This document shows, in pieces, positions 1-64,000 of a stretch of 64,000 nt of DNA; position 1 is the first letter of the stretch; each line of letters begins with the position of its first letter. Origin of the DNA: Halorussus vallis (lineage in GTDB: Archaea; Halobacteriota; Halobacteria; Halobacteriales; Haladaptataceae). The position numbers were made by a program, and so were the translations under genes. The stretch covers positions 372,001-436,000 of the forward strand of contig NZ_CP100000.1 in assembly GCF_024138165.1 (NCBI RefSeq), written 5' to 3'. Under the pieces are notes generated by a model. The model saw only the letters and a program-made list of their open reading frames with translations. It was not told the origin of the DNA and did not search any database.

Positions 1-26
1 CCCGGCGGCCCCGCGGGGCCGCCGGG
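1..26. terminator. GC-only perfect palindrome at the window edge
   Basis: The first 26 bases form a perfect palindrome made only of G and C, with 13-bp arms and no loop. It may be the terminator hairpin of a gene to the left of the window, but no T-run follows on the plus strand. It belongs to the class of loopless palindromes seen elsewhere in this window. Confidence 0.4.
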
Positions 27-70
27 AACGCCCAATCTACTTACCTCGCTCGCGCACGTCCAGAGTCTCC

Positions 71-634
71 ATGCCGAATCGAGACGACGAAGCCGACGAC
101 TCGAACGAGCACAGCGGTGACTCCGACGGGCCGGCGACCCGCCGGAGTCGCCCGGTGACGGAGGAGAGCTACGGCATTCCCGACGACGAGGAGGGACTGC
201 TGTCGTGGGAGTTCGTCGCCGACCGGATGGCCGACGACCGGACGTACTGGGTTTCGACCACGCGCCCGGACGGCCACCCGCACGCGCGACCCGTCTGGGG
301 CATCTGGTTCGACGACACCTTCCACTGCGGCGGCGGCGAGCGGACGCGGTGGGTCCAGAACCTCGCGGAGAACGCCGAGATAACTGTCCACCGCGAGAGC
401 GGCACCGAGGTCGTCATCGTCGAGGGCCGGGCGGGGATGCTCACGGAGCGGACCGCCGACGAGGAACGCCTGGAGCGAATCGACGACGCCTACGAGGAGA
501 AGTACGGAATCCGCCACGGGACGCCCGTCTTCGCGGTCCACCCCCACACGGTCTTCGCGTGGAGCGACTACCCCGAGGACGCGACCCGGTGGACGTTCGG
601 TCACCAGAGCGACGAGGAAGAAGACGAGGAGTGA
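71..634 (+). CDS. Pyridoxamine 5'-phosphate oxidase-fold (PPOX) family protein
   Basis: 187 aa. After a charged, probably disordered N-terminus of about 45 residues comes a split-beta-barrel flavin-binding fold. The visible signature is YWVSTTRPDGHPHARPVWG (about residues 59-77), then a central part (FHCGGGERTRWVQNL, VIVEGRAG) and a C-terminal tryptophan-containing stretch (ARWTF-like) typical of the family. Such proteins bind FMN, F420 or heme and carry out small redox reactions; the substrate cannot be read from sequence. The ATG at 71 is preceded at about 26-30 bp by an AT-richer stretch (31-43), compatible with a leaderless transcript. It stands alone, with a different-function gene 240 bp downstream. 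The tail ends in an acidic DEEEDEE run, normal for haloarchaea. Confidence 0.85.
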   Translation: MPNRDDEADDSNEHSGDSDGPATRRSRPVTEESYGIPDDEEGLLSWEFVADRMADDRTYWVSTTRPDGHPHARPVWGIWFDDTFHCGGGERTRWVQNLAENAEITVHRESGTEVVIVEGRAGMLTERTADEERLERIDDAYEEKYGIRHGTPVFAVHPHTVFAWSDYPEDATRWTFGHQSDEEEDEE

Positions 635-875
635 GGAGTCCGGTGAACGCGCCGGAGAGACGTTTGGGGAACTGCGCTCGGTGACACCAACCCCCGGAAG
701 CGCTCGGTGAATCAACCGATAGGGGGGACTTTCGAGGCGGTCTGCTTTGCCGCGGTTACCGTCTCGTCGAATCCAATACCGTTTCCATCCGATTATGTAA
801 TCTCGGGTACGTTCCGCAACTCCAATCAGCGCGAACGGCGATAGAGCAAAGTACCCGAGAGACACCATTGGTACC

Positions 876-2522
876 ATGTCTCTCGACTACGAGCGGGAAC
901 TGGCGGAGTTCGAGTGGGACATCCCGGACGACTACAACATCCCGGCGGTCGTCGAGGACCACGCCGAGTCGTTCGGCGACCGCCTGGCGGTCCGGTACCG
1001 CGACGACAGGGGCCGGGAGGCCGAGCGGACCTTCGCCGACGTGCGGGACGACGCCAACCGGTTCGCCAACGCGCTGGCCGACCTCGGCGTCGGCGAGGGC
1101 GACCGGGTGATGCACCTCTTTCCCCGCCACCCCGACGCCTTCGCCATCCAGGTCGGCGCGCTGGCCCGCGGCGCGCTGCTGGTGCCGTGTTCGGCCATGC
1201 TCAAGCCCAAGGACATCGGCTTCCGGGCGAGCGACTGCGAGGCCGAGACGGTGGTCTGTCACGCCGACCTCACCGAGATGGTCGAACCGGTGCTCGAGGA
1301 GACGCCGCTGTCGCGGGTCGTCGTCCTCGACGCCGATGAAGGCGACGAGCGACTCGACCGCGAGGGCTGGTACGGCTTCGCCGACCTCATCGACGGCCAG
1401 TCGACCGACCACGACGGCCCGGACCTCGGCGCCCAGGACCCCATGTCCATCAACTACACGTCCGGGACGACCGGCCAGCCCAAGCCGGTGCTCCACCGCC
1501 ACCGCTGGCTCCGCTGTTTCGAACTCGTCAACGGCCGCTACTGGTGGGGCGTCGAGGCGGGCGACGACTTCTCGGACGAACTGCTGTGGGCGACCACCGG
1601 CACCGGGTGGGCGAAGTGGTTCTGGAGCCCCGTCGGCGTCGGCCTGACGACCGGCGCGCCACAGTTCCTCTACGAGGGCGAGTTCGACGCCGGAACGTTC
1701 CTCGACCTGATGGAGGAAGAGGACGTCACGCGCCTCTGTGCGGTGCCGACCCAGTACCGGATGTTCGCCCAGCGCGACGACCTCGCCGACCGTGACCTCG
1801 CGCTCACGGAAGCGGTTTCGGCAGGCGAACCGCTCAACCGCGAACCGATTCAGGCCTTCGAGGACGCGCTCGGGGTGACGCCCCGGGACGGCTACGGCCA
1901 GACCGAGACGGTCGCGCTCGTCACCAATTACCCCGGCATCGACGTCAAGCCCGGCAGCATGGGCAAGCCCGCGCCCGGCATGGGGACGACCGTCATCGAC
2001 ACCCAGGACGAGGAGGAGGTCGAACCCGGCGAAACCGGCGAAATCGCGGTGCCGGTCGACTGCCCCGGCATCTTCGACGGCTACTACGAGAAGCCCGAAC
2101 TCGACGAGAAGACGTTCCGGGGCGACTACTATCGCACCGGCGACCTCGCCCGCGTCGACGAGGACGGCTACTTCTTCTTCGAGGGCCGGGCCGACGACAT
2201 CATCATCTCCTCGGGCTACCGCATCGGCCCGTTCGAGGTCGAGGACGCGCTGGTCGGCCACGAGGCGGTCGCCGAGGCCGCGGCGGTCGCCAGCCCCCAC
2301 GACGAGCGCGGCAACGTCGTCAAAGCCTACGTCGTGCTCTCGGAGAGCTACGAAGGGAGCGACGAACTGGTCGCAGAGCTACAGGACTACATGAAGTCGG
2401 AGACGGCGCCGTACAAGTACCCCCGACGGATCGAGTTCGTCGACGAACTCCCGAAGACCTCCAGCGGGAAGATCCGCCGGATAGAACTCCGGAAGGAGGA
2501 GAAGGAGCAGTTCGGCGCGTAG
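876..2522 (+). CDS. AMP-forming acyl-CoA synthetase (acetyl/medium-chain type)
   Basis: 548 aa member of the ANL adenylating superfamily. It activates a carboxylic acid with ATP to an acyl-adenylate and transfers it to CoA. The P-loop-like A3 motif YTSGTTGQPKP lies near residue 193, a GYGQTE motif near residue 343, the A7 YRTGDLAR motif near 418, and the catalytic lysine in PKTSSGKIRR near 533. Length and motif order are full for the family and closest to the acetyl-CoA/medium-chain (AcsM-like) group, but chain-length preference is not readable. The ATG at 876 is the first in frame after the intergenic region. It has no operon partner; the next genes are on the other strand. Confidence 0.9.
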   Translation: MSLDYERELAEFEWDIPDDYNIPAVVEDHAESFGDRLAVRYRDDRGREAERTFADVRDDANRFANALADLGVGEGDRVMHLFPRHPDAFAIQVGALARGALLVPCSAMLKPKDIGFRASDCEAETVVCHADLTEMVEPVLEETPLSRVVVLDADEGDERLDREGWYGFADLIDGQSTDHDGPDLGAQDPMSINYTSGTTGQPKPVLHRHRWLRCFELVNGRYWWGVEAGDDFSDELLWATTGTGWAKWFWSPVGVGLTTGAPQFLYEGEFDAGTFLDLMEEEDVTRLCAVPTQYRMFAQRDDLADRDLALTEAVSAGEPLNREPIQAFEDALGVTPRDGYGQTETVALVTNYPGIDVKPGSMGKPAPGMGTTVIDTQDEEEVEPGETGEIAVPVDCPGIFDGYYEKPELDEKTFRGDYYRTGDLARVDEDGYFFFEGRADDIIISSGYRIGPFEVEDALVGHEAVAEAAAVASPHDERGNVVKAYVVLSESYEGSDELVAELQDYMKSETAPYKYPRRIEFVDELPKTSSGKIRRIELRKEEKEQFGA

Positions 2523-2550
2523 GCCGACCGCCCGCAGATTACGGTCGGGG

Positions 2551-2625
2551 TCACTCGCCGAACGTCTCTGCCTCGGCGTCCGTCACGCGCTCGATGACCG
2601 CGATATCACCTGGGACGCGATTCAT
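2551..2625 (-). other. Possible 24-residue ORF or gene remnant
   Basis: Between the acyl-CoA synthetase and the SRPBCC gene, the minus strand can be read from ATG (2623-2625) to TGA (2551-2553) as a 24-residue peptide containing GDIAVIERVTDAEAETFGE. It looks more like the end of a haloarchaeal protein than random GC sequence because of its acidic composition, but no upstream continuation is visible. It could be a tiny real gene downstream of the ArsR/SRPBCC pair or the remains of a deleted gene. No function is assigned. Confidence 0.2.
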
Positions 2626-2709
2626 CCCGGCTTTGGCTGACACTAACGTGGTTGGTGCGGAGATAGAGGAGAAGGATACGTTTCGAACGTGAGTTCTGAC
2701 CTAACCCGT

Positions 2710-3177
2710 TTATTCCTCCACCCGACCGGCGAGGTTTTCGAGGGCGGCGTCCCATCTGGCGGTCGCCTGGTCGACGCCGCCGAATTCGGGGATTCCCTCG
2801 AAGAGCGCGGTCACTTCGGTCCCGTCGGGGACTTCTTCGAAGGTGACCGTAGCCGTGTACCTCGCCTCTTCACCCAACTGCTCGACCATCGACTCGTCGG
2901 TAAACACTATCTTCTCGGGCTTCGTGAGTTCCTGGAACGTGCCTTTGAACGGATGGGAGTGAGGCTCCGTCTCCTCGGTCGTTCCTTCGAGCCATATCCG
3001 GAACGTCCCGCCCTCCTCGGGCTCTACGTCCTCGACCTCGGCTTCGAACCCCGGCGGGGGCGCCCAGACGGCGAGGTCGTCCGGGTCGAGGAACGCTTCG
3101 AATACCCGTTCGGGCGGGGCGTCGATCGTGCGGTTGATGGTGAAGCTTCGGTCTTCGTCGTCTGTGGATTCTGTCAT
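2710..3177 (-). CDS. SRPBCC (AHSA1-type START-like) protein
   Basis: 155 aa. It opens with FTINRTIDAPPERVFEAFLD and continues through LAVWAPPPGFEAEVEDVEPEEGGTF-type strands to VTALFEGIPEF and a C-terminal helix (RWDAALENLAGRVEE). This is the helix-grip fold of the AHSA1/YndB group, which binds small hydrophobic ligands; the ligand is unknown. It lies 28 bp downstream of the ArsR-type regulator gene on the same strand. ArsR plus SRPBCC is a recurrent pair in bacteria and archaea, so the two are probably cotranscribed and functionally linked. The ATG at 3177 is clear. Confidence 0.85.
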   Translation of the reverse strand: MTESTDDEDRSFTINRTIDAPPERVFEAFLDPDDLAVWAPPPGFEAEVEDVEPEEGGTFRIWLEGTTEETEPHSHPFKGTFQELTKPEKIVFTDESMVEQLGEEARYTATVTFEEVPDGTEVTALFEGIPEFGGVDQATARWDAALENLAGRVEE

Positions 3178-3205
3178 CGGTTTCTCCAGTCGGTGGATTC
3201 GAGTG

Positions 3206-3544
3206 TCATGGTTGGTCGTTTTCGAGATGGTCGCCCAGCGCGTCGAAGCGGTCCTCCCAGAAGATGCGGTACCGGAGCAACCAGCCGAACGCGGCGCTCA
3301 TCGGCGCGGCTTCCAGGTGACACCGGCGGACCCGGCCGTCTTTTTCGATCTCGACGAGGCCGGCGTCCTCCAGGACGTGCAGGTGTTTCGAAACCGCTGC
3401 GAGCGACACGTCGTGGGGTTCGGCCAACCCGCTAACGGGTTCCGGACCATCGGCCAACTGTTCGAGGATCGCTCGTCGGATGGGGTGAGCGAGCGCTCTG
3501 AAGATCTCGTCCAACTCGACATCTTCCGGCACTCGTTCAACCAT
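3206..3544 (-). CDS. ArsR-family winged-helix transcriptional regulator
   Basis: 112 aa. It has the compact ArsR fold: a start helix (LDEIFRALAHPIRRAILEQLADG), a recognition segment (DVSLAAVSKHLHVLEDAGLVEI) and a wing (EKDGRVRRCHLEA). It has no cysteine-rich metal site, so it belongs to the metal-independent group that usually accompanies SRPBCC genes. It likely regulates itself and the downstream SRPBCC gene: the 11-bp palindrome 3568-3578, centred about 30 bp before the start, fits an operator overlapping the promoter. The first gene of a two-gene unit. Confidence 0.88.
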   Translation of the reverse strand: MVERVPEDVELDEIFRALAHPIRRAILEQLADGPEPVSGLAEPHDVSLAAVSKHLHVLEDAGLVEIEKDGRVRRCHLEAAPMSAAFGWLLRYRIFWEDRFDALGDHLENDQP

Positions 3545-3567
3545 CCAGTTGAATTACCTCTTCGATG

Positions 3568-3578
3568 ATGCTTAGCAT
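3568..3578. promoter_or_regulatory. Candidate ArsR operator palindrome
   Basis: The sequence ATGCTTAGCAT is a perfect 5+1+5 palindrome 24-34 bp before the arsR-type start codon at 3544. The position would overlap the core promoter of the minus-strand unit, as expected for autorepression. Binding by the adjacent regulator is inferred from position only. Confidence 0.4.
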
Positions 3579-3793
3579 TTTCGTTGGGTGAATGGGAAGT
3601 CGCCCCGTTCGTCCGAATTCGGATCGCTGCCCGAGGGATATTCCCGCGGGATTCGTCCTGCTCATCTCGTGTACTTCTACGGAATCGCGTCGGTATCAAA
3701 CCCGTCCAATTCCCCTACGGGTTCGACCGAACACGGACGTCCCCACCGCTACTGCCGAAATCCGCTCCGATAACAGCGTTTCCTCGAAGGGAC

Positions 3794-4021
3794 TTAGTAG
3801 AAGACGCCGAAAGAGACGAATCCGACGACGAAGAACAGAACCATTCCGACGAACGCGTGTGCGGTCGGGGAGAGATTCATTCCCGCGAACGCGACGTAGT
3901 GTAGACCGAGAGTCACGATTATCGAGAGCACTACGTAGAAGGCGATTCTGCCCCAATCTTGGTCCGGGTGGGACGCGGTTTCGTTCGTTGGCTCGGCTTC
4001 GGGAGTTGGTTTTTCTGTCAT
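3794..4021 (-). CDS. Small two-helix membrane protein
   Basis: 75 aa. A polar acidic N-terminus of about 22 residues is followed by two hydrophobic segments: RIAFYVVLSIIVTLGLHYVAF (about 25-45) and a second at about 50-75 (AHAFVGMVLFFVVGFVSFGVF). It has no recognizable domain. On the minus strand a TATA-like element (GTTTAATAACC, about 4040-4050) lies 25-30 bp before the ATG, consistent with a leaderless monocistronic transcript; this supports reality of the gene despite its size. Function unknown. Confidence 0.65.
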   Translation of the reverse strand: MTEKPTPEAEPTNETASHPDQDWGRIAFYVVLSIIVTLGLHYVAFAGMNLSPTAHAFVGMVLFFVVGFVSFGVFY

Positions 4022-4244
4022 GGCTGGTAGTTCTCCAAATGGTTATTAAACCACCTGGTTGAATGTCGGCGAGGCGAATATTTAACACTTTTGGTGGTTT
4101 TGGCGCGATGCGGCGCTAACGCTCCGAATTCGGCGCGTATCACCCCGGATACTGTCACAGGGCGCGATTAGAACTGCCGCCGGTACCGCCGATTTCCTAT
4201 CCCCCTGCGTCGGCAACCGACCCGTCCTTCACCCGAACGGGGCG

Positions 4245-5231
4245 CTATCCCGTGGATTCTGCGAAGAACTCGCGCACGGTGTCGGCGCCCTCCTCCTCGT
4301 CCACCGCTCCTAGCGCAAGCGCGAGTTTCACGCGGGCCTTCCACGGCGCGAGGTCGCCGCCGGGAATCGCGCCCGCGTCCTGGAGGGTTTTGCCGCCGCC
4401 GGGCGTGCCGTACACCGCGCCGGTCGACCCCGCGCCGCACCGGGAGGTCAGGACCGCGGGGACGCCCGCTTCGATGGCGTCGGCGACGGCCTCGCCCAAC
4501 TCCCCCGTGGTGTTGCCGAGGCCGGTGCCCGCGACCACGATGCCGTCGGCGCCGGCGTCGACGGCGCGCTCGACCTGAGCGCCGTCGACGCCTGCCGCCG
4601 AGACGACCAGTTCGACGCAAGCGTCGGTCGAGGTCGCGGGGACGTAGACAGACTCGCTCCGCGGTTCGCGGTGGAACCGCAGGCCGTCGCGGGTGAGCGT
4701 CGCGACGGGGCCGTCGTTCGGCGAGGCGAACGCCGCGAGCTTGTGAGTGTGGACCTTTCGGACGTCGCGGGCCGCGTGGAGTTCGTCGTCGAACGCGACG
4801 AAGGCGCCCTCGTCGACTCGGCGGTGAGTCGCCGCGCGGACCGCCGCCAGCACGTTCGCCGGCGCGTCGGAACTCGGCTCGTCGAGCCGACGCTGAGCGC
4901 CCGTGACGACCACCGGAACCGGAAGCGAGAGCGTCAGGTCCAGGAAGTACGCCGTCTCGGCCAGGGTGTCCGTACCGTGGGTGACGACGACGGCTTCCGC
5001 GCCGTCCTCGGCCGCGGCACGGGCGCGCTCGCCGACGGCGGCCATCGTCTCGAAGTCCATGTCGAACCCGGGCGTCTGCGAAACCGACTCGACCGAGAGG
5101 CTCGCCTCGGCGCCGAGTTCGGGGACCGCGTCGACGAGGTCCTCGCCCGAGAGCGACGGGGTCGCGCCGTCTTCGTCCGCCGTGCTGGCGATGGTGCCGC
5201 CGGTGGCGACGACGTGAACCTGTGGGAGCAT
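4245..5231 (-). CDS. L-asparaginase (type I/II family)
   Basis: 328 aa from the ATG at 5231. It hydrolyses L-asparagine to aspartate and ammonia. The N-terminus VHVVATGGTIAST carries the first catalytic threonine, and VVVTHGTDTLAETAYFLDL carries the second TDT motif; GGKTL and ALALGA near the C-terminus fit the small domain. Length matches the family. An in-frame ATG at 5258 would add nine basic residues (MSLSRARRI) but 5231 gives the standard family N-terminus. It has no signal peptide, so it is cytosolic. A glutaminase side activity is possible but not readable. Confidence 0.9.
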   Translation of the reverse strand: MLPQVHVVATGGTIASTADEDGATPSLSGEDLVDAVPELGAEASLSVESVSQTPGFDMDFETMAAVGERARAAAEDGAEAVVVTHGTDTLAETAYFLDLTLSLPVPVVVTGAQRRLDEPSSDAPANVLAAVRAATHRRVDEGAFVAFDDELHAARDVRKVHTHKLAAFASPNDGPVATLTRDGLRFHREPRSESVYVPATSTDACVELVVSAAGVDGAQVERAVDAGADGIVVAGTGLGNTTGELGEAVADAIEAGVPAVLTSRCGAGSTGAVYGTPGGGKTLQDAGAIPGGDLAPWKARVKLALALGAVDEEEGADTVREFFAESTG

Positions 5232-5273
5232 GATTCGACGTGCACGCGACAGCGACAAGAAGCCTCGGGCGAG

Positions 5274-5345
5274 TCCCGGGTCGAACGACTCGCGGTGTGT
5301 CGGCGGCGTTCCCGAGTCGAGCGACTTGCGGTATGTCGGCGGCGC
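5274..5345. repeat. Tandem duplication of a 36-bp unit
   Basis: Two head-to-tail 36-bp copies (5274-5309 and 5310-5345) differ at only a few positions; each starts TCCCG and ends GTCGGCGGCG plus one base. They lie between the divergent asparaginase and membrane-protein genes and run directly into the palindrome at 5340-5367. A local tandem duplication is the simplest reading. Confidence 0.7.
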
Positions 5346-5367
5346 TCCGCCGCGCGGCGGAGCGCCG
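5340..5367. repeat. 28-bp perfect palindrome between divergent genes
   Basis: Positions 5340-5367 form a perfect GC-rich palindrome without a loop; it extends to 5337-5370 with one G/T wobble pair. It sits about 30 bp before the TATA element of the downstream membrane gene. It could be a protein-binding site for a divergent promoter or one of the apparently functionless palindromes in this window. Confidence 0.6.
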
Positions 5368-5395
5368 TCGCTCGGGACTCAAACACTGCCAACAA

Positions 5396-5404
5396 TTTAT
5401 TTAT
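5396..5404 (+). promoter_or_regulatory. TATA-type promoter, leaderless start
   Basis: TTTATTTAT stands out in a GC-rich region and its centre is 27 bp before the GTG at 5427. This is the spacing expected for a haloarchaeal TATA box driving a leaderless mRNA and is the main reason for choosing that start. Confidence 0.55.
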
Positions 5405-5426
5405 TCTAGTCCGTCGTACTGCTTCC

Positions 5427-5915
5427 GTGCTCCGACGCTTCCCCTACGAAGCGGAGCCCGACGGCGCGGTGTTCGGGCCGCACCACTTCTACCTGGGCGT
5501 TCTGCTGATACTGTTGGTCTGCTGGATGGTTTACGGCGTCGACGAGTCCGGCCGGAAGCCGTGGGGCGTCGTCGCGCTGACGATGCTCGCCATCTTCTTC
5601 TTCTCGCTCACGTGGCCGTACTACCCCGCCGTCGGGGCGCTCGGCGTTCTCGTTACGCTCGGCATCGCGGCGGCGCTGGCGGCGCTGCGACCCTACTGGT
5701 GGCGCGTCGGGATGACGACCCACTGGGCGCTACTGGTCGGTCTGTTCGTCGCGCTCGACGACGCGGTGAGCCACGCGCTCGGGTGGCGGACGCCGCTGGA
5801 CTCCATCTGGGCCGAGTACCTCTACCCGTACGTCTCGAAGGGCCGGCTACCGTCCGACCTCGAAACCTTCGTCGCGGAGAATCTCGCGAACGCGCTCGGT
5901 GTGGTCCCCCTGTAG
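5427..5915 (+). CDS. Multi-spanning membrane protein of unknown function
   Basis: 162 aa from GTG 5427. Four to five hydrophobic helices are visible: FYLGVLLILLVCWMVYGV (about 18-35), VVALTMLAIFFFSLTW, AVGALGVLVTLGIAAALAAL, and WALLVGLFVALDDAVSHALG. The mention of a helix ending in DDAVSHALGW followed by LDSIWAEYLYPYV recalls haloarchaeal membrane proteins of unknown role. Its last 69 bp overlap, antisense, the 3' end of the SUI1 gene. Longer upstream extensions of the frame cross the tandem repeat and are unlikely to be coding. Confidence 0.65.
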   Translation: MLRRFPYEAEPDGAVFGPHHFYLGVLLILLVCWMVYGVDESGRKPWGVVALTMLAIFFFSLTWPYYPAVGALGVLVTLGIAAALAALRPYWWRVGMTTHWALLVGLFVALDDAVSHALGWRTPLDSIWAEYLYPYVSKGRLPSDLETFVAENLANALGVVPL

Positions 5916-6152
5916 TTCGATGGTGCCGTCGTCGACGGTCCCGCCCGTGGCGAGTTTGCTCTTGAGCGTCGACCCGAGTTCCGAGGTGTCGACCGACGTG
6001 GTGTCGAACCCCTCCACGATGGTCATCGCCTTCCCGTAGGTCCGCTCCTCGGTGCGGACCGTCAGGCGCTGCTGGGAGCGCCCGAGGTCCTCGTCGATTC
6101 CAAGTTCGTCCGGCAGCCCCGAGACGGAGCTGATGTCGTCTTTCTCCCCCAT
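5847..6152 (-). CDS. SUI1 (eIF1/YciH) family translation initiation factor
   Basis: 101 aa from ATG 6152. The SUI1 core is clear: RLTVRTEERTYGKAMTIVEGFD, then LGSTLKSKLATGGTVDDGTI and the final ELQGDHTERVREILRDEGF. Archaeal homologues help start-codon selection on the small ribosomal subunit. Full length for the family. A longer frame upstream of 6152 is rich in R/G and not family-like. The gene overlaps the convergent membrane-protein gene by 69 bp; since the conserved C-terminus lies in the overlap, the SUI1 frame is the more certain of the two. Confidence 0.92.
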   Translation of the reverse strand: MGEKDDISSVSGLPDELGIDEDLGRSQQRLTVRTEERTYGKAMTIVEGFDTTSVDTSELGSTLKSKLATGGTVDDGTIELQGDHTERVREILRDEGFEVGR

Positions 6153-6308
6153 GGTTCGACCTACGCATCGTGCGCCCTTGAGGCTTCCCCGGCACCGCCG
6201 GCGGTGATTCTCGCCGGAGCGCGACCGTCCCGGCAACCCCCGTCCCGGCAACCCCCGTCCCTCGCCGATATCTCGAACCTATAAGCGTCCCGCGGTGAAT
6301 CGTGCGGT

Positions 6309-7460
6309 ATGGACCGTGTCGCAATCATCGGTGCGTCGATGACCAAGTTCGGCGACCGGGACTCGTGGCTGCGCGAGTTGCTCGCGCAGGCGGGCCGCGA
6401 GTGTCTCGAAGACGCCGGCGTCGCACCCGACGAACTCGAACACCTGTACGTCTCGAACATGGCCAGCGGCGAGTTCGAGGGCCAGACGGGCGTCCCGAAC
6501 GCCCTCGCCCACGACCTCGGCGCGATGCCGGCCTACACCCAGCGCGTCGACCAGACCTCCGCGTCCGGCGGCGCGGGCATCTACGCCGCCTGGCAGTCGG
6601 TCGCCTCGGGCGCGTCGGAGATGACCATGCTGGTCGGCGGCGAGAAGATGACCCACAAGACGACCGCGGAGGCGACCGACATCATCGCGTCGCTCACCCA
6701 TCCGGTCGAGTACAAGCACGGCCTGACCCTGCCGTCGTTCGCGGGACTCACGGCGCGGCGGTACCTCCACGAGTACGACGCCCCGCGCGAGAGCCTGGCG
6801 AAGGTCGCGGTGAAGAACCACAAGAACGGCCTCGACAACCCCCACGCGCAGTTCCGCAAGGAGGTCGACGTCGAGACGGTGATGGAGTCGCCCATCGTGG
6901 CCGACCCGCTCCGCCTCTACGACTTCTGTCCCATCACGGACGGGAGCGCGGCCCTGCTGTTCTGTCCGGAGTCGGTCGCCGAGGAGGTCGCCACCGACTA
7001 CACCGTCGTCTCGGGCATCGGCGGCGCGACCGACACCCACGTCGTCCACGAGCGCGACGACCCGACGGTGATGGGCGCGGCGGTCGAGAGTTCGGAGACG
7101 GCCTACGAGATGGCCGGCAGCGGCCCCGACGACGTCGACGTGGCGGAACTCCACGACATGTTCACCATCCTGGAGTTCCTCCAGAGCGAGGCCGTCGGCT
7201 TCTTCGAGCAGGGCGAGGGCTGGAAGGCGGTCGAGGAGGGCGTCACCGACCGCGACGGCGAGTTGCCCATCAACACCTCCGGCGGCCTCAAGTCGAAGGG
7301 CCACCCGCTCGGCGCGAGCGGGGTCGCACAGGCGTACGAGATACACCAGCAGTTGCTCGGCGACGCGGGCGACCGGCAGGTCGAGGCCGAGGTCGGCCTG
7401 GCCTGCAACGTCGGCGGGTTCGGCAACTGCGTCACCACCACCATCCTGGAGCAACCATGA
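6309..7460 (+). CDS. Thiolase-superfamily protein (SCP2-thiolase/Ltp type) lacking the nucleophilic Cys
   Basis: 383 aa with the thiolase fold: AIIGASMTKFGDRD at the N-terminus, QTSASGGAGIYAAW around residue 84, GHPLGASGVAQAYEI (catalytic His loop) and a final VGGFGNCVTT. In true thiolases the nucleophile is the Cys of a C-A-S-G-G motif; here that position is Ser84 (TSASGG). The gene overlaps the following DUF35 gene by four bases (ATGA), which indicates a stable complex. Thiolase-like proteins paired with DUF35 partners include the steroid side-chain aldolases (Ltp2-ChsH2) and the archaeal thiolase/HMG-CoA synthase complex. An aldolase-like or non-thiolytic role is therefore plausible, though annotation pipelines would call it acetyl-CoA acetyltransferase. 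Confidence 0.85.
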   Translation: MDRVAIIGASMTKFGDRDSWLRELLAQAGRECLEDAGVAPDELEHLYVSNMASGEFEGQTGVPNALAHDLGAMPAYTQRVDQTSASGGAGIYAAWQSVASGASEMTMLVGGEKMTHKTTAEATDIIASLTHPVEYKHGLTLPSFAGLTARRYLHEYDAPRESLAKVAVKNHKNGLDNPHAQFRKEVDVETVMESPIVADPLRLYDFCPITDGSAALLFCPESVAEEVATDYTVVSGIGGATDTHVVHERDDPTVMGAAVESSETAYEMAGSGPDDVDVAELHDMFTILEFLQSEAVGFFEQGEGWKAVEEGVTDRDGELPINTSGGLKSKGHPLGASGVAQAYEIHQQLLGDAGDRQVEAEVGLACNVGGFGNCVTTTILEQP

Positions 7461-7822
7461 GTCTGGAAGCACACCGCTGTCCGAACGGCCACCTGACGTA
7501 CCCCGCACACCCGCTCTGCCCGGAGTGCGGCGAGGAGCAAGAGGAAACGGTCGACCTGAGCGACGAAACCGCGGAGGTCGTGACCTGGACGACCAGCACC
7601 GCGACCCCGCCCGGCGTCCGTCAGCCGAACTCGCTCGCCATCGTGGAGTTCTCGGTGGCGGACGGGTCGGTGCGCGCCATCGGGCAACTGACCGAGGATA
7701 CGGAGGTCGAAATCGGCGACGAGGTTCGGCCCGTGTACGTCGAGGAGTTGCGCGACCCCGATGCAGGGATTCGAGAACCCGAGAGTCAGGAGTGGGACGG
7801 GTATCGGTTCGAAGCCGTCTGA
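7457..7822 (+). CDS. DUF35 Zn-ribbon/OB-fold acyl-CoA-binding partner
   Basis: 121 aa. The N-terminal rubredoxin-like zinc ribbon has CPNGH and CPEC (residues about 8-25), followed by an OB fold beginning near VVTWTTSTATPPGVRQ and containing SLAIVEFSVADGSVRAIGQL and EIGDEVRPVYVEEL. DUF35 proteins bind acyl-CoA and shuttle or present it to a thiolase-like partner. Translational coupling (the start codon lies inside the stop of the thiolase gene) strongly supports heteromer formation with that product. Confidence 0.88.
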   Translation: MSLEAHRCPNGHLTYPAHPLCPECGEEQEETVDLSDETAEVVTWTTSTATPPGVRQPNSLAIVEFSVADGSVRAIGQLTEDTEVEIGDEVRPVYVEELRDPDAGIREPESQEWDGYRFEAV

Positions 7823-7847
7823 GTCAACGATTTCTTGGTGACCGATA

Positions 7848-7887
7848 GCGCGGCGGGCGACCGACCGCGGTCGGTCGCCCGCCGCGC
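7848..7887. repeat. 40-bp perfect loopless palindrome
   Basis: Positions 7848-7887 are a perfect palindrome centred on CCGCGG, with 20-bp arms. It starts 25 bp after the DUF35 stop codon. It could act as a terminator for the thiolase/DUF35 unit, but no T-tract follows and the length is unusual. Confidence 0.75.
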
Positions 7888-8013
7888 GGGAGGTCGACGG
7901 TTGTACGGCGGGTCGACTGACCGAACCGCGGAGTCGAGTCGCCGAACCGCTCGCGACTCTCGGCGGGTCGGAGAACCCTTGAGGCCGGCCCTCGAAACGC
8001 CGGGCGAGACACC

Positions 8014-8397
8014 ATGACGGTACCCGAACCCGGCGGCGTCCGGCGCGTCGAGCGAACCTTTACGCCCGAAGACGTGCGGCAGTTCGCCGACGTCTCCGGC
8101 GACGAACAACCACGACACCTCGAACCCGACGACCGGGGGCGACTGATGGTCCACGGACTGCTGACCGCGACGCTCCCGACGAAGATCGGCGGCGACCTCG
8201 AAGTGCTCGCGCGCACGATGGAGTTCGAGTTCCGCCGCCCCGTCTACACCGGTGAAACCGTCGTCTGCGAGATGGAAGTCGAGGAAGTCGAGGAGCGCGG
8301 GGACCGCTACGAACTGGTCACGTCGGTGGTCTGCGAGAACGGCGACGGCGAGAAAGTGCTGACCGGCGAGGTCGACGGATTGGTCTGGAAGGAGTGA
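8014..8397 (+). CDS. MaoC-like hot-dog hydratase/thioesterase
   Basis: 127 aa. The N-terminus VRRVERTFTPEDVRQFADVSGDEQPRH resembles the (R)-hydratase motif in which an Asp and a His sit near the D-x4-H pair; LMVHGLLTATLPTKIGG carries the HG of the hydratase-2 motif. FRRPVYTGETVVCEMEV is the usual central hot-dog strand region. Likely acts on an acyl-CoA (enoyl-CoA hydration or thioester hydrolysis). It lies on the same strand 190 bp after the thiolase-like/DUF35 pair, so a shared acyl-CoA pathway is likely, but the 40-bp palindrome in between suggests a separate transcript. Confidence 0.8.
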   Translation: MTVPEPGGVRRVERTFTPEDVRQFADVSGDEQPRHLEPDDRGRLMVHGLLTATLPTKIGGDLEVLARTMEFEFRRPVYTGETVVCEMEVEEVEERGDRYELVTSVVCENGDGEKVLTGEVDGLVWKE

Positions 8398-8432
8398 CGG
8401 GCCGGAAAAGCGACTCGCCCGGAGAAGGCAAT

Positions 8433-8687
8433 TCAGTGGGCGCGCGAACCGTCGTGGAGTTCGGCCTCGGGGTCGGCGGCCTCGTAGTTGTCGCGGGCAC
8501 CCTGGGCCGCCTCGCGAATGTCGCGCTCGACCTCCTCGCGACCCTTCTTGAACTCGCCCATCGCCTCGCCGCTCGCGCGGGCGAGTTTCGGGAGTTTGTC
8601 GGCGCCGAACAGTAGGACGGCGATGAGGAGGATGACCAGCATCTCCATCCCGCCGGGGACCGGACCGAACAGCGGTGTCGGGTTCAT
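8433..8687 (-). CDS. tatA: Twin-arginine translocase subunit TatA/E
   Basis: 84 aa. A short N-terminus, a transmembrane helix MEMLVILLIAVLLFGADKLP (about residues 14-33), the FG hinge, then an amphipathic helix (KLARASGEAMGEFKKG) and a charged tail: the classic TatA architecture. TatA oligomers form the passage for folded proteins across the membrane; haloarchaea export most secreted proteins this way, and several genes here carry RR signals. No TatC gene is visible nearby. The assignment to TatA rather than TatE or TatB is by length and sequence. Confidence 0.93.
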   Translation of the reverse strand: MNPTPLFGPVPGGMEMLVILLIAVLLFGADKLPKLARASGEAMGEFKKGREEVERDIREAAQGARDNYEAADPEAELHDGSRAH

Positions 8688-8769
8688 GTCGCGGGGGTAC
8701 GAAGTCCCGGAATATCAACTTCTCGCGTGCGCCGACTCTGACAGGTCGGCCGAGCGTGTTCGCCGACCA

Positions 8770-8779
8770 ACACTTATAA
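8770..8779 (+). promoter_or_regulatory. TATA-type promoter of the membrane hydrolase gene
   Basis: ACTTATAAAG is an AT-rich element in GC-rich surroundings about 40 bp before the ATG at 8819, giving a predicted start of transcription near 8800 and a short leader. Confidence 0.45.
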
Positions 8780-8818
8780 AGGGACAGATTTACGTCGGGG
8801 CGGTGGGCCTTATGGCGT

Positions 8819-9421
8819 ATGTTCCCGCCAGGCCACTACGGGATGGCCCTCGTCCTCTACTCCGTCGTCGGGTACGTCCTGCTCACGCGGGGCTACGTCC
8901 GGGACGCCCTCTCGGGCGGCGGCGTGGTGCTGGCGTACACGCTGTTTCCCGACATGGACGGCAAGTTCGAGTTCCTCGTCCACCGGGGCGTGACCCACAC
9001 GCTCTGGTTCGCCATCGCGGTCGGCGCGTTCTGCGTGCTGGCCGTCTCGACCTCGCTCTACGGTCGCGAGCGCCGCGAGGCGCTTCGAGGCGCGGTGTGG
9101 GCGTTCTTCCTCGGCGCACTCGCGGTTGTCGCCCACCTGCTGGCCGACGTCGTGAACCCGTGGGGCGTCATGCCGCTGTACCCCGTCTCGCCTTCGCTCT
9201 ACACGCTTGACCTGGTCCGCGCGACCAACGACGCCGCCAACTACGCGATGTTCGCGGTCGGCGTCCTCGTCGCGGGGGCGACGCTGCTGGCCGCGTGGCC
9301 GCGCCCGGAGCGTCCTCGGCCGACCCCCGCACCGCTGCACGTCAGGGCGTACCGCTGGGTTCTGGCGCGCACGACCGTCGCCGAGGGAAGTAAAACGGGT
9401 CGACAGAACGTCGAGAAGTAG
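8819..9421 (+). CDS. Membrane-bound metal-dependent hydrolase-like protein (YdjM/DUF457 type)
   Basis: 200 aa. The pattern MFPPGHYGMALVLYS, LFPDMDGKFEFLVHRGVTHTLWF and HLLADVVNPWGV has the spaced His/Asp residues (GH, DMD, HRGVTH, HLLAD) of the LexA-regulated membrane hydrolase family, interleaved with four or five transmembrane helices. Biochemical substrate is not established for the family. A C-terminal cytosolic tail is charged. An upstream ATG at 8812 is in another frame and can be ignored. Confidence 0.82.
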   Translation: MFPPGHYGMALVLYSVVGYVLLTRGYVRDALSGGGVVLAYTLFPDMDGKFEFLVHRGVTHTLWFAIAVGAFCVLAVSTSLYGRERREALRGAVWAFFLGALAVVAHLLADVVNPWGVMPLYPVSPSLYTLDLVRATNDAANYAMFAVGVLVAGATLLAAWPRPERPRPTPAPLHVRAYRWVLARTTVAEGSKTGRQNVEK

Positions 9422-9422
9422 G

Positions 9423-10397
9423 CTACTCGTCGTCCGCGTCGCCCGCGTCCTCGTCGTCTGCTTCCGACTCTCCCGCTTCCGAGCCGTCTCCGTTTCCGCG
9501 CGAATCACCGTCGTCGGTCTTCGAATCGCCGTCCGACGTCTCCGGTTCGGCGTCGTCGGACTCCGAGTCGCCATCGTCCGACGAGTCGTCGCTCGGTCCG
9601 ACGTCCGCCGACTCCCTCCGCTCGATTTCGTCCTTGATGGACCGGAGTTCCGCGTCGACGTCGACCTGCGGTCGGTCCTCCTCTTCGTCCTCGTCGCCGG
9701 CGTCGTCGGGGTCGCTGAGTTCGATGGTCGCCCCGCGGTCGCGGTCACGGTCACGGTCACGGTCGCGGTCACGGTCACGCCGGCGGTCGTCCCGACTCCG
9801 ATTTCTGTCCCGGTCCCGGTCGTCTGCGTCGGCCCGGCGTGAACGCTCTCGCTCCTCGTCGGCGCGTTGTCGGCTCTGCTCGACTCGCTCTCGGATGTCG
9901 CGGTTGATGCGCCGGGCGTCTTCGAGGAGGTCGCGGGCCTCCGGTTCCCGGGGGAGGTCGCCCTCTCGAATCGCGGTTTCGACCTCGCTCAGCGCGTCGT
10001 CCAGTCGGTCGAGGGTCGCGCGGCTCGCGTCGGCCGCGCGACTCTGGAGTCGGTCGCGGCCCTCCTCGACGTGGCTGTACTCGGGGTCGAGGACGCGCAC
10101 GACGCGCTGGAGCGCCCGGAGCGCGCGGATGTTGGCCTCCAGAACGGCGATGGCGGTCGGAATCGCGTATTCGCCGGCGAACGACAGCACCTCACGCGGC
10201 GTCGGGGGTCGTGGCAGGCCGAGCGGCCCCTCCGGCGGTCGTGTCATCTCGGCCCGGAGTTCGCGGAGTTGGGCTTCGAGGTCGGCGATCCGCTCGTCGA
10301 GGTCCTCGGCGTCGCTCCGGCCGCTCCGTCGGTCCGGCCCGTCTCGTTCGTCGTTCCCGCGGCGTCGGTCGTCCCGGTCGTCGCTCGGATCGCTCAT
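9423..10397 (-). CDS. Highly charged coiled-coil haloarchaeal protein of unknown function
   Basis: 324 aa. Three parts can be seen: a polar N-terminus leading into a coiled coil (DERIADLEAQLRELRAEM, about 32-50); a conserved middle with PREVLSFAGEYAIPTAIAVLEANIRALRALQRVVRVLDP (about 67-105) and further helices; and a long low-complexity tail with an Arg-Asp dipeptide run and then acidic Ser/Asp/Glu repeats. Only the middle (about 60-190) is likely to be conserved; I recall it as a haloarchaeal family without a known role. It ends one base past the stop of the convergent membrane gene. No membrane segment, so cytosolic. Possibly a scaffold or gas-vesicle-like accessory, but this is not supported by motif. 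Confidence 0.75.
   Translation of the reverse strand: MSDPSDDRDDRRRGNDERDGPDRRSGRSDAEDLDERIADLEAQLRELRAEMTRPPEGPLGLPRPPTPREVLSFAGEYAIPTAIAVLEANIRALRALQRVVRVLDPEYSHVEEGRDRLQSRAADASRATLDRLDDALSEVETAIREGDLPREPEARDLLEDARRINRDIRERVEQSRQRADEERERSRRADADDRDRDRNRSRDDRRRDRDRDRDRDRDRDRGATIELSDPDDAGDEDEEEDRPQVDVDAELRSIKDEIERRESADVGPSDDSSDDGDSESDDAEPETSDGDSKTDDGDSRGNGDGSEAGESEADDEDAGDADDE
9735..9776. repeat. Hexamer tandem repeat coding for Arg-Asp dipeptides
   Basis: Seven consecutive hexamers of the form GCGGTC or ACGGTC lie inside the minus-strand coiled-coil gene and encode an Asp-Arg dipeptide run. Alternating G/A at the first base shows it is old enough to have diverged. Such repeats can vary in number without breaking the frame. 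Confidence 0.8.
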
Positions 10398-10446
10398 GGT
10401 CGACGGTACGTGTCGAACGGTAAAGAGTTTGGCCGCTCGGCGCCGG

Positions 10447-11688
10447 TCAGAATCCCTCGCGCAGGAACACGTCTCGCGGCGGGAACATCGCAGTTAGCGT
10501 CTCCCGGACCGCGGCGTCTCGAACCTCGAGGTCGCCGAGTCGCTCGGCGTCGGCGACCGAGTGGTAGCCGACGTACACCTGCGAGAGCGTGCCGACGCCG
10601 ACGCGAGCGTCGGCGTCGGCGACCGAAATCTCGTCTGCGGGGTCGCAGGTCGCCCGGCCGTCGTCTATCGCGACGCGGAACGTTCGGTCGTTCCACTCAG
10701 CCAGCGGGTCGGTGACGGCGAGGGTGAACTCGCCGGAGACGCGAACGACGTTCGCGTCTCCGTCTGCGCCGCCGTAGTCGAGCGCCTCGAACGCCGCGGG
10801 AACGTCGACGAGGCGGACCATCGGCCCGGGCTTGACCTCGCAGTCGACGTCCGCCGGGTCGCGCACGCGGTCGAACAGGTCGGTCCGCTCTGGACCGTAG
10901 ATTCGCACCGTCTCGACCTGCGAGTCGTGGTTGGCGAGGAATCGCAGGCAGTGGCGGTACGCCTCGTCGTCGACGGCCGCGAGTTCCCGGACGGCCAACT
11001 GCTTGCCGTCGCCCTCCTTCTCGACGGTGTAGACGAGGTAGCCGCGTATCTCGCCGTCGCGCTCCCAGGCGTAGGCGTAGGGGTCCTTGCGCCAGCTCTC
11101 GAAGACGCGCTTGCGCCACCACTTCTCGGTGCGGTCGAGGGCCAGTTCGTAGGGCTCGTTGTCGGCCGCGAGCACCGCGTCGAGTTCCTCGTGGTCGTCG
11201 GCGTCGACCTGTCGGAACTCGCCGGCGCGCTCGGCGTCGTCGTCGACCCGCTCGCGCGCGAAGTCGAGGACGTCGGGCGAGCACTCGTAGCTGACGTACT
11301 TGGTCGTCAGCCCCCAGCCGTACTTCGCGTAGAAGGGGTGTTCGAACGCCCAGAGCGCCGTCAGGAAGTCCCCGCGGTCGTGGTACTCGGCGAGCGACTC
11401 GGCGAGCATGGCGGCGACGTGGCCCTTCCGGCGGTGCTCGGGTGGCGACGCGACGGCCGACAGCCCCGGCATCTCGGTCCACCGACCGCGGACGCGGGTT
11501 CGGAACCAGTAGTGGCGACAGACGCAGAGGAGGTCCTCGCCGTCGAACAGCCCGCGCATCGCGCCCGGTTGCTCGGCCGGGTCCCAGTCCTCGTCGTCGA
11601 CCTCCGGCCCGCTCTCGGGGTTGAAGGCGTAGTTGAGGTACTCCCGGAACTGGTCGTAGCGGTCCTCCGGAAGTGGACGGTAGTTCAT
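10447..11688 (-). CDS. Eis-like GNAT N-acetyltransferase
   Basis: 413 aa. N-terminal GNAT domain with LSAVASPPEHRRKGHVAAMLAESL (acetyl-CoA-binding V/A-x-PE-x-R-x-x-G; about residues 78-100), then FYAKYGWGLTTKYVSYEC, then a second degenerate GNAT domain (YAWERDGEIRGYLVYTVE) and a C-terminal sterol-carrier-like domain (GEFTLAVTDPLAEWNDRTFRVAIDDG). It ends in F-x-x-x-x-F-L-R-E-G-F, and Eis proteins use the free C-terminal carboxylate of Phe in catalysis; the terminal residue here is Phe. Bacterial Eis acetylates aminoglycosides and other amines; the archaeal substrate is unknown. Confidence 0.88.
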   Translation of the reverse strand: MNYRPLPEDRYDQFREYLNYAFNPESGPEVDDEDWDPAEQPGAMRGLFDGEDLLCVCRHYWFRTRVRGRWTEMPGLSAVASPPEHRRKGHVAAMLAESLAEYHDRGDFLTALWAFEHPFYAKYGWGLTTKYVSYECSPDVLDFARERVDDDAERAGEFRQVDADDHEELDAVLAADNEPYELALDRTEKWWRKRVFESWRKDPYAYAWERDGEIRGYLVYTVEKEGDGKQLAVRELAAVDDEAYRHCLRFLANHDSQVETVRIYGPERTDLFDRVRDPADVDCEVKPGPMVRLVDVPAAFEALDYGGADGDANVVRVSGEFTLAVTDPLAEWNDRTFRVAIDDGRATCDPADEISVADADARVGVGTLSQVYVGYHSVADAERLGDLEVRDAAVRETLTAMFPPRDVFLREGF

Positions 11689-11904
11689 GAATCACTCGCC
11701 GGGGCCGGAGGACAAATAGCTTGTTCCGGTGCGCCACGCGGTCGCACGCGCAGTTCGAACGGACCGAAGCCGAGCGACCTGAGCGGTGACCGCGCCGGTC
11801 GTGCCTGCCGCCCCTACCGCGCCCGCCGAAGTTACCCGCCGACTACCGTCGCGTACGGAAGCTTGTTGGTTTTGTACGTCCGCTTTCTCCGTTCACAAGC
11901 TGGC

Positions 11905-12993
11905 TTATTCCACCGCACGCCGGTACTGAACCGGCCACTCCACGCGGTCGCCCGCGCCAAGTTCCTCGGCCGCGTGGAGCGTGAAGTAGGGGTCCCGGAG
12001 GTGTTCGCGACCGACGATGGCGAGGTCGGCGCGACCGTTTCGAATCAGGGCGTCGGCCTGCGCGGGTTCCGAGATACCGCCGACCGCGCCGACGCGCGCG
12101 TCGGTCGCCTCGCCGATTCGCTCGGCGTACGGCACCTGGTAGTTCGGCCCGGAACTCGGAACTCGCTGGTCGGGGTGGAGGCCGCCCGAACTGACGTCGA
12201 CGAGGTCGGCGCCCGCCTCAGCCAGCATCGGCGCGAGTCTCGCGGTGTCCTCGACGGTCCACGACTCGCGGTCGGGGAGCCAGTCGGTCGCCGACACCCG
12301 GACGAACACCGGTTTGTCGTCGGGCCAGACGCCACGGACCGCGGCCGTGACCTCGCGGACGAACCGCGTCCGGTCCTCGAAGTCGCCGCCGTAGGCGTCC
12401 TCGCGGTGGTTGGTGACCGGCGAGAGGAACTCGTGGAGGAGGTAGCCGTGGGCCGCGTGGACCTCTGCTATCTCGAATCCGGCGTCTCGGGCGCGCTCGG
12501 CCGCGGCGACGAAGGCGTTCTTGACCGCTGCGAGGTCCTCCTTCGTCATCTCACGGGTCAGCGGCGGTTCGTCGTCGTAGGGGTAGGGCTTCGCGCTCGG
12601 GGCGACCGTCTCCCAGCCGCCCTCGTCGGGTTGGAGGGGACGGCTCCCGTCCCAGGGCCGGGTCTTGCTCGCCTTTCGGCCGGCGTGGGCCAGTTGGATG
12701 GCCGGCGTCGCGCCGCGGTCGGCGGCGAACTCGGCGATGGGCGCGAGCGCGTCCGCGTGTTCGTCGCTCCAGATGCCGAGGTCGTGGGGCGTGATGCGCC
12801 CGCGCGGTTCGACCGCGGTCGCTTCGGTCATCACGATACTCGCGCCGCCGGTGGCCCTGCTCCCGAGGTGGACCTCGTGCCAGTCGGTCGCCAGGCCGTC
12901 GGTTTCGCAGGAGTACTGGCACATCGGCGAGACCATTACGCGGTTCCGAACGGTCGTCTCGCGGAGCGCCAACGGTTCGAAGAGGTCGCTCAT
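11905..12993 (-). CDS. NADH:flavin oxidoreductase (old yellow enzyme, YqjM type)
   Basis: 362 aa TIM-barrel flavoprotein. The N-terminus LFEPLALRETTVRNRVMVSPMCQYS contains the Cys (PMCQYS) that marks the thermophilic-like YqjM group; IQLAHAGRKAS binds FMN; FEIAEVHAAHGYLLHEFLSPVTNHRED carries the substrate His/Asn-type region; VGAVGGIS and DLAIVGREHLRDPYF bind the FMN phosphate. It reduces activated C=C bonds of enones with NAD(P)H. Single gene; its ATG at 12993 is clear. Confidence 0.92.
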   Translation of the reverse strand: MSDLFEPLALRETTVRNRVMVSPMCQYSCETDGLATDWHEVHLGSRATGGASIVMTEATAVEPRGRITPHDLGIWSDEHADALAPIAEFAADRGATPAIQLAHAGRKASKTRPWDGSRPLQPDEGGWETVAPSAKPYPYDDEPPLTREMTKEDLAAVKNAFVAAAERARDAGFEIAEVHAAHGYLLHEFLSPVTNHREDAYGGDFEDRTRFVREVTAAVRGVWPDDKPVFVRVSATDWLPDRESWTVEDTARLAPMLAEAGADLVDVSSGGLHPDQRVPSSGPNYQVPYAERIGEATDARVGAVGGISEPAQADALIRNGRADLAIVGREHLRDPYFTLHAAEELGAGDRVEWPVQYRRAVE

Positions 12994-13119
12994 CGGTGCC
13001 TACTCGCGGCCCGAGGTTGGAAAGCCCTCGTTTCCCCCGCGTTCTTGCCGAAACCGCCGTCGACAGAGGTTTCAACTCCCGAAACACTTATTGTAGCGAT
13101 AGCCGTCATTGTTGAATCG

Positions 13120-13809
13120 ATGAGTGGGGAGGAAGGAAGGGGGAGTCCGGAATCGATAGTGCAGTTTCGAAACCAACTCGCGGAGCTGAAGCAGGAGGGG
13201 AGCAACATCCTGCTGGTCGGAACCGACGAGCAGTCGGCGGCGTGCGAGCGGCTTCTGGGGGAGTCGAGCGCGCGACCCCGGCGTCGCGTGTTCGTGACGA
13301 CCGACGCCGACCCGTCGGTGACCCGCCCGAAGTTCGAGTCGATAGACGAACGGCCGACCCGGGAGTCGGCCGCCGTCGTCGACTGGCGGGTCGAGACCAG
13401 GAGCGCCTCGGCCGACAGCGGGTCCGGCGGCGACGTCCGCACCTGGTCGGTCGACGGCGACCTCCGGACGCTCGGAGAGACCGTCGAGCAGGTGGTCGAG
13501 GCGTTCGACGAGGAAACCGGCGGACTCCGCCCGGCGGAGCTACGGCTCTGTTTCGACTCGCTGACGCCGCTGGTCGCCGACCGCGACCTCCGGGACGCGA
13601 GCCGATTCCTGCTGGCGCTCACCGAGACGGTAAAGCGCGTCGACGGGATGGCCCACTACCACCTGCCGGTTTCGTACGACGACGAGACGGTGCAGGTGCT
13701 CGCGCCGCTGTTCGACGCGGTCGTCGAGGTCCAGCGCGGCGAGCGCGAGGTCGAACAGCGGTGGCACCTCTCGGACCCCGACATCACGACCGACTGGCTC
13801 CCGCTGTAA
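13120..13809 (+). CDS. Degenerate KaiC/RecA-fold (HTR-like) haloarchaeal protein
   Basis: 229 aa from ATG 13120. NILLVGTDEQSAACERLLGE occupies the place of a P-loop, but no GxxxxGK(T/S) is present, so nucleotide binding is unlikely. The C-terminal half (LRLCFDSLTPLVADRDLRDASRFLLALTETVKRVDGMAHYHLP, then LFDAVVEVQRGE) matches the Walker-B/strand-5 half of KaiC-like domains found in haloarchaeal sensor clusters. A paralogue is at 46210-46740 in this window. Probably a signalling or scaffold protein; the function is unknown. The ATG is preceded by an AT-richer stretch (13085-13115). Confidence 0.75.
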   Translation: MSGEEGRGSPESIVQFRNQLAELKQEGSNILLVGTDEQSAACERLLGESSARPRRRVFVTTDADPSVTRPKFESIDERPTRESAAVVDWRVETRSASADSGSGGDVRTWSVDGDLRTLGETVEQVVEAFDEETGGLRPAELRLCFDSLTPLVADRDLRDASRFLLALTETVKRVDGMAHYHLPVSYDDETVQVLAPLFDAVVEVQRGEREVEQRWHLSDPDITTDWLPL

Positions 13810-13862
13810 GTCGGATATTTCGCCGGGGAGAACTCGGTTCGGGGAGCAACATCGACCGAAAG

Positions 13863-13903
13863 CGCGCCCGACGCCGGCCCGAGTCGGGCCGGCGTCGGGC
13901 GCG
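13863..13903. repeat. Perfect 20-bp-arm inverted repeat with one-base loop
   Basis: Arms 13863-13882 and 13884-13903 are perfectly complementary around a single G. It lies between two convergent genes, about 55 bp after the stop of the KaiC-like gene, where a bidirectional terminator would sit. Confidence 0.7.
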
Positions 13904-14001
13904 ACACGCTTCGCATCCTTCCTCACTTCGGGGCCTCGAACCGCCCCACGCTAGACTTCCCGCCCCGCCCGGCGCGACTTCGCGTTCGGCGGCGCGGCTT
14001 C

Positions 14002-14044
14002 ACGTTCGGCGGCGCGGGATCTCACGTCCCGCGCCGCCGAACGT
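14002..14044. terminator. 18-bp stem-loop at the convergent gene ends
   Basis: Arms 14002-14019 and 14027-14044 pair perfectly around a seven-base loop. The left arm is preceded by a direct repeat of its core (GCGTTCGGCGGCGCGG at about 13982). It ends right at the 3' end of the minus-strand gene, so it could help terminate either transcript. Confidence 0.5.
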
Positions 14045-14051
14045 CGCCTCG

Positions 14052-14897
14052 TCACGTCGAAACCGACTCGTCCTCGCGGTCGACGAACCGCGCCTCGGGG
14101 TTGCGGTCCGCCGGGTCTTCCGCGGCCGGGTCCTCCGCGACCGCGTCCCCCGACGCGGCCGGCGACCGGTCGTACTCGATGTACCACGAGTACCGGTCCT
14201 GGAGGCGCTTCCACACCTCGGCGTCCGGCCCGGGCGAGCGCACGTTCACGTCGCGAATCCGGGTCAAATCGCGCTCGGTGAGTCGCTGGAACGTGAACTT
14301 GCCGAGCATCTCGCCGATGCCGGGCGTCTCCTCGGTGCCTTCGATGCGCTGGTTGCGGCGCTCGCGCCCCTCCGAGACGATCTCGCCGGGGCTGAGGCTG
14401 TAGTAGTAGGCCTCGACGGTCGGGAACCAACCGCCGGTCAGGGCGCGCTCCGTACACGTGAGGAGTCCGGTTCGGAGGCGGGCGGGCGCGGGGCCGCCGT
14501 CGGCGTCGGCGTTCGACGTGCCGGCGCGTTCGACGCCCGCCGCGACCAGCGCCTCGTGGGCGTCCAGCAGCGCGCGCAGGTCGTCCACGCGGTCGGTGAG
14601 TCGCTCGGAGACGACGACGCGGAACCGCCGCTCGGACATCTCGTCGTGCTTGTAGAACTTCCCGTTGGCGTCGGTTTCGAAGCTCCGCGCCTCGAAGTAC
14701 GCCTCATTGAGTCGGACGAGCACCTTGAGGTACTCGGCCTTCGGTTCGTCGGCGTCGAACGGCGCTCGCACGACCTGCTGGCCCGACTTCGACAGCGCTC
14801 GGAGAAATCGCTCTCCGTTGAATCGGAAGTAGTCCTCCCGACCGTCGCTGTCTTCGACGAGGAGCTTCGAGCCCGTGAAGAACGCCTTCGATACCAT
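14052..14897 (-). CDS. Haloarchaeal protein of unknown function, 281 aa
   Basis: I do not recognise this family. It begins MVSKAFFTGSKLLVEDSDGREDYFRFNGERFLRALSKSGQQVVRAPF, with a mixed alpha/beta pattern and no transmembrane helix or signal. Recognizable stretches are EYLKVLVRLNEAYFEARSFE, ERRFRVVVSERLTDRVDDLRALLDAHEALV (helical) and LTGGWFPTVEAYYYSLSPGE. Only the last 35 residues look disordered. A strong TATA-like element (RC of 14927-14938) about 30 bp before the start supports expression. It is monocistronic, with its own promoter. Confidence 0.7.
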   Translation of the reverse strand: MVSKAFFTGSKLLVEDSDGREDYFRFNGERFLRALSKSGQQVVRAPFDADEPKAEYLKVLVRLNEAYFEARSFETDANGKFYKHDEMSERRFRVVVSERLTDRVDDLRALLDAHEALVAAGVERAGTSNADADGGPAPARLRTGLLTCTERALTGGWFPTVEAYYYSLSPGEIVSEGRERRNQRIEGTEETPGIGEMLGKFTFQRLTERDLTRIRDVNVRSPGPDAEVWKRLQDRYSWYIEYDRSPAASGDAVAEDPAAEDPADRNPEARFVDREDESVST

Positions 14898-14926
14898 CCC
14901 TGAACTACGTTCGTTACAAGTAAGCT

Positions 14927-14938
14927 AATATTTATAAA
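14927..14938 (-). promoter_or_regulatory. TATA-type promoter of the 281-aa unknown gene
   Basis: Read on the minus strand, TTTATAAATATT is one of the clearest AT-rich elements in the window. Its centre is about 36 bp before the ATG at 14897, predicting a leader of a few bases. Confidence 0.55.
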
Positions 14939-15029
14939 ACTACGTCCTCGTTATCACCCGCGAGAATCGCACTTCCGGGCGGCTTTCGACGCCGTTTTCC
15001 CCGTTTCTCCGAGGAAAGTGAAACAGGTT

Positions 15030-15563
15030 TTACCAGAGCGTGAGCGAGTCGTGGGCGAGCAACCGGGTGATGGCCTGGGCGTCCTCCTCGAAGCCGACCA
15101 GTCGCTCGCGGAGGACGTGGCCGGTGGTGTGGTCGCCGAGGCTCTCGGCGAACTCGATGTGGCTGCTGACGCTCTCGATGAGGTCGCCGTACGCTTCGAG
15201 GTCGTTTTCGAGCGAGGTCCGGGCGTCGTAGACGTCCTCGCCCTCGAACGGGACCGGGCTGTGACGCTCGAACGCTCCCGGGCCGTTGACCGGGACGCCG
15301 CCGAGCGCGCCGACGCGACCCGCGAACGCGTCGGTGGCGGCCTCTGCGTTCGCGGCCGCCCGCGAGAAGAACCGCCGGAGTTCGCGCGACTGGGCGCCCC
15401 CCACGGTCCAGCGGTGTTTTCGGAGTTGATGGTAGAGCACGTAGGTGGCCGCGAGGTCTGCGTTCAGCGCCTCCACGACCTGTTCGGCCTTCTCGACGTC
15501 TATCCGGACGGCGTTGCTCTCGACTGTTCCGGCTCGCTGTAGTACCTGGCGCTGTCGATTCAC
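15030..15563 (-). CDS. DpsA-like ferritin-fold protein with lost ferroxidase ligands
   Basis: 177 aa from GTG 15563. The layout (VDALNADLA-like helix LNADLAATYVLYHQLRKHRW, RVGALGGVPVNGP, YDARTSLENDLEAYGDLIESV, LGDHTTGHVLRERLVGFEEDAQAI) follows haloarchaeal DpsA along its whole length. Dps proteins form dodecamers that oxidise and store iron and protect DNA. Using Dps numbering, which coincides here, the ferroxidase positions His51, His63, Asp67 and Glu82 are Arg51, Arg63, Ser67 and Gly82; only Asp78 remains. Iron oxidation is therefore unlikely; DNA binding or a mixed shell with an active DpsA is possible. An AT-rich element near 15600 on the minus strand could be its promoter. Confidence 0.85.
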   Translation of the reverse strand: MNRQRQVLQRAGTVESNAVRIDVEKAEQVVEALNADLAATYVLYHQLRKHRWTVGGAQSRELRRFFSRAAANAEAATDAFAGRVGALGGVPVNGPGAFERHSPVPFEGEDVYDARTSLENDLEAYGDLIESVSSHIEFAESLGDHTTGHVLRERLVGFEEDAQAITRLLAHDSLTLW

Positions 15564-15640
15564 GCGGGGTCCCCCGACGACGGTAACGGCGGGGGCTCAA
15601 AAATAGGTGTGGGCGACCGGGTCGGACCGTCTCGGTGAGG

Positions 15641-15661
15641 TCGGACGCGTCGCGTCCGACC
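15641..15661. repeat. Short perfect inverted repeat between the Dps-like and nitrilase genes
   Basis: Ten-base arms around a single T (about 15641-15661) form a perfect hairpin downstream of the nitrilase stop codon on the minus strand. Position suggests a terminator for that gene. Confidence 0.4.
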
Positions 15662-15727
15662 AGCCGGATTCGCCGGGTTGCGCAGTCGCGGGCGTCCGCG
15701 GGCCGCGGTCGAGAGCGTTCGCAAGAC

Positions 15728-16564
15728 TCAGTCGGGGCCGTCCTCGAACACCGGAATCGTCTCCCGACACGCCGCCAGCACCGCCGGGTCGAGCGTCGTA
15801 ACCAAGTCGCGCTCACCGCGGTCGAGCGCGGCCTGCACGCTCCCGTCCGGACGGACGACCTGCGAGCGACCCGCGTACTCTGCGGGGTCGCCGTCGGAGA
15901 CGGCGACCGACTTGCGGCCGGTGCGGCCCGCGGCGACCGCCCAGCGCACGCCGTCGAGCGCGCGGGCGCGCACGAGGAGGTCCCAGTTGTCGGCGTGGGC
16001 CGCGGGCCACGCGCCCGCGACGAACAGCGCCTCGACGTCGGGGCGGGCGAGGGCCGCGCTCTCGTCGACGAAGTTGAGGTCGTAGCAGGTGAGGAGGCCG
16101 GCGGTTCCGACCGGCGTCTCGACGGTCACGCGCTCGGTGCCGGGTTCGAGGACGATTCGCTCCTCGTCCCAGAGGTGGCGCTTCCGGTAGACGGTGTCCC
16201 CGCCGCCAGGGTCAAGGTACGCGACGGCGTTGTAGAGGGCGTCGCCGCCGTCTTCGACGAATCCGACCGCCAGCGCGCACCGCTCCGTCGCGGCGAGGTC
16301 GCGCAGGCCCGCGAGGACCGGGCCGTCGCGCGCGAGGGCGACCCCGCGGATTCGGTCGTCCGCGACGAAGCCGGTCAGCGCGTACTCCGGGAACAGCGCC
16401 ACGTCGGTCGCGTCGGGGAGCGCCCGGACGCGCTCGCGGACCGACGCCAGGTTCGCGTCGACGTCGAGGTCGGCGACCGCCAACTGGCAGGTCGCGACGG
16501 TCGGCGCCGCGGCGGACTCGGGGGAGTCGCGGAGTTCGGATTCGATTTCGGCGTCGTCTTTCAC
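15728..16564 (-). CDS. Carbon-nitrogen hydrolase (nitrilase superfamily)
   Basis: 278 aa from GTG 16564. The catalytic triad is complete: Glu60 in ALFPEYALTG, Lys128 in VYRKRHLWDEE and Cys160 in LLTCYDLNF. GAWPAAHADNWDLLVRARALD and the AVAAGRTG strand are typical of the omega-amidase/beta-ureidopropionase branches. It hydrolyses an amide or carbamoyl C-N bond; the substrate cannot be inferred. Start codon GTG is preceded by a GC-rich region without a clear TATA box. Confidence 0.9.
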   Translation of the reverse strand: MKDDAEIESELRDSPESAAAPTVATCQLAVADLDVDANLASVRERVRALPDATDVALFPEYALTGFVADDRIRGVALARDGPVLAGLRDLAATERCALAVGFVEDGGDALYNAVAYLDPGGGDTVYRKRHLWDEERIVLEPGTERVTVETPVGTAGLLTCYDLNFVDESAALARPDVEALFVAGAWPAAHADNWDLLVRARALDGVRWAVAAGRTGRKSVAVSDGDPAEYAGRSQVVRPDGSVQAALDRGERDLVTTLDPAVLAACRETIPVFEDGPD

Positions 16565-16714
16565 GTTCCGGACGCTCGCGTGCGCGGGGGAAAAAGTCGG
16601 CGTCGCGCCCGCCGAAATACTACTCGTGCTCCGGAGCGTTCGCGGCGAGCGACGGTGCCGACGTTTATCCGCTTTTGAGTAAATATTTTATCCGGGGAGC
16701 CCCTAGAGTCGTCC

Positions 16715-18145
16715 ATGTCACAGCAACCACTCCACCGGCGCGAGCGTCTCTACATCGACGGCGAATGGCGCGACGCCGACGACGTGCTCGACGTGACCGA
16801 CCTCGCGGACGGTGGCACGTTCGCGCAGGTCGCGGCGGCGACCCCCGAACAGGCCGACGACGCGCTCGCGGCGGCCCAGCGCGCCCAGCAGGCGATGCGC
16901 GAGACCACCGTCCCCCAGCGCGCGGCGTGGATGGACGAGATCGCCGACGGACTGCTCGAACGCAAGGAGGAACTCGCGGAGGTCATCGTCCGCGAGGCCG
17001 GCAAGCCCGTCTCGTCGGCCCGCGGCGAGGTCGAGAGCGCGGCCGAGCGATTCCGCCGGGCGAAAGAGGAGATCCGCGCGATGAAAGGCGAGTTCCGCGA
17101 GGGCACCACCGCGGGCCACGAGGGCTGGAACGCCATCGTCAAGCACGAGCCGATCGGCACCGTGCTGGCGATCACGCCGTACAACTACCCCCTCGCGACC
17201 ACCGCCCTGGAGGTCGCACCCGCGCTCGCGGCGGGCAACTGTGTCATCCTCAAGCCCGCGAGCGACACGCCGGTCAGCGCGGCGATTCTGGCCGACGTCA
17301 TCTCGCAGGTCGAGATACCGAACGGCGCGTTCAACTTCGTCTCCGGGAGCGCGAGCCGAATCGGCGACGTGCTCGCGGGCGACGACCGCATCAACATGGT
17401 CGCGATGACCGGGTCCAGCGCGGCGGGCAAGCACGTCGCCAAGGAGAGCGGCATGGTCGAACTCCACATGGAACTGGGCGGCAACGCGCCCGCGGTCGTG
17501 TTCCCCGACGCCGACCTCGCCGACGTGGCCGGCGCGGCCGCCAAGGGGTCGTTCAAGTACGCCGGCCAGCGCTGTTCGGCGGTCAGCCGCGTGCTGGCCC
17601 ACGAGTCGGTCCACGACGAGGTGGTCGAGCGACTCGAAGCCGAGATGGACAACTGGCAGCCCGGCGACCTCTTCGACGAGGACACCACGATGGGGCCGCT
17701 CATCAACGAGGGCCAGGCCGAGTGGGTCGAGGAACTCGTCGAGGACGCCGTCGAGAAGGGCGCCGACCTCGTCCGCGGCGGCGAGCGCGACGGGCAGTTC
17801 TTCGAACCGACCCTGCTGGCGAACGTCCCCCACGACGCCCGCATCGTCCACGAGGAGCAGTTCGGCCCGGTCGCGGCCGTGACCACCTTCGACACCGAGG
17901 AGGAGGCCATCGAGATCGCCAACCGCGGCGACCTCGCGCTCGACGCCGCGGTGTTCACCAAGGACTACGACCGCGCGCTCAAGTTTGCCGACGAACTCGA
18001 CGCCGGCGCGGTCCGCATCAACGGCGCGCCGAGCCACGGACTGGGCGACATCCCGTTCGGCGGGAACAAGGCCTCCGGCATCGGCCGACAGGGCCTGCAC
18101 GACACCATCAAGGAGATGGTCCGCGAGAAGAGCATCGTCCTCTGA
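16715..18145 (+). CDS. NAD(P)-dependent aldehyde dehydrogenase
   Basis: 476 aa, full length. LAITPYNYPLATTALEVAPALAAGN with ILKPASDTP is the cofactor-binding segment; MTGSSAAGKHVAK is the conserved loop; Glu253 in MELGGNAP and catalytic Cys287 in GQRCSAVSRV are both present; EEQFGPVAAVTTF and PFGGNKASGIGRQG close the fold. It is nearest to the lactaldehyde/succinate-semialdehyde/non-phosphorylating GAPDH branch. A TATA-like AAATATTTTAT stretch at 16680-16690 lies about 30 bp before the ATG, so it is probably leaderless. Confidence 0.92.
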   Translation: MSQQPLHRRERLYIDGEWRDADDVLDVTDLADGGTFAQVAAATPEQADDALAAAQRAQQAMRETTVPQRAAWMDEIADGLLERKEELAEVIVREAGKPVSSARGEVESAAERFRRAKEEIRAMKGEFREGTTAGHEGWNAIVKHEPIGTVLAITPYNYPLATTALEVAPALAAGNCVILKPASDTPVSAAILADVISQVEIPNGAFNFVSGSASRIGDVLAGDDRINMVAMTGSSAAGKHVAKESGMVELHMELGGNAPAVVFPDADLADVAGAAAKGSFKYAGQRCSAVSRVLAHESVHDEVVERLEAEMDNWQPGDLFDEDTTMGPLINEGQAEWVEELVEDAVEKGADLVRGGERDGQFFEPTLLANVPHDARIVHEEQFGPVAAVTTFDTEEEAIEIANRGDLALDAAVFTKDYDRALKFADELDAGAVRINGAPSHGLGDIPFGGNKASGIGRQGLHDTIKEMVREKSIVL

Positions 18146-18244
18146 AGTTCGTCTGAGGTTCGCTCGACTTCGGCCGACTTCGGTTGCTGTCTTTTCGTTC
18201 GTGGGTATCGGTCCTCTCCGACGGTCGCGTTCCGCCTTCTCGCC

Positions 18245-19567
18245 TCAGGGGTCGCGCTCCAAGTCGAACTTGAGCGCGGCGCGGATGCGGTCGACCAGCG
18301 ACTGCTCGACCTCCGGGGGGACGGCCGCGAGCGCGTCGTCCGACCGCACCGCCGAGGCGGTGCGGTCGGACTTCGCGGCGTCCCGCGAGGTTCGGTCGGC
18401 GGTCCCCTTCGCGTTCGCGTCGGGAGCGTCGCTGGCCGACAGCGCGCCGGCACCCGATGCGCCGTCGGCCGCCCCACTCACACCCGAGAGACTCGGATAC
18501 GGGAACGGGTGGGCGTTCCAGTCCGCGGGGAGCGCGCGGTACTCGGCCACGTCGAGCGCGTCGACGGCGGGGGTGCCGGCGGCGAGCGCCCGAGCGTCGG
18601 CCGTCGAGTAGACCGAGCCGTCGGGGTGGAACAGCCCGTTGATGCGGCCCTTCTTCCGGGGTTCCCGGAGGTACGCCGGCTTGAGCATCAGCGCCCAGAA
18701 GAAGTTGCCGTCGATGGTGCCCGCTTCGTGGGCTTCCTGGATGGTCGGCGCGAGGCTGGCGAGGTTCGGCGCGAACCGGACCGGCGGTTCTTCGAGGGTG
18801 CGCTGCCACTCGGTGCACCAGATGGGTTTCTTCGCCCCGTCTCCGTCGCCTTCCGCGGCGCGCTCGTGCTGGTCGGCCACGTACTCCTCGGCGACCCGCG
18901 GGTTCAGCGGGAGGTTCATGTGGAACTGGTAGACGTCGAGGTCGCCGTCGCGGTCGTACAGTCTCGAGAAGTAGACGTCCTTCGTCCCCATCGTCAGGGT
19001 GGCGTCGGGGGCGGCTTCCCGGACCTCTGCGAGCGCGTCGAAGACGAAGTCGCGCCGGGGGCGGACCTTGCCCGGTTCGTTCATGATTTCGGTGGCGAGC
19101 ACCCGGTCGTCCTCCCCGTACTTCTCGGCCCACCGGCGCGCGAAGTGAATCGGCGAGCGGGCGTAGCCCTTCCAGTTGCGTTTACGGATTATCTCCGGCC
19201 GCGACGGCGAGTGGACGCCGAACCCGTTCGCCGGGTCGGTCGCCCGGAGGTTCTCCTCGGTGGGCGGGTCCTTCGGCGGTGCCTCGAACAGCACCATCAG
19301 CGGGCGAATCCCGCGGCGCTCGCAGGTCGCCAGGAAGTGCTCGACCCGCGAGAAGAAGGCCGGGCCGTTCTCGCGCCAGTACTCGTAGGACGTCCACACC
19401 CGGAGGCTGTTCAGACCGAGACTCGCCGCATAGCCGAGGTCGCGCTCGACGACGGCGTCCTCGTAGTTCGCCCATAGCTGGTAGGCGTTCCAGTCCTTTC
19501 GCGGGAAGTACACCGCGCCTCTCACGTTCTGCAGGTCCCCCGGGACCGCACCCGAATCGTCAGTCAC
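18245..19567 (-). CDS. Glycoside hydrolase family 5-like (cellulase/mannanase type) protein
   Basis: 440 aa from GTG 19567 (an upstream start at 19594 adds MYRGSHPRH). TIM-barrel with NSLRVWTSYEYW and the acid/base Glu in ATEIMNEPGKV and the nucleophile Glu in IWCTEWQRTLEE; VYQFHMNLPL lies between them as expected. No signal peptide is visible, so it may act in the cytosol or need a different export route. The last 70 residues are low complexity and contain a 34-bp DNA palindrome. Substrate (beta-glucan or mannan-type) is not readable; it may be related to beta-mannanase-like clan GH-A families outside GH5. Confidence 0.78.
   Translation of the reverse strand: MTDDSGAVPGDLQNVRGAVYFPRKDWNAYQLWANYEDAVVERDLGYAASLGLNSLRVWTSYEYWRENGPAFFSRVEHFLATCERRGIRPLMVLFEAPPKDPPTEENLRATDPANGFGVHSPSRPEIIRKRNWKGYARSPIHFARRWAEKYGEDDRVLATEIMNEPGKVRPRRDFVFDALAEVREAAPDATLTMGTKDVYFSRLYDRDGDLDVYQFHMNLPLNPRVAEEYVADQHERAAEGDGDGAKKPIWCTEWQRTLEEPPVRFAPNLASLAPTIQEAHEAGTIDGNFFWALMLKPAYLREPRKKGRINGLFHPDGSVYSTADARALAAGTPAVDALDVAEYRALPADWNAHPFPYPSLSGVSGAADGASGAGALSASDAPDANAKGTADRTSRDAAKSDRTASAVRSDDALAAVPPEVEQSLVDRIRAALKFDLERDP
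18338..18371. repeat. Perfect 16-bp-arm palindrome inside the hydrolase tail
   Basis: Arms 18338-18353 and 18356-18371 pair perfectly around two bases, inside the part of the hydrolase gene that encodes the disordered C-terminal tail. Such a structure in a coding tail is not needed for the protein and belongs to the palindrome class found throughout this window. Confidence 0.7.
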
Positions 19568-19818
19568 GTGCCTTGGATGCGAACCCCGGTACAAAAATCT
19601 TCGGCGGCGCGTCGGAGGACTCGGCGTTTCGAAGCCCGAGACGTTCTAGAATCGAGATATTTCGTGAGAGCGACGGGGACGGAACGACGCAACGCAGGAA
19701 CGATGAGACGCGAGTGACGCCAGAAGAACGGCGAGGGGTGACAAATCACTCGGAATCGCACCGTGCTAGCCGAAACCACTATTTCCGCTGTTTCGTCTGT
19801 CTAGAATCATTTATATAG

Positions 19819-19843
19819 TCCCCCACCCCGTCGTTCCGCTGAG
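19819..19843 (-). repeat. Origin recognition box-like element, left
   Basis: Read on the minus strand it is TCAGCGGAACGACGGGGT followed by GGGGGA; 23 of 24 positions equal the right-hand box at 20093-20116. It points toward the right box, as inverted ORBs do. Confidence 0.65.
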
Positions 19844-19948
19844 TGGGCGCGCGAGGGGAGGGGTGGCCCCCGAGGTTCCGGGCGATTTTGGACGACGGTG
19901 GCGTTCGAGGCGCAACGCATCGTGTTCGAGACGGGACCGGTCGCGTCC

Positions 19949-20050
19949 AATCAGAAAATTTTCGAGTCGAAGCAGACGAAATAGTCGAATTAGTCTGGTT
20001 TACGGATACGGTTTTCCGACCTAGGACAAGAAGGTTGCTGTTTTAGAGAG
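19949..20050. other. AT-rich duplex-unwinding element candidate
   Basis: Between the two boxes the base composition drops well below the surroundings (runs such as AGAAAATTTTC, GAATTAGTCTGG, TGCTGTTTTAG). It has no convincing coding potential. It is the natural place for strand opening. Confidence 0.55.
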
Positions 20051-20092
20051 CGCTCCGGAGGGCCACCCACCCCTCCTCCTTTCCCGCGAGAT

Positions 20093-20116
20093 TCAGCGGA
20101 ACGATGGGGTGGGGGT
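20093..20116 (+). repeat. Origin recognition box-like element, right
   Basis: TCAGCGGAACGATGGGGTGG plus GGGT matches the left box in inverted orientation with one mismatch. The TATA-like TTTTTAAATAA of the initiator gene follows at 20118-20129. Confidence 0.65.
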
Positions 20117-20152
20117 GATTTTTAAATAACCCGCTCAGAAGAATCAGCGGAA

Positions 20153-20170
20153 TCAGCGGAACGGGTGGTT
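20153..20170 (+). repeat. Short third ORB-like element
   Basis: TCAGCGGAACGGGTGGTT shares the box core and a shortened G-tract, in the same orientation as the right box, and overlaps the possible GTG start at 20165. Two more partial copies of the TCAGCGGA core precede it at about 20144. Confidence 0.5.
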
Positions 20171-20209
20171 TCGACACCTTCATTGTCCGGGCCCGAATCG
20201 CCCCACGTA

Positions 20210-21424
20210 ATGGGTTCCTTCGATTTCGTTCGGGAGTACTCTCCCTACACCAATCGGGAGGCGTTGTTGGACGATTACACGCCCGACACGCTGGTGGGTC
20301 GCGACGACGAACTGGACGAGTACCACGGCGCGCTCCAACCGGCCATCTACGGCGAGCAACCCGACAACATCTTCCTCTACGGCAAGGCCGGCGTCGGCAA
20401 GACCGCCGCGACGCGCTTCCTGCTCGACAAACTCGTCGAGAACGCCGAGCAGTACGAGGACCTGGACGTCCGTACCGAGATCATCAACTGCGACGGACTG
20501 AACTCCTCCTACCGGGTCGCCAGTCACCTCGTCAACGCGATGCGCCCACCCTCGAACCACATCAGCGAGACGGGCTACTCCCGGTCGCAGGTGTACGACC
20601 TGATGTGGGACGAACTCGACGAGAACGGCGGCATTATCCTCATCGTGCTCGACGAGATCGACCACCTGAAGGACGACTCCATCCTCTATCAGCTCTCGCG
20701 GGCGCGCGAGAACGAGAACCTCACCGAGGCCCGAATCGGCCTTATCGGCATCTCCAACGACCTCACCTTCCGGGACTCGCTGTCGCCGAAGGTCCGGTCG
20801 TCGCTCTGTGAGCGCGCCATCTCCTTCTCCACCTACGACGCCAACGAACTCCGAGCGGTGCTCGACCAGCGCCGGAAGGTCGCGTTCAAGGAGGACGTGC
20901 TCACCGACGACGTAGTACCGCTCTGCGCCGCCTTCGGCGCCCAGGAGTCCGGCGACGCCCGCAAGGCGCTGGACCTCCTGCTCAAGGCAGGCGACCTCGC
21001 CCGCGAGGAGAACGACGAGGTGGTCACCGAACAGCACGTCCGACGCGGCCGGGAACTGCTGGAGCGCGAGCAGGTCGCCCGCGGCATCGCCGACCTCAAC
21101 GACCACGAGCGTCTGGTGGTCTACGCGCTCGCCACCCTCGAAGCCGAGAGCGACACGCCCGCACGCTCACGAGAGATATACACCCGCTACAAGTCGCTGG
21201 CCGACGCCGCCGGCAAGGACTCGCTGACCGCCCGATGGCTCCGCGAGCACTTGGACGACCTCGCGATGCTCGGCATCCTCAACGTCACCGAGATAAACGA
21301 GGGGTCTGCCGGCGGCAAGTACCGGGAGTACGACCTCCAGCAGGACCTCGCGGTGGTGCTGGACGCCTTGGAGGAAACCTTCGAGTCGATGGGCGTCCAC
21401 ACCAGCGTGAAGGGGTATCTCTGA
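20210..21424 (+). CDS. Orc1/Cdc6-family replication initiator
   Basis: 404 aa from ATG 20210. The AAA+ module shows LVGRDDELDEY, Walker A YGKAGVGKTAATRFLLDKL, Walker B IILIVLDEIDHL, sensor 1 IGLIGISNDL and sensor 2 region GDARKALDLLLKAGD, followed by a winged helix from about residue 295 that binds origin boxes. The family binds and opens origins and recruits the MCM helicase. A GTG at 20165 would add 15 residues but overlaps the third box, so I prefer the ATG. It sits directly beside inverted box-like repeats, implying this protein acts on its own origin; haloarchaea carry several such paralogues with private origins. Confidence 0.93.
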   Translation: MGSFDFVREYSPYTNREALLDDYTPDTLVGRDDELDEYHGALQPAIYGEQPDNIFLYGKAGVGKTAATRFLLDKLVENAEQYEDLDVRTEIINCDGLNSSYRVASHLVNAMRPPSNHISETGYSRSQVYDLMWDELDENGGIILIVLDEIDHLKDDSILYQLSRARENENLTEARIGLIGISNDLTFRDSLSPKVRSSLCERAISFSTYDANELRAVLDQRRKVAFKEDVLTDDVVPLCAAFGAQESGDARKALDLLLKAGDLAREENDEVVTEQHVRRGRELLEREQVARGIADLNDHERLVVYALATLEAESDTPARSREIYTRYKSLADAAGKDSLTARWLREHLDDLAMLGILNVTEINEGSAGGKYREYDLQQDLAVVLDALEETFESMGVHTSVKGYL

Positions 21425-21539
21425 GAGTTTCGGGGTGGTATCGTTTCTACAGTTTTCAGTGAAGCGCTATCGCTATATAACGTAAATCGGTAGTAGCGTC
21501 GATTGCAACTCCACTACAGCAACGCCGACCGCCACTCGC

Positions 21540-21800
21540 ACGATGCATATGAGTAGCCGCACCGCAACCGCCACCGCACACCACATACCTCCCCAACCGA
21601 CTGCGGTCCTCGGCCGACGGCCTGCGGTCCTCATCCCTCGCGCGTGTCGGTGCGGCCGAAACCGCCGGAAGACAACCCGCGTCTTCCGAGGTCACCCTCG
21701 CGCCACTCGCGTGACCGCCGGCCGCACCAGCACGCGCCGGTTTGGCTGTGACGGTGTGCGCTCTCCCGTTTCGGCGTGGCTCGGGCTTGGCGTGCAGTTT
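21540..21800. other. Intergenic region with stacked hairpins, possible structured RNA
   Basis: The 556 bp between orc1/cdc6 and the exporter gene hold no convincing gene. From about 21540 there are several compact structures: direct repeat CTGCGGTCCTC around GGCCGACGGCC (21600-21632), an 8-bp stem CGGAAGAC/GTCTTCCG with seven-base loop (21666-21688), and a GGTCAC/GTGACC stem just after. A TATA-like CTATATAA lies near 21472. The frame track through it translates to a Thr/Arg-rich peptide lacking haloarchaeal acidity. A non-coding RNA or a conserved intergenic element is possible; identity unknown. Confidence 0.35.
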
Positions 21801-21980
21801 CTCAGTTGTACCGTGTGAGTAGCGGTCTGCAGTCTCGTCGCTGTTTAAGTTCGAATTCGAGGTGACTCCGCACCTATTCCCGAGGTCCGACACTCCCGAA
21901 TCCCGTTCCACCGTCGAACCTTTCCCCCTCGGAGTCGACTCCCACTGTAACACCACTGCGGTGGGGGAGGGGATTCCAGC

Positions 21981-24581
21981 GTGGCACTCGACTACCAGCG
22001 CGTCATCGACTGGCTCGACGAGCGCATCGTCGGGCGGCCGAAGCAGGTCGTCGCGGTCTTCCTGCTACTGACCGCCGTCTTCGCGGTCGGACTCGGAAGC
22101 GTCTCGACCGAGTCCGGCAACGAGGAGTTCGCCGAGGACGTGCCCGAACAGACCGCGCTCGACGCCGTCAACCGGGAGTTCGAACCCGCGTTCGGCTCCG
22201 GCACCACCTCAACGCAACTCATCCAGACCGGCGAGAACGTCCTCTCGAAGGAGGGACTGATTCGGATGCTCACGGTGCAGTACCGCCTGGAGCGCCGGAC
22301 CGACCTCCGAATCACCGGGTTCACGAGTCCCGCTTCCATCGTCGCCCGGACTATCGAACCGAACGCGACCACCGCGGAGGCCCAACTCCGGGCGGTCGAG
22401 CGCGCCAGCGACACCGAGATCCGAATCGCGGTCCGAACCGCGGCGAGTCGGAATCCCGCGTTCACCAGCCTGCTGAGCAAGGACTTCAACCCGGAGTCGG
22501 CGTCGGCCTCCGCTTCCATCACGGTCGTCGAACACGCCATCCCCGAACTCGCGGCCGACGAGGCGCCGGCCGGGAACAACCCGATCACGCCCATCCAGCG
22601 CGAGATGCAGTCGGTCACCGAATCGGTGGGCGGTGACATCCGGGTGTTCGGCGCGGGCATCATCGAAGCCGAGTTCGGCACCGTCATCGGCGACACGCTG
22701 GTCGTCGTCGTCCCCGCGGCCGCGATACTCATCGTCGTCTTCCTCGTCGTCGCCTACCGGGACCTCGCCGACCTCCTGCTGGGAATCGTCGCGCTCGTGA
22801 TGGCCATCGTCTGGACGTTCGGCTTCATGGGCTTCGCGGGCATCGCTTTCAACCAGATCCTCATCACGGTGCCGCCCCTGTTGCTGGCGGTCGGCATCGA
22901 CTTCGGCATCCACGCCGTCAACCGCTACCGCGAGGACCGCGAAACCATCCTCGCGGGCGAGGCGAGCGCGGGCGACGACGACCTCGTCGGCGCGGCCATG
23001 CGCCGGGCGACCGACCAGTTGCTCGTCGCCTTCTTCATCGTCACGACCACCTCGGTCATCGGCTTCGCGTCGAACCTCACGAGCCAACTCGTCCCCATCC
23101 GGGACTTCGGCGTGGTCGCCAGCGTCGGCATCGTCTTCACCGCGCTCATCTTCGGCGTCTTCCTCCCGAGCGCGAAGGTGCTACTGGACCGGTTGCGCCA
23201 GAAGTACCCCATCCCGACGTTCAGCCAGTCGCCGCTCGGCTCCGAGGGGTCGTCGCTCGGCAGAGTGCTGTCCGGCGGCGTGGTCGTCGCCCGGCGCGCG
23301 CCGGTCGCCTTCCTACTGGTCACCGCGGTCCTCACGGCCGGCGCGACGGGCTACGCCACCGGGGTCGACACCACCTTCTCCGACGAGCAGTTCCTGCCGC
23401 CCGAGGACACGCCCGACTACCTCGACGCCCTTCCGGAGCCGTTCAAACCCAACGAGTACACCGTCACTCGCGATATCAATTTCCTCGAAGCCAACTTCGA
23501 GACGAGCGAGGACGAGACGGTCGTCGTCTACGTCGAGGGGCCGATGGAGCGCGATACGGCGCTCGAATCCATCTACCGCGCCGGCGCGAACCCGCCCGAC
23601 ACCTTCGTCGTCGAGGACGGCCGCGCCAGCGAGCAGAGCATCATCACCGTTATCCGGGCGCTCGCCGCGACCGACCCCGACTTTCGGAGGCTGGTCGAGC
23701 GCAACGACCAGGACAACAACGGCATCCCCGACGACAACCTCGCAGAAATCTACGACGAACTGATGGCCTCTCAGTACGGCACCCTCGCCGAGCAGTACCT
23801 CACCGAGGACCGCCGGAGCGCCCGCGTCGTCTACGCCGTGAAGGGCGACGCCGACCAGACGGAGGTCACCGAGGACGCCCGGGAGGTCGCCGACCGCTAC
23901 CGGTACGAGGCGACCGCGACGGGCAACATCGTCGTCTTCCAGGCGGTCGCCGACCTCATCTTCGAGTCGGCCATCGTGAGCCTCGCGGTCGCGCTCGGCG
24001 GCACCGCCGTCTTCCTCGTCCTCGTCTACGCGGTGCTGGTCGGCCGCCCCTCGCTCGGCGTCGCCAACCTCGTCCCCATCGTGGTGACTGTCGCGGCACT
24101 CGCGGCGACGATGCGACTGGTCGGCATCTCGCTCAACGCCTTCACCGCGACCGTGCTGGCCATCACCATCGGCCTCGGTATCGACTACTCGGTCCACGTG
24201 GTCCACCGATTCGTGGACGAATACGAAGAGGGCGAGGCGCGCGAGGAGCGCGAAGCGCTCCGACCGGCCCTCGAAGACGAGCGGCGAAGCCGCGAAACCC
24301 CAACGCCCGTCGCCGCCCTCCAGCGGACCGTCACCGGGACCGGCGGAGCGCTCACCGGGAGCGTGCTGACGACCGTCTTCGGCATCGGCGTGCTCGTCCT
24401 CGCGGTGTTCCCGGCCATCGGCCAGTTCGGACTGCTCACCGCGCTGAGCGTCGTCTACGCCTACCTCGCGTCGCTTATCATCCTCCCGTCGGTCCTGGTC
24501 GTCTGGGCGCGACTGGTCGGCGAGCACGCGCCCTCGCCGGAGGCGACCGACGCGTCGGTCGCCTCCGGCGAATCGAAGTGA
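21981..24581 (+). CDS. MMPL/RND-superfamily exporter with sterol-sensing-like domains
   Basis: 866 aa from GTG 21981. Twelve transmembrane helices in two halves: helix 1 (about 20-40), cluster 2-6 (about 235-400, with VVVVPAAAILIVVFLVVAYRDL and GFMGFAGIAFNQILITVPPLLLAVGIDFGIHAVNRYRE), helix 7 (about 425) and cluster 8-12 (from about 650, with a second GLGIDYSVHVVHRF). The two GIDF/GIDY-H motifs are the proton-relay segments of the family. Two large extracellular domains lie between helices; the second carries a calcium-loop-like NDQDNNGIPDDN. Likely exports lipid or hydrophobic compounds. Single gene; the last 38 bp form a palindrome. Confidence 0.9.
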   Translation: MALDYQRVIDWLDERIVGRPKQVVAVFLLLTAVFAVGLGSVSTESGNEEFAEDVPEQTALDAVNREFEPAFGSGTTSTQLIQTGENVLSKEGLIRMLTVQYRLERRTDLRITGFTSPASIVARTIEPNATTAEAQLRAVERASDTEIRIAVRTAASRNPAFTSLLSKDFNPESASASASITVVEHAIPELAADEAPAGNNPITPIQREMQSVTESVGGDIRVFGAGIIEAEFGTVIGDTLVVVVPAAAILIVVFLVVAYRDLADLLLGIVALVMAIVWTFGFMGFAGIAFNQILITVPPLLLAVGIDFGIHAVNRYREDRETILAGEASAGDDDLVGAAMRRATDQLLVAFFIVTTTSVIGFASNLTSQLVPIRDFGVVASVGIVFTALIFGVFLPSAKVLLDRLRQKYPIPTFSQSPLGSEGSSLGRVLSGGVVVARRAPVAFLLVTAVLTAGATGYATGVDTTFSDEQFLPPEDTPDYLDALPEPFKPNEYTVTRDINFLEANFETSEDETVVVYVEGPMERDTALESIYRAGANPPDTFVVEDGRASEQSIITVIRALAATDPDFRRLVERNDQDNNGIPDDNLAEIYDELMASQYGTLAEQYLTEDRRSARVVYAVKGDADQTEVTEDAREVADRYRYEATATGNIVVFQAVADLIFESAIVSLAVALGGTAVFLVLVYAVLVGRPSLGVANLVPIVVTVAALAATMRLVGISLNAFTATVLAITIGLGIDYSVHVVHRFVDEYEEGEAREEREALRPALEDERRSRETPTPVAALQRTVTGTGGALTGSVLTTVFGIGVLVLAVFPAIGQFGLLTALSVVYAYLASLIILPSVLVVWARLVGEHAPSPEATDASVASGESK
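24534..24571. repeat. 38-bp perfect loopless palindrome at the end of the exporter gene
   Basis: Positions 24534-24571 are a perfect palindrome with 19-bp arms and no loop. It codes for the last residues of the exporter (EATDASVASGE) and lies a few codons before its stop. It may serve as a terminator, but it is inside the coding region. Confidence 0.75.
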
Positions 24582-24649
24582 GGTGGCGACTTCGAACGGT
24601 CGCTCGGCTGGACGGTCGCTCAGTCCAGATGGCTACCCAATTCGAAGGG

Positions 24650-25111
24650 TCACTCCGTCCGTTCGGCGCTGGTGGTGTACCCCGGTGGCGGCGGAAGTTC
24701 CATTACCTCCGTCTCTCCGCGCTCGTGCGGAATCGTCGCCTCCATCTCCATCTTCACCGCGTGGTCGCCGCCGACCACGTCGCTCACGCCGACCATCACG
24801 GTCCCCGGTAGCTCCGGCGGTTCGAAGTAGTCTCGGCACGCCTCGCCGATCTGGAACTCCGCCTCCGGGAGGAGGTCCTCGCGGACGAAGTGGCGGATCA
24901 TCGTCACGTCCTCCAGACTCCCGTCGCAGTACTCGCGCAGGAACCGGTCGGCGAAGGAGAGCGCCCGGTCGGCCTGCTCCCTCGGCGTCTCGCCCGGTGC
25001 GACGAAGCCGTCGAGTTGCACCCGGTCGTGGTCGGCGTGTCGTGTTCGGACGGCCGTCGCCGCCACCGCGTCGTCCTCCCGGTCGCGGCGTCTGAACACG
25101 GTTTTCTCCAT
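24650..25111 (-). CDS. RidA (YjgF/UK114)-like family protein
   Basis: 153 aa. RTRHADHDRVQLDGFVAPGETPREQADRALSFADRFLREYCDGSLEDV, then VREDLLPEAEFQIGEACRDYFEPPELPGTVMVGVSDV and VKMEMEATIPHER match the chorismate-mutase-like RidA trimer fold. RidA enzymes deaminate reactive enamines/imines; the catalytic Arg of the classical members (in the SNR-A-R-x region) is not obvious here, so activity is uncertain. It starts downstream of the pentapeptide-channel gene end, both on the minus strand, about 135 bp apart. Confidence 0.75.
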   Translation of the reverse strand: MEKTVFRRRDREDDAVAATAVRTRHADHDRVQLDGFVAPGETPREQADRALSFADRFLREYCDGSLEDVTMIRHFVREDLLPEAEFQIGEACRDYFEPPELPGTVMVGVSDVVGGDHAVKMEMEATIPHERGETEVMELPPPPGYTTSAERTE

Positions 25112-25246
25112 ACGAACCCTACATGTCGAGAAGATGTAAACTTTGCCCCGACGCGTTCGAGTCCGGTCGACGGTTGCCGTACCGTACCGGGAACCCGAAC
25201 GGAAGCCGGTCCTCCTCCCCGCTTCGTCGTTCCCACGACACCGTCG

Positions 25247-26299
25247 TCACCACGTTACGATTCTGGCGAGCACGAACACGAGCAGGGCGGCCAACAGCGA
25301 CCCCAGGACCGACTCGACGCCGGCTATCAATCGCGCGAACGAACCGATGGGTTGGATGTCGCCCAACCCGAGGGTCGCGAACGTGACGACGCTGAAGTAG
25401 AGGCTCTTGAACAGCACTTCCCCGAGCCACCACCACGGCACCTCGTCGGGGTTGTCGAGGGTGTACGTGACCGGCTGACCGGCCTGAATCTCCTGAATAC
25501 CGCCCGTGAGCGGGTAGAGGAGCGCCGCGACGACGACCACGACGAGCGACGTAAGCAGTATCCGGTAGGGACTCTCCCCGTAGCGCATCACCCACCGGGA
25601 CAACTCCCACTTGATCGCGTCCTGGTAGTTCGACTGCTCCCACGCGTTGCGTCGCCGGGCGTCCCGTTCCAACCGGTAGCTCCGGCGGGCCAACTCGGGC
25701 AGCGCGTTCTCCTCGTACAGCGCCTGGAGCTGTCGATACACCCACGCGGCGGCCTCCAGCGGTTGCTCGTCGAGGAGGTCCGGCGGCGCGTTCTCGCGGT
25801 CGTAGATGGACACGCCGCCCATCCTCGTCCCGCCCCCGATGTGCATGTCGGTGAGGACCGTCTCGTGGAGTCGCGCGTGTTCGAGCACCGCGCGCCGGAG
25901 GTCGGCGTTGGTCAGGATGGCACCTTCGAGGTTCGCGCCCGTGAAGTCGGCCCCGAGCGCGCTCGCGTCCGTCAGCCTCGCCAGCGTCAGGTTCGTTCCG
26001 GTGAAGTCGGCCCCCGTCAGGTCCGCGCCGGTGAAGTCGGTTCCGACCATCGACGTGTCGGCGAACCAGTCGACGTTCCCGAGCGACGCCTCGCGGAGGT
26101 ACGCACCGTCGATGGTGTCCTGGCCCGCCGGGTCGGCGGCTTCGAGTTGCTCTCTCTCCTTCCCGTCGACCGGGGCGTGCCAGATGCAGCGGTCGTGGTC
26201 GTCCCAGACCGGTCGGTCGCACGAGTCGATGTCGATGTCCTCCTCGGTCACTCCGATTTCGAGCCGATAACCGCACCGATCTGACTCTTCCGCGGGCAT
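25247..26299 (-). CDS. Pentapeptide-repeat protein fused to a potassium-channel pore domain
   Basis: 350 aa from ATG 26299. After a cysteine-containing N-terminus (RCGYRLEIGVTEED, SCDRPVWDDHDRCIWH) comes a run of pentapeptide repeats (about residues 62-150; e.g. TDFTGADLTGADFTGTNLTL and ADFTGANLEGAILTNADLRR) forming a right-handed beta-helix. The last third holds two transmembrane helices around a pore loop with SVVTFATLGLGDIQPIG, in which TLGLGD is a K-channel selectivity-filter variant. So a soluble ligand-free sensor-like beta-helix is joined to a two-helix channel. A TTG start at 26324-26326 also exists. Confidence 0.85.
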   Translation of the reverse strand: MPAEESDRCGYRLEIGVTEEDIDIDSCDRPVWDDHDRCIWHAPVDGKEREQLEAADPAGQDTIDGAYLREASLGNVDWFADTSMVGTDFTGADLTGADFTGTNLTLARLTDASALGADFTGANLEGAILTNADLRRAVLEHARLHETVLTDMHIGGGTRMGGVSIYDRENAPPDLLDEQPLEAAAWVYRQLQALYEENALPELARRSYRLERDARRRNAWEQSNYQDAIKWELSRWVMRYGESPYRILLTSLVVVVVAALLYPLTGGIQEIQAGQPVTYTLDNPDEVPWWWLGEVLFKSLYFSVVTFATLGLGDIQPIGSFARLIAGVESVLGSLLAALLVFVLARIVTW

Positions 26300-26403
26300 T
26301 CCCCGTGTTAACACGTGAACCTCCAAGTTTCGTTCGGCCGCGCCGTCGCGACGCCCGGCGATGCCGCTCGGCGGTTCGGCGCGATAGAAAGGTGGGCTTG
26401 GTG

Positions 26404-26417
26404 GCCCGAAAGCGGGC
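26404..26417 (-). terminator. Short hairpin after the S-layer glycoprotein gene
   Basis: GCCCG and CGGGC pair around four bases just downstream of the minus-strand stop at 26430. On the minus strand it is followed by a pyrimidine-rich stretch. Plausible terminator. Confidence 0.35.
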
Positions 26418-26429
26418 GGTGAGGCTGCG

Positions 26430-29400
26430 TTACGACGCCGCGTCGACCACGGCCGGCGCGACCATCGAGGAGTTACCCCCGGTGGCGTTCGCGATTTCGC
26501 CGGGCTGGACCTCCTCGCCGTTCAGCAGGAACGTCGTGTTCGAGACGTTCCCCTGGGCGGAGAAGTCCGTTATCTGGCCGGCGAACCGGTAGACGTCCGC
26601 GTCGGCGGTGGTCGTGCTGACCGAACCGGCGGCGATGGTCGCGCCGAGTTCGGTCGTGTTCACCCCCTCGACGGCTCGCAGCTGGCCGTCGACGGTGAGG
26701 GCGTACTGGACCGCGCCGCCCTCGGGGCGAATCTCTAGCGTGTTCGGCAGTTGGTTCTGGGACTGGTTGCCCGCCGCGGTCGTCTCGTTGCCGTCCGCGG
26801 CGGCGTCCTCATTTCCCGCTTCGGTGGTCGTCTCGTTCCCTGCTTGGCCGTCCTGACCCTGCTGGCCCTGGGCTTGCTGGCCCTGGCCCTGTCCGACGAC
26901 CTGGAACTGGACGAGGTCGGTGTTGTCGCCGTCGTCCACTTCCAGGGTGTAGGTGCCGGGTTGGATGCCCTCGGTGCTGAGGTTCACCGACCAGATGCCG
27001 TTGCGGCCCCACTGGTCGACCGTCGCGCCGTCGAACTCGTTGGCGCTCGGGCCGTCGACCACTTCGACCGAGATGGTGTTGTCGTCGGGCTTGCGGTTGG
27101 TGACGCCCTCGACGACCACCGTCTGCCCGGTTTCGACGGGGATGATCTGCGACTGGGTGCCGGGCTGAGAGCTGACGTTCGCCTCGCTCTGGGGCACGAT
27201 GGCCGTGACCGAGGTCGACGCGTCGGCGTAGCGGAAGTTCTGCCGGAGCCGCAGGTCGTCACTGCCCGCCTCACCGGTCGTCTCGTCGGTGATGCGCGCG
27301 ACGACCTGGTCCTGGGTCAGACCGGAGCCGAAGCTCCGAATCCAGTTCTCGAGCGCGGCGAGGTCGGCCTGGTCCTGGCCGGGCACGACGCCGTCGCCGA
27401 CGACGGTGTCGCGACCGAGGCCGATGACCATACCGGTGATCTCGCCCTCGTTGAGTTCGCGACCGTCGGCGTTGACGAGTTCGATGTCGTCCTCCTCGAA
27501 GATGTCGTTGTTGTCGACGCTGACGGTCTCCGTGACCACGCGGCCGCGCGAGTCGACCATCACGACGAGCACTTCCTGGAGGCCGGGCGCGACGCCGCTG
27601 ACCTCGACGGTGCCGTCTTCGACGGCGACCTGGTTATTGTAGGTCTTGAAGACCCACGTCGGGTTCTCGTTGGTCGCCGGGGTGCCCTCGTCGATTATCT
27701 CGCCGTCTTGAGTCGTGTTGTTGCCTTCTTGAGTCGTGTTGTTGCCGTCCTGCATCGCCATCGCGGGTGCGCCGGCACCGAACGCCGCGACGAGCGAGCT
27801 GTTGTTGCCGCTGTTGTTGCCGTTCTCGCCGAGCGTCGGCTCGTTGACGATGATCGACGTCTGTTCGCTGGTGGCGCTGCTGAACTCGGACGTGGACAGC
27901 TGCTGCTGGATGGTACCGTTCTGACCGAGTACGTCGTCGCCTTCGACGACGCCGATGCGGTACCGTCCGGGGATGCTCAGGATGTCGGACGCCTGCGAGA
28001 GGGTGACGTCGCGCTCCTCCCACTCGCCGTCGGCGTCGACGTTGATGAGGTCCTGCTGGTTGAGCTGGCCGTCGGTGTTGATGTCGGCCAGTTCCCAGTC
28101 GCCCTGGTCGCGGACGTAGACGGCGACCTCGTCGACGCCGGGCGCGGCCGAGCCGCTGACGTCGACTTCCTGGCCGGCGATGTAGGTGCCGGCGGGCTGG
28201 TCGAAGGTCAGACCGCCCTGGATGACGTTGAGGGTCCGGTCGTCCTCGGTGTCACCGGGGTTCTGGGCGATCTCGGTCAGGTTCGTACCCTCCTGGTAGA
28301 GGTTCACGTCGACGTTGGTGTCGTCGAGGTACGACGTGTCGATCTGCCCCTGTCCGAGACCGGTGTCCTCGTTGACCTCTATCTGCGCCCACGCGAGGTC
28401 GGCCTGGCCGTCGTTGTTGGTGTCGAGTGTCCCGCGGTCGATGGTGTCCTCGACGCCGCGGAAGACGTTCTCGTTGACCTGGTTGTTCCGGAAGTCGTTG
28501 TCCTCGATGGTGACGATGTGACTCGCGCCGGCCGTCGAGCCGCGGACGGTGTAGGCGACGTTCTCGCCGCGAGTCGCCTCGTCACCTTCGACGTCGAGCG
28601 CGACGTTCGTCTCGCCGGTCACCGAGATGGTGGTCGACTGAGTCGCGGACTCCTGGTTGAGGTTGTCCCAGCCTTCGACCGTGATGCTGTAGTCGCCGGC
28701 GGGCTGCTCGCTCATGTCGATCGCCCAGTACGCCGATTGGACGCTGGTGTTGTTCGTCTCGAGTTGGCTCTGGTTGAACTGGCCGATGCCCTGGAGGTAC
28801 TCGATGCCGGTACCGGTGCCCCGCTGACCGGGGCTGTCGATCATCTCGGGGTACCGGGCGTACGCGCCGTTGAGCTCCTGGAGCTGGGCCTGCGTGAGCG
28901 AGTCGACGTTGGTCAGGACGTCGCCCGTGATCTCGTTACCGTTCGAGTCGGTGACCTCGAGCGAGAGGTCCTCGGCCTGCTGGAAGTTCCAGTCGGCCTT
29001 GACGAGCAGCGTCTCGTCCTCCTGGACCGTCGAACCCGCGACGTCGACCCCGCGCTCGTTGAGGAGTTCGAGGTCGGTCACGCGCGGACGCTGGACCGTG
29101 ACGCCGATGTTGCTCCGCTGGCCGTTGACGGCGTACTGGCCGAGTTCCTGGTCCTGCGGGATGGGCTGTTCGAGCGGGATGCCCTCCGCGTCGCCGGAGA
29201 CGCCGATGAGCTGGCTGGCGTCTATCGGCTGGCCGTTCGGCTGTACGAAGTTGATGTCCTCTTCACCTTGGAAGACGACGGGTTTCTGCTCGGAGACGAC
29301 GACCGTGTTCGGGCCGCCGACCCCCGGGCTGAACGTCGGATCTTGTCCGCCGCGCTGTACCTCCGCGCCCACGGCCACGCCTGCGACCGTCGACAGTACG

Positions 29401-29465
29401 AGGAGTGCAGACAGCACGAGCGCACTCGCTTTCTTCTTCGTGATTCGTGTCGTTATGTCCTTCAT
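26430..29465 (-). CDS. S-layer/major surface glycoprotein
   Basis: 1011 aa from ATG 29465, with a Sec signal peptide (KKKASALVLSALLVLSTVAGVAVGAE). The N-terminal part (VVSEQKPVVFQGEEDINFVQ, QYAVNGQRSNIGVTVQRPRV) and the repeated Ig-like domains with Asp-rich strands resemble haloarchaeal S-layer glycoproteins. Many N-x-S/T sequons occur. A QGQQAQGQQGQDGQAGNETTT low-complexity linker (about 855-915) precedes a last folded domain. Unlike standard S-layer proteins it has no C-terminal PGF motif, transmembrane helix or basic tail, and ends in ...VAPAVVDAAS. The gene is less GC-rich in wobble use than its neighbours. An in-frame upstream start at 29537 would add a non-signal segment. Confidence 0.85.
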   Translation of the reverse strand: MKDITTRITKKKASALVLSALLVLSTVAGVAVGAEVQRGGQDPTFSPGVGGPNTVVVSEQKPVVFQGEEDINFVQPNGQPIDASQLIGVSGDAEGIPLEQPIPQDQELGQYAVNGQRSNIGVTVQRPRVTDLELLNERGVDVAGSTVQEDETLLVKADWNFQQAEDLSLEVTDSNGNEITGDVLTNVDSLTQAQLQELNGAYARYPEMIDSPGQRGTGTGIEYLQGIGQFNQSQLETNNTSVQSAYWAIDMSEQPAGDYSITVEGWDNLNQESATQSTTISVTGETNVALDVEGDEATRGENVAYTVRGSTAGASHIVTIEDNDFRNNQVNENVFRGVEDTIDRGTLDTNNDGQADLAWAQIEVNEDTGLGQGQIDTSYLDDTNVDVNLYQEGTNLTEIAQNPGDTEDDRTLNVIQGGLTFDQPAGTYIAGQEVDVSGSAAPGVDEVAVYVRDQGDWELADINTDGQLNQQDLINVDADGEWEERDVTLSQASDILSIPGRYRIGVVEGDDVLGQNGTIQQQLSTSEFSSATSEQTSIIVNEPTLGENGNNSGNNSSLVAAFGAGAPAMAMQDGNNTTQEGNNTTQDGEIIDEGTPATNENPTWVFKTYNNQVAVEDGTVEVSGVAPGLQEVLVVMVDSRGRVVTETVSVDNNDIFEEDDIELVNADGRELNEGEITGMVIGLGRDTVVGDGVVPGQDQADLAALENWIRSFGSGLTQDQVVARITDETTGEAGSDDLRLRQNFRYADASTSVTAIVPQSEANVSSQPGTQSQIIPVETGQTVVVEGVTNRKPDDNTISVEVVDGPSANEFDGATVDQWGRNGIWSVNLSTEGIQPGTYTLEVDDGDNTDLVQFQVVGQGQGQQAQGQQGQDGQAGNETTTEAGNEDAAADGNETTAAGNQSQNQLPNTLEIRPEGGAVQYALTVDGQLRAVEGVNTTELGATIAAGSVSTTTADADVYRFAGQITDFSAQGNVSNTTFLLNGEEVQPGEIANATGGNSSMVAPAVVDAAS

Positions 29466-30123
29466 TTCTTGTCCTGTTTGCTGATCTGGAGCGTTCGAAC
29501 TACCCCCATACCAGTGGTTAGATGCCTGTTCCCCCATTCGTGTCGTCGTAAATCGTCGCTCGGCATCTCACTGCCCTACGAGCTTCCGGGTGTCACCTCA
29601 CCAGAACCGGACACCAGATTCGTTCATAAAGAGCGACGACCGTTTTCGACCGGCCTCGCTAGGTATTGCTTAATACCCACCGTTTACGGCCAGTTGACCC
29701 GGCTCAATTGGGGATACCAACATAGGGCGAGAATATATCCCGGCCGGAAGAAGGATAGGCCGAGGGTAGTATCAGAATCCGCTCATTCCGATATCGAACG
29801 GCTTCGGACCCGTTCACGGAGCGGCGATTCGAGATGGCCGCAGAACTGCCCGTTACGCCGAGTTTCGGGGGCGATGGATTCGTCGGAAGTGTAGCCGAAC
29901 GAACTATCGGAAGTTAGCCACGTTAGGATAATCCAATGAACATATCGACTAACCGCCCGGTAGCCGTCGAGGGTGTCGGCGCGCATCTCGCAGACCGCCT
30001 TATATGGGATTATCTTCCCCTTGCCCGGTCGTCACTGGACAACACCGACCCGAGAAAATCGTTAACAGTCGTAACCGTCCGTGTCCCCCGCTTCGGGGGT
30101 CGTTACCGGGCGTCGGTAAGCAT
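29466..30123. promoter_or_regulatory. Long, AT-richer upstream region of the surface glycoprotein gene
   Basis: 658 bp with no convincing gene. It is less GC-rich than the rest and contains, on the minus strand, a TATA-like CTTTATGAACG (29621-29631) that would give a leader of about 130 nt, a perfect 6-bp inverted repeat GGTATT/AATACC (29662-29677) upstream of it, and further AT-rich elements near 29735 and 30002. A long leader and strong promoter are usual for S-layer genes. A 67-codon minus frame (29783-29986) is probably chance. Confidence 0.45.
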
Positions 30124-32568
30124 TCAGGGAAGCAACTGCGCGAGTGCATCCCGTTTCCACCAGCCGAGTCCGAGCGCGACGACCGCCGCCGCTCCGCCCG
30201 CGACCCACGCCGCCGCGCCGGCGTCGAGCACGACCGGGAAGCCGCGGCGACGCGGTTCGACGACCTCAATCGGCACCCGGTAGGTTTCCGAGAGGACGTC
30301 GTCGCCGCGCTCGTTCTCGTAGGCGAAGTCGATGGAAACCGGGTAGTCCTTCGGAATCGCGGACCCGGCCGCGCTCACCCGGAACTTCAGGACGGTCGAC
30401 TCACCCGGCGCGAGTCGGTCGACGAACGCCTCGTCGTTGTCGCTCGACAGCGGGTCGCTCGCGAACAGTTTCGCGTCGACGTTCCGGAGCGTCTCGCCGG
30501 CCGTGTTTGTCACCCTGACCGCGACGACCTCGGCACCGCCCGCGGGTACGGTCGCGTTGACCGGTTCGACCCGGAACTCGTCGCGCTCCTCGGCGACCGT
30601 CACGCGTCCGTCGATGGGCTCGCTCGTCCGAAGGTCGTTGTTCTGGTTGCGGTACCGGACCCGGAACGAGAGCTGTCGCGGGCCGGGTTCGGCCTCGGTG
30701 TTGACGTCCACGGTGTACTCGAACGACGCCGACTCGCCGGGCGCGAGCGTGCCGACGGCGTACTCGGTCTCCCGCGGGTCGAGGTTGGGGTTGTTCGTCC
30801 GGAGGTCGACCACCGCGTTCGAGACGGTGCGGTTGCCGGTGTTCACTATCGTCCCGGTGAGGTCGCCGGTTTGGCCGACCCGGAGCGTCCCGTTGAGGTT
30901 CCGAACCGCGAACGTCTGCTCGCCCCCGACGGCGACACGGCTCTCGAGCGCGTCGCTGGTCCGCAACTCGTCGTTCCGGTTGCGGTAGCGCACCTGGAAC
31001 GAAACCTGTCGAGAGCCAGGTTCCGAGCCGTTGGGCACGTCCACGGTGAACTCGAAGGGGACCGACTCGCCGGGCGTGAGCGTCCCGACCGCGATCTGGG
31101 TTTCGCGGGGCTGGAAGTTCGAGTTCCCGGTCCCGAAGACGACGACCGCGTTCGAGACCGTCTGGTTACCCGTGTTGACGAGCGTTCCCGAGACGGTGCC
31201 GGTGTCGCCGACCTGCAGGTCGCCCGAGACGCCCCTGACCGAGAACGTCTGCTCGCCGTCGACCGCGACGATGGCGTCGACCGATTCCCCGGTCCGGGTG
31301 TCGCCCTGCCGGTTGGCGTAGCGGACCTGGAACGACACCCGCCGGGGTCCGGGGTCGGCCGCGTTCGCGGTGTCGATACGGAACGAGAAGTTGGCCGACT
31401 CGCCGGGCGCGAGCGTGCCGACGGCGTACTCGGTTTCGCGGGGCTGGAGGTTCGGGTTCCCCGGTTGAAGGGTGACCACTGCGTCGGTCACGTTGGTTTC
31501 GCCGGTGTTCACGACCGTGCCCGTGACCAGTCCGCTGTCGCCGACCGTGAGATTGCTCTCGACGCCCCGGATCGCGAACGTCTGTTCACCACCGACCGCA
31601 ACGCCGTATCGCAGGAGTTCCGAGCGCCCGGCGACGCCGTTGGGTTGCTCGTAGGCGACCATCGCGTTGGCGATGTAGGTTCCCGGGGCCGTGTCCGCGG
31701 TCGCGCCCACGGTGACGTTGAACGTTTTCGTCTCGCCGGGTTCGATGCGGTCGAAGAAGACGCTGGTCTGCTGCTGGGGGTTCGCGGCGTTCCCGAAGAA
31801 CAGCGAGGAGTTGGCGGCCGAGAGGGTCACATCGGCCCGGACGGCCGGCTGGGTGCCGGTGTTGGTGAGGTTCATCCGGTAGGTCGCGGTTTCGCCGGGC
31901 GTCACCGGCTGGAGCGACTGGGACGATATCTCGAACCGGGGCTGGTCCTCGACGACGATGGTGACGTAGGCGGTCTGCTCGCGCGAGAGGTCGCCGTACT
32001 CCGGTTGGCCGCCCGTCCGGTACCGGACGAAGTTGGTGTAGTCGTAGCTCACCTCGACCGGAATCCGGTAGGTACCGGGCGACAGCGAGTCGCCGATTTC
32101 GAGGTTGAACGCGTACGGGCCGGAGACGCCTTCGGGGACCGACCCGGCGAACACGGTGCCGGAGTTGATATCTATCGCGCGCGCGAGGGTGTCGTTGAGT
32201 CGGTCCTCGTCGATGTCCAGTCGGACGTTCCTCGCGGTCGTCACGCGCTGTTCGTACTCGCTGGGTCCGCCGCGGTCGATGTCCCCGTCGTTCGAGATGT
32301 ACACCTCGAGGGCCACCTGCTCGCCCGCGCCGTACTGGTTGTCCGGTGCGGTGAGTTCGAGGTTCGGACGGCCGACGACGGTGCCCTCTTCCTGTGCGAG
32401 CGCCGCCGCGGAACCCGACGCCCCCGCGGGGTTCGGCGTCTCCGCGGTCCCGGTCGCGTTCGAGAGAGCTCCGACTCCCGCGAACGCGGCGGGTCCCGCG
32501 CCGGCCGCGACGACGCTCGCGGTCACGACCGCGACGAGGACGGTCCGGAGGAGCGCCCCGGCGTTCAT
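30124..32568 (-). CDS. COG1361-type secreted repeat protein with C-terminal membrane anchor
   Basis: 814 aa from ATG 32568. A Sec-type signal (LLRTVLVAVVTASVVAAGAGPAAFA) leads to at least four tandem repeats of about 75-85 residues, each with (N/T)RTVSNAVV, TE(Y/I)AVGTL(A/T)PGES, and GPRQ(L/V)SF(R/Q)VRYRN motifs, typical of CARDB/NEW3-like S-layer adhesion domains. It ends in a transmembrane helix (WVAGGAAAVVALGLGWW) and a short basic tail (KRDALAQLLP). Probably an extracellular structural or surface-associated protein. It follows the cupredoxin gene on the same strand and precedes the S-layer gene, so this is an envelope block. Confidence 0.85.
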   Translation of the reverse strand: MNAGALLRTVLVAVVTASVVAAGAGPAAFAGVGALSNATGTAETPNPAGASGSAAALAQEEGTVVGRPNLELTAPDNQYGAGEQVALEVYISNDGDIDRGGPSEYEQRVTTARNVRLDIDEDRLNDTLARAIDINSGTVFAGSVPEGVSGPYAFNLEIGDSLSPGTYRIPVEVSYDYTNFVRYRTGGQPEYGDLSREQTAYVTIVVEDQPRFEISSQSLQPVTPGETATYRMNLTNTGTQPAVRADVTLSAANSSLFFGNAANPQQQTSVFFDRIEPGETKTFNVTVGATADTAPGTYIANAMVAYEQPNGVAGRSELLRYGVAVGGEQTFAIRGVESNLTVGDSGLVTGTVVNTGETNVTDAVVTLQPGNPNLQPRETEYAVGTLAPGESANFSFRIDTANAADPGPRRVSFQVRYANRQGDTRTGESVDAIVAVDGEQTFSVRGVSGDLQVGDTGTVSGTLVNTGNQTVSNAVVVFGTGNSNFQPRETQIAVGTLTPGESVPFEFTVDVPNGSEPGSRQVSFQVRYRNRNDELRTSDALESRVAVGGEQTFAVRNLNGTLRVGQTGDLTGTIVNTGNRTVSNAVVDLRTNNPNLDPRETEYAVGTLAPGESASFEYTVDVNTEAEPGPRQLSFRVRYRNQNNDLRTSEPIDGRVTVAEERDEFRVEPVNATVPAGGAEVVAVRVTNTAGETLRNVDAKLFASDPLSSDNDEAFVDRLAPGESTVLKFRVSAAGSAIPKDYPVSIDFAYENERGDDVLSETYRVPIEVVEPRRRGFPVVLDAGAAAWVAGGAAAVVALGLGWWKRDALAQLLP

Positions 32569-32580
32569 GCCCCCTCGCTG

Positions 32581-32616
32581 GCGGACGGGCACCGCCGCGC
32601 GGCGGTGTCCGTCCGC
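32581..32616. repeat. 36-bp palindrome with one G/T wobble, upstream of the COG1361 gene
   Basis: Positions 32581-32616 are palindromic about the centre of CCGCGG-like bases with a single G-T mismatch pair. It begins 12 bp upstream of the ATG at 32568 on the minus strand, so it could fold in the leader and affect translation. Confidence 0.6.
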
Positions 32617-32685
32617 GAAAGCCTCGCCTCTGAGCGCGTCCGTCTCCCCGACAGGGAGGTTTCCGTCCGAGACTGCGCATCACCA

Positions 32686-32715
32686 GCCGTGCCGAATGGA
32701 CCGATTCGGCACGGC
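32686..32715. terminator. Stem-loop after the cupredoxin gene
   Basis: Arms 32686-32697 and 32704-32715 (12 bp each) pair perfectly around six bases, just downstream of the minus-strand cupredoxin stop at 32729. Position suits a terminator. Confidence 0.45.
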
Positions 32716-32728
32716 AGGCGTCCGGGAA

Positions 32729-33481
32729 TCATCTGCTCGGCGCTCCCCCTTCGCCCGGTCCCCTGTCGCGCGAGAAGAGGAACAGCGCGAACAGGAGCGG
32801 TGAGAGGAACGCCATCGCGATGGCCGCGACCAGCAGGAGGTACTGCGGCGGAATACTGGTACCGCCGCCTCCGCCGCCCTGCTCCTGGGCCCCGCCCTGA
32901 ACCTCGATGTCGCCGACCATCGTCGACTGGTGGTAGACGCAGATGTACTGGGCCATGGCCGGCGTGGCGGTGAACGTCACCGAGGCGGTCGCTCCTTGCT
33001 CGGTGACGGTGTCCGTGGTGACGAGGTCCTGGCCCTCCTCGGTCTGTATCACGAAGTTGTGGGGCGCGCCGTCGAGGTTCTCCCAGGTGACCTGGTAGCG
33101 CTGGCCCGCCACGAAGTTCAGCGTCGGATTCACGACCCCGGCGTCTATCGGCCCGCGTTCGAGGCCCTGCCAGCCGGCGACCTCACCGCCGATGTAGAAC
33201 CGCTGTGCGATGTCTTGAGTCCCCGCGACCTCGTCGCTGGCCGCCGCCGCACCGCCCGCGGCGGCCGCGGCACTTCCGGCGGCGGTCCGGATGAACGAAC
33301 GGCGCGTCACGCCGGCGACCGAATCGCCACCCTCGCCCTCGGAATCGTTCGGCCGCGCGCGCTCGGAGTCGTCCGTCCGAGCGCCGTCCGAGCCGCCGCG
33401 ACTCCCGTCGGGAGTCGCGGGGAGCGGGACGCGAGGCCCGTCCTCGTGCGTCTGCTCGTCGTGCGTCTGATTTCCGTGCAT
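32729..33481 (-). CDS. Halocyanin-like cupredoxin with Tat signal and C-terminal membrane anchor
   Basis: 250 aa from ATG 33481. A polar, acidic leader of about 58 residues precedes a twin-arginine signal (TRRSFIRTAAGSAAAAAGG). The cupredoxin domain has copper ligands His141 (APHNFVIQ), Cys181, His184 and Met188 (YICVYHQSTMVGDI). A GGGGGG linker and a transmembrane helix (QYLLLVAAIAMAFLSPLLFALFLF) follow, so the domain faces outside and is membrane-tied at its C-terminus. A GTG at 33310, exactly before TRRSF, would give a conventional 193-residue Tat protein and may be the true start. Probably a membrane-bound electron carrier. Confidence 0.85.
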   Translation of the reverse strand: MHGNQTHDEQTHEDGPRVPLPATPDGSRGGSDGARTDDSERARPNDSEGEGGDSVAGVTRRSFIRTAAGSAAAAAGGAAAASDEVAGTQDIAQRFYIGGEVAGWQGLERGPIDAGVVNPTLNFVAGQRYQVTWENLDGAPHNFVIQTEEGQDLVTTDTVTEQGATASVTFTATPAMAQYICVYHQSTMVGDIEVQGGAQEQGGGGGGTSIPPQYLLLVAAIAMAFLSPLLFALFLFSRDRGPGEGGAPSR

Positions 33482-33646
33482 CTCCCATCCCCGCCCGGGG
33501 TAAGCCCCGACGAGACAAGAAACCACGGGCTGGGGGTCTGGGCCGGGCCTCGCGACGGCGTTCGACCGCGAGGGGAGTCTCGCGCCACCCCGCCCGCGGC
33601 CGGGAGTGCTTTCACCGCTCGCGGCGAACCCCGTCGAGGTGAGAAC

Positions 33647-34033
33647 GTGTCCGAATCGAGGCCGAACCGCCGCAGAAACCGACGAGCCGACCGAACCTAC
33701 CAGGCACCCCCGTGGGCCGCGCGGATGTTCCTCGACGACGTTCGGCCGGGCTCCCGGTTCGTCGTCGCCTCCGAACCGCTCGACTACCACCCGCGTCGGG
33801 AGTATCAGCCCGGCGAATCGTTCCTCTCGGACCTCTACTGGAACGACTTCGAAACCCGGGTCGTCCGGTACGTCAACACGGGCGAGCGCGTCCTCTTCTT
33901 CCCGGCGAAGGACGCCGCGGTCCGGGAGGGCCGGCGATACGAACTGGCGGGCGTGACCGAGACCGACCTCCGAATCGCCGGCCTCGCCCGCGTGCGCTTC
34001 CGGCCGGCCGACGGTCGGTCGTCGGAGGGGTGA
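33647..34033 (+). CDS. Small conserved hypothetical protein
   Basis: 128 aa from GTG 33647, preceded by GAGGTGA, a good Shine-Dalgarno match a few bases upstream. It has a basic N-terminus (RPNRRRNRRADRTYQAPPW) and then a compact beta-rich region: MFLDDVRPGSRFVVASEPLDYH, FLSDLYWNDFETRVVRYVNTGERVLFFPAKDAAVREGRRYELAGV, ARVRFRPADG. Not recognised as a known domain; a ribosome-associated or OB-like fold is conceivable. It precedes a PfkB-family kinase gene on the same strand by 75 bp. Confidence 0.55.
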   Translation: MSESRPNRRRNRRADRTYQAPPWAARMFLDDVRPGSRFVVASEPLDYHPRREYQPGESFLSDLYWNDFETRVVRYVNTGERVLFFPAKDAAVREGRRYELAGVTETDLRIAGLARVRFRPADGRSSEG

Positions 34034-34107
34034 CGAATCGACACCGACTCCGACGCCCGGCGCGCCGACCACGAAAACCCAAAAGGAAGCGCGACCAATC
34101 TCCGGCC

Positions 34108-35118
34108 ATGACCGACGCCGACGCCGACGCCACGGCCGACCCCGACGTGCTCGTGTCGGGCGAGACGCTCGTCGACTTCCTGCCCGACAGCTCCGGACCG
34201 CTCGCCGACGTGGAGAACTTCTCCCGGCGGGCGGGCGGCGCACCCGCCAACGTCGCGGTGGCGCTCGCTCGCCTCGAGGAGACGCCGTGGTTCTGGACCC
34301 GCGTCGGCGCCGACCCCTTCGGCGATTTCCTCGCCGACACGCTCGCGTCCTACGAGCTTCCCGACCGGTTCGTCGAGCGCGACCCCGAGGCCTCGACCGC
34401 GCTGGCGTTCGTCAGCCACGACGAGGCGGCCGACCGCGCGTTCACCTTCTACCGCGACGGCACGGCCGACACCCGACTCGAACCCGGCCGGGTCTCCGAC
34501 GCCGACCTCGACGCGGTCGACTGGGTGTACGTCGGCGGCGTCATGCTCGCGGCCGACCCCGGCCGCACCGCAACGCTCGACCTCGCCGAGCGCGCGTCGG
34601 CCCGCGACTGTACCGTGGTCTTCGACCCGAACGCCCGGCCCGAACTCTGGGACGGAGCCGACTACGCGGGGTTGGTCGCCGAGATGCTCCCGTTCGCCGA
34701 CGTGGTGAAGGCGACGCCGGAGGACCTCGAAGCGGCGGGCTTCGACGGCGAGAGCCCCGAGTCGCTCGCCCGGTCGGTCTGCGACCTCGACGGCCGGAGC
34801 GGCGAATCCGCGCGGGCCGGACCCCACACGCTCCTGCTCACGCTCGGCGACGCGGGGTCGTTCGCCTCCTCGACCGACGACGCTCCCTGGGGCGCGGGCG
34901 CGGTCTCCCACAGCGGGTACGAGGTCGACCCCGTCGACACGACCGGCGCGGGCGACGCGTTCACCGCGGGGGCGCTGGCCGCGTTGGCCGGCGGCGAGGC
35001 GTCGCTGTCGGAAGTCCTCGGCTTCGCCAACGCCGTGGCCGCGCTGACCACGACGGCGGCCGGCGCGATGACCGCGCTCCCGACCCGCGAGGAGGTCCGG
35101 GCGTTCCGGGAGTCCTGA
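34108..35118 (+). CDS. PfkB-family carbohydrate kinase
   Basis: 336 aa from ATG 34108. The ribokinase/PfkB fold is clear: the N-terminal VLVSGETLVDFLP, the sugar-binding AGGAPANVAVALARL (PfkB signature 1 region), and the C-terminal signature DPVDTTGAGDAFTAGALAALAGG with the catalytic Asp of the GAGD motif. It phosphorylates a sugar or sugar acid with ATP; fructokinase and 2-keto-3-deoxygluconate kinase are the usual haloarchaeal members and cannot be separated by eye. It probably forms one unit with the MazG-like gene, 70 bp downstream. Confidence 0.88.
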   Translation: MTDADADATADPDVLVSGETLVDFLPDSSGPLADVENFSRRAGGAPANVAVALARLEETPWFWTRVGADPFGDFLADTLASYELPDRFVERDPEASTALAFVSHDEAADRAFTFYRDGTADTRLEPGRVSDADLDAVDWVYVGGVMLAADPGRTATLDLAERASARDCTVVFDPNARPELWDGADYAGLVAEMLPFADVVKATPEDLEAAGFDGESPESLARSVCDLDGRSGESARAGPHTLLLTLGDAGSFASSTDDAPWGAGAVSHSGYEVDPVDTTGAGDAFTAGALAALAGGEASLSEVLGFANAVAALTTTAAGAMTALPTREEVRAFRES

Positions 35119-35187
35119 CGGCGCCCCAGGGCGCTCGACGCCGGGAGCGTTCGACGGATTGATACGTTCGGCCGCCAAGCGAGCGCC

Positions 35188-35493
35188 ATGGACGAACAGC
35201 GGCGAGTCGCCGACTTTCTGGCGGCCAACGACATGGAGACGTCCCCCGAGTTCCGCCTGCTCGACCTGGTTTCGGAACTCGGCGAAGTCGCCAAGGAGGT
35301 CAACGAGTCGACCGGCTACGGCGCGGATCCGGACGCGGTCGAAATCGCCGACGACGAACTCGGCGACGCACTGTTCGCGTTGCTCGCGCTCGCGGAGTCG
35401 ACGGACATCGACGCCGGGGACGCGCTCGACGTCGCGCTGGCGAAGTACGAGCGCCGAATCGCCGCGAAGGGCGAAGCGTCCTCGGGCGAGTAG
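35188..35493 (+). CDS. MazG-like nucleotide pyrophosphohydrolase
   Basis: 101 aa. The all-alpha NTP-PPase fold has the two metal-binding motifs: LVSELGEVAKEVNES (E-x-x-E) and ADDELGDALFALLALAES (E-x-x-D). It cleaves (d)NTPs to the monophosphate and PPi, often for house-cleaning of non-canonical nucleotides. Single short domain, full length. It follows the PfkB gene on the same strand. The start ATG at 35188 is unambiguous. Confidence 0.88.
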   Translation: MDEQRRVADFLAANDMETSPEFRLLDLVSELGEVAKEVNESTGYGADPDAVEIADDELGDALFALLALAESTDIDAGDALDVALAKYERRIAAKGEASSGE

Positions 35494-35554
35494 CGAATCC
35501 GGAACGACGAGCGCGAGCACCGGGCGCTACGCCGCGAACCACGGGCCTGTGCAC

Positions 35555-36049
35555 CTACGCCGCGAACACCTGGTCGCCGATTCTGACGTAGAGGTCGTAG
35601 TAGGTCCCGTCCCGGACGAGATACGCCTCGAAGTCGTCGTTCGTGCGCTCGTTCGCTCGGTGGGCGAACGACCGAAACGCCCGCGACACCTCCTCGCAAG
35701 TCCGGTAGGTGCCCGCCGAAATCGCCCGGTCGAGGAGACGGCGTTCGTCCTTCGGGAGGTCCGAGAAGCGAATCGCGCCGTCGACGGCCGACGAAATCTC
35801 CTCGGCACGGAGTTCGCTCTCGTGCATCGGGTCGCACGTCGTCTCCGAATTCGTGGTTTCGGGATTCGAGGTCGGGGTCGCGTCGGCGGTCGTCGGGGTC
35901 GGCTCCTCGGTCCCAGGTGTCTGCGTCTCGTCGGCGGTCGTCCCCTCGCCCGCGCCGCCGGCTCCGGACGAGAGACAGCCACCGAGCGCGCCGAGTGCGA
36001 CCGTCGCACCCGCGACGGTCGCCCGGGTCAGGAAGTCGCGTCGGTCCAT
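35555..36049 (-). CDS. Tat-type lipoprotein of unknown function
   Basis: 164 aa. RRDFLTRATVAGATVALGALGGCLSSG is a twin-arginine signal with a lipobox Cys (GGC) at residue 25. A Thr/Pro/Glu-rich linker (about 30-70) leads to a small folded domain of about 90 residues with two cysteines (CDPMHESELRAEEI and TYRTCEEVSRAFRS) and ending YDLYVRIGDQVFAA. The domain is not one I can name. It is anchored outside by a lipid on Cys25. Single gene. Confidence 0.75.
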   Translation of the reverse strand: MDRRDFLTRATVAGATVALGALGGCLSSGAGGAGEGTTADETQTPGTEEPTPTTADATPTSNPETTNSETTCDPMHESELRAEEISSAVDGAIRFSDLPKDERRLLDRAISAGTYRTCEEVSRAFRSFAHRANERTNDDFEAYLVRDGTYYDLYVRIGDQVFAA

Positions 36050-36145
36050 GCCGGAGCGTCTCCTCGGGGTGACAAAAGCGCGACGTAGACTGAAACGCCC
36101 GTTACACCCTTAACTACTTGAATCGAGGCGACGCAATTCCCGGCC

Positions 36146-36622
36146 ATGCACGCGAGAGCGCGGGAGTTCGCCGAGCAGGCGCGCGAGGAGTACGGCTTCG
36201 ACCCCAAGGTCGAGGAGTTCCCCGAGGGGACCAAGACGGCGGCCGACGCCGCCGACGCCGTCGGCTGTGACGTCGCCCAGATAGCCAGCAGCATCGCGAT
36301 GCGGGCGGGCGAGGACCTCGTCGTGGTCGTCACCAGCGGCGCGAACCGGGTGAGCGAGGCGAAGTTGGCCGACGCGCTCGGCGTCGAGGAGTCGACGGTC
36401 AGGATGGCCGACGCCGACGAGATAAAGGAGGCGCTCGGCTGGTCCATCGGCGGCGTGCCGCCGTTCTGCCACGCCTCAGACGCCCCCGTCTACGTCGACG
36501 AGACGCTGACGGAGTTCGAGACGGTGTGGGCCGCCGCCGGGACGCCGGAGGCCGTCTTCCCCGTCGACCCCGACCGCCTCCAAGAACTCTCGGGCGGCGA
36601 AGTCGTCGACGTGGCCGAGTGA
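36146..36622 (+). CDS. YbaK/prolyl-tRNA deacylase (ProX) family protein
   Basis: 158 aa. The chain VEEFPEGTKTAADAADAVGCDVAQIASSIAM, VVVVTSGANRVSEAKLADALGVEESTVRMADADEIKEALGWSIGGVPPF and FPVDPDRLQELSGG matches the aminoacyl-tRNA deacylase fold that hydrolyses mischarged tRNA (Cys-tRNA-Pro or Ala-tRNA-Pro). The GVPP loop is conserved. Full length for the free-standing editing domain. Short leader. Confidence 0.9.
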   Translation: MHARAREFAEQAREEYGFDPKVEEFPEGTKTAADAADAVGCDVAQIASSIAMRAGEDLVVVVTSGANRVSEAKLADALGVEESTVRMADADEIKEALGWSIGGVPPFCHASDAPVYVDETLTEFETVWAAAGTPEAVFPVDPDRLQELSGGEVVDVAE

Positions 36623-36680
36623 GGCGGGGCTGACTTGAGTAGGCGGGGCCGACCCGAGGACCGAACCGAACGCTAACCCG

Positions 36681-36703
36681 CGGCGCGGTCTGCGACCGCG
36701 CCG
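36681..36703. terminator. Ten-bp stem-loop after the deacylase gene
   Basis: Arms 36681-36690 and 36694-36703 form a perfect stem with a three-base loop, about 60 bp after the deacylase stop and before the DUF4149 gene. Possible terminator. Confidence 0.35.
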
Positions 36704-36748
36704 CCGACGTATCGAACGTTTTACCGACGTCGCGTCCGAAGCGCCGCT

Positions 36749-37174
36749 ATGAGCGCGGTTTCCGTGGCGCTGTTGCTCGTCATCGACGCGGCGCTGGGCG
36801 TCTGGCTCGGGAGCATGGTGTTCTTCTCGTTCGTCGCCGCGCCGCGGGTGTTCGCGGTCCTCCCCGACGACGACGCCGGCCGGGTCGTCAACGACATCTT
36901 CCCGCGCTACTACGCCTTCGGCCTCGCGCTCGGGGTCGTCGCCATCGCGGCCGGCCTGGCGCTCGGGACGAGCGACGGCGTCGTTCCCGACGTCCTCCTC
37001 CTCGGACCGGTGGCGGTCGCCGTCGCGGTGAACGGCTACGCCCGGTTGGCGCTCATCCCCAAGATGGAGCGGGCCGGCGACGACGCCTTCGCGCAGTATC
37101 ACAGGCAGTCGGTCGCGCTGAACGGCGTGTCGATGGTGGCCGTGACGGCCGGCCTCGTCTTCGCGCACTTCTGA
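36749..37174 (+). CDS. DUF4149-type membrane protein
   Basis: 141 aa with four transmembrane helices: SVALLLVIDAALGVWLGSMVF, then YAFGLALGVVAIAAGLALG, VLLLGPVAVAVAVNGYA and SMVAVTAGLVFAHF. The pattern VFFSFVAAPRVF, FPRYYAFGLALG and NGYARLALIPKM is that of the DUF4149/TMEM205-like family, whose role is unknown. Its stop lies seven bases before the next gene's start, so it probably shares a transcript with the DUF123 gene. Confidence 0.8.
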   Translation: MSAVSVALLLVIDAALGVWLGSMVFFSFVAAPRVFAVLPDDDAGRVVNDIFPRYYAFGLALGVVAIAAGLALGTSDGVVPDVLLLGPVAVAVAVNGYARLALIPKMERAGDDAFAQYHRQSVALNGVSMVAVTAGLVFAHF

Positions 37175-37181
37175 GAGAACG

Positions 37182-37598
37182 ATGACCGAACGCGGCACCT
37201 ACACCCTGCTGGTCGAACTCACCGACCCTGCGGTCGTCGAGTTCGGCGCGCTGGGCGAGCGCGACCTCCCCGCCGGACACTACGCCTACACGGGGAGCGC
37301 GTTCGGTCCCGGCGGCTTCTCCCGGGTCGAACGCCACCGCGAGGTCGCCGCGGGCGAACGAGACGTCCGCCACTGGCACGTAGATTACTTGCTCGGCGAC
37401 CCGCGTTCGCGGGTCGCCGAGGTGGTAAAGTCGCCGGGCGCCGACGTCGAGTGCGAGGTCAGTCGCAGTATCGACGCCGCACCGGTCGCGGGAGTTGGGT
37501 GTTCGGACTGCCAGTGCGGGTCGCACCTGCAGTACGCGGAGAATCGGGACGAACTGGTGCGGAAAGTCCGACGCGCCCACGAAGCGGCGCGGGGGTGA
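37182..37598 (+). CDS. GIY-YIG-like DUF123 family protein
   Basis: 138 aa. GTYTLLVELTDPAVVEFGALGERDLPAGHYAYTGSAFGPGGF is the GIY-YIG start with the YAYTGSA variant, followed by WHVDYLL and a Cys-rich CSDCQCGSHLQY segment. The family is widespread in archaea and has been called an endonuclease-like protein; activity is unproven. Seven bases separate it from the DUF4149 gene. A 30-bp palindrome (37392-37421) lies in its coding part. Confidence 0.8.
   Translation: MTERGTYTLLVELTDPAVVEFGALGERDLPAGHYAYTGSAFGPGGFSRVERHREVAAGERDVRHWHVDYLLGDPRSRVAEVVKSPGADVECEVSRSIDAAPVAGVGCSDCQCGSHLQYAENRDELVRKVRRAHEAARG
37392..37421. repeat. 14-bp-arm palindrome inside the DUF123 gene
   Basis: Arms 37392-37405 and 37408-37421 pair perfectly around TT. 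It codes for GDPRSRVAE of the DUF123 protein. Confidence 0.7.
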
Positions 37599-37602
37599 GG
37601 AC

Positions 37603-39063
37603 TCATCTCCGAACCGAGTCGTCCCCCTCCGCCGCCTGCAGTTCCTCGCCGAGCGCCTTCGCGGCGGTGAGCACCGGATCCCAGACGGGACCGAACGGCG
37701 GCGCGTAGCCGAAGTCGAGATGACCGACTTCTTCGACGGTCATCCCGGCGTGGAGCGCTGTGGCGACCGCGTTGATTCGGTGGGCCGCGCCCTCCTTCCC
37801 GACCATGGTCGCGCCGAGCAGGCGGCCCGACTCGCGGTCGGCGGTCGCGTGGACGACCATCCGCGACCACCCGGGGTAGTAGTGGGCGCGCGTGAGGGTC
37901 GTGACGGTGGTCGAAACCGGGTCGAACCCCGCTTCGCGGGCCTCCGGACCGTCCAGGCCGGTCCGGGCGACCTGGAGGTCGAAGGCCTTCATCACGCCCG
38001 TCCCGACGATTCCGCCGACCGGCGTGGGCACGCCCGCGACGGTTCGACCCACCGCACGGCCCGCCCGGTTGGCGGCGAGCGCGAAGGGCCACTCGACCGT
38101 CTCGCCGGTGAGGAGGTGGCGTTTCTCGGCGCAGTCGCCCGCGGCGTAGACGTCGGGGTCGTTCGTCCGGCCGTACTCGTCGGTGGCGATGGCGCCGGTC
38201 GACCCCAGTTCGATTCCGGCCTCGGCGGCCACCTCGACGTTCGGTTCGACGCCGAGGTCCGCGACCGCGGCGTCGACCGCGACGGACCCATCGGCGGTTT
38301 CGACGGCCGTGACCCGCCCGTCGCCGGCGAGACGTTCGACCGAGGCTCCGAGGTGGAGGACGACGCCCTTCTCGCGGAGGTGGTCCTCGACCACGGCGGC
38401 CGCGTCGGGGCCGAACGCCGGCAGGACGCGGTCGCCCTCTTCGAAGACGTGGACTTCGAACCCCCGCGCGTCGAACGCCTCCGCGAGTTCGACGCCGATC
38501 TTGTTCGCGCCCAGGACCGCGACCGCCTCGGGGTCGGCCTCGGTCAGGTACGAGCGGAACTCGGCGCCGTAACCCGATTGTATCGCGGGTGCGTCGGGGG
38601 TGTCCTCGTGGAGGACGTAGTTCCGGAGTGCCCGACCGGTTTCGAGGTTGCGGACGGCGAACACGCCGTCGAGGTTGGTCCCCGGAACGCCCGGGAGCGC
38701 GGCGCGACCGCCCGTGGCGACCAGCAGGTCGTCGTAGCCGAGTTGGTAGTCGTCGGTCGCCTCCGGGTCGTCGCTCGCGTCGACGGTGACGCGCTCGGCC
38801 TCGCGGTCGATGGCGACGACCTCGTGGTGTCGCCGGAGGTCGATGCCACGCTCCTCGACGAACTTCTCGGGGCGGACCACCACCAGGTCTTCGAGGTCGG
38901 GTATCTCGCCCTTGACGTAGTAGGGCAGGCCGCACGCGCCGTAGGACACCCAGTCGCCGCGTTCGAGGACGACGACGTCAATATCCGGCGCGTCGCGCTT
39001 GGCCTTGCCCGCCGCGCTCATCCCGGCCGCGTCGCCGCCGACGACGACGAATCGTTCGGTCAT
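37603..39063 (-). CDS. CoA-disulfide reductase / NADH oxidase-type flavoprotein
   Basis: 486 aa from ATG 39063. FVVVGGDAAGMSAAGKAKR binds FAD, and WVSYGACGLPYYVKGEI carries the single active-site Cys (SYGACGLPYY) typical of coenzyme A-disulfide reductase and NADH oxidase/peroxidase types. VAVLGANKIGVELAEAFDARG binds NAD(P)H; NDPDVYAAGDCAEKRHLLTG is the second FAD segment; the dimer domain follows. The enzyme reduces CoA disulfide or O2 with NAD(P)H. Single gene. The upstream extension of this frame runs through the 9-bp repeat region and is not coding. Confidence 0.9.
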   Translation of the reverse strand: MTERFVVVGGDAAGMSAAGKAKRDAPDIDVVVLERGDWVSYGACGLPYYVKGEIPDLEDLVVVRPEKFVEERGIDLRRHHEVVAIDREAERVTVDASDDPEATDDYQLGYDDLLVATGGRAALPGVPGTNLDGVFAVRNLETGRALRNYVLHEDTPDAPAIQSGYGAEFRSYLTEADPEAVAVLGANKIGVELAEAFDARGFEVHVFEEGDRVLPAFGPDAAAVVEDHLREKGVVLHLGASVERLAGDGRVTAVETADGSVAVDAAVADLGVEPNVEVAAEAGIELGSTGAIATDEYGRTNDPDVYAAGDCAEKRHLLTGETVEWPFALAANRAGRAVGRTVAGVPTPVGGIVGTGVMKAFDLQVARTGLDGPEAREAGFDPVSTTVTTLTRAHYYPGWSRMVVHATADRESGRLLGATMVGKEGAAHRINAVATALHAGMTVEEVGHLDFGYAPPFGPVWDPVLTAAKALGEELQAAEGDDSVRR

Positions 39064-39116
39064 CGAGGTTCGGATTGAACGCCCGTTTACATAGTCGGTG
39101 CGCCCGCTTCGGACGC

Positions 39117-39220
39117 ACCGGACGAATCGGGCGGACCGATTGGACCGAGTGGACCGGACGAACCGGGCGAATCGGACGAATCGGACTGACGGGCGGGCGA
39201 ACCGACTGGTTCGCCCGCCC
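39117..39220. repeat. Tandem 9-bp repeats followed by a 13-bp stem-loop
   Basis: Eight imperfect 9-bp units run from 39117 to 39188, most reading ACCGGACGA or ATCGGACGA-like. They are followed by a perfect 13-bp inverted repeat (39191-39203 and 39208-39220) with a four-base loop. A 7-bp hairpin lies before them at 39096-39120. The block separates the divergent oxidoreductase and acetate-CoA ligase genes and precedes the TATA box of the latter. Confidence 0.75.
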
Positions 39221-39256
39221 ACCGTCCGATTCTCGCGCTCGCGGAACCGGACACCA

Positions 39257-39264
39257 CTTTTAAG
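39257..39264 (+). promoter_or_regulatory. TATA-type promoter, leaderless start of the acetate-CoA ligase
   Basis: CTTTTAAG is centred about 28 bp before the GTG at 39289, which fits a leaderless transcript and supports that start. Confidence 0.5.
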
Positions 39265-39288
39265 CGGAAATCGGGCGAACCGACGCAC

Positions 39289-41397
39289 GTGGACGACAAC
39301 ACCGGCGGACTGTCGGGGCTGTTCGCGCCCGAGCGAGTCGCGGTGATCGGCGCAACCGAGAGCGAGGGGGTCGGTCGGGCCATCACCGCGAACCTCGAAG
39401 CCGAGTTCTCGGGCGAGACGGTCCCGGTGAATCCGAACTACGACGAAGTACTGGGGCTGTCGTGCTACCCGGACGTGGCGTCGGTGCCGGGCGAAATCGA
39501 CCTCGGCGTGGTGGTCGTCCCGCCGTCCATCGCGGTCGAGGCCGTCCGGCAGTGCGGCGAGGCCGGCGTCCGGAACGTGGTGGTCATCACCGCTGGCTTC
39601 GGTGAAACCGGCAGCGAGGGCGCGGGCAGGGAGCGAGAACTGACCGCGGTCGCCGAGGAGTACGACCTGAACCTCGTCGGCCCCAACAGCCTTGGGGTGA
39701 TGAGCACGCCGACCGGTCTGAACGCGACGTTCGGCCCGGAGAGTCCCCTGCCGGGGGCCGTCTCGTTCATGAGCCAGTCGGGGGCGTTCATCACCGCGGT
39801 GCTCGACTGGGCCACCGACGAGGGCATCGGCTTCAAGGACGTGGTGTCGCTGGGCAACAAGGCCGTCCTCGACGAAACCGACTTCGTCGAGGCGTGGGCC
39901 GACGACCCCGACACCGACGTCATCCTGGGCTACCTCGAAGGCATCGAGGACGGCGGGGAGTTCATCGCGTCGGCGCGTGAGGCGACCGCCAGCACGCCCG
40001 TCGTGATGGTCAAGTCCGGCCGGACCGAGGCCGGCGCGCAGGCGGTGTCCTCGCACACGGGGACGCTCGCCGGCAGCGAACAGGCCTACGAGGCCGGCCT
40101 CGAACAGGCCGGCGTCCTGCGGGTCGAAACCGTCCAGGAGTTGTTCGACTTCGCCCAGATACTGTCGGGCCAACCGCTACCGGAAACCGACGACGTGGCC
40201 ATCGTCACCAACGCCGGCGGGCCGGGCGTGATGACCACTGACGCGGTGGGCGACTCGTCGCTGTCGCTTGCCTCCTTCTCCGAGGAGACGCTCGACGCCC
40301 TCGCCGAGGCGATGCCCGAGGAGGCGAACATCTACAATCCCATCGACGCCATCGGCGACGCCGACGTCGAGCGGTTCGAGACGGCGCTCGACCTGGCGCT
40401 CGCCGACGAGAACGTCGGGGCGGCGGTGGTCCTCTCGGCGCCGACGGCCGTCATCGAGTACGACGAACTCGCGGCCGTCATCGCGAAGCGCCAGGCCGAA
40501 CACGGCAAACCCGTCGCGTCGGTGCTGATGGGCGGCGAGCGTACCCGTTCGGCCGAGGAGATTCTGCGCGAGCGCGGCATCCCGAACTACTTCGACCCGG
40601 CCCGCGCGGTCCGGAGCCTCGACGCACTCTCGACCTACCGGGAGATTCGCGAGCGCGAGTACGAGGCCCCCGAGACGTTTGACGTCGACCGCGAGCGCGC
40701 ACGCGAGGTGCTCGAACGCGCCGAGGCCAGGGGAGACAACCGCCTCGGCGTCGAGGCGATGGACCTGCTCGACGCCTACGGGATTCCGACGCCCGAGGGC
40801 ACCGTCGCCGAGACGCCCGAGGAGGCGGTCGCGGCCGCCGAGGACATCGAGGGCGAAACCGTGATGAAGATCGTCAGCCCCGACATCCTCCACAAGTCCG
40901 ACATCGGCGGCGTGAAGGTCGGCGTCTCGGACGAGGAGGTGTACGACGCCTACGAGGATCTCGTGACCCGGGCGCGCAACTACCAGCCGGATGCGACCAT
41001 CCTGGGCGTGCAGGTCCAGGAGATGGTCGACCTCGACGCCGGCACCGAGACGATTCTGGGAGTCAACCGCGACCCGCAGTTCGGCCCGCTGTTGCTGTTC
41101 GGACTGGGCGGCATCTTCGTGGAGGTGCTCGAAGATACCACCACGCGAGTCGCGCCCGTCAGCGAGCGCGAGGCCCGCGAGATGGTCGAGGGCATTCGGG
41201 CCGCGCCGCTGTTGCGGGGTGCGCGTGGACGCGACCCGGCCGACCTGGACGCCGTAATCGAGAGCGTCCAGCGACTCTCGCAACTCGTGACCGACTTCCC
41301 GGCCATCCTCGAACTCGACGTGAACCCACTCGTCGCCGGCCCCGACGGCGTCCAGGCCGTCGACATCCGACTCACCGTGGACGCAGACGAACTATGA
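39289..41397 (+). CDS. acd: Acetate-CoA ligase (ADP-forming), fused alpha-beta subunits
   Basis: 702 aa from GTG 39289. N-terminal CoA-binding half (GLFAPERVAVIGATESEGVGRAI, SLGVMSTPTGLNATF, MSQSGAFITAVLDWATDEGIGF) with the phosphohistidine loop VSSHTGTLAGSEQAYEAGL; C-terminal ATP-grasp half beginning about residue 470 (DLLDAYGIPTPEG, VMKIVSPDILHKSDIGGVKVG, LDVNPLVAGPDG). The enzyme makes acetate and ATP from acetyl-CoA, ADP and phosphate, the archaeal acetate-formation route. The single-chain fusion is the form known in haloarchaea. It is followed at 46 bp by a DRTGG protein gene. Confidence 0.92.
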   Translation: MDDNTGGLSGLFAPERVAVIGATESEGVGRAITANLEAEFSGETVPVNPNYDEVLGLSCYPDVASVPGEIDLGVVVVPPSIAVEAVRQCGEAGVRNVVVITAGFGETGSEGAGRERELTAVAEEYDLNLVGPNSLGVMSTPTGLNATFGPESPLPGAVSFMSQSGAFITAVLDWATDEGIGFKDVVSLGNKAVLDETDFVEAWADDPDTDVILGYLEGIEDGGEFIASAREATASTPVVMVKSGRTEAGAQAVSSHTGTLAGSEQAYEAGLEQAGVLRVETVQELFDFAQILSGQPLPETDDVAIVTNAGGPGVMTTDAVGDSSLSLASFSEETLDALAEAMPEEANIYNPIDAIGDADVERFETALDLALADENVGAAVVLSAPTAVIEYDELAAVIAKRQAEHGKPVASVLMGGERTRSAEEILRERGIPNYFDPARAVRSLDALSTYREIREREYEAPETFDVDRERAREVLERAEARGDNRLGVEAMDLLDAYGIPTPEGTVAETPEEAVAAAEDIEGETVMKIVSPDILHKSDIGGVKVGVSDEEVYDAYEDLVTRARNYQPDATILGVQVQEMVDLDAGTETILGVNRDPQFGPLLLFGLGGIFVEVLEDTTTRVAPVSEREAREMVEGIRAAPLLRGARGRDPADLDAVIESVQRLSQLVTDFPAILELDVNPLVAGPDGVQAVDIRLTVDADEL

Positions 41398-41443
41398 CCC
41401 GACAGCCACACCGACCCATCCGACCCCGACACACCAACGAACC

Positions 41444-42538
41444 ATGACGCGAACCATACTCGTCACCGCGACCGAAGAGAGCACGGGCAAGACCGCCGTG
41501 GCGCTGGCGCTGGCCCGACTCGCCGCCGAACGCGGCCTCTCGGTCGGCTACATGAAACCGAAGGGGACCAGGCTCCAGAGCAACGTCGGCAAGACGCTGG
41601 ACGAGGACCCGATGCTCGCGCGCGAACTGCTCGGCCTCGACGCCGAGATGCACGAACTCGAACCCGTCGTCTACTCGCCGACGTTCGTCGAGCAGGCGAT
41701 TCGGGGCAAGGAGGACCCCGCGGAACTCCGCGAGCAAGTCCGCGAATCCTTCGACTCCCTCGCGGCGGACAAGGACCTTATCGTCGTCGAGGGCGGCGGC
41801 GACCTCACGACCGGCGGCATCGTCGACCTCACCGACCCCGACGTGGCCGACCTGCTGGACGCCGAGGTTCTACTACTGAGTCGGTACGAGCACGCGATGG
41901 ACGTCGACGACGTGCTGGCGGCGGCCGACGACGTGGGCGAGCGCCTGCTGGGCGTGCTGTTCAACGCCGTCCCGGACGCCGTCTTCGACTCGCTCGACGC
42001 CGAAGTCGTCCCGTTCCTCGAAGGCCGGGGCGTCCCGGTCCTCGGGGTCGTCCCGCGCAAGCGGGCGCTCGCGGGCGTGACCGTCGACGAACTCGCGACC
42101 GAACTCTCGGCGGAGCGACTCACCGACGCCGACGGGGACGCGTTCGTCGAGCGGTTCCTCGTCGGCGCGATGAGCGGCGACTCGGCGCTCCGACACCTCC
42201 GCCGGACCAGGGACGCCGCGCTCATCACCGGCGGCGACCGCCCGGACCTCCAGCGTGTCGCGCTGGAGGCTCCGGGCGTGAAGTGTCTGATCCTGACGGG
42301 CGGCTACCGCCCGCCGAGCGCCATCGTCGGCGCGGCCGAGGAGAAGGGCGTGCCGATTCTGCTAGTCCAGTCGGACACCCTGACCACGGTCGAGCGCGCC
42401 GAGGACGTGGTCCGGAGCGGGCGCACCCGCGACGCCGAGACGGTCGAACGGATGGAGCGACTGCTGGGCGACCACGCCGACGTGGACGCGATACTCGGCG
42501 ACGACCGCGGAACCGACGTCGACGAGTCGCCGGAGTGA
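41444..42538 (+). CDS. BioD-like/DRTGG phosphotransacetylase-family protein
   Basis: 364 aa. The N-terminal P-loop TEESTGKTAVALALARL and MKPKGTRLQSNVG belong to the dethiobiotin-synthetase-like NTPase domain; FNAVPDAVF, VLGVVPRKRALAGVTVDELATEL follows; the C-terminal part GALR-like VKCLILTGGYRPPSAIVGAAEEKGVPILLVQSDTLT is the DRTGG domain. The same arrangement forms the regulatory N-terminus of some phosphotransacetylases, but the catalytic PTA domain is absent. Placed right after the ADP-forming acetyl-CoA synthetase, it probably senses acyl-phosphate or nucleotide levels for it. Confidence 0.85.
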   Translation: MTRTILVTATEESTGKTAVALALARLAAERGLSVGYMKPKGTRLQSNVGKTLDEDPMLARELLGLDAEMHELEPVVYSPTFVEQAIRGKEDPAELREQVRESFDSLAADKDLIVVEGGGDLTTGGIVDLTDPDVADLLDAEVLLLSRYEHAMDVDDVLAAADDVGERLLGVLFNAVPDAVFDSLDAEVVPFLEGRGVPVLGVVPRKRALAGVTVDELATELSAERLTDADGDAFVERFLVGAMSGDSALRHLRRTRDAALITGGDRPDLQRVALEAPGVKCLILTGGYRPPSAIVGAAEEKGVPILLVQSDTLTTVERAEDVVRSGRTRDAETVERMERLLGDHADVDAILGDDRGTDVDESPE

Positions 42539-42550
42539 CGGCGGAGACCG

Positions 42551-43906
42551 ATGAGCGACTCCGCCCGCGACCTCGACTCGGAAACCGGGGCAGAAGTCGA
42601 AACCGAAGTCGGGGTCGAATCCGAGGAGGACACGGCGACCGAGGTCGAAACCGAAGTCGCGGTCGTCGGCGTGGGGCCCGGCGGGTGCGTCCTGAGCTAT
42701 CTGCTCGCCCGGAGCGGAGTCGAGACGGTCCTGCTGGAGCGCCACGCGGACCTCGACCGGGAGTTCCGCGGCTACTTCTTCCAGCCGCTGGCCGTCTCCC
42801 TGTTCGCGGAGATGGGAGTGCTGGACGACGTACTGGCGCTCTCTCACGAGAAAATCGTCCGACCTGAACTCCGCGTATTCGGTCGCTCCTACGAGGTGTT
42901 CGACCTCTCGGACCTGCCGGGACCGGGGTACGGAGTCCTGATGGAACAGCCGCCGCTGCTCCGGTTGCTCATCGACCGGGCCGACGAGTACGACAACTTC
43001 CGATTTCGGCCGGCGACGGGGGCGAGCGACCTCCTGACCGGGGACGAGGGGGTCGTCGGACTCCGGGCGCGGGACCGCGAGGCCGACGAAGAGCTGATAG
43101 TGCGAAGCCGCCTCGTCGTCGGCGCCGACGGCCGCTACTCCACGGTTCGAAAGGCCGCCGGCATCGACCCCGGACTGCTGGAGTCGCGGGTGGAACTGGT
43201 CTGGTTCAAACTCCCCGCGAGCGTCGTCTCGGCGTCGGCGCAGGCCCGCATCGAAGCCGCGGGGCAGTTGCTGTACTTCGGGCTGGGCGACGAGGAGGCC
43301 CAGCTCGGCTGGTTCGTCGAGAAGGGGACGTACCCCGACCTGCGCGAGCGCGGCATTGAGGCGTTCCGGCGGCGGGTCGCGGCGGTCGACCCGTCGCTGG
43401 CGAGTGCGCTCTCTGATCACCTCACCGACTTCGAGGACTGCTCGCTACTCCGCATCGAACCCGGACTGAGCGACGACTGGACCGGCGACGGACTCCTGTT
43501 GCTCGGCGACGCGGCCCACGTCGCCTCGCCCGTCGGCGGCCAGGGCAACGGACTGGCGATTCAGGACGCCGTCGTCGCCCACCGGGTCGTGACGGAGGCG
43601 CTGAGCCGAAGTGATGCGGCCACGCTGGCCGACGCGAGCGACCCACTCTCCGAGGAGGCGCTTCGGGCCTTCGAGTCGCGTCGCCGCCCCGCGGTCGAGA
43701 AGGTGCTTCGACTCCAGCGCCGGGGCGAACGCGGCCTGACGTGGCTGGTGCTCGACGGCGACGACGTTCCGGCATGGCTGAAGCGGCCGCTCCTCCGGGC
43801 GGTGTTCGGGACGCTTCCCTGGAACCCGTTCGTGCGGTCGGCGATGCGGACGTTCGCGCTCGGGCCGGACCCCGTGTCGGTGGACACGACCCGATTCGTC
43901 GACTAG
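42551..43906 (+). CDS. FAD-dependent monooxygenase (PHBH/UbiH-like)
   Basis: 451 aa, starting 13 bp after the DRTGG gene. An acidic 35-residue N-terminus with two copies of the VETEV coding repeat precedes VAVVGVGPGGCVLSYLLARSG (FAD dinucleotide fold). GADGRYSTVRKAAG binds FAD/NAD(P)H, and GLLLLGDAAHVASPVGGQGNGLAIQDAV is the second FAD motif. The family hydroxylates aromatic or polyprenyl substrates or, as in geranylgeranyl reductase, reduces double bonds; the closest visible signature is the aromatic hydroxylase type. Likely cotranscribed with the two preceding genes. Confidence 0.85.
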   Translation: MSDSARDLDSETGAEVETEVGVESEEDTATEVETEVAVVGVGPGGCVLSYLLARSGVETVLLERHADLDREFRGYFFQPLAVSLFAEMGVLDDVLALSHEKIVRPELRVFGRSYEVFDLSDLPGPGYGVLMEQPPLLRLLIDRADEYDNFRFRPATGASDLLTGDEGVVGLRARDREADEELIVRSRLVVGADGRYSTVRKAAGIDPGLLESRVELVWFKLPASVVSASAQARIEAAGQLLYFGLGDEEAQLGWFVEKGTYPDLRERGIEAFRRRVAAVDPSLASALSDHLTDFEDCSLLRIEPGLSDDWTGDGLLLLGDAAHVASPVGGQGNGLAIQDAVVAHRVVTEALSRSDAATLADASDPLSEEALRAFESRRRPAVEKVLRLQRRGERGLTWLVLDGDDVPAWLKRPLLRAVFGTLPWNPFVRSAMRTFALGPDPVSVDTTRFVD

Positions 43907-44036
43907 CGTTCGCCGACTATCGCCGTCGTCAATCCCGCTCGAACGCCGACTCGACCTCACCCGGTTCCGCACTTTCGGTGTCAGTCGTTGCCACACCACC
44001 CGGTCGTTTATGGCGGCTCTGGGAGTAGCCACGCGT

Positions 44037-44573
44037 ATGCCCGGTTCGGTGTTCCTCCGCGGCGAGGACGTGACCCTGCAGACGGTCGAAGAGGAGGACC
44101 TGGAGTTCCTGCGAGACGCCATCAACGACCCCGAGGTCCGGAAGGGCCTGATGGCAACGAAACCCATCAACGGCCACCAGGAGCAGGAATACTTCGAGGA
44201 GCGAATCTCGAGCGACGACGACGTGAGCCTGCTGATCTGCCACGACGACGAACCGGTCGGGAGCATCGGCCTCCACCACGACGACGGCCGGTCGGGTAGC
44301 GCGGAGATCGGCATCTTCCTCGCGCCCGAGTACCACGGTCGGGGGTACGGCACCGAGGCCTCGCGCCTGCTCGTCACGTACGCCCTCGACGAACTCAGGC
44401 TTCACCGCGTCCAGGCGCGCGTGCTGGCGACCAACGAAGCCTCCCAGCGGGTCTGGGAGAAACTCGGCTTCGAGCGCGAGGGCGTCCACCGCGAGGAGCA
44501 GTACAAGGACGGCGAGTACGTCGACGTGGTGTACTTGGGCGTGCTCGAAGACGAGTGGGACGCCGAGGCGTAG
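44037..44573 (+). CDS. GNAT acetyltransferase (RimJ/RimL type)
   Basis: 178 aa from ATG 44037. VFLRGEDVTLQTVEEEDLEFLRDAINDPEV, then GSIGLHHDDGRSGSAEIGIFLAPEYHGRGYGTEASRLLVTYALDEL (motifs D and A, with R-G-x-G-x-G/A), then VQARVLATNEASQRVWEKLGFEREG and a terminal YVDVVYLGVLE. Transfers an acetyl group to a protein N-terminus or small amine. A TATA-like GTCGTTTATGG ends about 15 bp before an alternative ATG at 44010; I prefer 44037. Confidence 0.88.
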   Translation: MPGSVFLRGEDVTLQTVEEEDLEFLRDAINDPEVRKGLMATKPINGHQEQEYFEERISSDDDVSLLICHDDEPVGSIGLHHDDGRSGSAEIGIFLAPEYHGRGYGTEASRLLVTYALDELRLHRVQARVLATNEASQRVWEKLGFEREGVHREEQYKDGEYVDVVYLGVLEDEWDAEA

Positions 44574-44589
44574 CGTCCCACTACTTGCC

Positions 44590-45084
44590 TCACTCGCACC
44601 CGAAGAGGAGTTCGGTCGTCGCGTTCGCCTTGATTTTGATCTCGAATCGCGACGCGCTCCCCTGGCGCGCACAGTCCTCGACCATGGTTTCGAACCGTCC
44701 AGAAGTCAGGTCGACGGTCCGCGTCGAAGCATTGTCGACGCGGACGTAGACGACGAGTTCGCCGCGCGCCTCCTCGGATCTCGGCGGCAGGATGGTTCTA
44801 CTCGACGGTTCGTCGTCCGCCACCGTCCCGAGTTCGAACGACGTCCAGCGGACCACCGACTCGTTTTCGGTTACTAGGACCCCGATACGGTGAGGTTCGG
44901 CGTCGTCGTTGGTAATCGATACCGCTTCGACCGGCGGAACTGACGACCGCTCGGCGCCGAATCCGAACGTGCCGGCACAACCGGCGAGTGCGACGAGGAG
45001 GGCGAGCGCGACCGCACTTCGGAGTCGGGCGAGAGCGTCACTGCGGCGACGCTCGCGCCCCGCCCCATCGGAGGACGAGGACAT
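44590..45084 (-). CDS. Lipoprotein of unknown function
   Basis: 164 aa from ATG 45084. A charged N-terminus with RERRRSDALARL is followed by a hydrophobic stretch (SAVALALLVALAGCAG) ending in a lipobox Cys. The mature part is a beta-rich domain: VEAVSITNDDAEPHRIGVLVTENESVVRWTSFELG, RGELVVYVRVDNASTRTVDLTSG. It contains no arginine-pair signal, so a Sec lipoprotein. Its function is unknown. The frame continues upstream beyond 45084 without protein-like composition. Confidence 0.6.
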   Translation of the reverse strand: MSSSSDGAGRERRRSDALARLRSAVALALLVALAGCAGTFGFGAERSSVPPVEAVSITNDDAEPHRIGVLVTENESVVRWTSFELGTVADDEPSSRTILPPRSEEARGELVVYVRVDNASTRTVDLTSGRFETMVEDCARQGSASRFEIKIKANATTELLFGCE

Positions 45085-45223
45085 ACGACGGTCGTCGTTC
45101 CGACGTGTAAGTTTTCCGTTACTCGACGTGGTGCATCGCCGCGAGGCGTACCGTCCGGACGTCTCGGTGCGGCGCGTCGGCGTCCACTGTGGCGGGCGCC
45201 GACGCGCCGCGGTGCCGGTTGGG

Positions 45224-45466
45224 TCACTCCACGAACGCGCGAACCGCACGCTCGATACCGAGGCCGACGGCGACGACGGCGAAGGAGAACGCACAGAACA
45301 GCGCGACCACCTGGAGCGTGTCGCCCGGCGTCGCCGACACCGCCAGTCCGACGACGAACAACGCCGTCGCCATCAGCCATATCGGCACGACGAACCACTT
45401 GACGGCCCAGTGGTCGTCCAGGAACGACGAGACGCGGTGGACCGTCGGGGAGTTCGACAGGGACAT
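45224..45466 (-). CDS. Small membrane protein
   Basis: 80 aa from ATG 45466. VSSFLDDHWAVKWFVVPIWLMATALFVVGLAV (about 13-43) and TLQVVALFCAFSFAVVAVGLGI (about 51-72) are two transmembrane helices joined by a short SATPGD loop. Function unknown. It lies upstream of, and divergent from, the gene at 45592. The longer frame to 45547 would start in the promoter region of the divergent unit. Confidence 0.55.
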   Translation of the reverse strand: MSLSNSPTVHRVSSFLDDHWAVKWFVVPIWLMATALFVVGLAVSATPGDTLQVVALFCAFSFAVVAVGLGIERAVRAFVE

Positions 45467-45556
45467 ACGGAGTTCTACGCGGACGTTGGTCGGCATCGCG
45501 CATAAAGGTTGGATGGATGATACCAAAGGTGCACTCGGCCGAACCACCCGGAGGAG

Positions 45557-45566
45557 GATATATATC
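45557..45566 (+). promoter_or_regulatory. TATA-type promoter of the two-membrane-protein operon
   Basis: GGATATATATC is one of the clearest TATA elements in the window; its centre is about 30 bp before the ATG at 45592, giving a leaderless or nearly leaderless transcript. Confidence 0.55.
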
Positions 45567-45591
45567 GGGGGAGCGACAACCGAGCGAGAAG

Positions 45592-45876
45592 ATGGGACTC
45601 GAACGAATATTGGCGATGGGGACGACGCTCGCGCTCGCGGGGACGCTCCCGCTGGCGCTCGTCGCGTCCCGCGGATTCAGCGGCGCGCCGTTCGGTTCGG
45701 TGTTGCGACCGCTCCCGGTCGTGCTGGGCGCGTTCCTGGCGCTGAACGCGAACGAGGTGCTCGGCACCGAGACGCCGCCAGCCTACGAACTCGTCGTCTC
45801 CCTGGTGGCGATCTGCGGCATCCTCGTCTCGGCCGCGCACGTCCTCGTGCTTCTCACCGAACGGAGGAAACTGTGA
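45592..45876 (+). CDS. Small membrane protein, first gene of a three-gene unit
   Basis: 94 aa from ATG 45592, with three hydrophobic segments: LAMGTTLALAGTLPLALVAS, VLRPLPVVLGAFLALNA and YELVVSLVAICGILVSAAHVLVLL. Its stop (TGA 45874-45876) overlaps the next start GTG at 45873. Function unknown; the coupling with the following gene suggests a joint membrane complex. Confidence 0.6.
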   Translation: MGLERILAMGTTLALAGTLPLALVASRGFSGAPFGSVLRPLPVVLGAFLALNANEVLGTETPPAYELVVSLVAICGILVSAAHVLVLLTERRKL

Positions 45877-46226
45877 TTCCCGCGAGCGACCTCGTCTCGT
45901 TCGTGTTCATCCTCGAGACGACGGCGCTCGTCATCGCGAGCCTGTTGCTCGTCTATCCGGTCGTCACGCACGCCCGGAACGTCGCGCACACGCGCGGCCT
46001 GTTGTTGCTCGCGGCGGCGTTCCTCCTGGTCACGGCCTCCTACGTCGCGGCGGTTCCCCTCCACCGGCCGCTCGTCTCGGAGGCGCTGGAGTTCGTGGCG
46101 TCGCTGTTCGCCGCCGCGGGTATCTGGCAGTTCGCGCGGCCGTTCGTCCGGTTCGGCGACGAGGAGTTCGACGCGTCTGCCGTGGGCGAAACCGCCGGAG
46201 GGTTCGAGAGTGCCGGAGACGACTGA
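45873..46226 (+). CDS. Three-helix membrane protein coupled to its neighbours
   Basis: 117 aa from GTG 45873 (overlapping the previous stop). DLVSFVFILETTALVIASLLLVYPVV, GLLLLAAAFLLVTASYVAAVPLH and VSEALEFVASLFAAAGIWQFARPF are hydrophobic helices; the last third is acidic and cytosolic. Its 3' end overlaps the start of the KaiC-like gene by 17 bases, so all three genes are translationally coupled. No family name. Confidence 0.65.
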   Translation: MIPASDLVSFVFILETTALVIASLLLVYPVVTHARNVAHTRGLLLLAAAFLLVTASYVAAVPLHRPLVSEALEFVASLFAAAGIWQFARPFVRFGDEEFDASAVGETAGGFESAGDD

Positions 46227-46740
46227 GTCGACGGCGGTGTCGCTCGACCCCGGCGAACAGGCGTTGGTCACCGTCCCGTCGATGCACCCGCCGCTCTCGT
46301 CGCTGCCGGACTCGGCGTTCGAGAACCTGCTGGTCGTCTCCGCGACGGCGTCGCCGTCGAAGGTCGAGAGCGCGGTCGAACGCCGGGGCGGCGACCCCGC
46401 GAAGGTCGGGGTCGTCCCGGTCACGGGGTCGCCGAGCGAGTACGACGGGCCGCTGTGGACGACCGACCCCGTCGACCCCAGCGACCTCACCGGCATCAGC
46501 ATCCGCCTCTCGAAGGCGCTGCGGTACGTCACGGCCGACGGGTGGGTGCTCTTCGACAGCCTGAACGTCCTGCTGATGTACGCCCGCGAGGACCAAGTGT
46601 ACCGACTCCTCGATTCGGTGGTTTCGAACGTCCGGAGCAGAGAGGCCCGCGGGGCCTACTGCATCGTCCGCGAGGCGGTCACGGAGGAGACGTACTCCCG
46701 GTTCCGGGAACCGTTCGACGCGGCGATAACCGTCGAGTAG
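46210..46740 (+). CDS. Degenerate KaiC/RecA-fold (HTR-like) haloarchaeal protein
   Basis: 176 aa from GTG 46210. ALVTVPSMHPPLSSL and FENLLVVSATASPSKVESAVERRG replace the P-loop strand of a KaiC domain. LSKALRYVTADGWVLFDSLNVLLMYAREDQVYRLLDSVVSNVRSREARGAYCIVREAV and the final EPFDAAITVE match the strand and helix pattern of the paralogue at 13120. No Walker A lysine. It probably acts as a partner of the two coupled membrane proteins. Function unknown; I recall this group as 'HTR-like' in haloarchaea. Confidence 0.7.
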   Translation: MPETTESTAVSLDPGEQALVTVPSMHPPLSSLPDSAFENLLVVSATASPSKVESAVERRGGDPAKVGVVPVTGSPSEYDGPLWTTDPVDPSDLTGISIRLSKALRYVTADGWVLFDSLNVLLMYAREDQVYRLLDSVVSNVRSREARGAYCIVREAVTEETYSRFREPFDAAITVE

Positions 46741-46842
46741 AACTGGTGGCTCGGCGTCGAACGGGACTGACCCGGCCTCGCTCGACCGCGATAGTTCCCC
46801 GGAATCGAGCGATGGTTTTCCGCGAAGTGACGGCGGAATGGC

Positions 46843-46856
46843 CATAATAAATTTAA
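46843..46856 (+). promoter_or_regulatory. TATA-type promoter of the rhodanese lipoprotein gene
   Basis: ATAATAAATTTAATA is the AT-richest element for several kilobases and is centred about 37 bp before the ATG at 46887, predicting a leader of roughly ten bases. Confidence 0.55.
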
Positions 46857-46886
46857 TAGCTCCTCGAACGCTAGGGCCATCCAGTA

Positions 46887-47699
46887 ATGAAACGCCGAAC
46901 GTTCTTGGCGGCGGGTACGGCCTCGCTCTCTGCGGTGGCCGGCTGTCTCAGTAGCGGTAGCGGCGGCGAACAGACCTCGACGCCGTGGTCCGGCTACTCG
47001 GAGAACAAGCCCTCCGACGGGAACACCGACGGCTATCCGCCCAAGTTCGACCAGCAACCGAAGAAACGGTCCATCGACACCTCGCTGTTCAAGACGGTCA
47101 AGGAAGGCGGCGTGCAGGTCCCGCTGGCTCCCATCGACGTCGTCCACTACTGGTACAAGCGGCGGGAAGCCCGGTTCGCCGACGCGCGCGGCCCGCGGTC
47201 GTACAAGGCCTCCCACGTACTCGGGGCGGTGCTGAGTCCCGCGCCGGAGAAGTACCGCGCCCCGAACGACCCGGTGAACGAATGGCCGAAGGACGACCGC
47301 ATCGTCTGTTACTGCGGCTGTCCGCACCATCTCTCGTCGATCCGAGCGTCACAGCTCATCAACGCTGGCTACAAGAACGTCTACGTCATCGACGAGGGGT
47401 TCGGCGCGTGGATGCAGCGGAGCTATCCGATGGCCGGCAACGACGTCCAGTCGCAGTCGCTGCCGGACGCGTGGGTGCTTCGCGGAAAGACCGCCGCCTC
47501 CTACGCCGGCAAGAACGCCTGGGCACGCCACCCCGACTCCGAGCAGATAGAGTCGACCAACATCGCCGACGACGGGAGCTACGAACTCCACCTCAAGTTC
47601 TACGACGTGGGCCCCGACTCCGTGGTCAGCGTCGAGACGCCGGAGTACACCGTCGAAGGGACGCTCTCGGAACTCTCGTCGGGCACCATCACCGGGTAA
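46887..47699 (+). CDS. Secreted rhodanese-domain lipoprotein
   Basis: 270 aa. KRRTFLAAGTASLSAVAGCLSSG is a Tat-type signal with a lipobox Cys. The rhodanese domain holds the loop IVCYCGCPHHLSSIRASQLINAGYKNVYVIDEGFGAWM with the active-site Cys in the CYCGCPHH loop. C-terminal about 70 residues form a beta-rich extension (YELHLKFYDVGPDSVVSVETPEYTVEG). The protein would transfer sulfane sulfur or act in thiol chemistry outside the cell. Single gene with its own strong promoter. Confidence 0.85.
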   Translation: MKRRTFLAAGTASLSAVAGCLSSGSGGEQTSTPWSGYSENKPSDGNTDGYPPKFDQQPKKRSIDTSLFKTVKEGGVQVPLAPIDVVHYWYKRREARFADARGPRSYKASHVLGAVLSPAPEKYRAPNDPVNEWPKDDRIVCYCGCPHHLSSIRASQLINAGYKNVYVIDEGFGAWMQRSYPMAGNDVQSQSLPDAWVLRGKTAASYAGKNAWARHPDSEQIESTNIADDGSYELHLKFYDVGPDSVVSVETPEYTVEGTLSELSSGTITG

Positions 47700-47756
47700 C
47701 GGTTCTCGCCGGCCGTCTCGACGGCTGGCGACGCCCGTCACCGCGCGACTTTCCTT

Positions 47757-48857
47757 CTACGGTTTCTCCACGTCGGCCTCGCCGACGTCAACCGGGTCTT
47801 CGAGGTCGCCCAGCACCGCTTCGAAGGCGTCGGTCGCGGTCACGAGGCCGACGACGTCGCCCTCCGATTCCACCAGCGCGAGTTCCTGATTCTCCGCCTG
47901 GAACCGGTCGATAGCCTCGCTGACCGGCGTGTCCGCCGCAACCGTCATCGGTTCGGTCGCGAACTCCTCGAACGACCGCTCGCCCGACTTCAGCGCCGCC
48001 AGACTGCCCACGACCGTCGGCGTGTAGACGACGCCGACGAACTCCTCCAGCGACTCGCCGACCAGCGGGAACCGGACGTGGGGGCGCTCGGCGACGACGC
48101 GGACGTTCTCCTCCGGGTCGTTCGTGGTCGAGAGCGGTACCACCTCCGGGCGGTCGACCATGACGTCCGACACCGGGATGTCGTCGATGTGGAGCGCCGC
48201 GAGCACCTCCTCCTCGCGTTCCTCGTCGAGGCCGGCGCGGCGCAGGATGTCGCCCATCTCTCGGCGGACGTCTCCCCGGCCCGTCACCCTCGGCCGGTCG
48301 CCGTCGGTTCCCTCGCCGCCCTCCTCGGCCTCGGTCCACGACCGCGTCATCTCGACGCCGCCGAGCGACAGGATTCCCTTCGCGGTCCGGTCGGCGACGA
48401 CGATGAACGGTTTCATGAGCTTCGTCCAGTAGTACAGCGGCGGCGCGCCGTACTTGGCGACGGTCCTGGTCCGCTCGATGCCGAGGTACGTCGGGGTCTG
48501 CTCGCCGACGACGACGTGGAGCATGTTGATGGTCCCGAGCGCGAACAGGGCCGCCAGCGCGTGCGAGCCAAGGCCGATGGTTTCGAGGACCGGCGCGAAC
48601 AGGTGTGCGAGCGCGGGTTCGGCGACCACGCCGAGGCCGACGCTCGCGATGGTGATGCCGAACTGGCACCCCGAGAGGTACACCTCCAGTCGGTCGGTCA
48701 TCCCCCAGGCGCGGCGCAGACCCGCCGACCCCCGGAACGCCTCCTCCTCGAACTGTCGGACGCGAGTCATGGCGAACTCTATCGTCACGAAGTAGCCGTT
48801 GAGCAGGAGGAGGAACGCCCCGCCGACCAGTCGCGCACCCGTAGCCAACTCGACCAT
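47757..48857 (-). CDS. CNNM/CorC-type transport protein with CBS pair
   Basis: 366 aa from ATG 48857. The DUF21/CNNM membrane part has three or four helices, with LVGGAFLLLLNGYFVTIEFAMTRVR, GITIASVGLGVVAEPAL and LAALFALGTINMLHVVVGEQTPTYLGIERT. A CBS pair follows (SDVMVDRPEVVPLS; FPLVGESLEEFVGVVYTPTVV; EPMTVAADTPVSEAIDRFQAENQELALVESEGDVVGLVTATDAFEA). Homologues export or regulate Mg2+/Co2+ and are HlyC/CorC-like. The usual C-terminal CorC domain is absent. The longer frame upstream is not protein-like. Confidence 0.85.
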   Translation of the reverse strand: MVELATGARLVGGAFLLLLNGYFVTIEFAMTRVRQFEEEAFRGSAGLRRAWGMTDRLEVYLSGCQFGITIASVGLGVVAEPALAHLFAPVLETIGLGSHALAALFALGTINMLHVVVGEQTPTYLGIERTRTVAKYGAPPLYYWTKLMKPFIVVADRTAKGILSLGGVEMTRSWTEAEEGGEGTDGDRPRVTGRGDVRREMGDILRRAGLDEEREEEVLAALHIDDIPVSDVMVDRPEVVPLSTTNDPEENVRVVAERPHVRFPLVGESLEEFVGVVYTPTVVGSLAALKSGERSFEEFATEPMTVAADTPVSEAIDRFQAENQELALVESEGDVVGLVTATDAFEAVLGDLEDPVDVGEADVEKP

Positions 48858-49014
48858 TACCGTACGCGAGTCCGGAAATCCGCAAAAGTCTGACGGCGAC
48901 CGCCGTTTCGAAACGAAGCGCATCTTCGGCTTTCGCTGTCACGGAGGTTTTCTCAATCAGGTCCTGCTGAAGTTATTTTATCGAAGTGTAGGAAATGATA
49001 ACCCGTACCAAAGA

Positions 49015-49024
49015 TATTATTATA
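49015..49024 (+). promoter_or_regulatory. TATA-type promoter setting the subtilase start
   Basis: TATTATTATA is centred about 27 bp before the ATG at 49047, so the transcript would begin at that ATG. It lies too close to the upstream ATG at 49026 for that start to be used. Confidence 0.55.
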
Positions 49025-49046
49025 GATGGTTGAGTCGAAAGCACTC

Positions 49047-50417
49047 ATGGTCGGTTACAACAGACGGTCGTTCCTGAAGGTGAGCGGCGCAGTACTAGGT
49101 GGAATCGCGGTCGGCAGCACGGTCACCGCCGCGGCGTCGAGCGAGCGCTTCCTCGTCGACGCGAAGAAGACCTCGGCGTCGGCCGCCGAAGCGGCGGGAC
49201 TCGACGTCGTCTACGACCTGCACGAGATCGACACGCTGGTCGTCGAGGGGAGCGAGTCCGACGTACGGTCGCTCGGGGCCGACTACGCGCCGGACGCGCT
49301 CTACTCGCTCGACCTGCCCGTCGAGGAGCGGGCGCCCATCACGGTGGAAGACGCCGAAACCGCGGAGTCGGCGTCGGCCCGCGACGAACCGTACTACCCG
49401 CTCCAGTGGGACAAGCAGGCCCAGAATGTCCCCGCGGCCCACGAGATAACTCAGGGCGAGGGGACGCGCGTGGCCATCATCGACAGTGGCGTCACCGCCT
49501 CGCACCCGGACCTCGAACACGCGGTGAACGAGGAACTGTCGCGGAACTTTAGCGGCGACGGCCTCGGCGCCGGGGGTCCGTACGGCGGCTACCACGGCAC
49601 GCACGTCGCGGGTATCGTCGCCGCCAACGACGACAACGAGGTGGGTGTCGTCGGCACCGCGCCCGAAACCGAACTGGTAGACTGTCGGGTCTTCCCGTAC
49701 CACGACGAGGGCGCGTCGTTCGCCAGCATCGTGGCGGCGCTCGTCTACAGCGCGCGAATCGACAGCGACGCGGCCAACCTCAGCCTCGGCGCGTACCCGG
49801 TTCCGAAGACCGAAACCAAGGAGCTGTTCGGCAAGACCATCAAGCGGGCGACCCACTTCGCGCGCAAGCAGGGGACGCTGGTCGTCGTCGCGGCCGGCAA
49901 CGACGCCGCCGACCTCCAGCACGACGGCAACCTCGTCAGCGTGCCCGCCGAGGCGTCCAACGTGGTGTCGGTCAGCGCCACCGGTCCCATCGGGTTCAAC
50001 TGGGGCGCAGACGGCCTCGAAAGCCCGACCTACACGCCCGCGGTCTACACGAACTACGGCACGAACGCCATCGACGTGGCCGCGCCCGGCGGGAACTACG
50101 ACCCCGAGGCGTACACGAACGAGACACCCGGATGGTACTTCGACCTCGTGTTGAACACCGTCGGCCTGTACACGGAGTTCGACGAGGACGGCGTACCTCT
50201 CGAAGAGAGCCTGAGCACCGACTACAGTTGGGTCGCGGGGACGTCGATGGCCGCCCCACAGGTCGCGGGCATCGCGGCGCTCGTCCGGAGCCAGAACCCC
50301 GACTACCACGCCAAGGCGGTCCGGAAGGCGATTCGCGAGAGCGCGACCGTGCCCGAGGAGTTCGACAAGTCGTACTACGGCGCGGGCGTCGTCGACGCGT
50401 TCGACGCACTCGAATAA
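49047..50417 (+). CDS. Halolysin-like subtilisin (S8) serine protease
   Basis: 456 aa from ATG 49047. VGYNRRSFLKVSGAVLGGIAVGSTVTAAA is a Tat signal. An inhibitor-I9-like propeptide (about 30-115) precedes the catalytic domain: Asp in RVAIIDSGVTASHPDL, His in GYHGTHVAGIVA and Ser in GTSMAAPQVAG, with Asn in VVVAAGNDA as the oxyanion residue. The C-terminal extension of classical halolysins is absent, so it is a compact secreted protease. An upstream in-frame ATG at 49026 is made less likely by the promoter spacing. Confidence 0.92.
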   Translation: MVGYNRRSFLKVSGAVLGGIAVGSTVTAAASSERFLVDAKKTSASAAEAAGLDVVYDLHEIDTLVVEGSESDVRSLGADYAPDALYSLDLPVEERAPITVEDAETAESASARDEPYYPLQWDKQAQNVPAAHEITQGEGTRVAIIDSGVTASHPDLEHAVNEELSRNFSGDGLGAGGPYGGYHGTHVAGIVAANDDNEVGVVGTAPETELVDCRVFPYHDEGASFASIVAALVYSARIDSDAANLSLGAYPVPKTETKELFGKTIKRATHFARKQGTLVVVAAGNDAADLQHDGNLVSVPAEASNVVSVSATGPIGFNWGADGLESPTYTPAVYTNYGTNAIDVAAPGGNYDPEAYTNETPGWYFDLVLNTVGLYTEFDEDGVPLEESLSTDYSWVAGTSMAAPQVAGIAALVRSQNPDYHAKAVRKAIRESATVPEEFDKSYYGAGVVDAFDALE

Positions 50418-50550
50418 CGGCCCTCGGTAGCTCTTTTCGACCGGCGTTCTGATTCGCCGCCCCGTCTCGTGTCCGGTTTCTCGGCGTTCGCTTCGGCGTC
50501 TCTTCTCGATAGTGGTTCGCGTACCCACACGTCTCTCCGAATCCCCATCC

Positions 50551-50580
50551 TTTATGCCGAGCTGTTAGTAACCTCCTAAC
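50551..50580 (+). promoter_or_regulatory. Candidate TrmB-controlled promoter with inverted repeat
   Basis: TTTATG (50551-50556) is a TATA-like element, and GTTAG...CTAAC (50564-50568 and 50576-50580) form an inverted repeat around the predicted transcription start of the exporter operon. The repeat's site between TATA and start is where a repressor would block transcription; the candidate regulator is the TrmB protein at the end of the operon. Confidence 0.4.
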
Positions 50581-50630
50581 AACAGCACTGATAGTATGAT
50601 TCTACAAACAGCCCCGCGGAGGGCCGTCCC

Positions 50631-53600
50631 GTGAACGGGAGCGACCTCTTCGCGGCCGTCACGAAGCACAGTCGCGCCGTCATCGCCGCCCTGTTGGTGT
50701 TGACGGTGCTCGTCGGCGCGGGCGCACCGATGGTCGAACAGTCGTCGTCGCTCGACCAGTTCCAGAGCGACAGCACCGCCGCGAAGAAACTCGACTACGC
50801 GAACGCCAACTTCACCTCCGGACGCGAGAACACCACGACCGTCCAGTTGATAATCCGGGGCGACGACGTGCTCTCGAAACAGTCGCTCGTACAGAGCCTG
50901 GAGATGCAACAGGCGCTCCGAACGAACCGGACGATAAACCGGACCCTGGTGAACGACACGCCGACGATGGGCATCGCCAACGTCCTCGCCACGGCGGCGA
51001 TGCGCCAGGAGCAGGCCGCCCAACTTCGTGCGCAGGGCGCGCAACTCAAGCGCAAGCAGGCCCAGCTAAACGCCACGACGACGAGGCTGAGCGACCTACT
51101 CAACCGGACCCGAGAGCTTCAGCGCCGGTACGACCAACTGAACCGGTCGCACGCGCAGGGGCAGGTCAACAACTCCACGTACCGCCAGCGCTCGACCCAA
51201 CTCCGCCAGGAGTTCCGGAAGGTCAACGCGCAGGCGGGCCAACTGCTGACCGACCAGCAGGCCCAGCGCTTCGGGAATCTGATGGACCAGACCCGCAAGC
51301 TTCAGGGTCGGCTCGACGCGCTCAACGCCTCGTATCAGGCCGGGCAGATCAACCAGTCGACCTACCAACAGCGCGCCGAGTCGATTCGGCAGGGCTTCCA
51401 GCAGTTGTACCAGCGCGGCCTCCCGGGCATCCTCCGCGAGGAGTACGCCCAGTTGCAACAGATGGGCAAGCAGCTCCGGCAGGACCGGGCCGCGTTCCAG
51501 AACGCCTCTCAGCCCTCGCTCGACGAACAGATCGAACAGTTGCGCTCGATGAACCGTTCGGAGCTCAACGAAACCATCACGACGGTCCTCAGCGAGGGCG
51601 GTAATGGTGGGTCGAGCCAGGCGTTCGCGTTCATGCCGACCTCCTACGAACCGGGAAGCACGCAAGCGAACGCCACCATGGTCGTCGCCTTCCAGACCCA
51701 GAAGGGGCAGACGGTCCAGAGCATGGCCGGATCGCGGCTCGTCGACTCGCAGTTGGCGATGCAGCAGGTCGCCCAGCAATCGATGGACGCCGAGGTGATG
51801 GTGTTCGGGTCGGGCATCATCAGCCAGGAGACGAACCAGTCGATGACCGACAGCATCGCCATCGTCGGCCCGCTCGCGCTCGTGTTCGTCGTGCTGACGC
51901 TCGTCATCGCCTACCGCGACCTGATAGACATCGCGCTGGGCGTCTTCGGCATCTTCGCCGTGCTCGTCTGGACGTTCGGCTTCATGGGCTGGGCGGGCAT
52001 CACGTTCAACCAGATCTTCATCGCGGTGCCGGTGTTGCTCATCGGCCTGTCAATCGACTACGCCATCCACGTGTTCATGCGCCACCGCGAGGAGCGCGAG
52101 GAACACCCCGACTCCGACGTTCGCGGGTCGATGAAGGTGGCGCTCGCCAGCGTGGGCGTCGCGCTCGTGTGGGTGACCGCGACGACGGTCATCGGCTTCA
52201 TGTCGAACCTCGTCAGCCCCCTGCCGCCGATTCAGGACTTCGGTATCGTGAGTTCGGTCGGCATCCTCGCCGCGCTCGTCATCTTCGGCGGGTTGATTCC
52301 CGCGCTCAAGGTCGAGATCGACGGCCTGCTCGAATCGCGCGGCTTCGACCGGCGCAAGCGAGCGTTCGGGACCGGCGGTGGCGCAATCGGGTCGTTCCTC
52401 TCGGTCGGGGCGGTCGCCGCCCGGAAGGCTCCGTGGGTCGTCATCGCGCTCACGCTGGTCGTCAGCGCGGCCGGCGGCTACGGCGCGACCCAGGTCGACA
52501 CGAGTTTCGCTCAGGAGGACTTCCTGGCCGAGGACCCGCCCGAGTGGATGAAGGACCTGCCCGAACCGTTCGCGCCGGGTACCTACACCGCCAAGGAGAA
52601 CCTCGACTACGTCAACGAGAACTTCCTGCGACAGGACTCGCAGGCCCAGATTCTCGTACAGGGCGATGTCGCGACCGGGCAGGCGCTCGACAAACTCCAG
52701 CGGGCGAAAACGCGGGCGGCCGAAACCGACGTCGCGGTCGTCCTCTCGAACGGCGAACCCCGGATTCAAAGCCCGCTGTCGGTGATGGACCAGGTCGCCG
52801 CGCAGAACCGGTCGTTCAACGCGACGTTCGCCGCCGCCGACACCGACGGCGACGGCGTGCCCGACCGGAACGTCGCGCAGGTCTACGACAAACTGTACGA
52901 GGTCGCGCCGAGCCAGGCCGAAGGCGTCATCCACCGCGAGGACGGGGAGTACCGGGCGGTTCGGATGGTCGTCTCCGTGAAGGGCGGGGCGAGTTCCGCC
53001 GAGGTGACCGAGCAGATGCGCGAGGTGGCCGCGGTCGTCGAGGGGCCGAACCTCGACGCGACCGCGACCGGCCAGCCCATCGTGTTCGAAATCGTCCAAC
53101 AGCAACTGCTGGAGACGGTCATCGAGAGCCTGCTCATCACGCTCGGCGCGACGTTCGCGTTCTTGATGCTCGTCTACCGCATCACCGAGGGCTCCGCGAC
53201 GCTCGGGGCCATCACCTTGCTCCCGGTCGCGTTCAGCGTCTCGTGGATTCTGGGCACGATGTACCTGCTCGGGATGCCGTTCAACGTCCTGACGGGGATG
53301 ATCACCAGCCTCACGGTCGGGCTGGGCGTCGCCTACAGCATCCACTTGAGCGAGCGCTACAACGTCGAACTCGAACGGCGCGACTCGATGTGGGACGCGA
53401 TGCGCACCGCGGTCACCGGCACGGGCGGCGCGCTCCTCGGGAGCGCGGCGACCACCGTCGGCGGCTTCGGCGTGCTGGCGTTCGCCATCCTGCCTGCGCT
53501 CCAGCAGTTCGGCATCATCACCGGGCTGACCATCGTCTACGCGTTCCTCGCCAGCGTGCTCGTGCTGCCGAGTCTGCTGGTCGTCTGGACGCGCTACCTC

Positions 53601-53669
53601 GGTCCCGACGTGAGCGAATCGGCGGGGTCAAGCACCGTCGCGGCGAACGGTGGGGTGAACGAAGACTGA
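50631..53669 (+). CDS. MMPL/RND-superfamily exporter with large coiled-coil extracellular domain
   Basis: 1012 aa from GTG 50631. Helix 1 (about 18-35) is followed by an extended first extracellular domain that includes about 200 residues of Gln/Arg-rich coiled coil (about 125-320) with an internal duplication, then the five-helix block (about 405-545, with GFMGWAGITFNQIFIAVPVLLIGLSIDYAIHVFMRHRE), helix 7 (about 600), the second extracellular domain with ADTDGDGVPDRNVAQVYDKL, and the last helices with VGLGVAYSIHLSERY. Likely exports hydrophobic or lipid material. Its stop codon overlaps the start of the TrmB regulator gene. Confidence 0.9.
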   Translation: MNGSDLFAAVTKHSRAVIAALLVLTVLVGAGAPMVEQSSSLDQFQSDSTAAKKLDYANANFTSGRENTTTVQLIIRGDDVLSKQSLVQSLEMQQALRTNRTINRTLVNDTPTMGIANVLATAAMRQEQAAQLRAQGAQLKRKQAQLNATTTRLSDLLNRTRELQRRYDQLNRSHAQGQVNNSTYRQRSTQLRQEFRKVNAQAGQLLTDQQAQRFGNLMDQTRKLQGRLDALNASYQAGQINQSTYQQRAESIRQGFQQLYQRGLPGILREEYAQLQQMGKQLRQDRAAFQNASQPSLDEQIEQLRSMNRSELNETITTVLSEGGNGGSSQAFAFMPTSYEPGSTQANATMVVAFQTQKGQTVQSMAGSRLVDSQLAMQQVAQQSMDAEVMVFGSGIISQETNQSMTDSIAIVGPLALVFVVLTLVIAYRDLIDIALGVFGIFAVLVWTFGFMGWAGITFNQIFIAVPVLLIGLSIDYAIHVFMRHREEREEHPDSDVRGSMKVALASVGVALVWVTATTVIGFMSNLVSPLPPIQDFGIVSSVGILAALVIFGGLIPALKVEIDGLLESRGFDRRKRAFGTGGGAIGSFLSVGAVAARKAPWVVIALTLVVSAAGGYGATQVDTSFAQEDFLAEDPPEWMKDLPEPFAPGTYTAKENLDYVNENFLRQDSQAQILVQGDVATGQALDKLQRAKTRAAETDVAVVLSNGEPRIQSPLSVMDQVAAQNRSFNATFAAADTDGDGVPDRNVAQVYDKLYEVAPSQAEGVIHREDGEYRAVRMVVSVKGGASSAEVTEQMREVAAVVEGPNLDATATGQPIVFEIVQQQLLETVIESLLITLGATFAFLMLVYRITEGSATLGAITLLPVAFSVSWILGTMYLLGMPFNVLTGMITSLTVGLGVAYSIHLSERYNVELERRDSMWDAMRTAVTGTGGALLGSAATTVGGFGVLAFAILPALQQFGIITGLTIVYAFLASVLVLPSLLVVWTRYLGPDVSESAGSSTVAANGGVNED

Positions 53670-54439
53670 TGGACGAGAACGACGCCATCGAGGCCCTCGA
53701 GAACCTGGGCCTGTCGAACTACGAGGCGAAGGTGTTCACCGCGCTCCAGAAACTCGGCACCGGCACCGCCCGGGACGTCCACCGGGTGACCGACGTGCCC
53801 CGCTCGCAGGTGTACGGCGCGGCCGAGTCGCTCCAGGAGCGGGGTCTGCTGGAGGTCCAGCAGTCCAAGCCCATCCAGTACCGGCCGGTGAGCCTCGAAG
53901 CCGCCCGGTCGCACCTCCGCGGGGAGTTCGAGCGTACCCAGGAGCGGGCGTTCGACTACCTCGAAACCGCCCGCGAGGAGTACAGCGGCGGCGAGGAGAA
54001 ACAGGAGGATATCTGGACGGTCCACGGCGACGCGAGCATCGACGGTCGGGTCGAACAGTTGCTCGAAGAGGCCGAAGACCGCATTCTCGTCGGGTTCGGC
54101 CGCCACTCGCCGCTCGACGACTGGTTGCTGGACCTGTTGCGCGAGCGGGCCGAGTCGGGCGTAGACGTCGTACTCGTCACGTCGGACGAGTCGTTCGCCC
54201 GGCGGTTCGAGGACGGCCCTATCGGCGTCCGGACGCCCCCGGAGCCCCACGTCCACGACGACGAGCCCATCGGCCGGGTGATCGTCGTCGACGGCGAGAC
54301 GGTCCTCCTTTCCGTCCGGGGCGACCTGGAGTCGGCCGAACTCGACGAGGAGACCGCCATCTGGTCGTCCCAGACCGGCATCGCGGCGGTGCTCATCCAA
54401 CTCATCGAGAGCGGACTCGGCGAGTCGGCGTCGGACTGA
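53669..54439 (+). CDS. TrmB-family transcriptional regulator
   Basis: 256 aa from ATG 53669, overlapping the exporter stop by one base. The TrmB winged helix is plain: ALENLGLSNYEAKVFTALQKLGTGTARDVHRVTDVPRSQVYGAAESLQERGLLEVQQSKPIQYRPV (about residues 9-74). A coiled linker follows, and the C-terminal ligand domain has a PLD-like strand pattern (RILVGFGRHSPLDDWLLDLLRERAESGVDVVLVTSD). Translational coupling to the MMPL exporter implies control of that exporter. The ligand is unknown; a sugar-binding TrmB C-terminal domain as in TrmBL1 is not evident. Confidence 0.9.
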   Translation: MDENDAIEALENLGLSNYEAKVFTALQKLGTGTARDVHRVTDVPRSQVYGAAESLQERGLLEVQQSKPIQYRPVSLEAARSHLRGEFERTQERAFDYLETAREEYSGGEEKQEDIWTVHGDASIDGRVEQLLEEAEDRILVGFGRHSPLDDWLLDLLRERAESGVDVVLVTSDESFARRFEDGPIGVRTPPEPHVHDDEPIGRVIVVDGETVLLSVRGDLESAELDEETAIWSSQTGIAAVLIQLIESGLGESASD

Positions 54440-54516
54440 CGCCCGGGCCCCGCACGTCGGGAATCCGACGTTTCTCACTGCCAACCTTTTCGTAGCGAGC
54501 CGCCGTATTCGAATGC

Positions 54517-55539
54517 ATGTCGTGGTACGCCGTCGATGCGTTGGGTGACGCTTTCGAGGCGACGAGGGATTTGCTCACGCCGCTGTCGGCCGGTCAGTGG
54601 CTGAAGCTCGCGCTCGTCGTCTTCTTCCTGGGCGGAACCGGCGGCACCGGCGGCCCCTCGGCGTCGGCCGGAAGTTCGACCGGGAGCGCCCCCGCGGACT
54701 TCCCCGGCGGCGTCCAACCGTCCGTCCCGACCGAGACGCTGTTTCCGATTCTGGTCGGCGTGTTCGTCGTCGCGCTCCTGTTCGGCCTGGCGTACGCGCT
54801 CGTCGGCTCCATCATGGAGTTCGTCTTCGTCGAGTCGCTACGCCGCGAGCGCGTCCGGGTTCGGGGGTACGCGGACCAGCACTTCGGGCACGGTCTCCGA
54901 CTGTTCGCGTTCCGGGTCGTCCTCGGACTGCTGGTCGCGGTGCCGGCGCTCGGCGCGGCGCTGACCGCCCTGTCGTTCTTCGGCGACGGACTGCCCCGCG
55001 CCGCGGTCGGCCTGCTGGTCGTCCTGGTCCCGCTGTTCGTCGTGCTGGCGGTCTTCGTCGCCGTCGCCGACGGCTTCACCACCAACTTCGTCGTGCCGGT
55101 GATGATACTCCGGAACGTCGGCGTGCTCGACGGCTGGCGGGCGTTCTGGCCGACGCTGACCGCCGAGTGGCGCCAGTACGCCGTCTTCGTCTTGGTGCGG
55201 TTCGTGCTCGCGCTCGCGGTGGGACTGGTGGCGGCCATCGTCGGCGGCGTCGTCGGCGCGATACTGCTGGCCCCGTTGGCGATTCTGGGCTTCATCGCGA
55301 TTCCGCTGTTCGGCGGGGCGGCGGGAATCCTCTCGAACCCAGTCGCGCTCGGCGGGGCGGCGCTCCTGCTGTTCGGCTACGGACTGGTGTTGACCGCCGC
55401 GCTGTCGGTCGCGCTGGTGCCCGTGCAGGTCTACCTCCGGTACCACGCCCTGCTCGTGCTCGGAGACACCGACGCCGACCACGACGCGATTCCGGAACTC
55501 CGCCGGGCGATACGCGAAGGTCGGGGCCGCCGCGGGTGA
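54517..55539 (+). CDS. Multi-spanning membrane protein, haloarchaeal family of unknown function
   Basis: 340 aa. MSWYAVDALGDAFEATRDLL is an amphipathic start, followed by LKLALVVFFLGG, a Gly/Ser/Pro loop, then helices at about 70-95, 125-150, 160-185 and the C-terminal third, with FVESLRRERVRVRGYADQHFGHGLRLFAFRVVLGLL between. I recall this as a conserved haloarchaeal membrane family (DUF7544-like, tentative). It may be part of the exporter/TrmB region but has its own start after 77 bp. Confidence 0.7.
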   Translation: MSWYAVDALGDAFEATRDLLTPLSAGQWLKLALVVFFLGGTGGTGGPSASAGSSTGSAPADFPGGVQPSVPTETLFPILVGVFVVALLFGLAYALVGSIMEFVFVESLRRERVRVRGYADQHFGHGLRLFAFRVVLGLLVAVPALGAALTALSFFGDGLPRAAVGLLVVLVPLFVVLAVFVAVADGFTTNFVVPVMILRNVGVLDGWRAFWPTLTAEWRQYAVFVLVRFVLALAVGLVAAIVGGVVGAILLAPLAILGFIAIPLFGGAAGILSNPVALGGAALLLFGYGLVLTAALSVALVPVQVYLRYHALLVLGDTDADHDAIPELRRAIREGRGRRG

Positions 55540-55622
55540 GCGGCGGAGAAGAGGGGGAGACGAGGAGAGGCGGACGGGAGAAAACGAGACGGAAGAAAGC
55601 AACAAACCGAGCGCCTGGCCCG

Positions 55623-56123
55623 CTATCGGTTCGAACGAAGTCGACGCGACGCCGAGCGGAGTTGGCGCGCGACGGCGTCGTCGTCGACCGGTTTGCCGTC
55701 CCGGCGAATTCGGACGAGCGGCGCGCCGGCGATTCGAAGCCACTCGTCGTCGCCGTCGCCGTCGAGCGTCACGAACTCCTTCGGGCGCGCCGCGCGTCGC
55801 TCGCGACGCGCGGCGCGCCGTCCGGGTCCGTCCCGCCGTCGCCGTTCCGTCTCGTCCTCGAAGCGGTCGAGCGACGGGAGGTCGCCGGTCGTCTCGCAGG
55901 CGACGAGGCGGCGTTCGGGGAGGTTCGAACCCCACTCGCGGAGCGCCGCGCGGTACTCGCGGGCGAGGTCGAGCGCGGTTTCGGCGGCGTCGGGGGAGGG
56001 GAACGACTTGCCCTTCAGCGGAACGGGGCGCTCGCCGGTGTCTGCGTCGACGACGGCGTACGCACCGTCGGGGGCGGCGAGGTCGGCGATTCGTCGGTGG
56101 GAGTCGTCGAGGTGGTCGGCCAT
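55623..56123 (-). CDS. Haloarchaeal unknown, paralogue of the gene at 56997 (cassette member 3)
   Basis: 166 aa. DDSHRRIADLAAPDGAYAVVDADTGERPVPLKGKSFPSPDAAETALDLAREYRAALREWGSNLPERRLVACE, and the final DDEWLRIAGAPLVRIRRDGKPVDDDAVARQLRS, align in order with the 56997-57443 protein. Both end with the same (D/N)(A/P)LV(H/R)(I/V)RRDG(E/K)P strand. An Arg-rich insertion RRDGPGRRAARRERRAARP, encoded by a 36-bp palindrome, is absent from the paralogue. It follows the coiled-coil gene at 79 bp on the same strand and is the third member of the iron-box cassette. Confidence 0.8.
   Translation of the reverse strand: MADHLDDSHRRIADLAAPDGAYAVVDADTGERPVPLKGKSFPSPDAAETALDLAREYRAALREWGSNLPERRLVACETTGDLPSLDRFEDETERRRRDGPGRRAARRERRAARPKEFVTLDGDGDDEWLRIAGAPLVRIRRDGKPVDDDAVARQLRSASRRLRSNR
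55784..55819. repeat. 17-bp-arm palindrome coding for an Arg-rich insertion
   Basis: Arms 55784-55800 and 55803-55819 pair perfectly around TC. It codes for part of GRRAARRERRAARP of the cassette protein at 55623-56123, a segment not shared with its paralogue. Confidence 0.7.
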
Positions 56124-56202
56124 CTGGGCGTGTGGGGTGGAGTCGCGGCCGACCGCTAAGTCCTTTCGAAATCAGGTCGGGAGAACGAGCACGGCGTCGA
56201 GT

Positions 56203-57000
56203 TCACGCCCGCGCGCAGAGGTGGCGCCGGACCGCCCGCTGGCAGTCGGCCAGCAGGTCGGCGAGTCGCGCGAGGTCGGCCAGCACCGGGTGGTCGTCGG
56301 GGAAGTTGCCGTACAGCGCGTCGACGAGCTCGCGCTTTCTGATGCCCTTGAGCCCGGAGTTGCGCGTCCCTCGGAGTTCGGCCTGCCGTTCGCGGGCGAG
56401 TTCGTCGCAGGTTTCGCGGAACGACGCGAGTCGGTCGTGGCGGGCGCGCAGGTCCTCGAACCCCAACCGGAGGAGCGACGTCTCGTCGGCCTCGGCGAGC
56501 CACCCGGTGACGGCGTCGAGTTCGGCGGCGAACTCGTCGAGTCGCTCGCGCTCGGCGTCGACGGCGGCGACGAGGAGGCGACACTCCGAGCGGCGTTCGT
56601 CGACGCGTTCGAGGAGCGTGCGCTTCGACTCCCGCGGGAGTCCGTTGGCGGCCGGGGAGAACGCCGCCGCGAGGTCGGTCGATAGCTCGTCGGCCATCGC
56701 CGCCGTCACGCCGTCGGCGTCGGCGTGCGGGAGGACGGTTTCTCGGAAGGCGCTCCGGACGACATCGACGCCGTTCGAGGACGTACCGGTCGCGTGGACG
56801 GAGAGCGCGCCGGCGGCGGGGCCGCCACCCGAGGGTGTGCCGCCCGAGAGCGCGCCGCCCGAACCCGCGCCGCCGGATTCGACGGGGGCGTCGGCGACTC
56901 GCTCGGCGAACGCCTCGAAGGCGGCCGCCTTCGCCTCGGTTTCTTCGCGCTCAGTTTCGCAACGCTCCATCGCGGCCTGGGTCCGGAGTTCGACGCTCAT
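56203..57000 (-). CDS. Haloarchaeal coiled-coil unknown, cassette member 2
   Basis: 265 aa from ATG 57000, which overlaps the stop of the upstream gene (ATGA). ELRTQAAMERCETEREETEAKAAAFEAFAERVADA is an N-terminal helix; a Gly/Ser-rich variable linker (about 42-70) follows; the C-terminal two thirds are helical with LSTDLAAAFSPAANGLPRESKRTLLERVDERRSECRLLVAAVDAERERLDEFAAELDAV and a final VDALYGNFPDDHPVLADLARLADLLADCQRAVRRHL. Translationally coupled to the first cassette gene. I recall it as a DUF7260-like haloarchaeal family (tentative). No known function; iron response is suggested by the promoter. Confidence 0.8.
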   Translation of the reverse strand: MSVELRTQAAMERCETEREETEAKAAAFEAFAERVADAPVESGGAGSGGALSGGTPSGGGPAAGALSVHATGTSSNGVDVVRSAFRETVLPHADADGVTAAMADELSTDLAAAFSPAANGLPRESKRTLLERVDERRSECRLLVAAVDAERERLDEFAAELDAVTGWLAEADETSLLRLGFEDLRARHDRLASFRETCDELARERQAELRGTRNSGLKGIRKRELVDALYGNFPDDHPVLADLARLADLLADCQRAVRRHLCARA

Positions 57001-57443
57001 AGCTTCGAGTCCAACTGGCGCGACACCGCGTCGTCCGGGAGCGGTTCGCCGTCCCGCCGGACGTGGACCAGCGGCGCGTTGTCCATCCGGAGCCACTCGC
57101 GCTCGTCATCGCCCGAGAGTGTGACGGTCCGCGACGACCGCGGCAGTCCGTTCGCACGCTGGCCGGGTGCGCGCTCGCGCGTGGCGACCATCCGGAGCGG
57201 GTCGCTCTCGACCTCGTAGACGACGAGGCTGCGCTCGGGGAGGTCGGGGTCCGCTTCGCGCAGGGCGGTCCGGTACTCGGTCGCCAGGTCGGCCGCTTCG
57301 TCCGCAGCGCGTTCGGTCGGGAACCGGTGGTCGGCCACGGGCGTCGGTCGGTCGCCGGTTTCGGGGCAGGCGAGGTAGAACTCGCCGTCCTCGGCGGCGA
57401 GTTCGGCGATCCGGTCGCGGAGGTCGCTCGGGCAGGCGGACAT
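56997..57443 (-). CDS. Haloarchaeal unknown, cassette member 1
   Basis: 148 aa. PSDLRDRIAELAAEDGEFYLACPETGDRPTPVADHRFPTERAADEAADLATEYRTALREADPDLPERSLVVYEV is followed by DPLRMVATR and ends WLRMDNAPLVHVRRDGEPLPDDAVSRQLDS. It is the paralogue of the 55623 protein (same opening, middle and closing blocks) but lacks the Arg-rich insertion. Its promoter carries two iron-box-like palindromes. It overlaps the next gene by four bases. The encoded fold is unknown, small and alpha/beta. Confidence 0.82.
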   Translation of the reverse strand: MSACPSDLRDRIAELAAEDGEFYLACPETGDRPTPVADHRFPTERAADEAADLATEYRTALREADPDLPERSLVVYEVESDPLRMVATRERAPGQRANGLPRSSRTVTLSGDDEREWLRMDNAPLVHVRRDGEPLPDDAVSRQLDSKL

Positions 57444-57444
57444 G

Positions 57445-57462
57445 GTTTAGGTTCGCCTAAAC
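57445..57462 (-). promoter_or_regulatory. Iron-box-like palindrome 1 (DtxR/SirR-type operator)
   Basis: GTTTAGGTTCGCCTAAAC is an 18-bp palindrome with 7-bp arms (GTTTAGG and CCTAAAC) and four central bases. It resembles the TTAGG...CCTAA operators of DtxR/IdeR-family iron repressors. It directly precedes the start of the cassette (57443), overlapping the predicted start of transcription. Confidence 0.6.
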
Positions 57463-57466
57463 AGAA

Positions 57467-57480
57467 TTAGGCCGGCCTAA
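57467..57480 (-). promoter_or_regulatory. Iron-box-like palindrome 2 (DtxR/SirR-type operator)
   Basis: TTAGGCCGGCCTAA is a perfect 14-bp palindrome, flanked by A/T (ATTAGGCCGGCCTAAAA). Its centre is 20 bp from that of box 1, about two helix turns, so two repressor dimers could bind on the same face. The TTTTA at its outer end can serve as the TATA box, so binding would block the promoter. Confidence 0.6.
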
Positions 57481-57565
57481 AAGATGTTGCGGATGGCGGT
57501 CGCTCGAACGCTCGGGGAAGATGGAACTATCGGTTCTCGGATACCAGGGCGGCGCTACGGAGGCG

Positions 57566-57973
57566 TTACTCGCCGTACTCCGCTATCAGGGTCACCAGTT
57601 CGGCTTTCGTCAGGGCGCCCTCTCGGCGTTCTTGGCGCTCGCCGCCGACGTACAGGTCGAACGTCGGCGTCCCCTCGACGCCGTTGTCCAGCGCGAGTTT
57701 CTGGAGTTGCACCACGTTCACCTTCGCCACCGCCGCGAACGTCTCGCGCGCGACAGACTCGACGATGGGGTGGAGTCGCTGGCCCGCCCCGCGCCCGGCG
57801 TAGTAGTGGACCAACACCACCTCGTGGGCGTTCACCGTGCGCTCGAAGTTCTGCGACCCGTCCACGTAGACGGGTGCGGGCGGCGCGCCCAGTCCGTGTT
57901 CGGCCATCAGCGCGCGCTTCTTCCGGTCGCGGACGTTCGAGAGGTCCCGGTCAGTTTCCTCGCCGTCGGCCAT
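57566..57973 (-). CDS. Thioredoxin-fold protein without the CXXC site
   Basis: 135 aa. VVLVHYYAGRGAGQRLHPIVESVARETFAAVAKVNVVQLQKLALDNGVEGTPTFDLYVGGERQERREGAL is the thioredoxin core with the cis-Pro loop EGTPTF. The active site position, WCGPC in thioredoxin, reads YAGRGAG: both cysteines are gone, so no dithiol redox is possible. The protein probably keeps only a binding role. It is upstream of, and on the same strand as, the iron-box cassette, with its own gap of 122 bp. Confidence 0.8.
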   Translation of the reverse strand: MADGEETDRDLSNVRDRKKRALMAEHGLGAPPAPVYVDGSQNFERTVNAHEVVLVHYYAGRGAGQRLHPIVESVARETFAAVAKVNVVQLQKLALDNGVEGTPTFDLYVGGERQERREGALTKAELVTLIAEYGE

Positions 57974-58333
57974 GCTACGCGGGGGCTTTCCATCGGGGGG
58001 ACTTAGTTGTACGCCTCGCCGGGATGGCAGTAGACGCTGAGTCGAACGTTCCGGCCAACTCGCTACGAACCACAGCGGCGAACAGAACCGCCTCGAAAGC
58101 CCTCGGACGCTCGCGGTCGCTGTGAGACATATCGCGGCCGCACCGGTGGCGCGGCCGCGATAGGGGTCCCACAGACGACCACGGGCCTCCGGCCCGCGAG
58201 CGCCCGACCCCTTTCAGTCCCGCCCGGCGGTGGTCGGCGGGGCGATACCGTTGGCTGATGAGTCTCCGTTACCGGTAGTTGGTCGCTCCGACGCTTTCCG
58301 CCGGTTGATTCCCGGGCGCTTTCTGCCGGCAGG
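57974..58333. other. Gene-free region with long hairpin
   Basis: 360 bp without a convincing gene. A 12-bp perfect stem (58130-58141 and 58151-58162) with nine-base loop follows the sequence CCTCGGACGCTCGCGGTCGC; a minus-strand frame here translates to a basic SHSDRERPRAFEAVLF-like peptide that I do not consider a gene. This may be a conserved haloarchaeal intergenic element or an RNA gene; I cannot name it. Confidence 0.3.
58130..58162. repeat. 12-bp stem-loop in the gene-free region
   Basis: Arms TATCGCGGCCGC and GCGGCCGCGATA pair perfectly around a nine-base loop. The NotI-like cores are GC only. Confidence 0.6.
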
Positions 58334-60694
58334 TCAGTCGGCGTTTGCCGATTCCCGCTCGGCCGTCGCGTCGATGTCCAGAAGTTCTTCGAGCAGGTAC
58401 CGGGCGGTGTGTTTGTCGAGGGGGTCGTTGGCGTTCCCGCAGTGGGGCGACTGGACGCAGGCCGGACAGCCCCCGGCCTCCTCGCAGTCGCAGGCGGCTA
58501 TCATCCGGGCCGTCTCGTCCATCAGGTCCTCGACCGTCTCGTAGCCCTCGCGGGTGAACCCCACGCCGCCAGGGTAGCCGTCGTAGATGAAGATGGTGCT
58601 CTGGCCGGTGTGGGGGTGCAGGGGCGTCGAGACGCCGCCGATGTCGCCGCGGTCACAGAGGAGTTCGAGCGGGAACAGCGAAATCATCCCGTGCTCGGCA
58701 GCGTGGATGCCGCCGGGGAAGTCGCCGCGCTCGCGCATCTCGTCCTCGACGTCGCCGGGCACCGTGAAGTACAGCGCCTTCGTCCGGAGGGTCGTCTCCG
58801 GCAGTTCGAGCGACTCGCGGGCCAGCGTCTCGCCGTTCGACTGGTCCTTGCGCTCGAAGCCGGTGATCTGCTTGCGCATCGTCACCTCGGCGAAGCGCAC
58901 CGTCACGTCGTCGCGGGTCGAGAGCGTCTTCTCCCGGAGGTCCTCCTCGACCGTGATGGTCTTCTCGTGGAGCACCTTCGTGTAGTAGTCGGCCCACGTC
59001 GGGGTGAGTTCGGCTATCTCCTTGGCGAGGTCGAGGTCCACGACCTCGTAGGTCTGGCCCTGGTGGTAGTAGATGGCGCCCGGGTGGGCGTCGGTGAGCG
59101 CGTCGTCGAACGCCAGCGTCGAGATGGTTTCGCCGTTCCGTCTGTCGACCAGGTTGATCTCGCGGTCGTCGATGGTCCGCAGGCTCATCTCGTGCTGGGG
59201 ACTCCCGCCGCCGTCGTAGGTCCAGCGGACGCCCTGCGGCGTGTTCCTGCGTTCGAGTTCGCCCGCCTCCTCCAGGTCGGCGACGAGGTCCGGGAACGAC
59301 TCGCCGAAGTAGCGCTCGTCGTCGGGTTTGAGCCACGTCTCCTGGGCCGCGGAACGGACGTGGGCCGGGAGCAGTTCCTCGTTCTCGGGGTTGACGACCG
59401 CGCGCTCGGGCGACCCGTCGAAGAAGTCCTCGGGGTTCGCCAGCAGGTACTGGTCGAGTTGGTCCTCGCCGCCCACGAGGACGACGAGGCTCGGGTCGTC
59501 GCCCCGCCCGGCGCGGCCGGCCTGCTGGAAGGCGGCCATCCTGGTTCCGGGGTAACCGTCGAGCAACACCGCGTCGAGGCCGCCGATGTCCACGCCGAGT
59601 TCGAGCGCGTTGGTGCTCCAGACGCCGCGAATCCCGCCGTCGTGGAGTCCGTCTTCGATTTCGCCCCGGCGGTCGTCGCCGAGCGCGGCCTGGTAGGCCG
59701 TCACGTCGGGCGCGAGGTCGCCGCGGCCCCGTCGGCGGAGTTCGTCGGCGCTCTCCATGGCGTAGCGCTCGGCGGCCTGTCGCGCCCGCGTGAACGTCAG
59801 CGTCTGGTGGCCCTTGCTCACCAGGTCGGCGAAGACGCGCTTGGTTTCGCCGTGGTTGGACTTGCGCCGGCCGCTGGTCCCGGCCTGGGGGTTCTCGTAC
59901 TCCGGCGGGTTCCACAGTAGCCAGTGTTTCGGGCCGGCGTCGCTCACGTCCTCGTCGACGAGGCGGAACGACGAGGGCTCGCACCCGGTGACGTTCGCCG
60001 CGTGTTCGACCGGATTGCCGATGGTCGCCGAACAGCAGACGAAGTCGGGGTCGGCGTCGTACCGCTCGCAGACCCGCCGGAGGCGCCGCAGAACCAGCGC
60101 GACGTGGCTGCCGAAGACGCCGCGGTACTCGTGGACCTCGTCGAGCACCACTGTTTCGAGGCCCTTGAAGAACCAGTCCCAGAGCCGGTAGGAGTGGGGC
60201 AACAGCGCGTAGTGGAGCATATCGGGCGTCGAGAGGACGACCGTTGGCTGGCGATTCCGGACCGCGCGCTTCTCGGACTTGTTCAGTCGACCGGTGTACT
60301 GGGCGACCGAGACGCGACTGCCGAACCCCAGGTCGCGGGCGAGTTCGGAGAGGGTCTCCTCCTGGTCGTTGATGAGCGCGTTCTGGGGTGCGATGTAGAG
60401 GGTGCGACCGCCGTGGTCCATCGCGCGCTCGAACGCCGGCACGGTGTACGCGAGGCTCTTGCCGCTGGCGGTCGGGGTGGCGACGACGACGTTCTCGCCG
60501 TCCCGGACCGCCCCGACGGCGTCGGCCTGGTGGGCGTACAGCGATTCGATGCCGCGGTCGGCCAGCGCCGACTCCAGTCGCGGTTCCAGCGAGAGGTCCC
60601 GAAACTCGCCGTCGCGACCGGGGAGGGTCCGGTGGGCTTCGACCTGCCCGTCGTAGTAGGGCCGGCCGCGAAGCCAGTCGATGGTCTCGTCCAC
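58334..60694 (-). CDS. MrfA/Hrq1-type DEAD/DEAH-box DNA helicase with DUF1998 zinc domain
   Basis: 786 aa from GTG 60694. Helicase motifs in order: Q-like YAHQADAVGAVRDGENVVVATPTASGKSL (motif I), VVLDEVHEYRG (II), CCSATIGNPVEHA (III), then GVWSTNALELGVDIGGLDAVLLDGYPGT, FQQAGRAGRGD (motif VI) and the DUF1998 region with a four-Cys cluster CDCEEAGGCPACVQSPHCGN near the C-terminus. MrfA/Hrq1 helicases take part in DNA crosslink or mitomycin-type damage repair. Full length. Upstream region is the divergent lipoprotein gene. Confidence 0.92.
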   Translation of the reverse strand: MDETIDWLRGRPYYDGQVEAHRTLPGRDGEFRDLSLEPRLESALADRGIESLYAHQADAVGAVRDGENVVVATPTASGKSLAYTVPAFERAMDHGGRTLYIAPQNALINDQEETLSELARDLGFGSRVSVAQYTGRLNKSEKRAVRNRQPTVVLSTPDMLHYALLPHSYRLWDWFFKGLETVVLDEVHEYRGVFGSHVALVLRRLRRVCERYDADPDFVCCSATIGNPVEHAANVTGCEPSSFRLVDEDVSDAGPKHWLLWNPPEYENPQAGTSGRRKSNHGETKRVFADLVSKGHQTLTFTRARQAAERYAMESADELRRRGRGDLAPDVTAYQAALGDDRRGEIEDGLHDGGIRGVWSTNALELGVDIGGLDAVLLDGYPGTRMAAFQQAGRAGRGDDPSLVVLVGGEDQLDQYLLANPEDFFDGSPERAVVNPENEELLPAHVRSAAQETWLKPDDERYFGESFPDLVADLEEAGELERRNTPQGVRWTYDGGGSPQHEMSLRTIDDREINLVDRRNGETISTLAFDDALTDAHPGAIYYHQGQTYEVVDLDLAKEIAELTPTWADYYTKVLHEKTITVEEDLREKTLSTRDDVTVRFAEVTMRKQITGFERKDQSNGETLARESLELPETTLRTKALYFTVPGDVEDEMRERGDFPGGIHAAEHGMISLFPLELLCDRGDIGGVSTPLHPHTGQSTIFIYDGYPGGVGFTREGYETVEDLMDETARMIAACDCEEAGGCPACVQSPHCGNANDPLDKHTARYLLEELLDIDATAERESANAD

Positions 60695-60859
60695 GACTCC
60701 CCGATAGGGCCGGGCGTTCTAACGGTTTTCGCCGCGGAGCGAAAGTGAACGCGCGGGGAAGTACGCCGGGAGAACGTCGGCGAACGCCGACGCCGGGACC
60801 GAGACGCTTGCGTCCGGGGCACACAAGACTTATTCCGACCATGGCGAAAGCCGAATTCG

Positions 60860-61798
60860 ATGACGGGTCCCCGCTCGCGACGCTCTCTCCTGCGCGCCGG
60901 TGCGCTCGGCGTCGTCGGACTCGCCGGGTGCGTCGGCGAACTCGCCGACGCACCCGGCGAGTCCGACGACTCCCCGACCGGAACTACGCGAACCGCGTCC
61001 CCCGACGAAACCGGCGAGACGACTGGAACCGCCTCTCCGACTACGGAAGCGACGGCGAGCGGCGACGTGTCGCCGCTCGCCGTCGCGGACGTCCGCGTCC
61101 AGTCGTCGTTCGTCTACCTCACGACGCCCGACTCGATGGACGTGCACGCGCCCGACGGGACGCAGTTCGCCTTCGTCGACGTCCGGCTGCGCGCGTCGTC
61201 CACCTCGGAGTCCCTTCCCACGACGCCGGAGTTCGCGCTGGTCGCCGACGGCCGGCGGTTCTCCCCGACGACCGAACCCGGCCCCACCTACAACCCGTGG
61301 GCGGTCGCCGAGCGGGGTCCTCCCTACGACCCGGACGAGACGACGACGGGGTGGGTCTGCTTCGAACTCCCGAACCCGCTCGACGCCGAGTCGGCGGCCC
61401 TGACCTACCCCGCAGCGGGTCGAACCGTCTCGGAGTCGCTCGGCGCGGCGGCGCGCTCTGCGCTCGCCGCGCCGCCAACCGAGTTCGAACTCGCGGCGTT
61501 CGCGGCCCCGGCGTCGGCGGGTCGCGACGAGTCCTTCGACGTCTCGGTGACCGCCGAGAACGTCGGCGAAACCGACGGCGTCTTCCGCGGGTCGCTGAAC
61601 CAGGAGAGTCCCACGTACGCGCCATACCCGTTCGCGCTCTCGATTCCCGCGGGTGAGCGACGTACGTGGACGAGGACATTCGGTCGTCACCTCGGCGGTG
61701 ACGTGGACCGGATGGATTTCGACCTCCGGACGCCCGTCGGAGACCGCGAGGCGTCCGTCACTGTCGCGTCGGGACCCGACGCAACGTCGACGGAGTGA
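60860..61798 (+). CDS. Tat-type lipoprotein of unknown function
   Basis: 312 aa. PRSRRSLLRAGALGVVGLAGCVGEL is a twin-arginine signal with a lipobox LAGC (Cys at about residue 25). A Thr-rich linker precedes a domain (about 75-160: VRVQSSFVYLTTPDSMDVHAPDGTQFAFVDVRLRA) and a second domain ending in RRTWTRTFGRHLGGDVDRMDFDLR. The pattern recalls TasA-like or copper-binding secreted proteins but I do not recognise a family. The signal end is encoded by a 60-bp perfect palindrome (60911-60970). Confidence 0.75.
   Translation: MTGPRSRRSLLRAGALGVVGLAGCVGELADAPGESDDSPTGTTRTASPDETGETTGTASPTTEATASGDVSPLAVADVRVQSSFVYLTTPDSMDVHAPDGTQFAFVDVRLRASSTSESLPTTPEFALVADGRRFSPTTEPGPTYNPWAVAERGPPYDPDETTTGWVCFELPNPLDAESAALTYPAAGRTVSESLGAAARSALAAPPTEFELAAFAAPASAGRDESFDVSVTAENVGETDGVFRGSLNQESPTYAPYPFALSIPAGERRTWTRTFGRHLGGDVDRMDFDLRTPVGDREASVTVASGPDATSTE
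60911..60970. repeat. 60-bp perfect palindrome in the lipoprotein signal region
   Basis: Arms 60911-60939 and 60942-60970, 29 bp each, are perfectly complementary around AC. The coding strand reads VVGLAGCVGELADAPGESDD, so the two arms encode overlapping, mirror-related peptides. This is the longest palindrome in the window and includes the lipobox. Confidence 0.85.
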
Positions 61799-61805
61799 AC
61801 GAGGG

Positions 61806-62657
61806 TCAGTCGGGCCGGGGGAAGGCGTTGAACGACCGCTCGACCGGCGAGAACGGGTCGTAGACCGACTGGTGACACTGGCAGTACACCGCGTCGGTGG
61901 CGTCGAACTTCGGGGCGTCCCGCGAGGAGTTGAACCCGGGCGTACAGCAGAAGTGCGTGCACTTGTCGAGCCACGCGACGAAGTCCGACTCGGTCGCCTC
62001 TCGCAGAAAGGGCGCGAGTTCGCCTTCCTCGCGTAACGCCGAAACCTTCGGCGAGCGGAGCACCTGTACCGGAAGTTTGGTCACGTCCTCCCCGCCGTCC
62101 GACCGAGAGCGCCAGGTGGTCTGTGCGGGCTTGCCGGCGCCGGCCGAACCGATGCCGTTGGTCCACGTCTCGTAGTCATCGAAGTCGTCGACGTGGAGTT
62201 TCTGGCCGGGGTCGTGGTCGTTCTGCCAGTCGTAGAGTCCGGGCTTCGACCGGAGGAAGTCGTCCCGGTCGGCCTCGGGCCGCAGCGCCTCCGCGGTCTG
62301 GACGCCGCAGTACTGGAACCACCGGCCCGTGTAGGTGATTCCGCCCATCTCCTGTTCGGTGACGGCGAGCGTGCTCCCGTCTTCGAGTTCCTTCTCCTTC
62401 ACCTCCGGCCAGACGCCCTTCAGATACCCCTCGTCGTCGATGGTGAGCGGGACGATGGGCATCCCCCGCGGTGCGGGACCGGCGACGTTCTCGATGCCGA
62501 CGAAGTCGGTCGGACCGCCCGTGCCGCCCGCGGCGGAGGTGGTCGATTCCAGCGTGGCGACGCCCGCGGTCCCGACGCCGACGAGCGCCGAGGAGGCGAC
62601 GACGCCTTTCACGAAGCGGCGCCGGTCGCTCGCTTCCGGATACTTGTCGGAGGCCAT
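61806..62657 (-). CDS. Rieske iron-sulfur protein
   Basis: 283 aa from ATG 62657. DRRRFVKGVVASSALVGVGTAGVA is a Tat signal or N-terminal anchor. The Rieske cluster ligands are in KCTHFCCTPGF and VYCQCHQSVYDPF (CTHxCC...CxCHxS), which bind a 2Fe-2S cluster through two Cys and two His. The central part is long (about 200 residues between anchor and cluster). It is like the Rieske subunit of the haloarchaeal bc-type menaquinol oxidase, but no cytochrome b gene is next to it. A TATA box (62681-62697) lies about 30 bp before the start. Confidence 0.9.
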   Translation of the reverse strand: MASDKYPEASDRRRFVKGVVASSALVGVGTAGVATLESTTSAAGGTGGPTDFVGIENVAGPAPRGMPIVPLTIDDEGYLKGVWPEVKEKELEDGSTLAVTEQEMGGITYTGRWFQYCGVQTAEALRPEADRDDFLRSKPGLYDWQNDHDPGQKLHVDDFDDYETWTNGIGSAGAGKPAQTTWRSRSDGGEDVTKLPVQVLRSPKVSALREEGELAPFLREATESDFVAWLDKCTHFCCTPGFNSSRDAPKFDATDAVYCQCHQSVYDPFSPVERSFNAFPRPD

Positions 62658-62680
62658 GGTCGGTCGAAACGTCACTCCGG

Positions 62681-62697
62681 AATAAATTATATATATT
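62681..62697 (-). promoter_or_regulatory. TATA-type promoter of the Rieske gene
   Basis: On the minus strand, ATATATATAATTTATT is a long AT-rich element centred about 30 bp before the ATG at 62657, predicting a leaderless transcript. Confidence 0.55.
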
Positions 62698-62940
62698 ACA
62701 CTATTCTCGGATTCCCGAAATCACCCGAAACGTTAAGATGTCGTCAGACGGATATTCCGAACGATAGCCGTGCCGTCCGGCCGCCTTGGCCGCAGAGAAC
62801 GACTACGAGCCATCGGCACGTACGCTGACGGGACTCGTGACGACCTCGAAAATCCGCCGACGGCCGAGGCTCCGCTCGACGGTCGAGACGCGGGTCGCCG
62901 ATTCCCGAACGTTAATCCCTCGCCCTCCCTACACCCGAAC

Positions 62941-64000
62941 GTGTTTCCCGACATCGAGTACCTCGACTGGATAGCGGGTCGGCCCGAGGCGGCGGAGTTC
63001 GACCTCGGTTCGAGCGACCTCCGGCGCGCGCCGCCGGAGGCGGGCGCGTTGGCACCTCCCGCACTGGCGTCGGTGCCCGACCCAGCTCCCGAGGAGACGG
63101 TCGAAACGCTGGTCGCCGAGGCGTACGGCGTCGACGCGGAGAACGTCCTCGTGACCGCGGGCGCGACCCACGCGAACTTCCTCGCGGCGGCGGCCGCGCT
63201 CCGCGCGGAGGAGTCCTCGGACGCCGACGGCGACGACGGGCCGTCTCGCCCGCGCGTGCTGGTCGAGAAGCCGGGCTACGAACCGCTGCGGGCGTCGCCG
63301 GCCGGCCTCGGCGCGAAGGTCGACCGTTTCCTCCGTAAACCGGCCGACGATTACGCGCTCGACGTCGACCGCGTCGACGGCGCGGTCACCGACGACCACG
63401 CGCTGGTGACGGTGACGAACCGGCACAACCCGTCGGGCCGGCGGGTCGGTCGCGAGACGCTCGCCGACGTGGCCGGGTCGGTCGCCACGGCGGGCGCGTC
63501 GCTGCTCGTCGACGAGGTGTACGCCTCCTTCGGGGCCGAACCGGCCGACGAGTCGCTCGGCACGGAGGAACGAACCGGTCCGTTCGGCGGACCGACCGCG
63601 GTCGGACTCCCGAACACGGTCGTCACGAACTCGCTGACGAAGTTCCTCGGGTTCGGCGGCGTCCGTATCGGCTGGCTGGTCGCCGACGAGACGTTCGTCG
63701 CGGACGCCCGCAGGGTCGCCCACCACGTCCCGGCCGTCTCGGAACCGAGTCGTCGACTGGCGCGGCGGGCGCTCGCGGCCGCCGCCGACCTCGGCGCCGA
63801 GTCGCGCGAGCGCGTCCGGACGAACCGGCGACTCCTGGCGTCGTTCGTCGACGAGCGCGACGACCTCGCGGGGACCGTCGAGGCCGGCTGTCCTTTCGGC
63901 TTCCTCGCGCACGTTGACTCGTCCGACGGCGACGAACCGCCGGCCGAGGAACGACCCCGGTCCACGGAAGCGTCTCGGACCGAGGGGAGCGCTTCGAGGG
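62941..64000 (+). CDS. PLP-dependent aminotransferase class I/II, truncated by the window end
   Basis: At least 353 aa from GTG 62941, open to the window edge. VFPDIEYLDWIAGRPEAAEFDLGSSDL, then TAGATHANFLAAAAALRAE, VTVTNRHNPSGRRVGRETLADV (Asn-Pro of the pyridoxal binding loop), LLVDEVYASFG (Asp) and TNSLTKFLGFGGVRIGWLVAD with the Schiff-base Lys. This is a full class I/II PLP fold except for the missing C-terminus. Transaminase or C-S lyase; the substrate is not readable. A TATA-like GTTAAT near 62910 precedes the GTG at about 30 bp. Confidence 0.85.
   Translation, partial: MFPDIEYLDWIAGRPEAAEFDLGSSDLRRAPPEAGALAPPALASVPDPAPEETVETLVAEAYGVDAENVLVTAGATHANFLAAAAALRAEESSDADGDDGPSRPRVLVEKPGYEPLRASPAGLGAKVDRFLRKPADDYALDVDRVDGAVTDDHALVTVTNRHNPSGRRVGRETLADVAGSVATAGASLLVDEVYASFGAEPADESLGTEERTGPFGGPTAVGLPNTVVTNSLTKFLGFGGVRIGWLVADETFVADARRVAHHVPAVSEPSRRLARRALAAAADLGAESRERVRTNRRLLASFVDERDDLAGTVEAGCPFGFLAHVDSSDGDEPPAEERPRSTEASRTEGSASR

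Follow-up and report, generated by a model that had tools for sequence, protein, structure and literature searches.

The iron-dependent repressors DtxR and IdeR of bacteria recognise an iron box with the consensus TTAGGTTAGCCTAACCTAA, a 19-bp operator that includes a third half-site (...CCTAACCTAA). The haloarchaeal counterpart is referred to as the FerR signal, which is said to have its source in a comparative study of haloarchaeal DtxR regulons by Leyn and Rodionov in 2015. The DtxR-family iron regulon of haloarchaea, with the regulators Idr1/Idr2 and SirR, has a TTAGG/CCTAA palindrome in its promoters and the fhu transporter genes among its members (PMC11349517). The locus considered below lies in a stretch of 64,000 nucleotides of a Halorussus genome (the window, C1:372001–436000) and is a minus-strand cassette with the gene order DUF7552 (PF24422), DUF7260 (PF23921), DUF7552.

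The cassette and its promoter

Gene 1 (56997–57443, minus strand, 148 amino acids) and gene 3 (55623–56123, minus strand, 166 amino acids) both encode a short form of DUF7552 (E = 3e-27 and 3e-23; 95.2 and 82.5 bits versus the curated Pfam cut-off of 27) and are 46% identical. Gene 2 (56203–57000, minus strand, 265 amino acids) matches the DUF7260 profile of Pfam from position 4 to position 242 of 242 (E = 1e-61; 209 bits versus a cut-off of 27), and the AlphaFold2 model of its product (pLDDT 88) exhibits two long helices, 123–172 and 181–210, which are in line with a coiled coil. A weak match of this protein to Rad50 reflects the coiled coil and was not taken as a sign of relationship. The earlier note on this DNA had described the cassette as two paralogues around a coiled-coil gene, which agrees with the family assignments, the identity and the long-helix model, and as a translationally coupled operon, which applies only to its first part: genes 1 and 2 are joined by an ATGA overlap, but gene 3 follows gene 2 after a gap of 79 nt, so that coupling is indicated for genes 1 and 2 only.

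The AlphaFold2 model of the DUF7552 short form (pLDDT 77, pTM 0.55) is confident only to about residue 80. By profile search no relative of DUF7260 or DUF7552 was found in the PDB, with Foldseek no structural relative of the two models (best E 2.8 and 0.23), and the NCBIfam search of the window proteins gave nothing useful. A match to DUF7551 (PF24420), which is the usual partner domain of DUF7552 elsewhere, is absent from the window proteins when these are searched with the Pfam profiles, and the C-terminus of the short form was also rejected as a DUF7551 homologue by hhalign (probability 0.5%).

The pattern TTAGGN4CCTAA occurs twice in the 64-kb window, both times at the cassette promoter, while 100 dinucleotide shuffles of the window contained on average 0.00 matches and never two. 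Both 14-bp cores are perfect palindromes whose starts are 20 bp apart, at exactly the positions given in the earlier note. The proximal one, TTAGGTTCGCCTAA (57447–57460), is located directly 5' of the ATG, where transcription would be expected to start, and forms the centre of an 18-bp extended palindrome, GTTTAGGTTCGCCTAAAC (57445–57462), with 7-bp arms flanking TTCG. The distal one, TTAGGCCGGCCTAA (57467–57480), occupies the position of the TATA box (roughly −39 to −24 relative to the ATG) and reads TTTTAGG on the minus strand when two extra T are included. Upstream of it there is a BRE-like CCGCAAC (57486–57492, minus strand), which is CCGAAAC in most relatives; this block is conserved in the promoter comparison and is a putative promoter element. 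A spacing of 20 bp corresponds to about two helical turns, and both sites would thus lie on the same side of the helix. Paired sites outside Halorussus have a spacing of 34–36 bp.

Distribution of the operator and of the two protein families

All named relatives that were found belong to Halorussus. The earlier note had held that the iron reading would fail if orthologous cassettes lacked the palindromes. Both are kept in 16/16 of the Halorussus cassette promoters examined, at the same place and 20 bp apart, and the site is strongly overrepresented at DUF7552 loci throughout the class. All 16 promoters are built alike: a BRE-like block is followed by TTTTAGG-N4-CCTAA at the TATA position and this by another TTAGG-N4-CCTAA, which ends immediately 5' of the ATG. 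Apart from the cassette, Halorussus has a long DUF7552 gene, and in 10/11 cases this is preceded by a TTTACTT-like box and only one site, located at the ATG; the remaining one (L028) has a degenerate site, TTAGCTAGCCTAA.

The neighbours of the Halorussus cassettes are genes for thioredoxin, a helicase, DUF7544 and an MMPL permease. In the window, an MMPL/RND-type permease (PF03176; 50631–53669, plus strand) is followed by a TrmB-family regulator (53669–54439, plus strand); in three named Halorussus loci there is synteny between the permease and the cassette. No iron box with two mismatches or fewer was found near the permease of the window. In Haloferax volcanii, an RND permease is the protein most strongly induced by iron starvation (PMC11349517). 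Two Halorussus loci (L024 and L047) have a two-gene version, in which the two DUF7552 genes are neighbours and no DUF7260 gene separates them.

The whole Halorussus genome (5.05 Mb) contains 14 TTAGGN4CCTAA sites versus 1 for the reversed-pattern control, as counted by an exact-pattern search that may miss degenerate sites. They are found at a siderophore biosynthesis cluster encoding IucA/IucC and a class-III aminotransferase, with three sites before the aminotransferase gene, and also before genes for Peripla_BP_2 (FhuD-like) lipoproteins. Further palindromes overlap with, or are immediately next to, the starts of two ORFs which, from a reading of the sequence, we take to be SufC-like and SufS-like, and one precedes an ORF which we likewise take to be lipoate-protein-ligase-like (C1:3685030, C1:2165719 and C1:3089950; L015, L012 and L014). 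The sites at the SufC- and SufS-like ORFs suggest that Fe-S assembly may be under iron control. The pattern is not peculiar to this genome: it is present in 97/97 haloarchaeal genomes, in nearly all of them well above the control count.

DUF7552 was found in 256 of the 391 haloarchaeal genomes searched (61/86 genera) and DUF7260 in 119 of the 145 searched; a control search found both in Haloferax volcanii. The usual form of DUF7552 is a fusion with DUF7551, often followed by DUF7260. Sixty DUF7552 loci were compared, chosen to cover many genera from the stronger of the profile matches listed and therefore not a random sample; in 31 of them a site lies within 300 bp of the DUF7552 gene, and in 56 within the 10-kb stretch, the other four having no exact site. 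Many of the remaining loci have the site 0.3–3.6 kb upstream, often in front of a gene for a binding protein; two have it only downstream. The 604 kb of DUF7552 loci contain 99 sites, whereas about 1.7 would be expected from the density in the genome of the window; when the five letters were permuted, none of the 29 alternatives gave more than one match, and spacers of any other length between 0 and 12 gave none.

Homologues of FhuD, FecCD, FecE or FAD oxidoreductases are encoded within about 5 kb in 30/60 loci. In Halobellus limi, for example, genes for a HEAT protein, an FAD oxidoreductase, an iron ABC permease, an ATPase, two binding proteins and an FAD protein form a collinear run that ends with the DUF7552/DUF7260 pair; the set of Halobacterium hubeiense is much the same but in divergent orientation, and Haladaptatus has an iron ABC transporter nearby. 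DUF7260 is also found without a DUF7552 neighbour. A site within 1.5 kb of DUF7260 is present in 10/14 loci with DUF7552 and in 2/16 without (Fisher p about 0.0015), which indicates that the link to iron follows DUF7552. One DUF7260 gene without a DUF7552 neighbour (L163) is immediately preceded by two iron boxes (1381 and 1417) with a distance of 36 bp. The short form of DUF7552 also occurs outside Halorussus: in L123 (8253–8768, minus strand) it lies directly 3' of a siderophore binding-protein gene with paired upstream iron boxes.

Probable control by iron and possible functions

A search for the DNA-binding domain of iron repressors gives seven matches in the genome. Three of these are clear, namely a SirR-like protein of 225 amino acids, which has Fe_dep_repr_C and FeoA domains, and two Idr-like proteins of 141 and 152 amino acids. 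The general statement of the earlier note that haloarchaea have DtxR-type regulators is thus valid for this organism, and its proposal that the cassette is held back by an iron-loaded repressor is supported by the conservation of the site, by the occurrence of the same site before siderophore and Suf genes, and by the DtxR family encoded here. We consider it highly likely that the cassette is regulated by an iron-dependent DtxR-type repressor putatively binding to the palindromes. The cassette would then very probably be part of the response of the cell to iron shortage, induction at low iron via a repressor of the DtxR/Idr/SirR type being well supported by the sequence.

Since the palindromes are at the TATA position and at the predicted start site, the natural reading is that repression would work by blocking both. 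With iron plentiful, a DtxR-family repressor of the Idr/SirR type, loaded with Fe(II), would occupy the two palindromes and deny TBP/TFB and RNA polymerase access to the promoter; at low iron it would dissociate and the operon would be expressed. The DUF7552 and DUF7260 products could be soluble partners in siderophore-iron acquisition, in which the long-helix DUF7260 protein may serve as a scaffold for one or more DUF7552 proteins. Their probable place would be the step following uptake, where they would retain the ferric siderophore or hand iron over, in conjunction with the FAD oxidoreductase encoded alongside them in many relatives. Placing the proteins after uptake is a guess from gene neighbourhood, and their role in siderophore-iron handling is itself plausible yet tentative. 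Doubtful is the boldest version, in which DUF7552(-DUF7551) and DUF7260 would make up a cytosolic machine of haloarchaea that has no recognisable relative elsewhere and removes iron from ferric siderophores after uptake with the co-encoded FAD oxidoreductase. As a whole, the explanation that the cassette is an iron-starvation operon and that its products are helpers of siderophore-iron acquisition is in our opinion probably right.

Iron control of this kind could also serve proteins that act in iron sparing, in Fe-S assembly or in intracellular iron storage and delivery. The operator before SufS- and SufC-like ORFs in the same genome would fit this, as would the half of the 60 loci in which no siderophore-transport or FAD-oxidoreductase gene was seen within about 5 kb. 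The long-form partner domain DUF7551 has, moreover, the invariant residues C121, H122, E130, E141, E153 and C162 (numbering of sequence A3), and these Cys, His and Glu could bind a metal. However, the window proteins are without DUF7551, and the neighbours that are recognisable mostly belong to siderophore ABC transporters or are FAD oxidoreductases, so that we regard such a function as the less probable one, although as the most serious competitor. Distinctly less probable is that DUF7552 and DUF7260 are regulators or co-regulators that tune a DtxR-type repressor or transcription at low iron. A DtxR-type gene is present in 9/60 DUF7552 loci, for one product of which a Fe_dep_repress match was obtained, and in the five loci measured it starts 154–158 bp after DUF7260 in the same direction. 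Yet the regulator gene is missing from most loci, no DtxR gene adjoins the window cassette, and in the DUF7552 and DUF7260 proteins of the window no DNA-binding domain was recognised with Pfam. The DtxR-type regulators encoded after DUF7260 in several genera (L086, L089, L094, L135 and L140) are about 130 amino acids long and are possibly dedicated regulators of the module.

As for the metal, several DtxR-family members are encoded in the genome and DtxR-family palindromes resemble each other, which would allow the sites to be operators of a manganese- or zinc-sensing paralogue. But the genes marked by the site are those for siderophore biosynthesis, FhuD-like proteins and Suf; the operator before siderophore and Suf genes makes iron, rather than another metal, the likely signal, and a manganese or zinc operator very improbable. 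That the palindromes are without regulatory role and due to chance, to a mobile element (transposon ends) or to RNA hairpins can practically be dismissed: conservation and position rule this out, and the exact spacing and sequence and the association with iron genes also speak against it.

Comparison with described systems

The first 14 bases of the bacterial consensus TTAGGTTAGCCTAACCTAA match the proximal palindrome in 13/14 positions, and, as in bacteria, the operator overlaps the promoter. The window has, however, two 14-bp palindromes 20 bp apart rather than one 19-bp operator, and the third half-site of the bacterial consensus is not present at the proximal palindrome, where 57447–57465 reads TTAGGTTCGCCTAAACAGA. 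With the haloarchaeal FerR/DtxR regulon the locus shares the TTAGG/CCTAA palindrome in the promoter and DtxR-type regulators in the genome; it differs in that the cassette encodes uncharacterised proteins. The IucA/IucC and aminotransferase cluster of this genome, with its three sites, resembles the schizokinen cluster of Haloferax volcanii, and the passages of the respective papers on schizokinen and the iron response that were covered do not name DUF7552 or DUF7260 (PMC7407949; PMC11349517).

A literature search on DUF7552 and DUF7260 gave no match, Leyn and Rodionov 2015 being outside the comparison. The iron box as such is already known from the FerR/DtxR regulon, while no description was found of the DUF7552/DUF7260 pair as its members. 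Two uncharacterised families are thus placed in the iron-starvation response, which can be tested in genetically tractable haloarchaea, and they provide concrete candidate genes for the handling of siderophore iron after uptake, which is poorly known in these organisms.

The usual relative of the cassette is the DUF7552-DUF7551 fusion followed by DUF7260, with which it has the order (DUF7552 then DUF7260) and the operator in common. The window DUF7552 differs from it in being without DUF7551, in having another, short C-terminal part with a conserved EWLRM..APLVHV motif, and in being duplicated around DUF7260. What Halorussus has in the cassette is a shortened and duplicated version.
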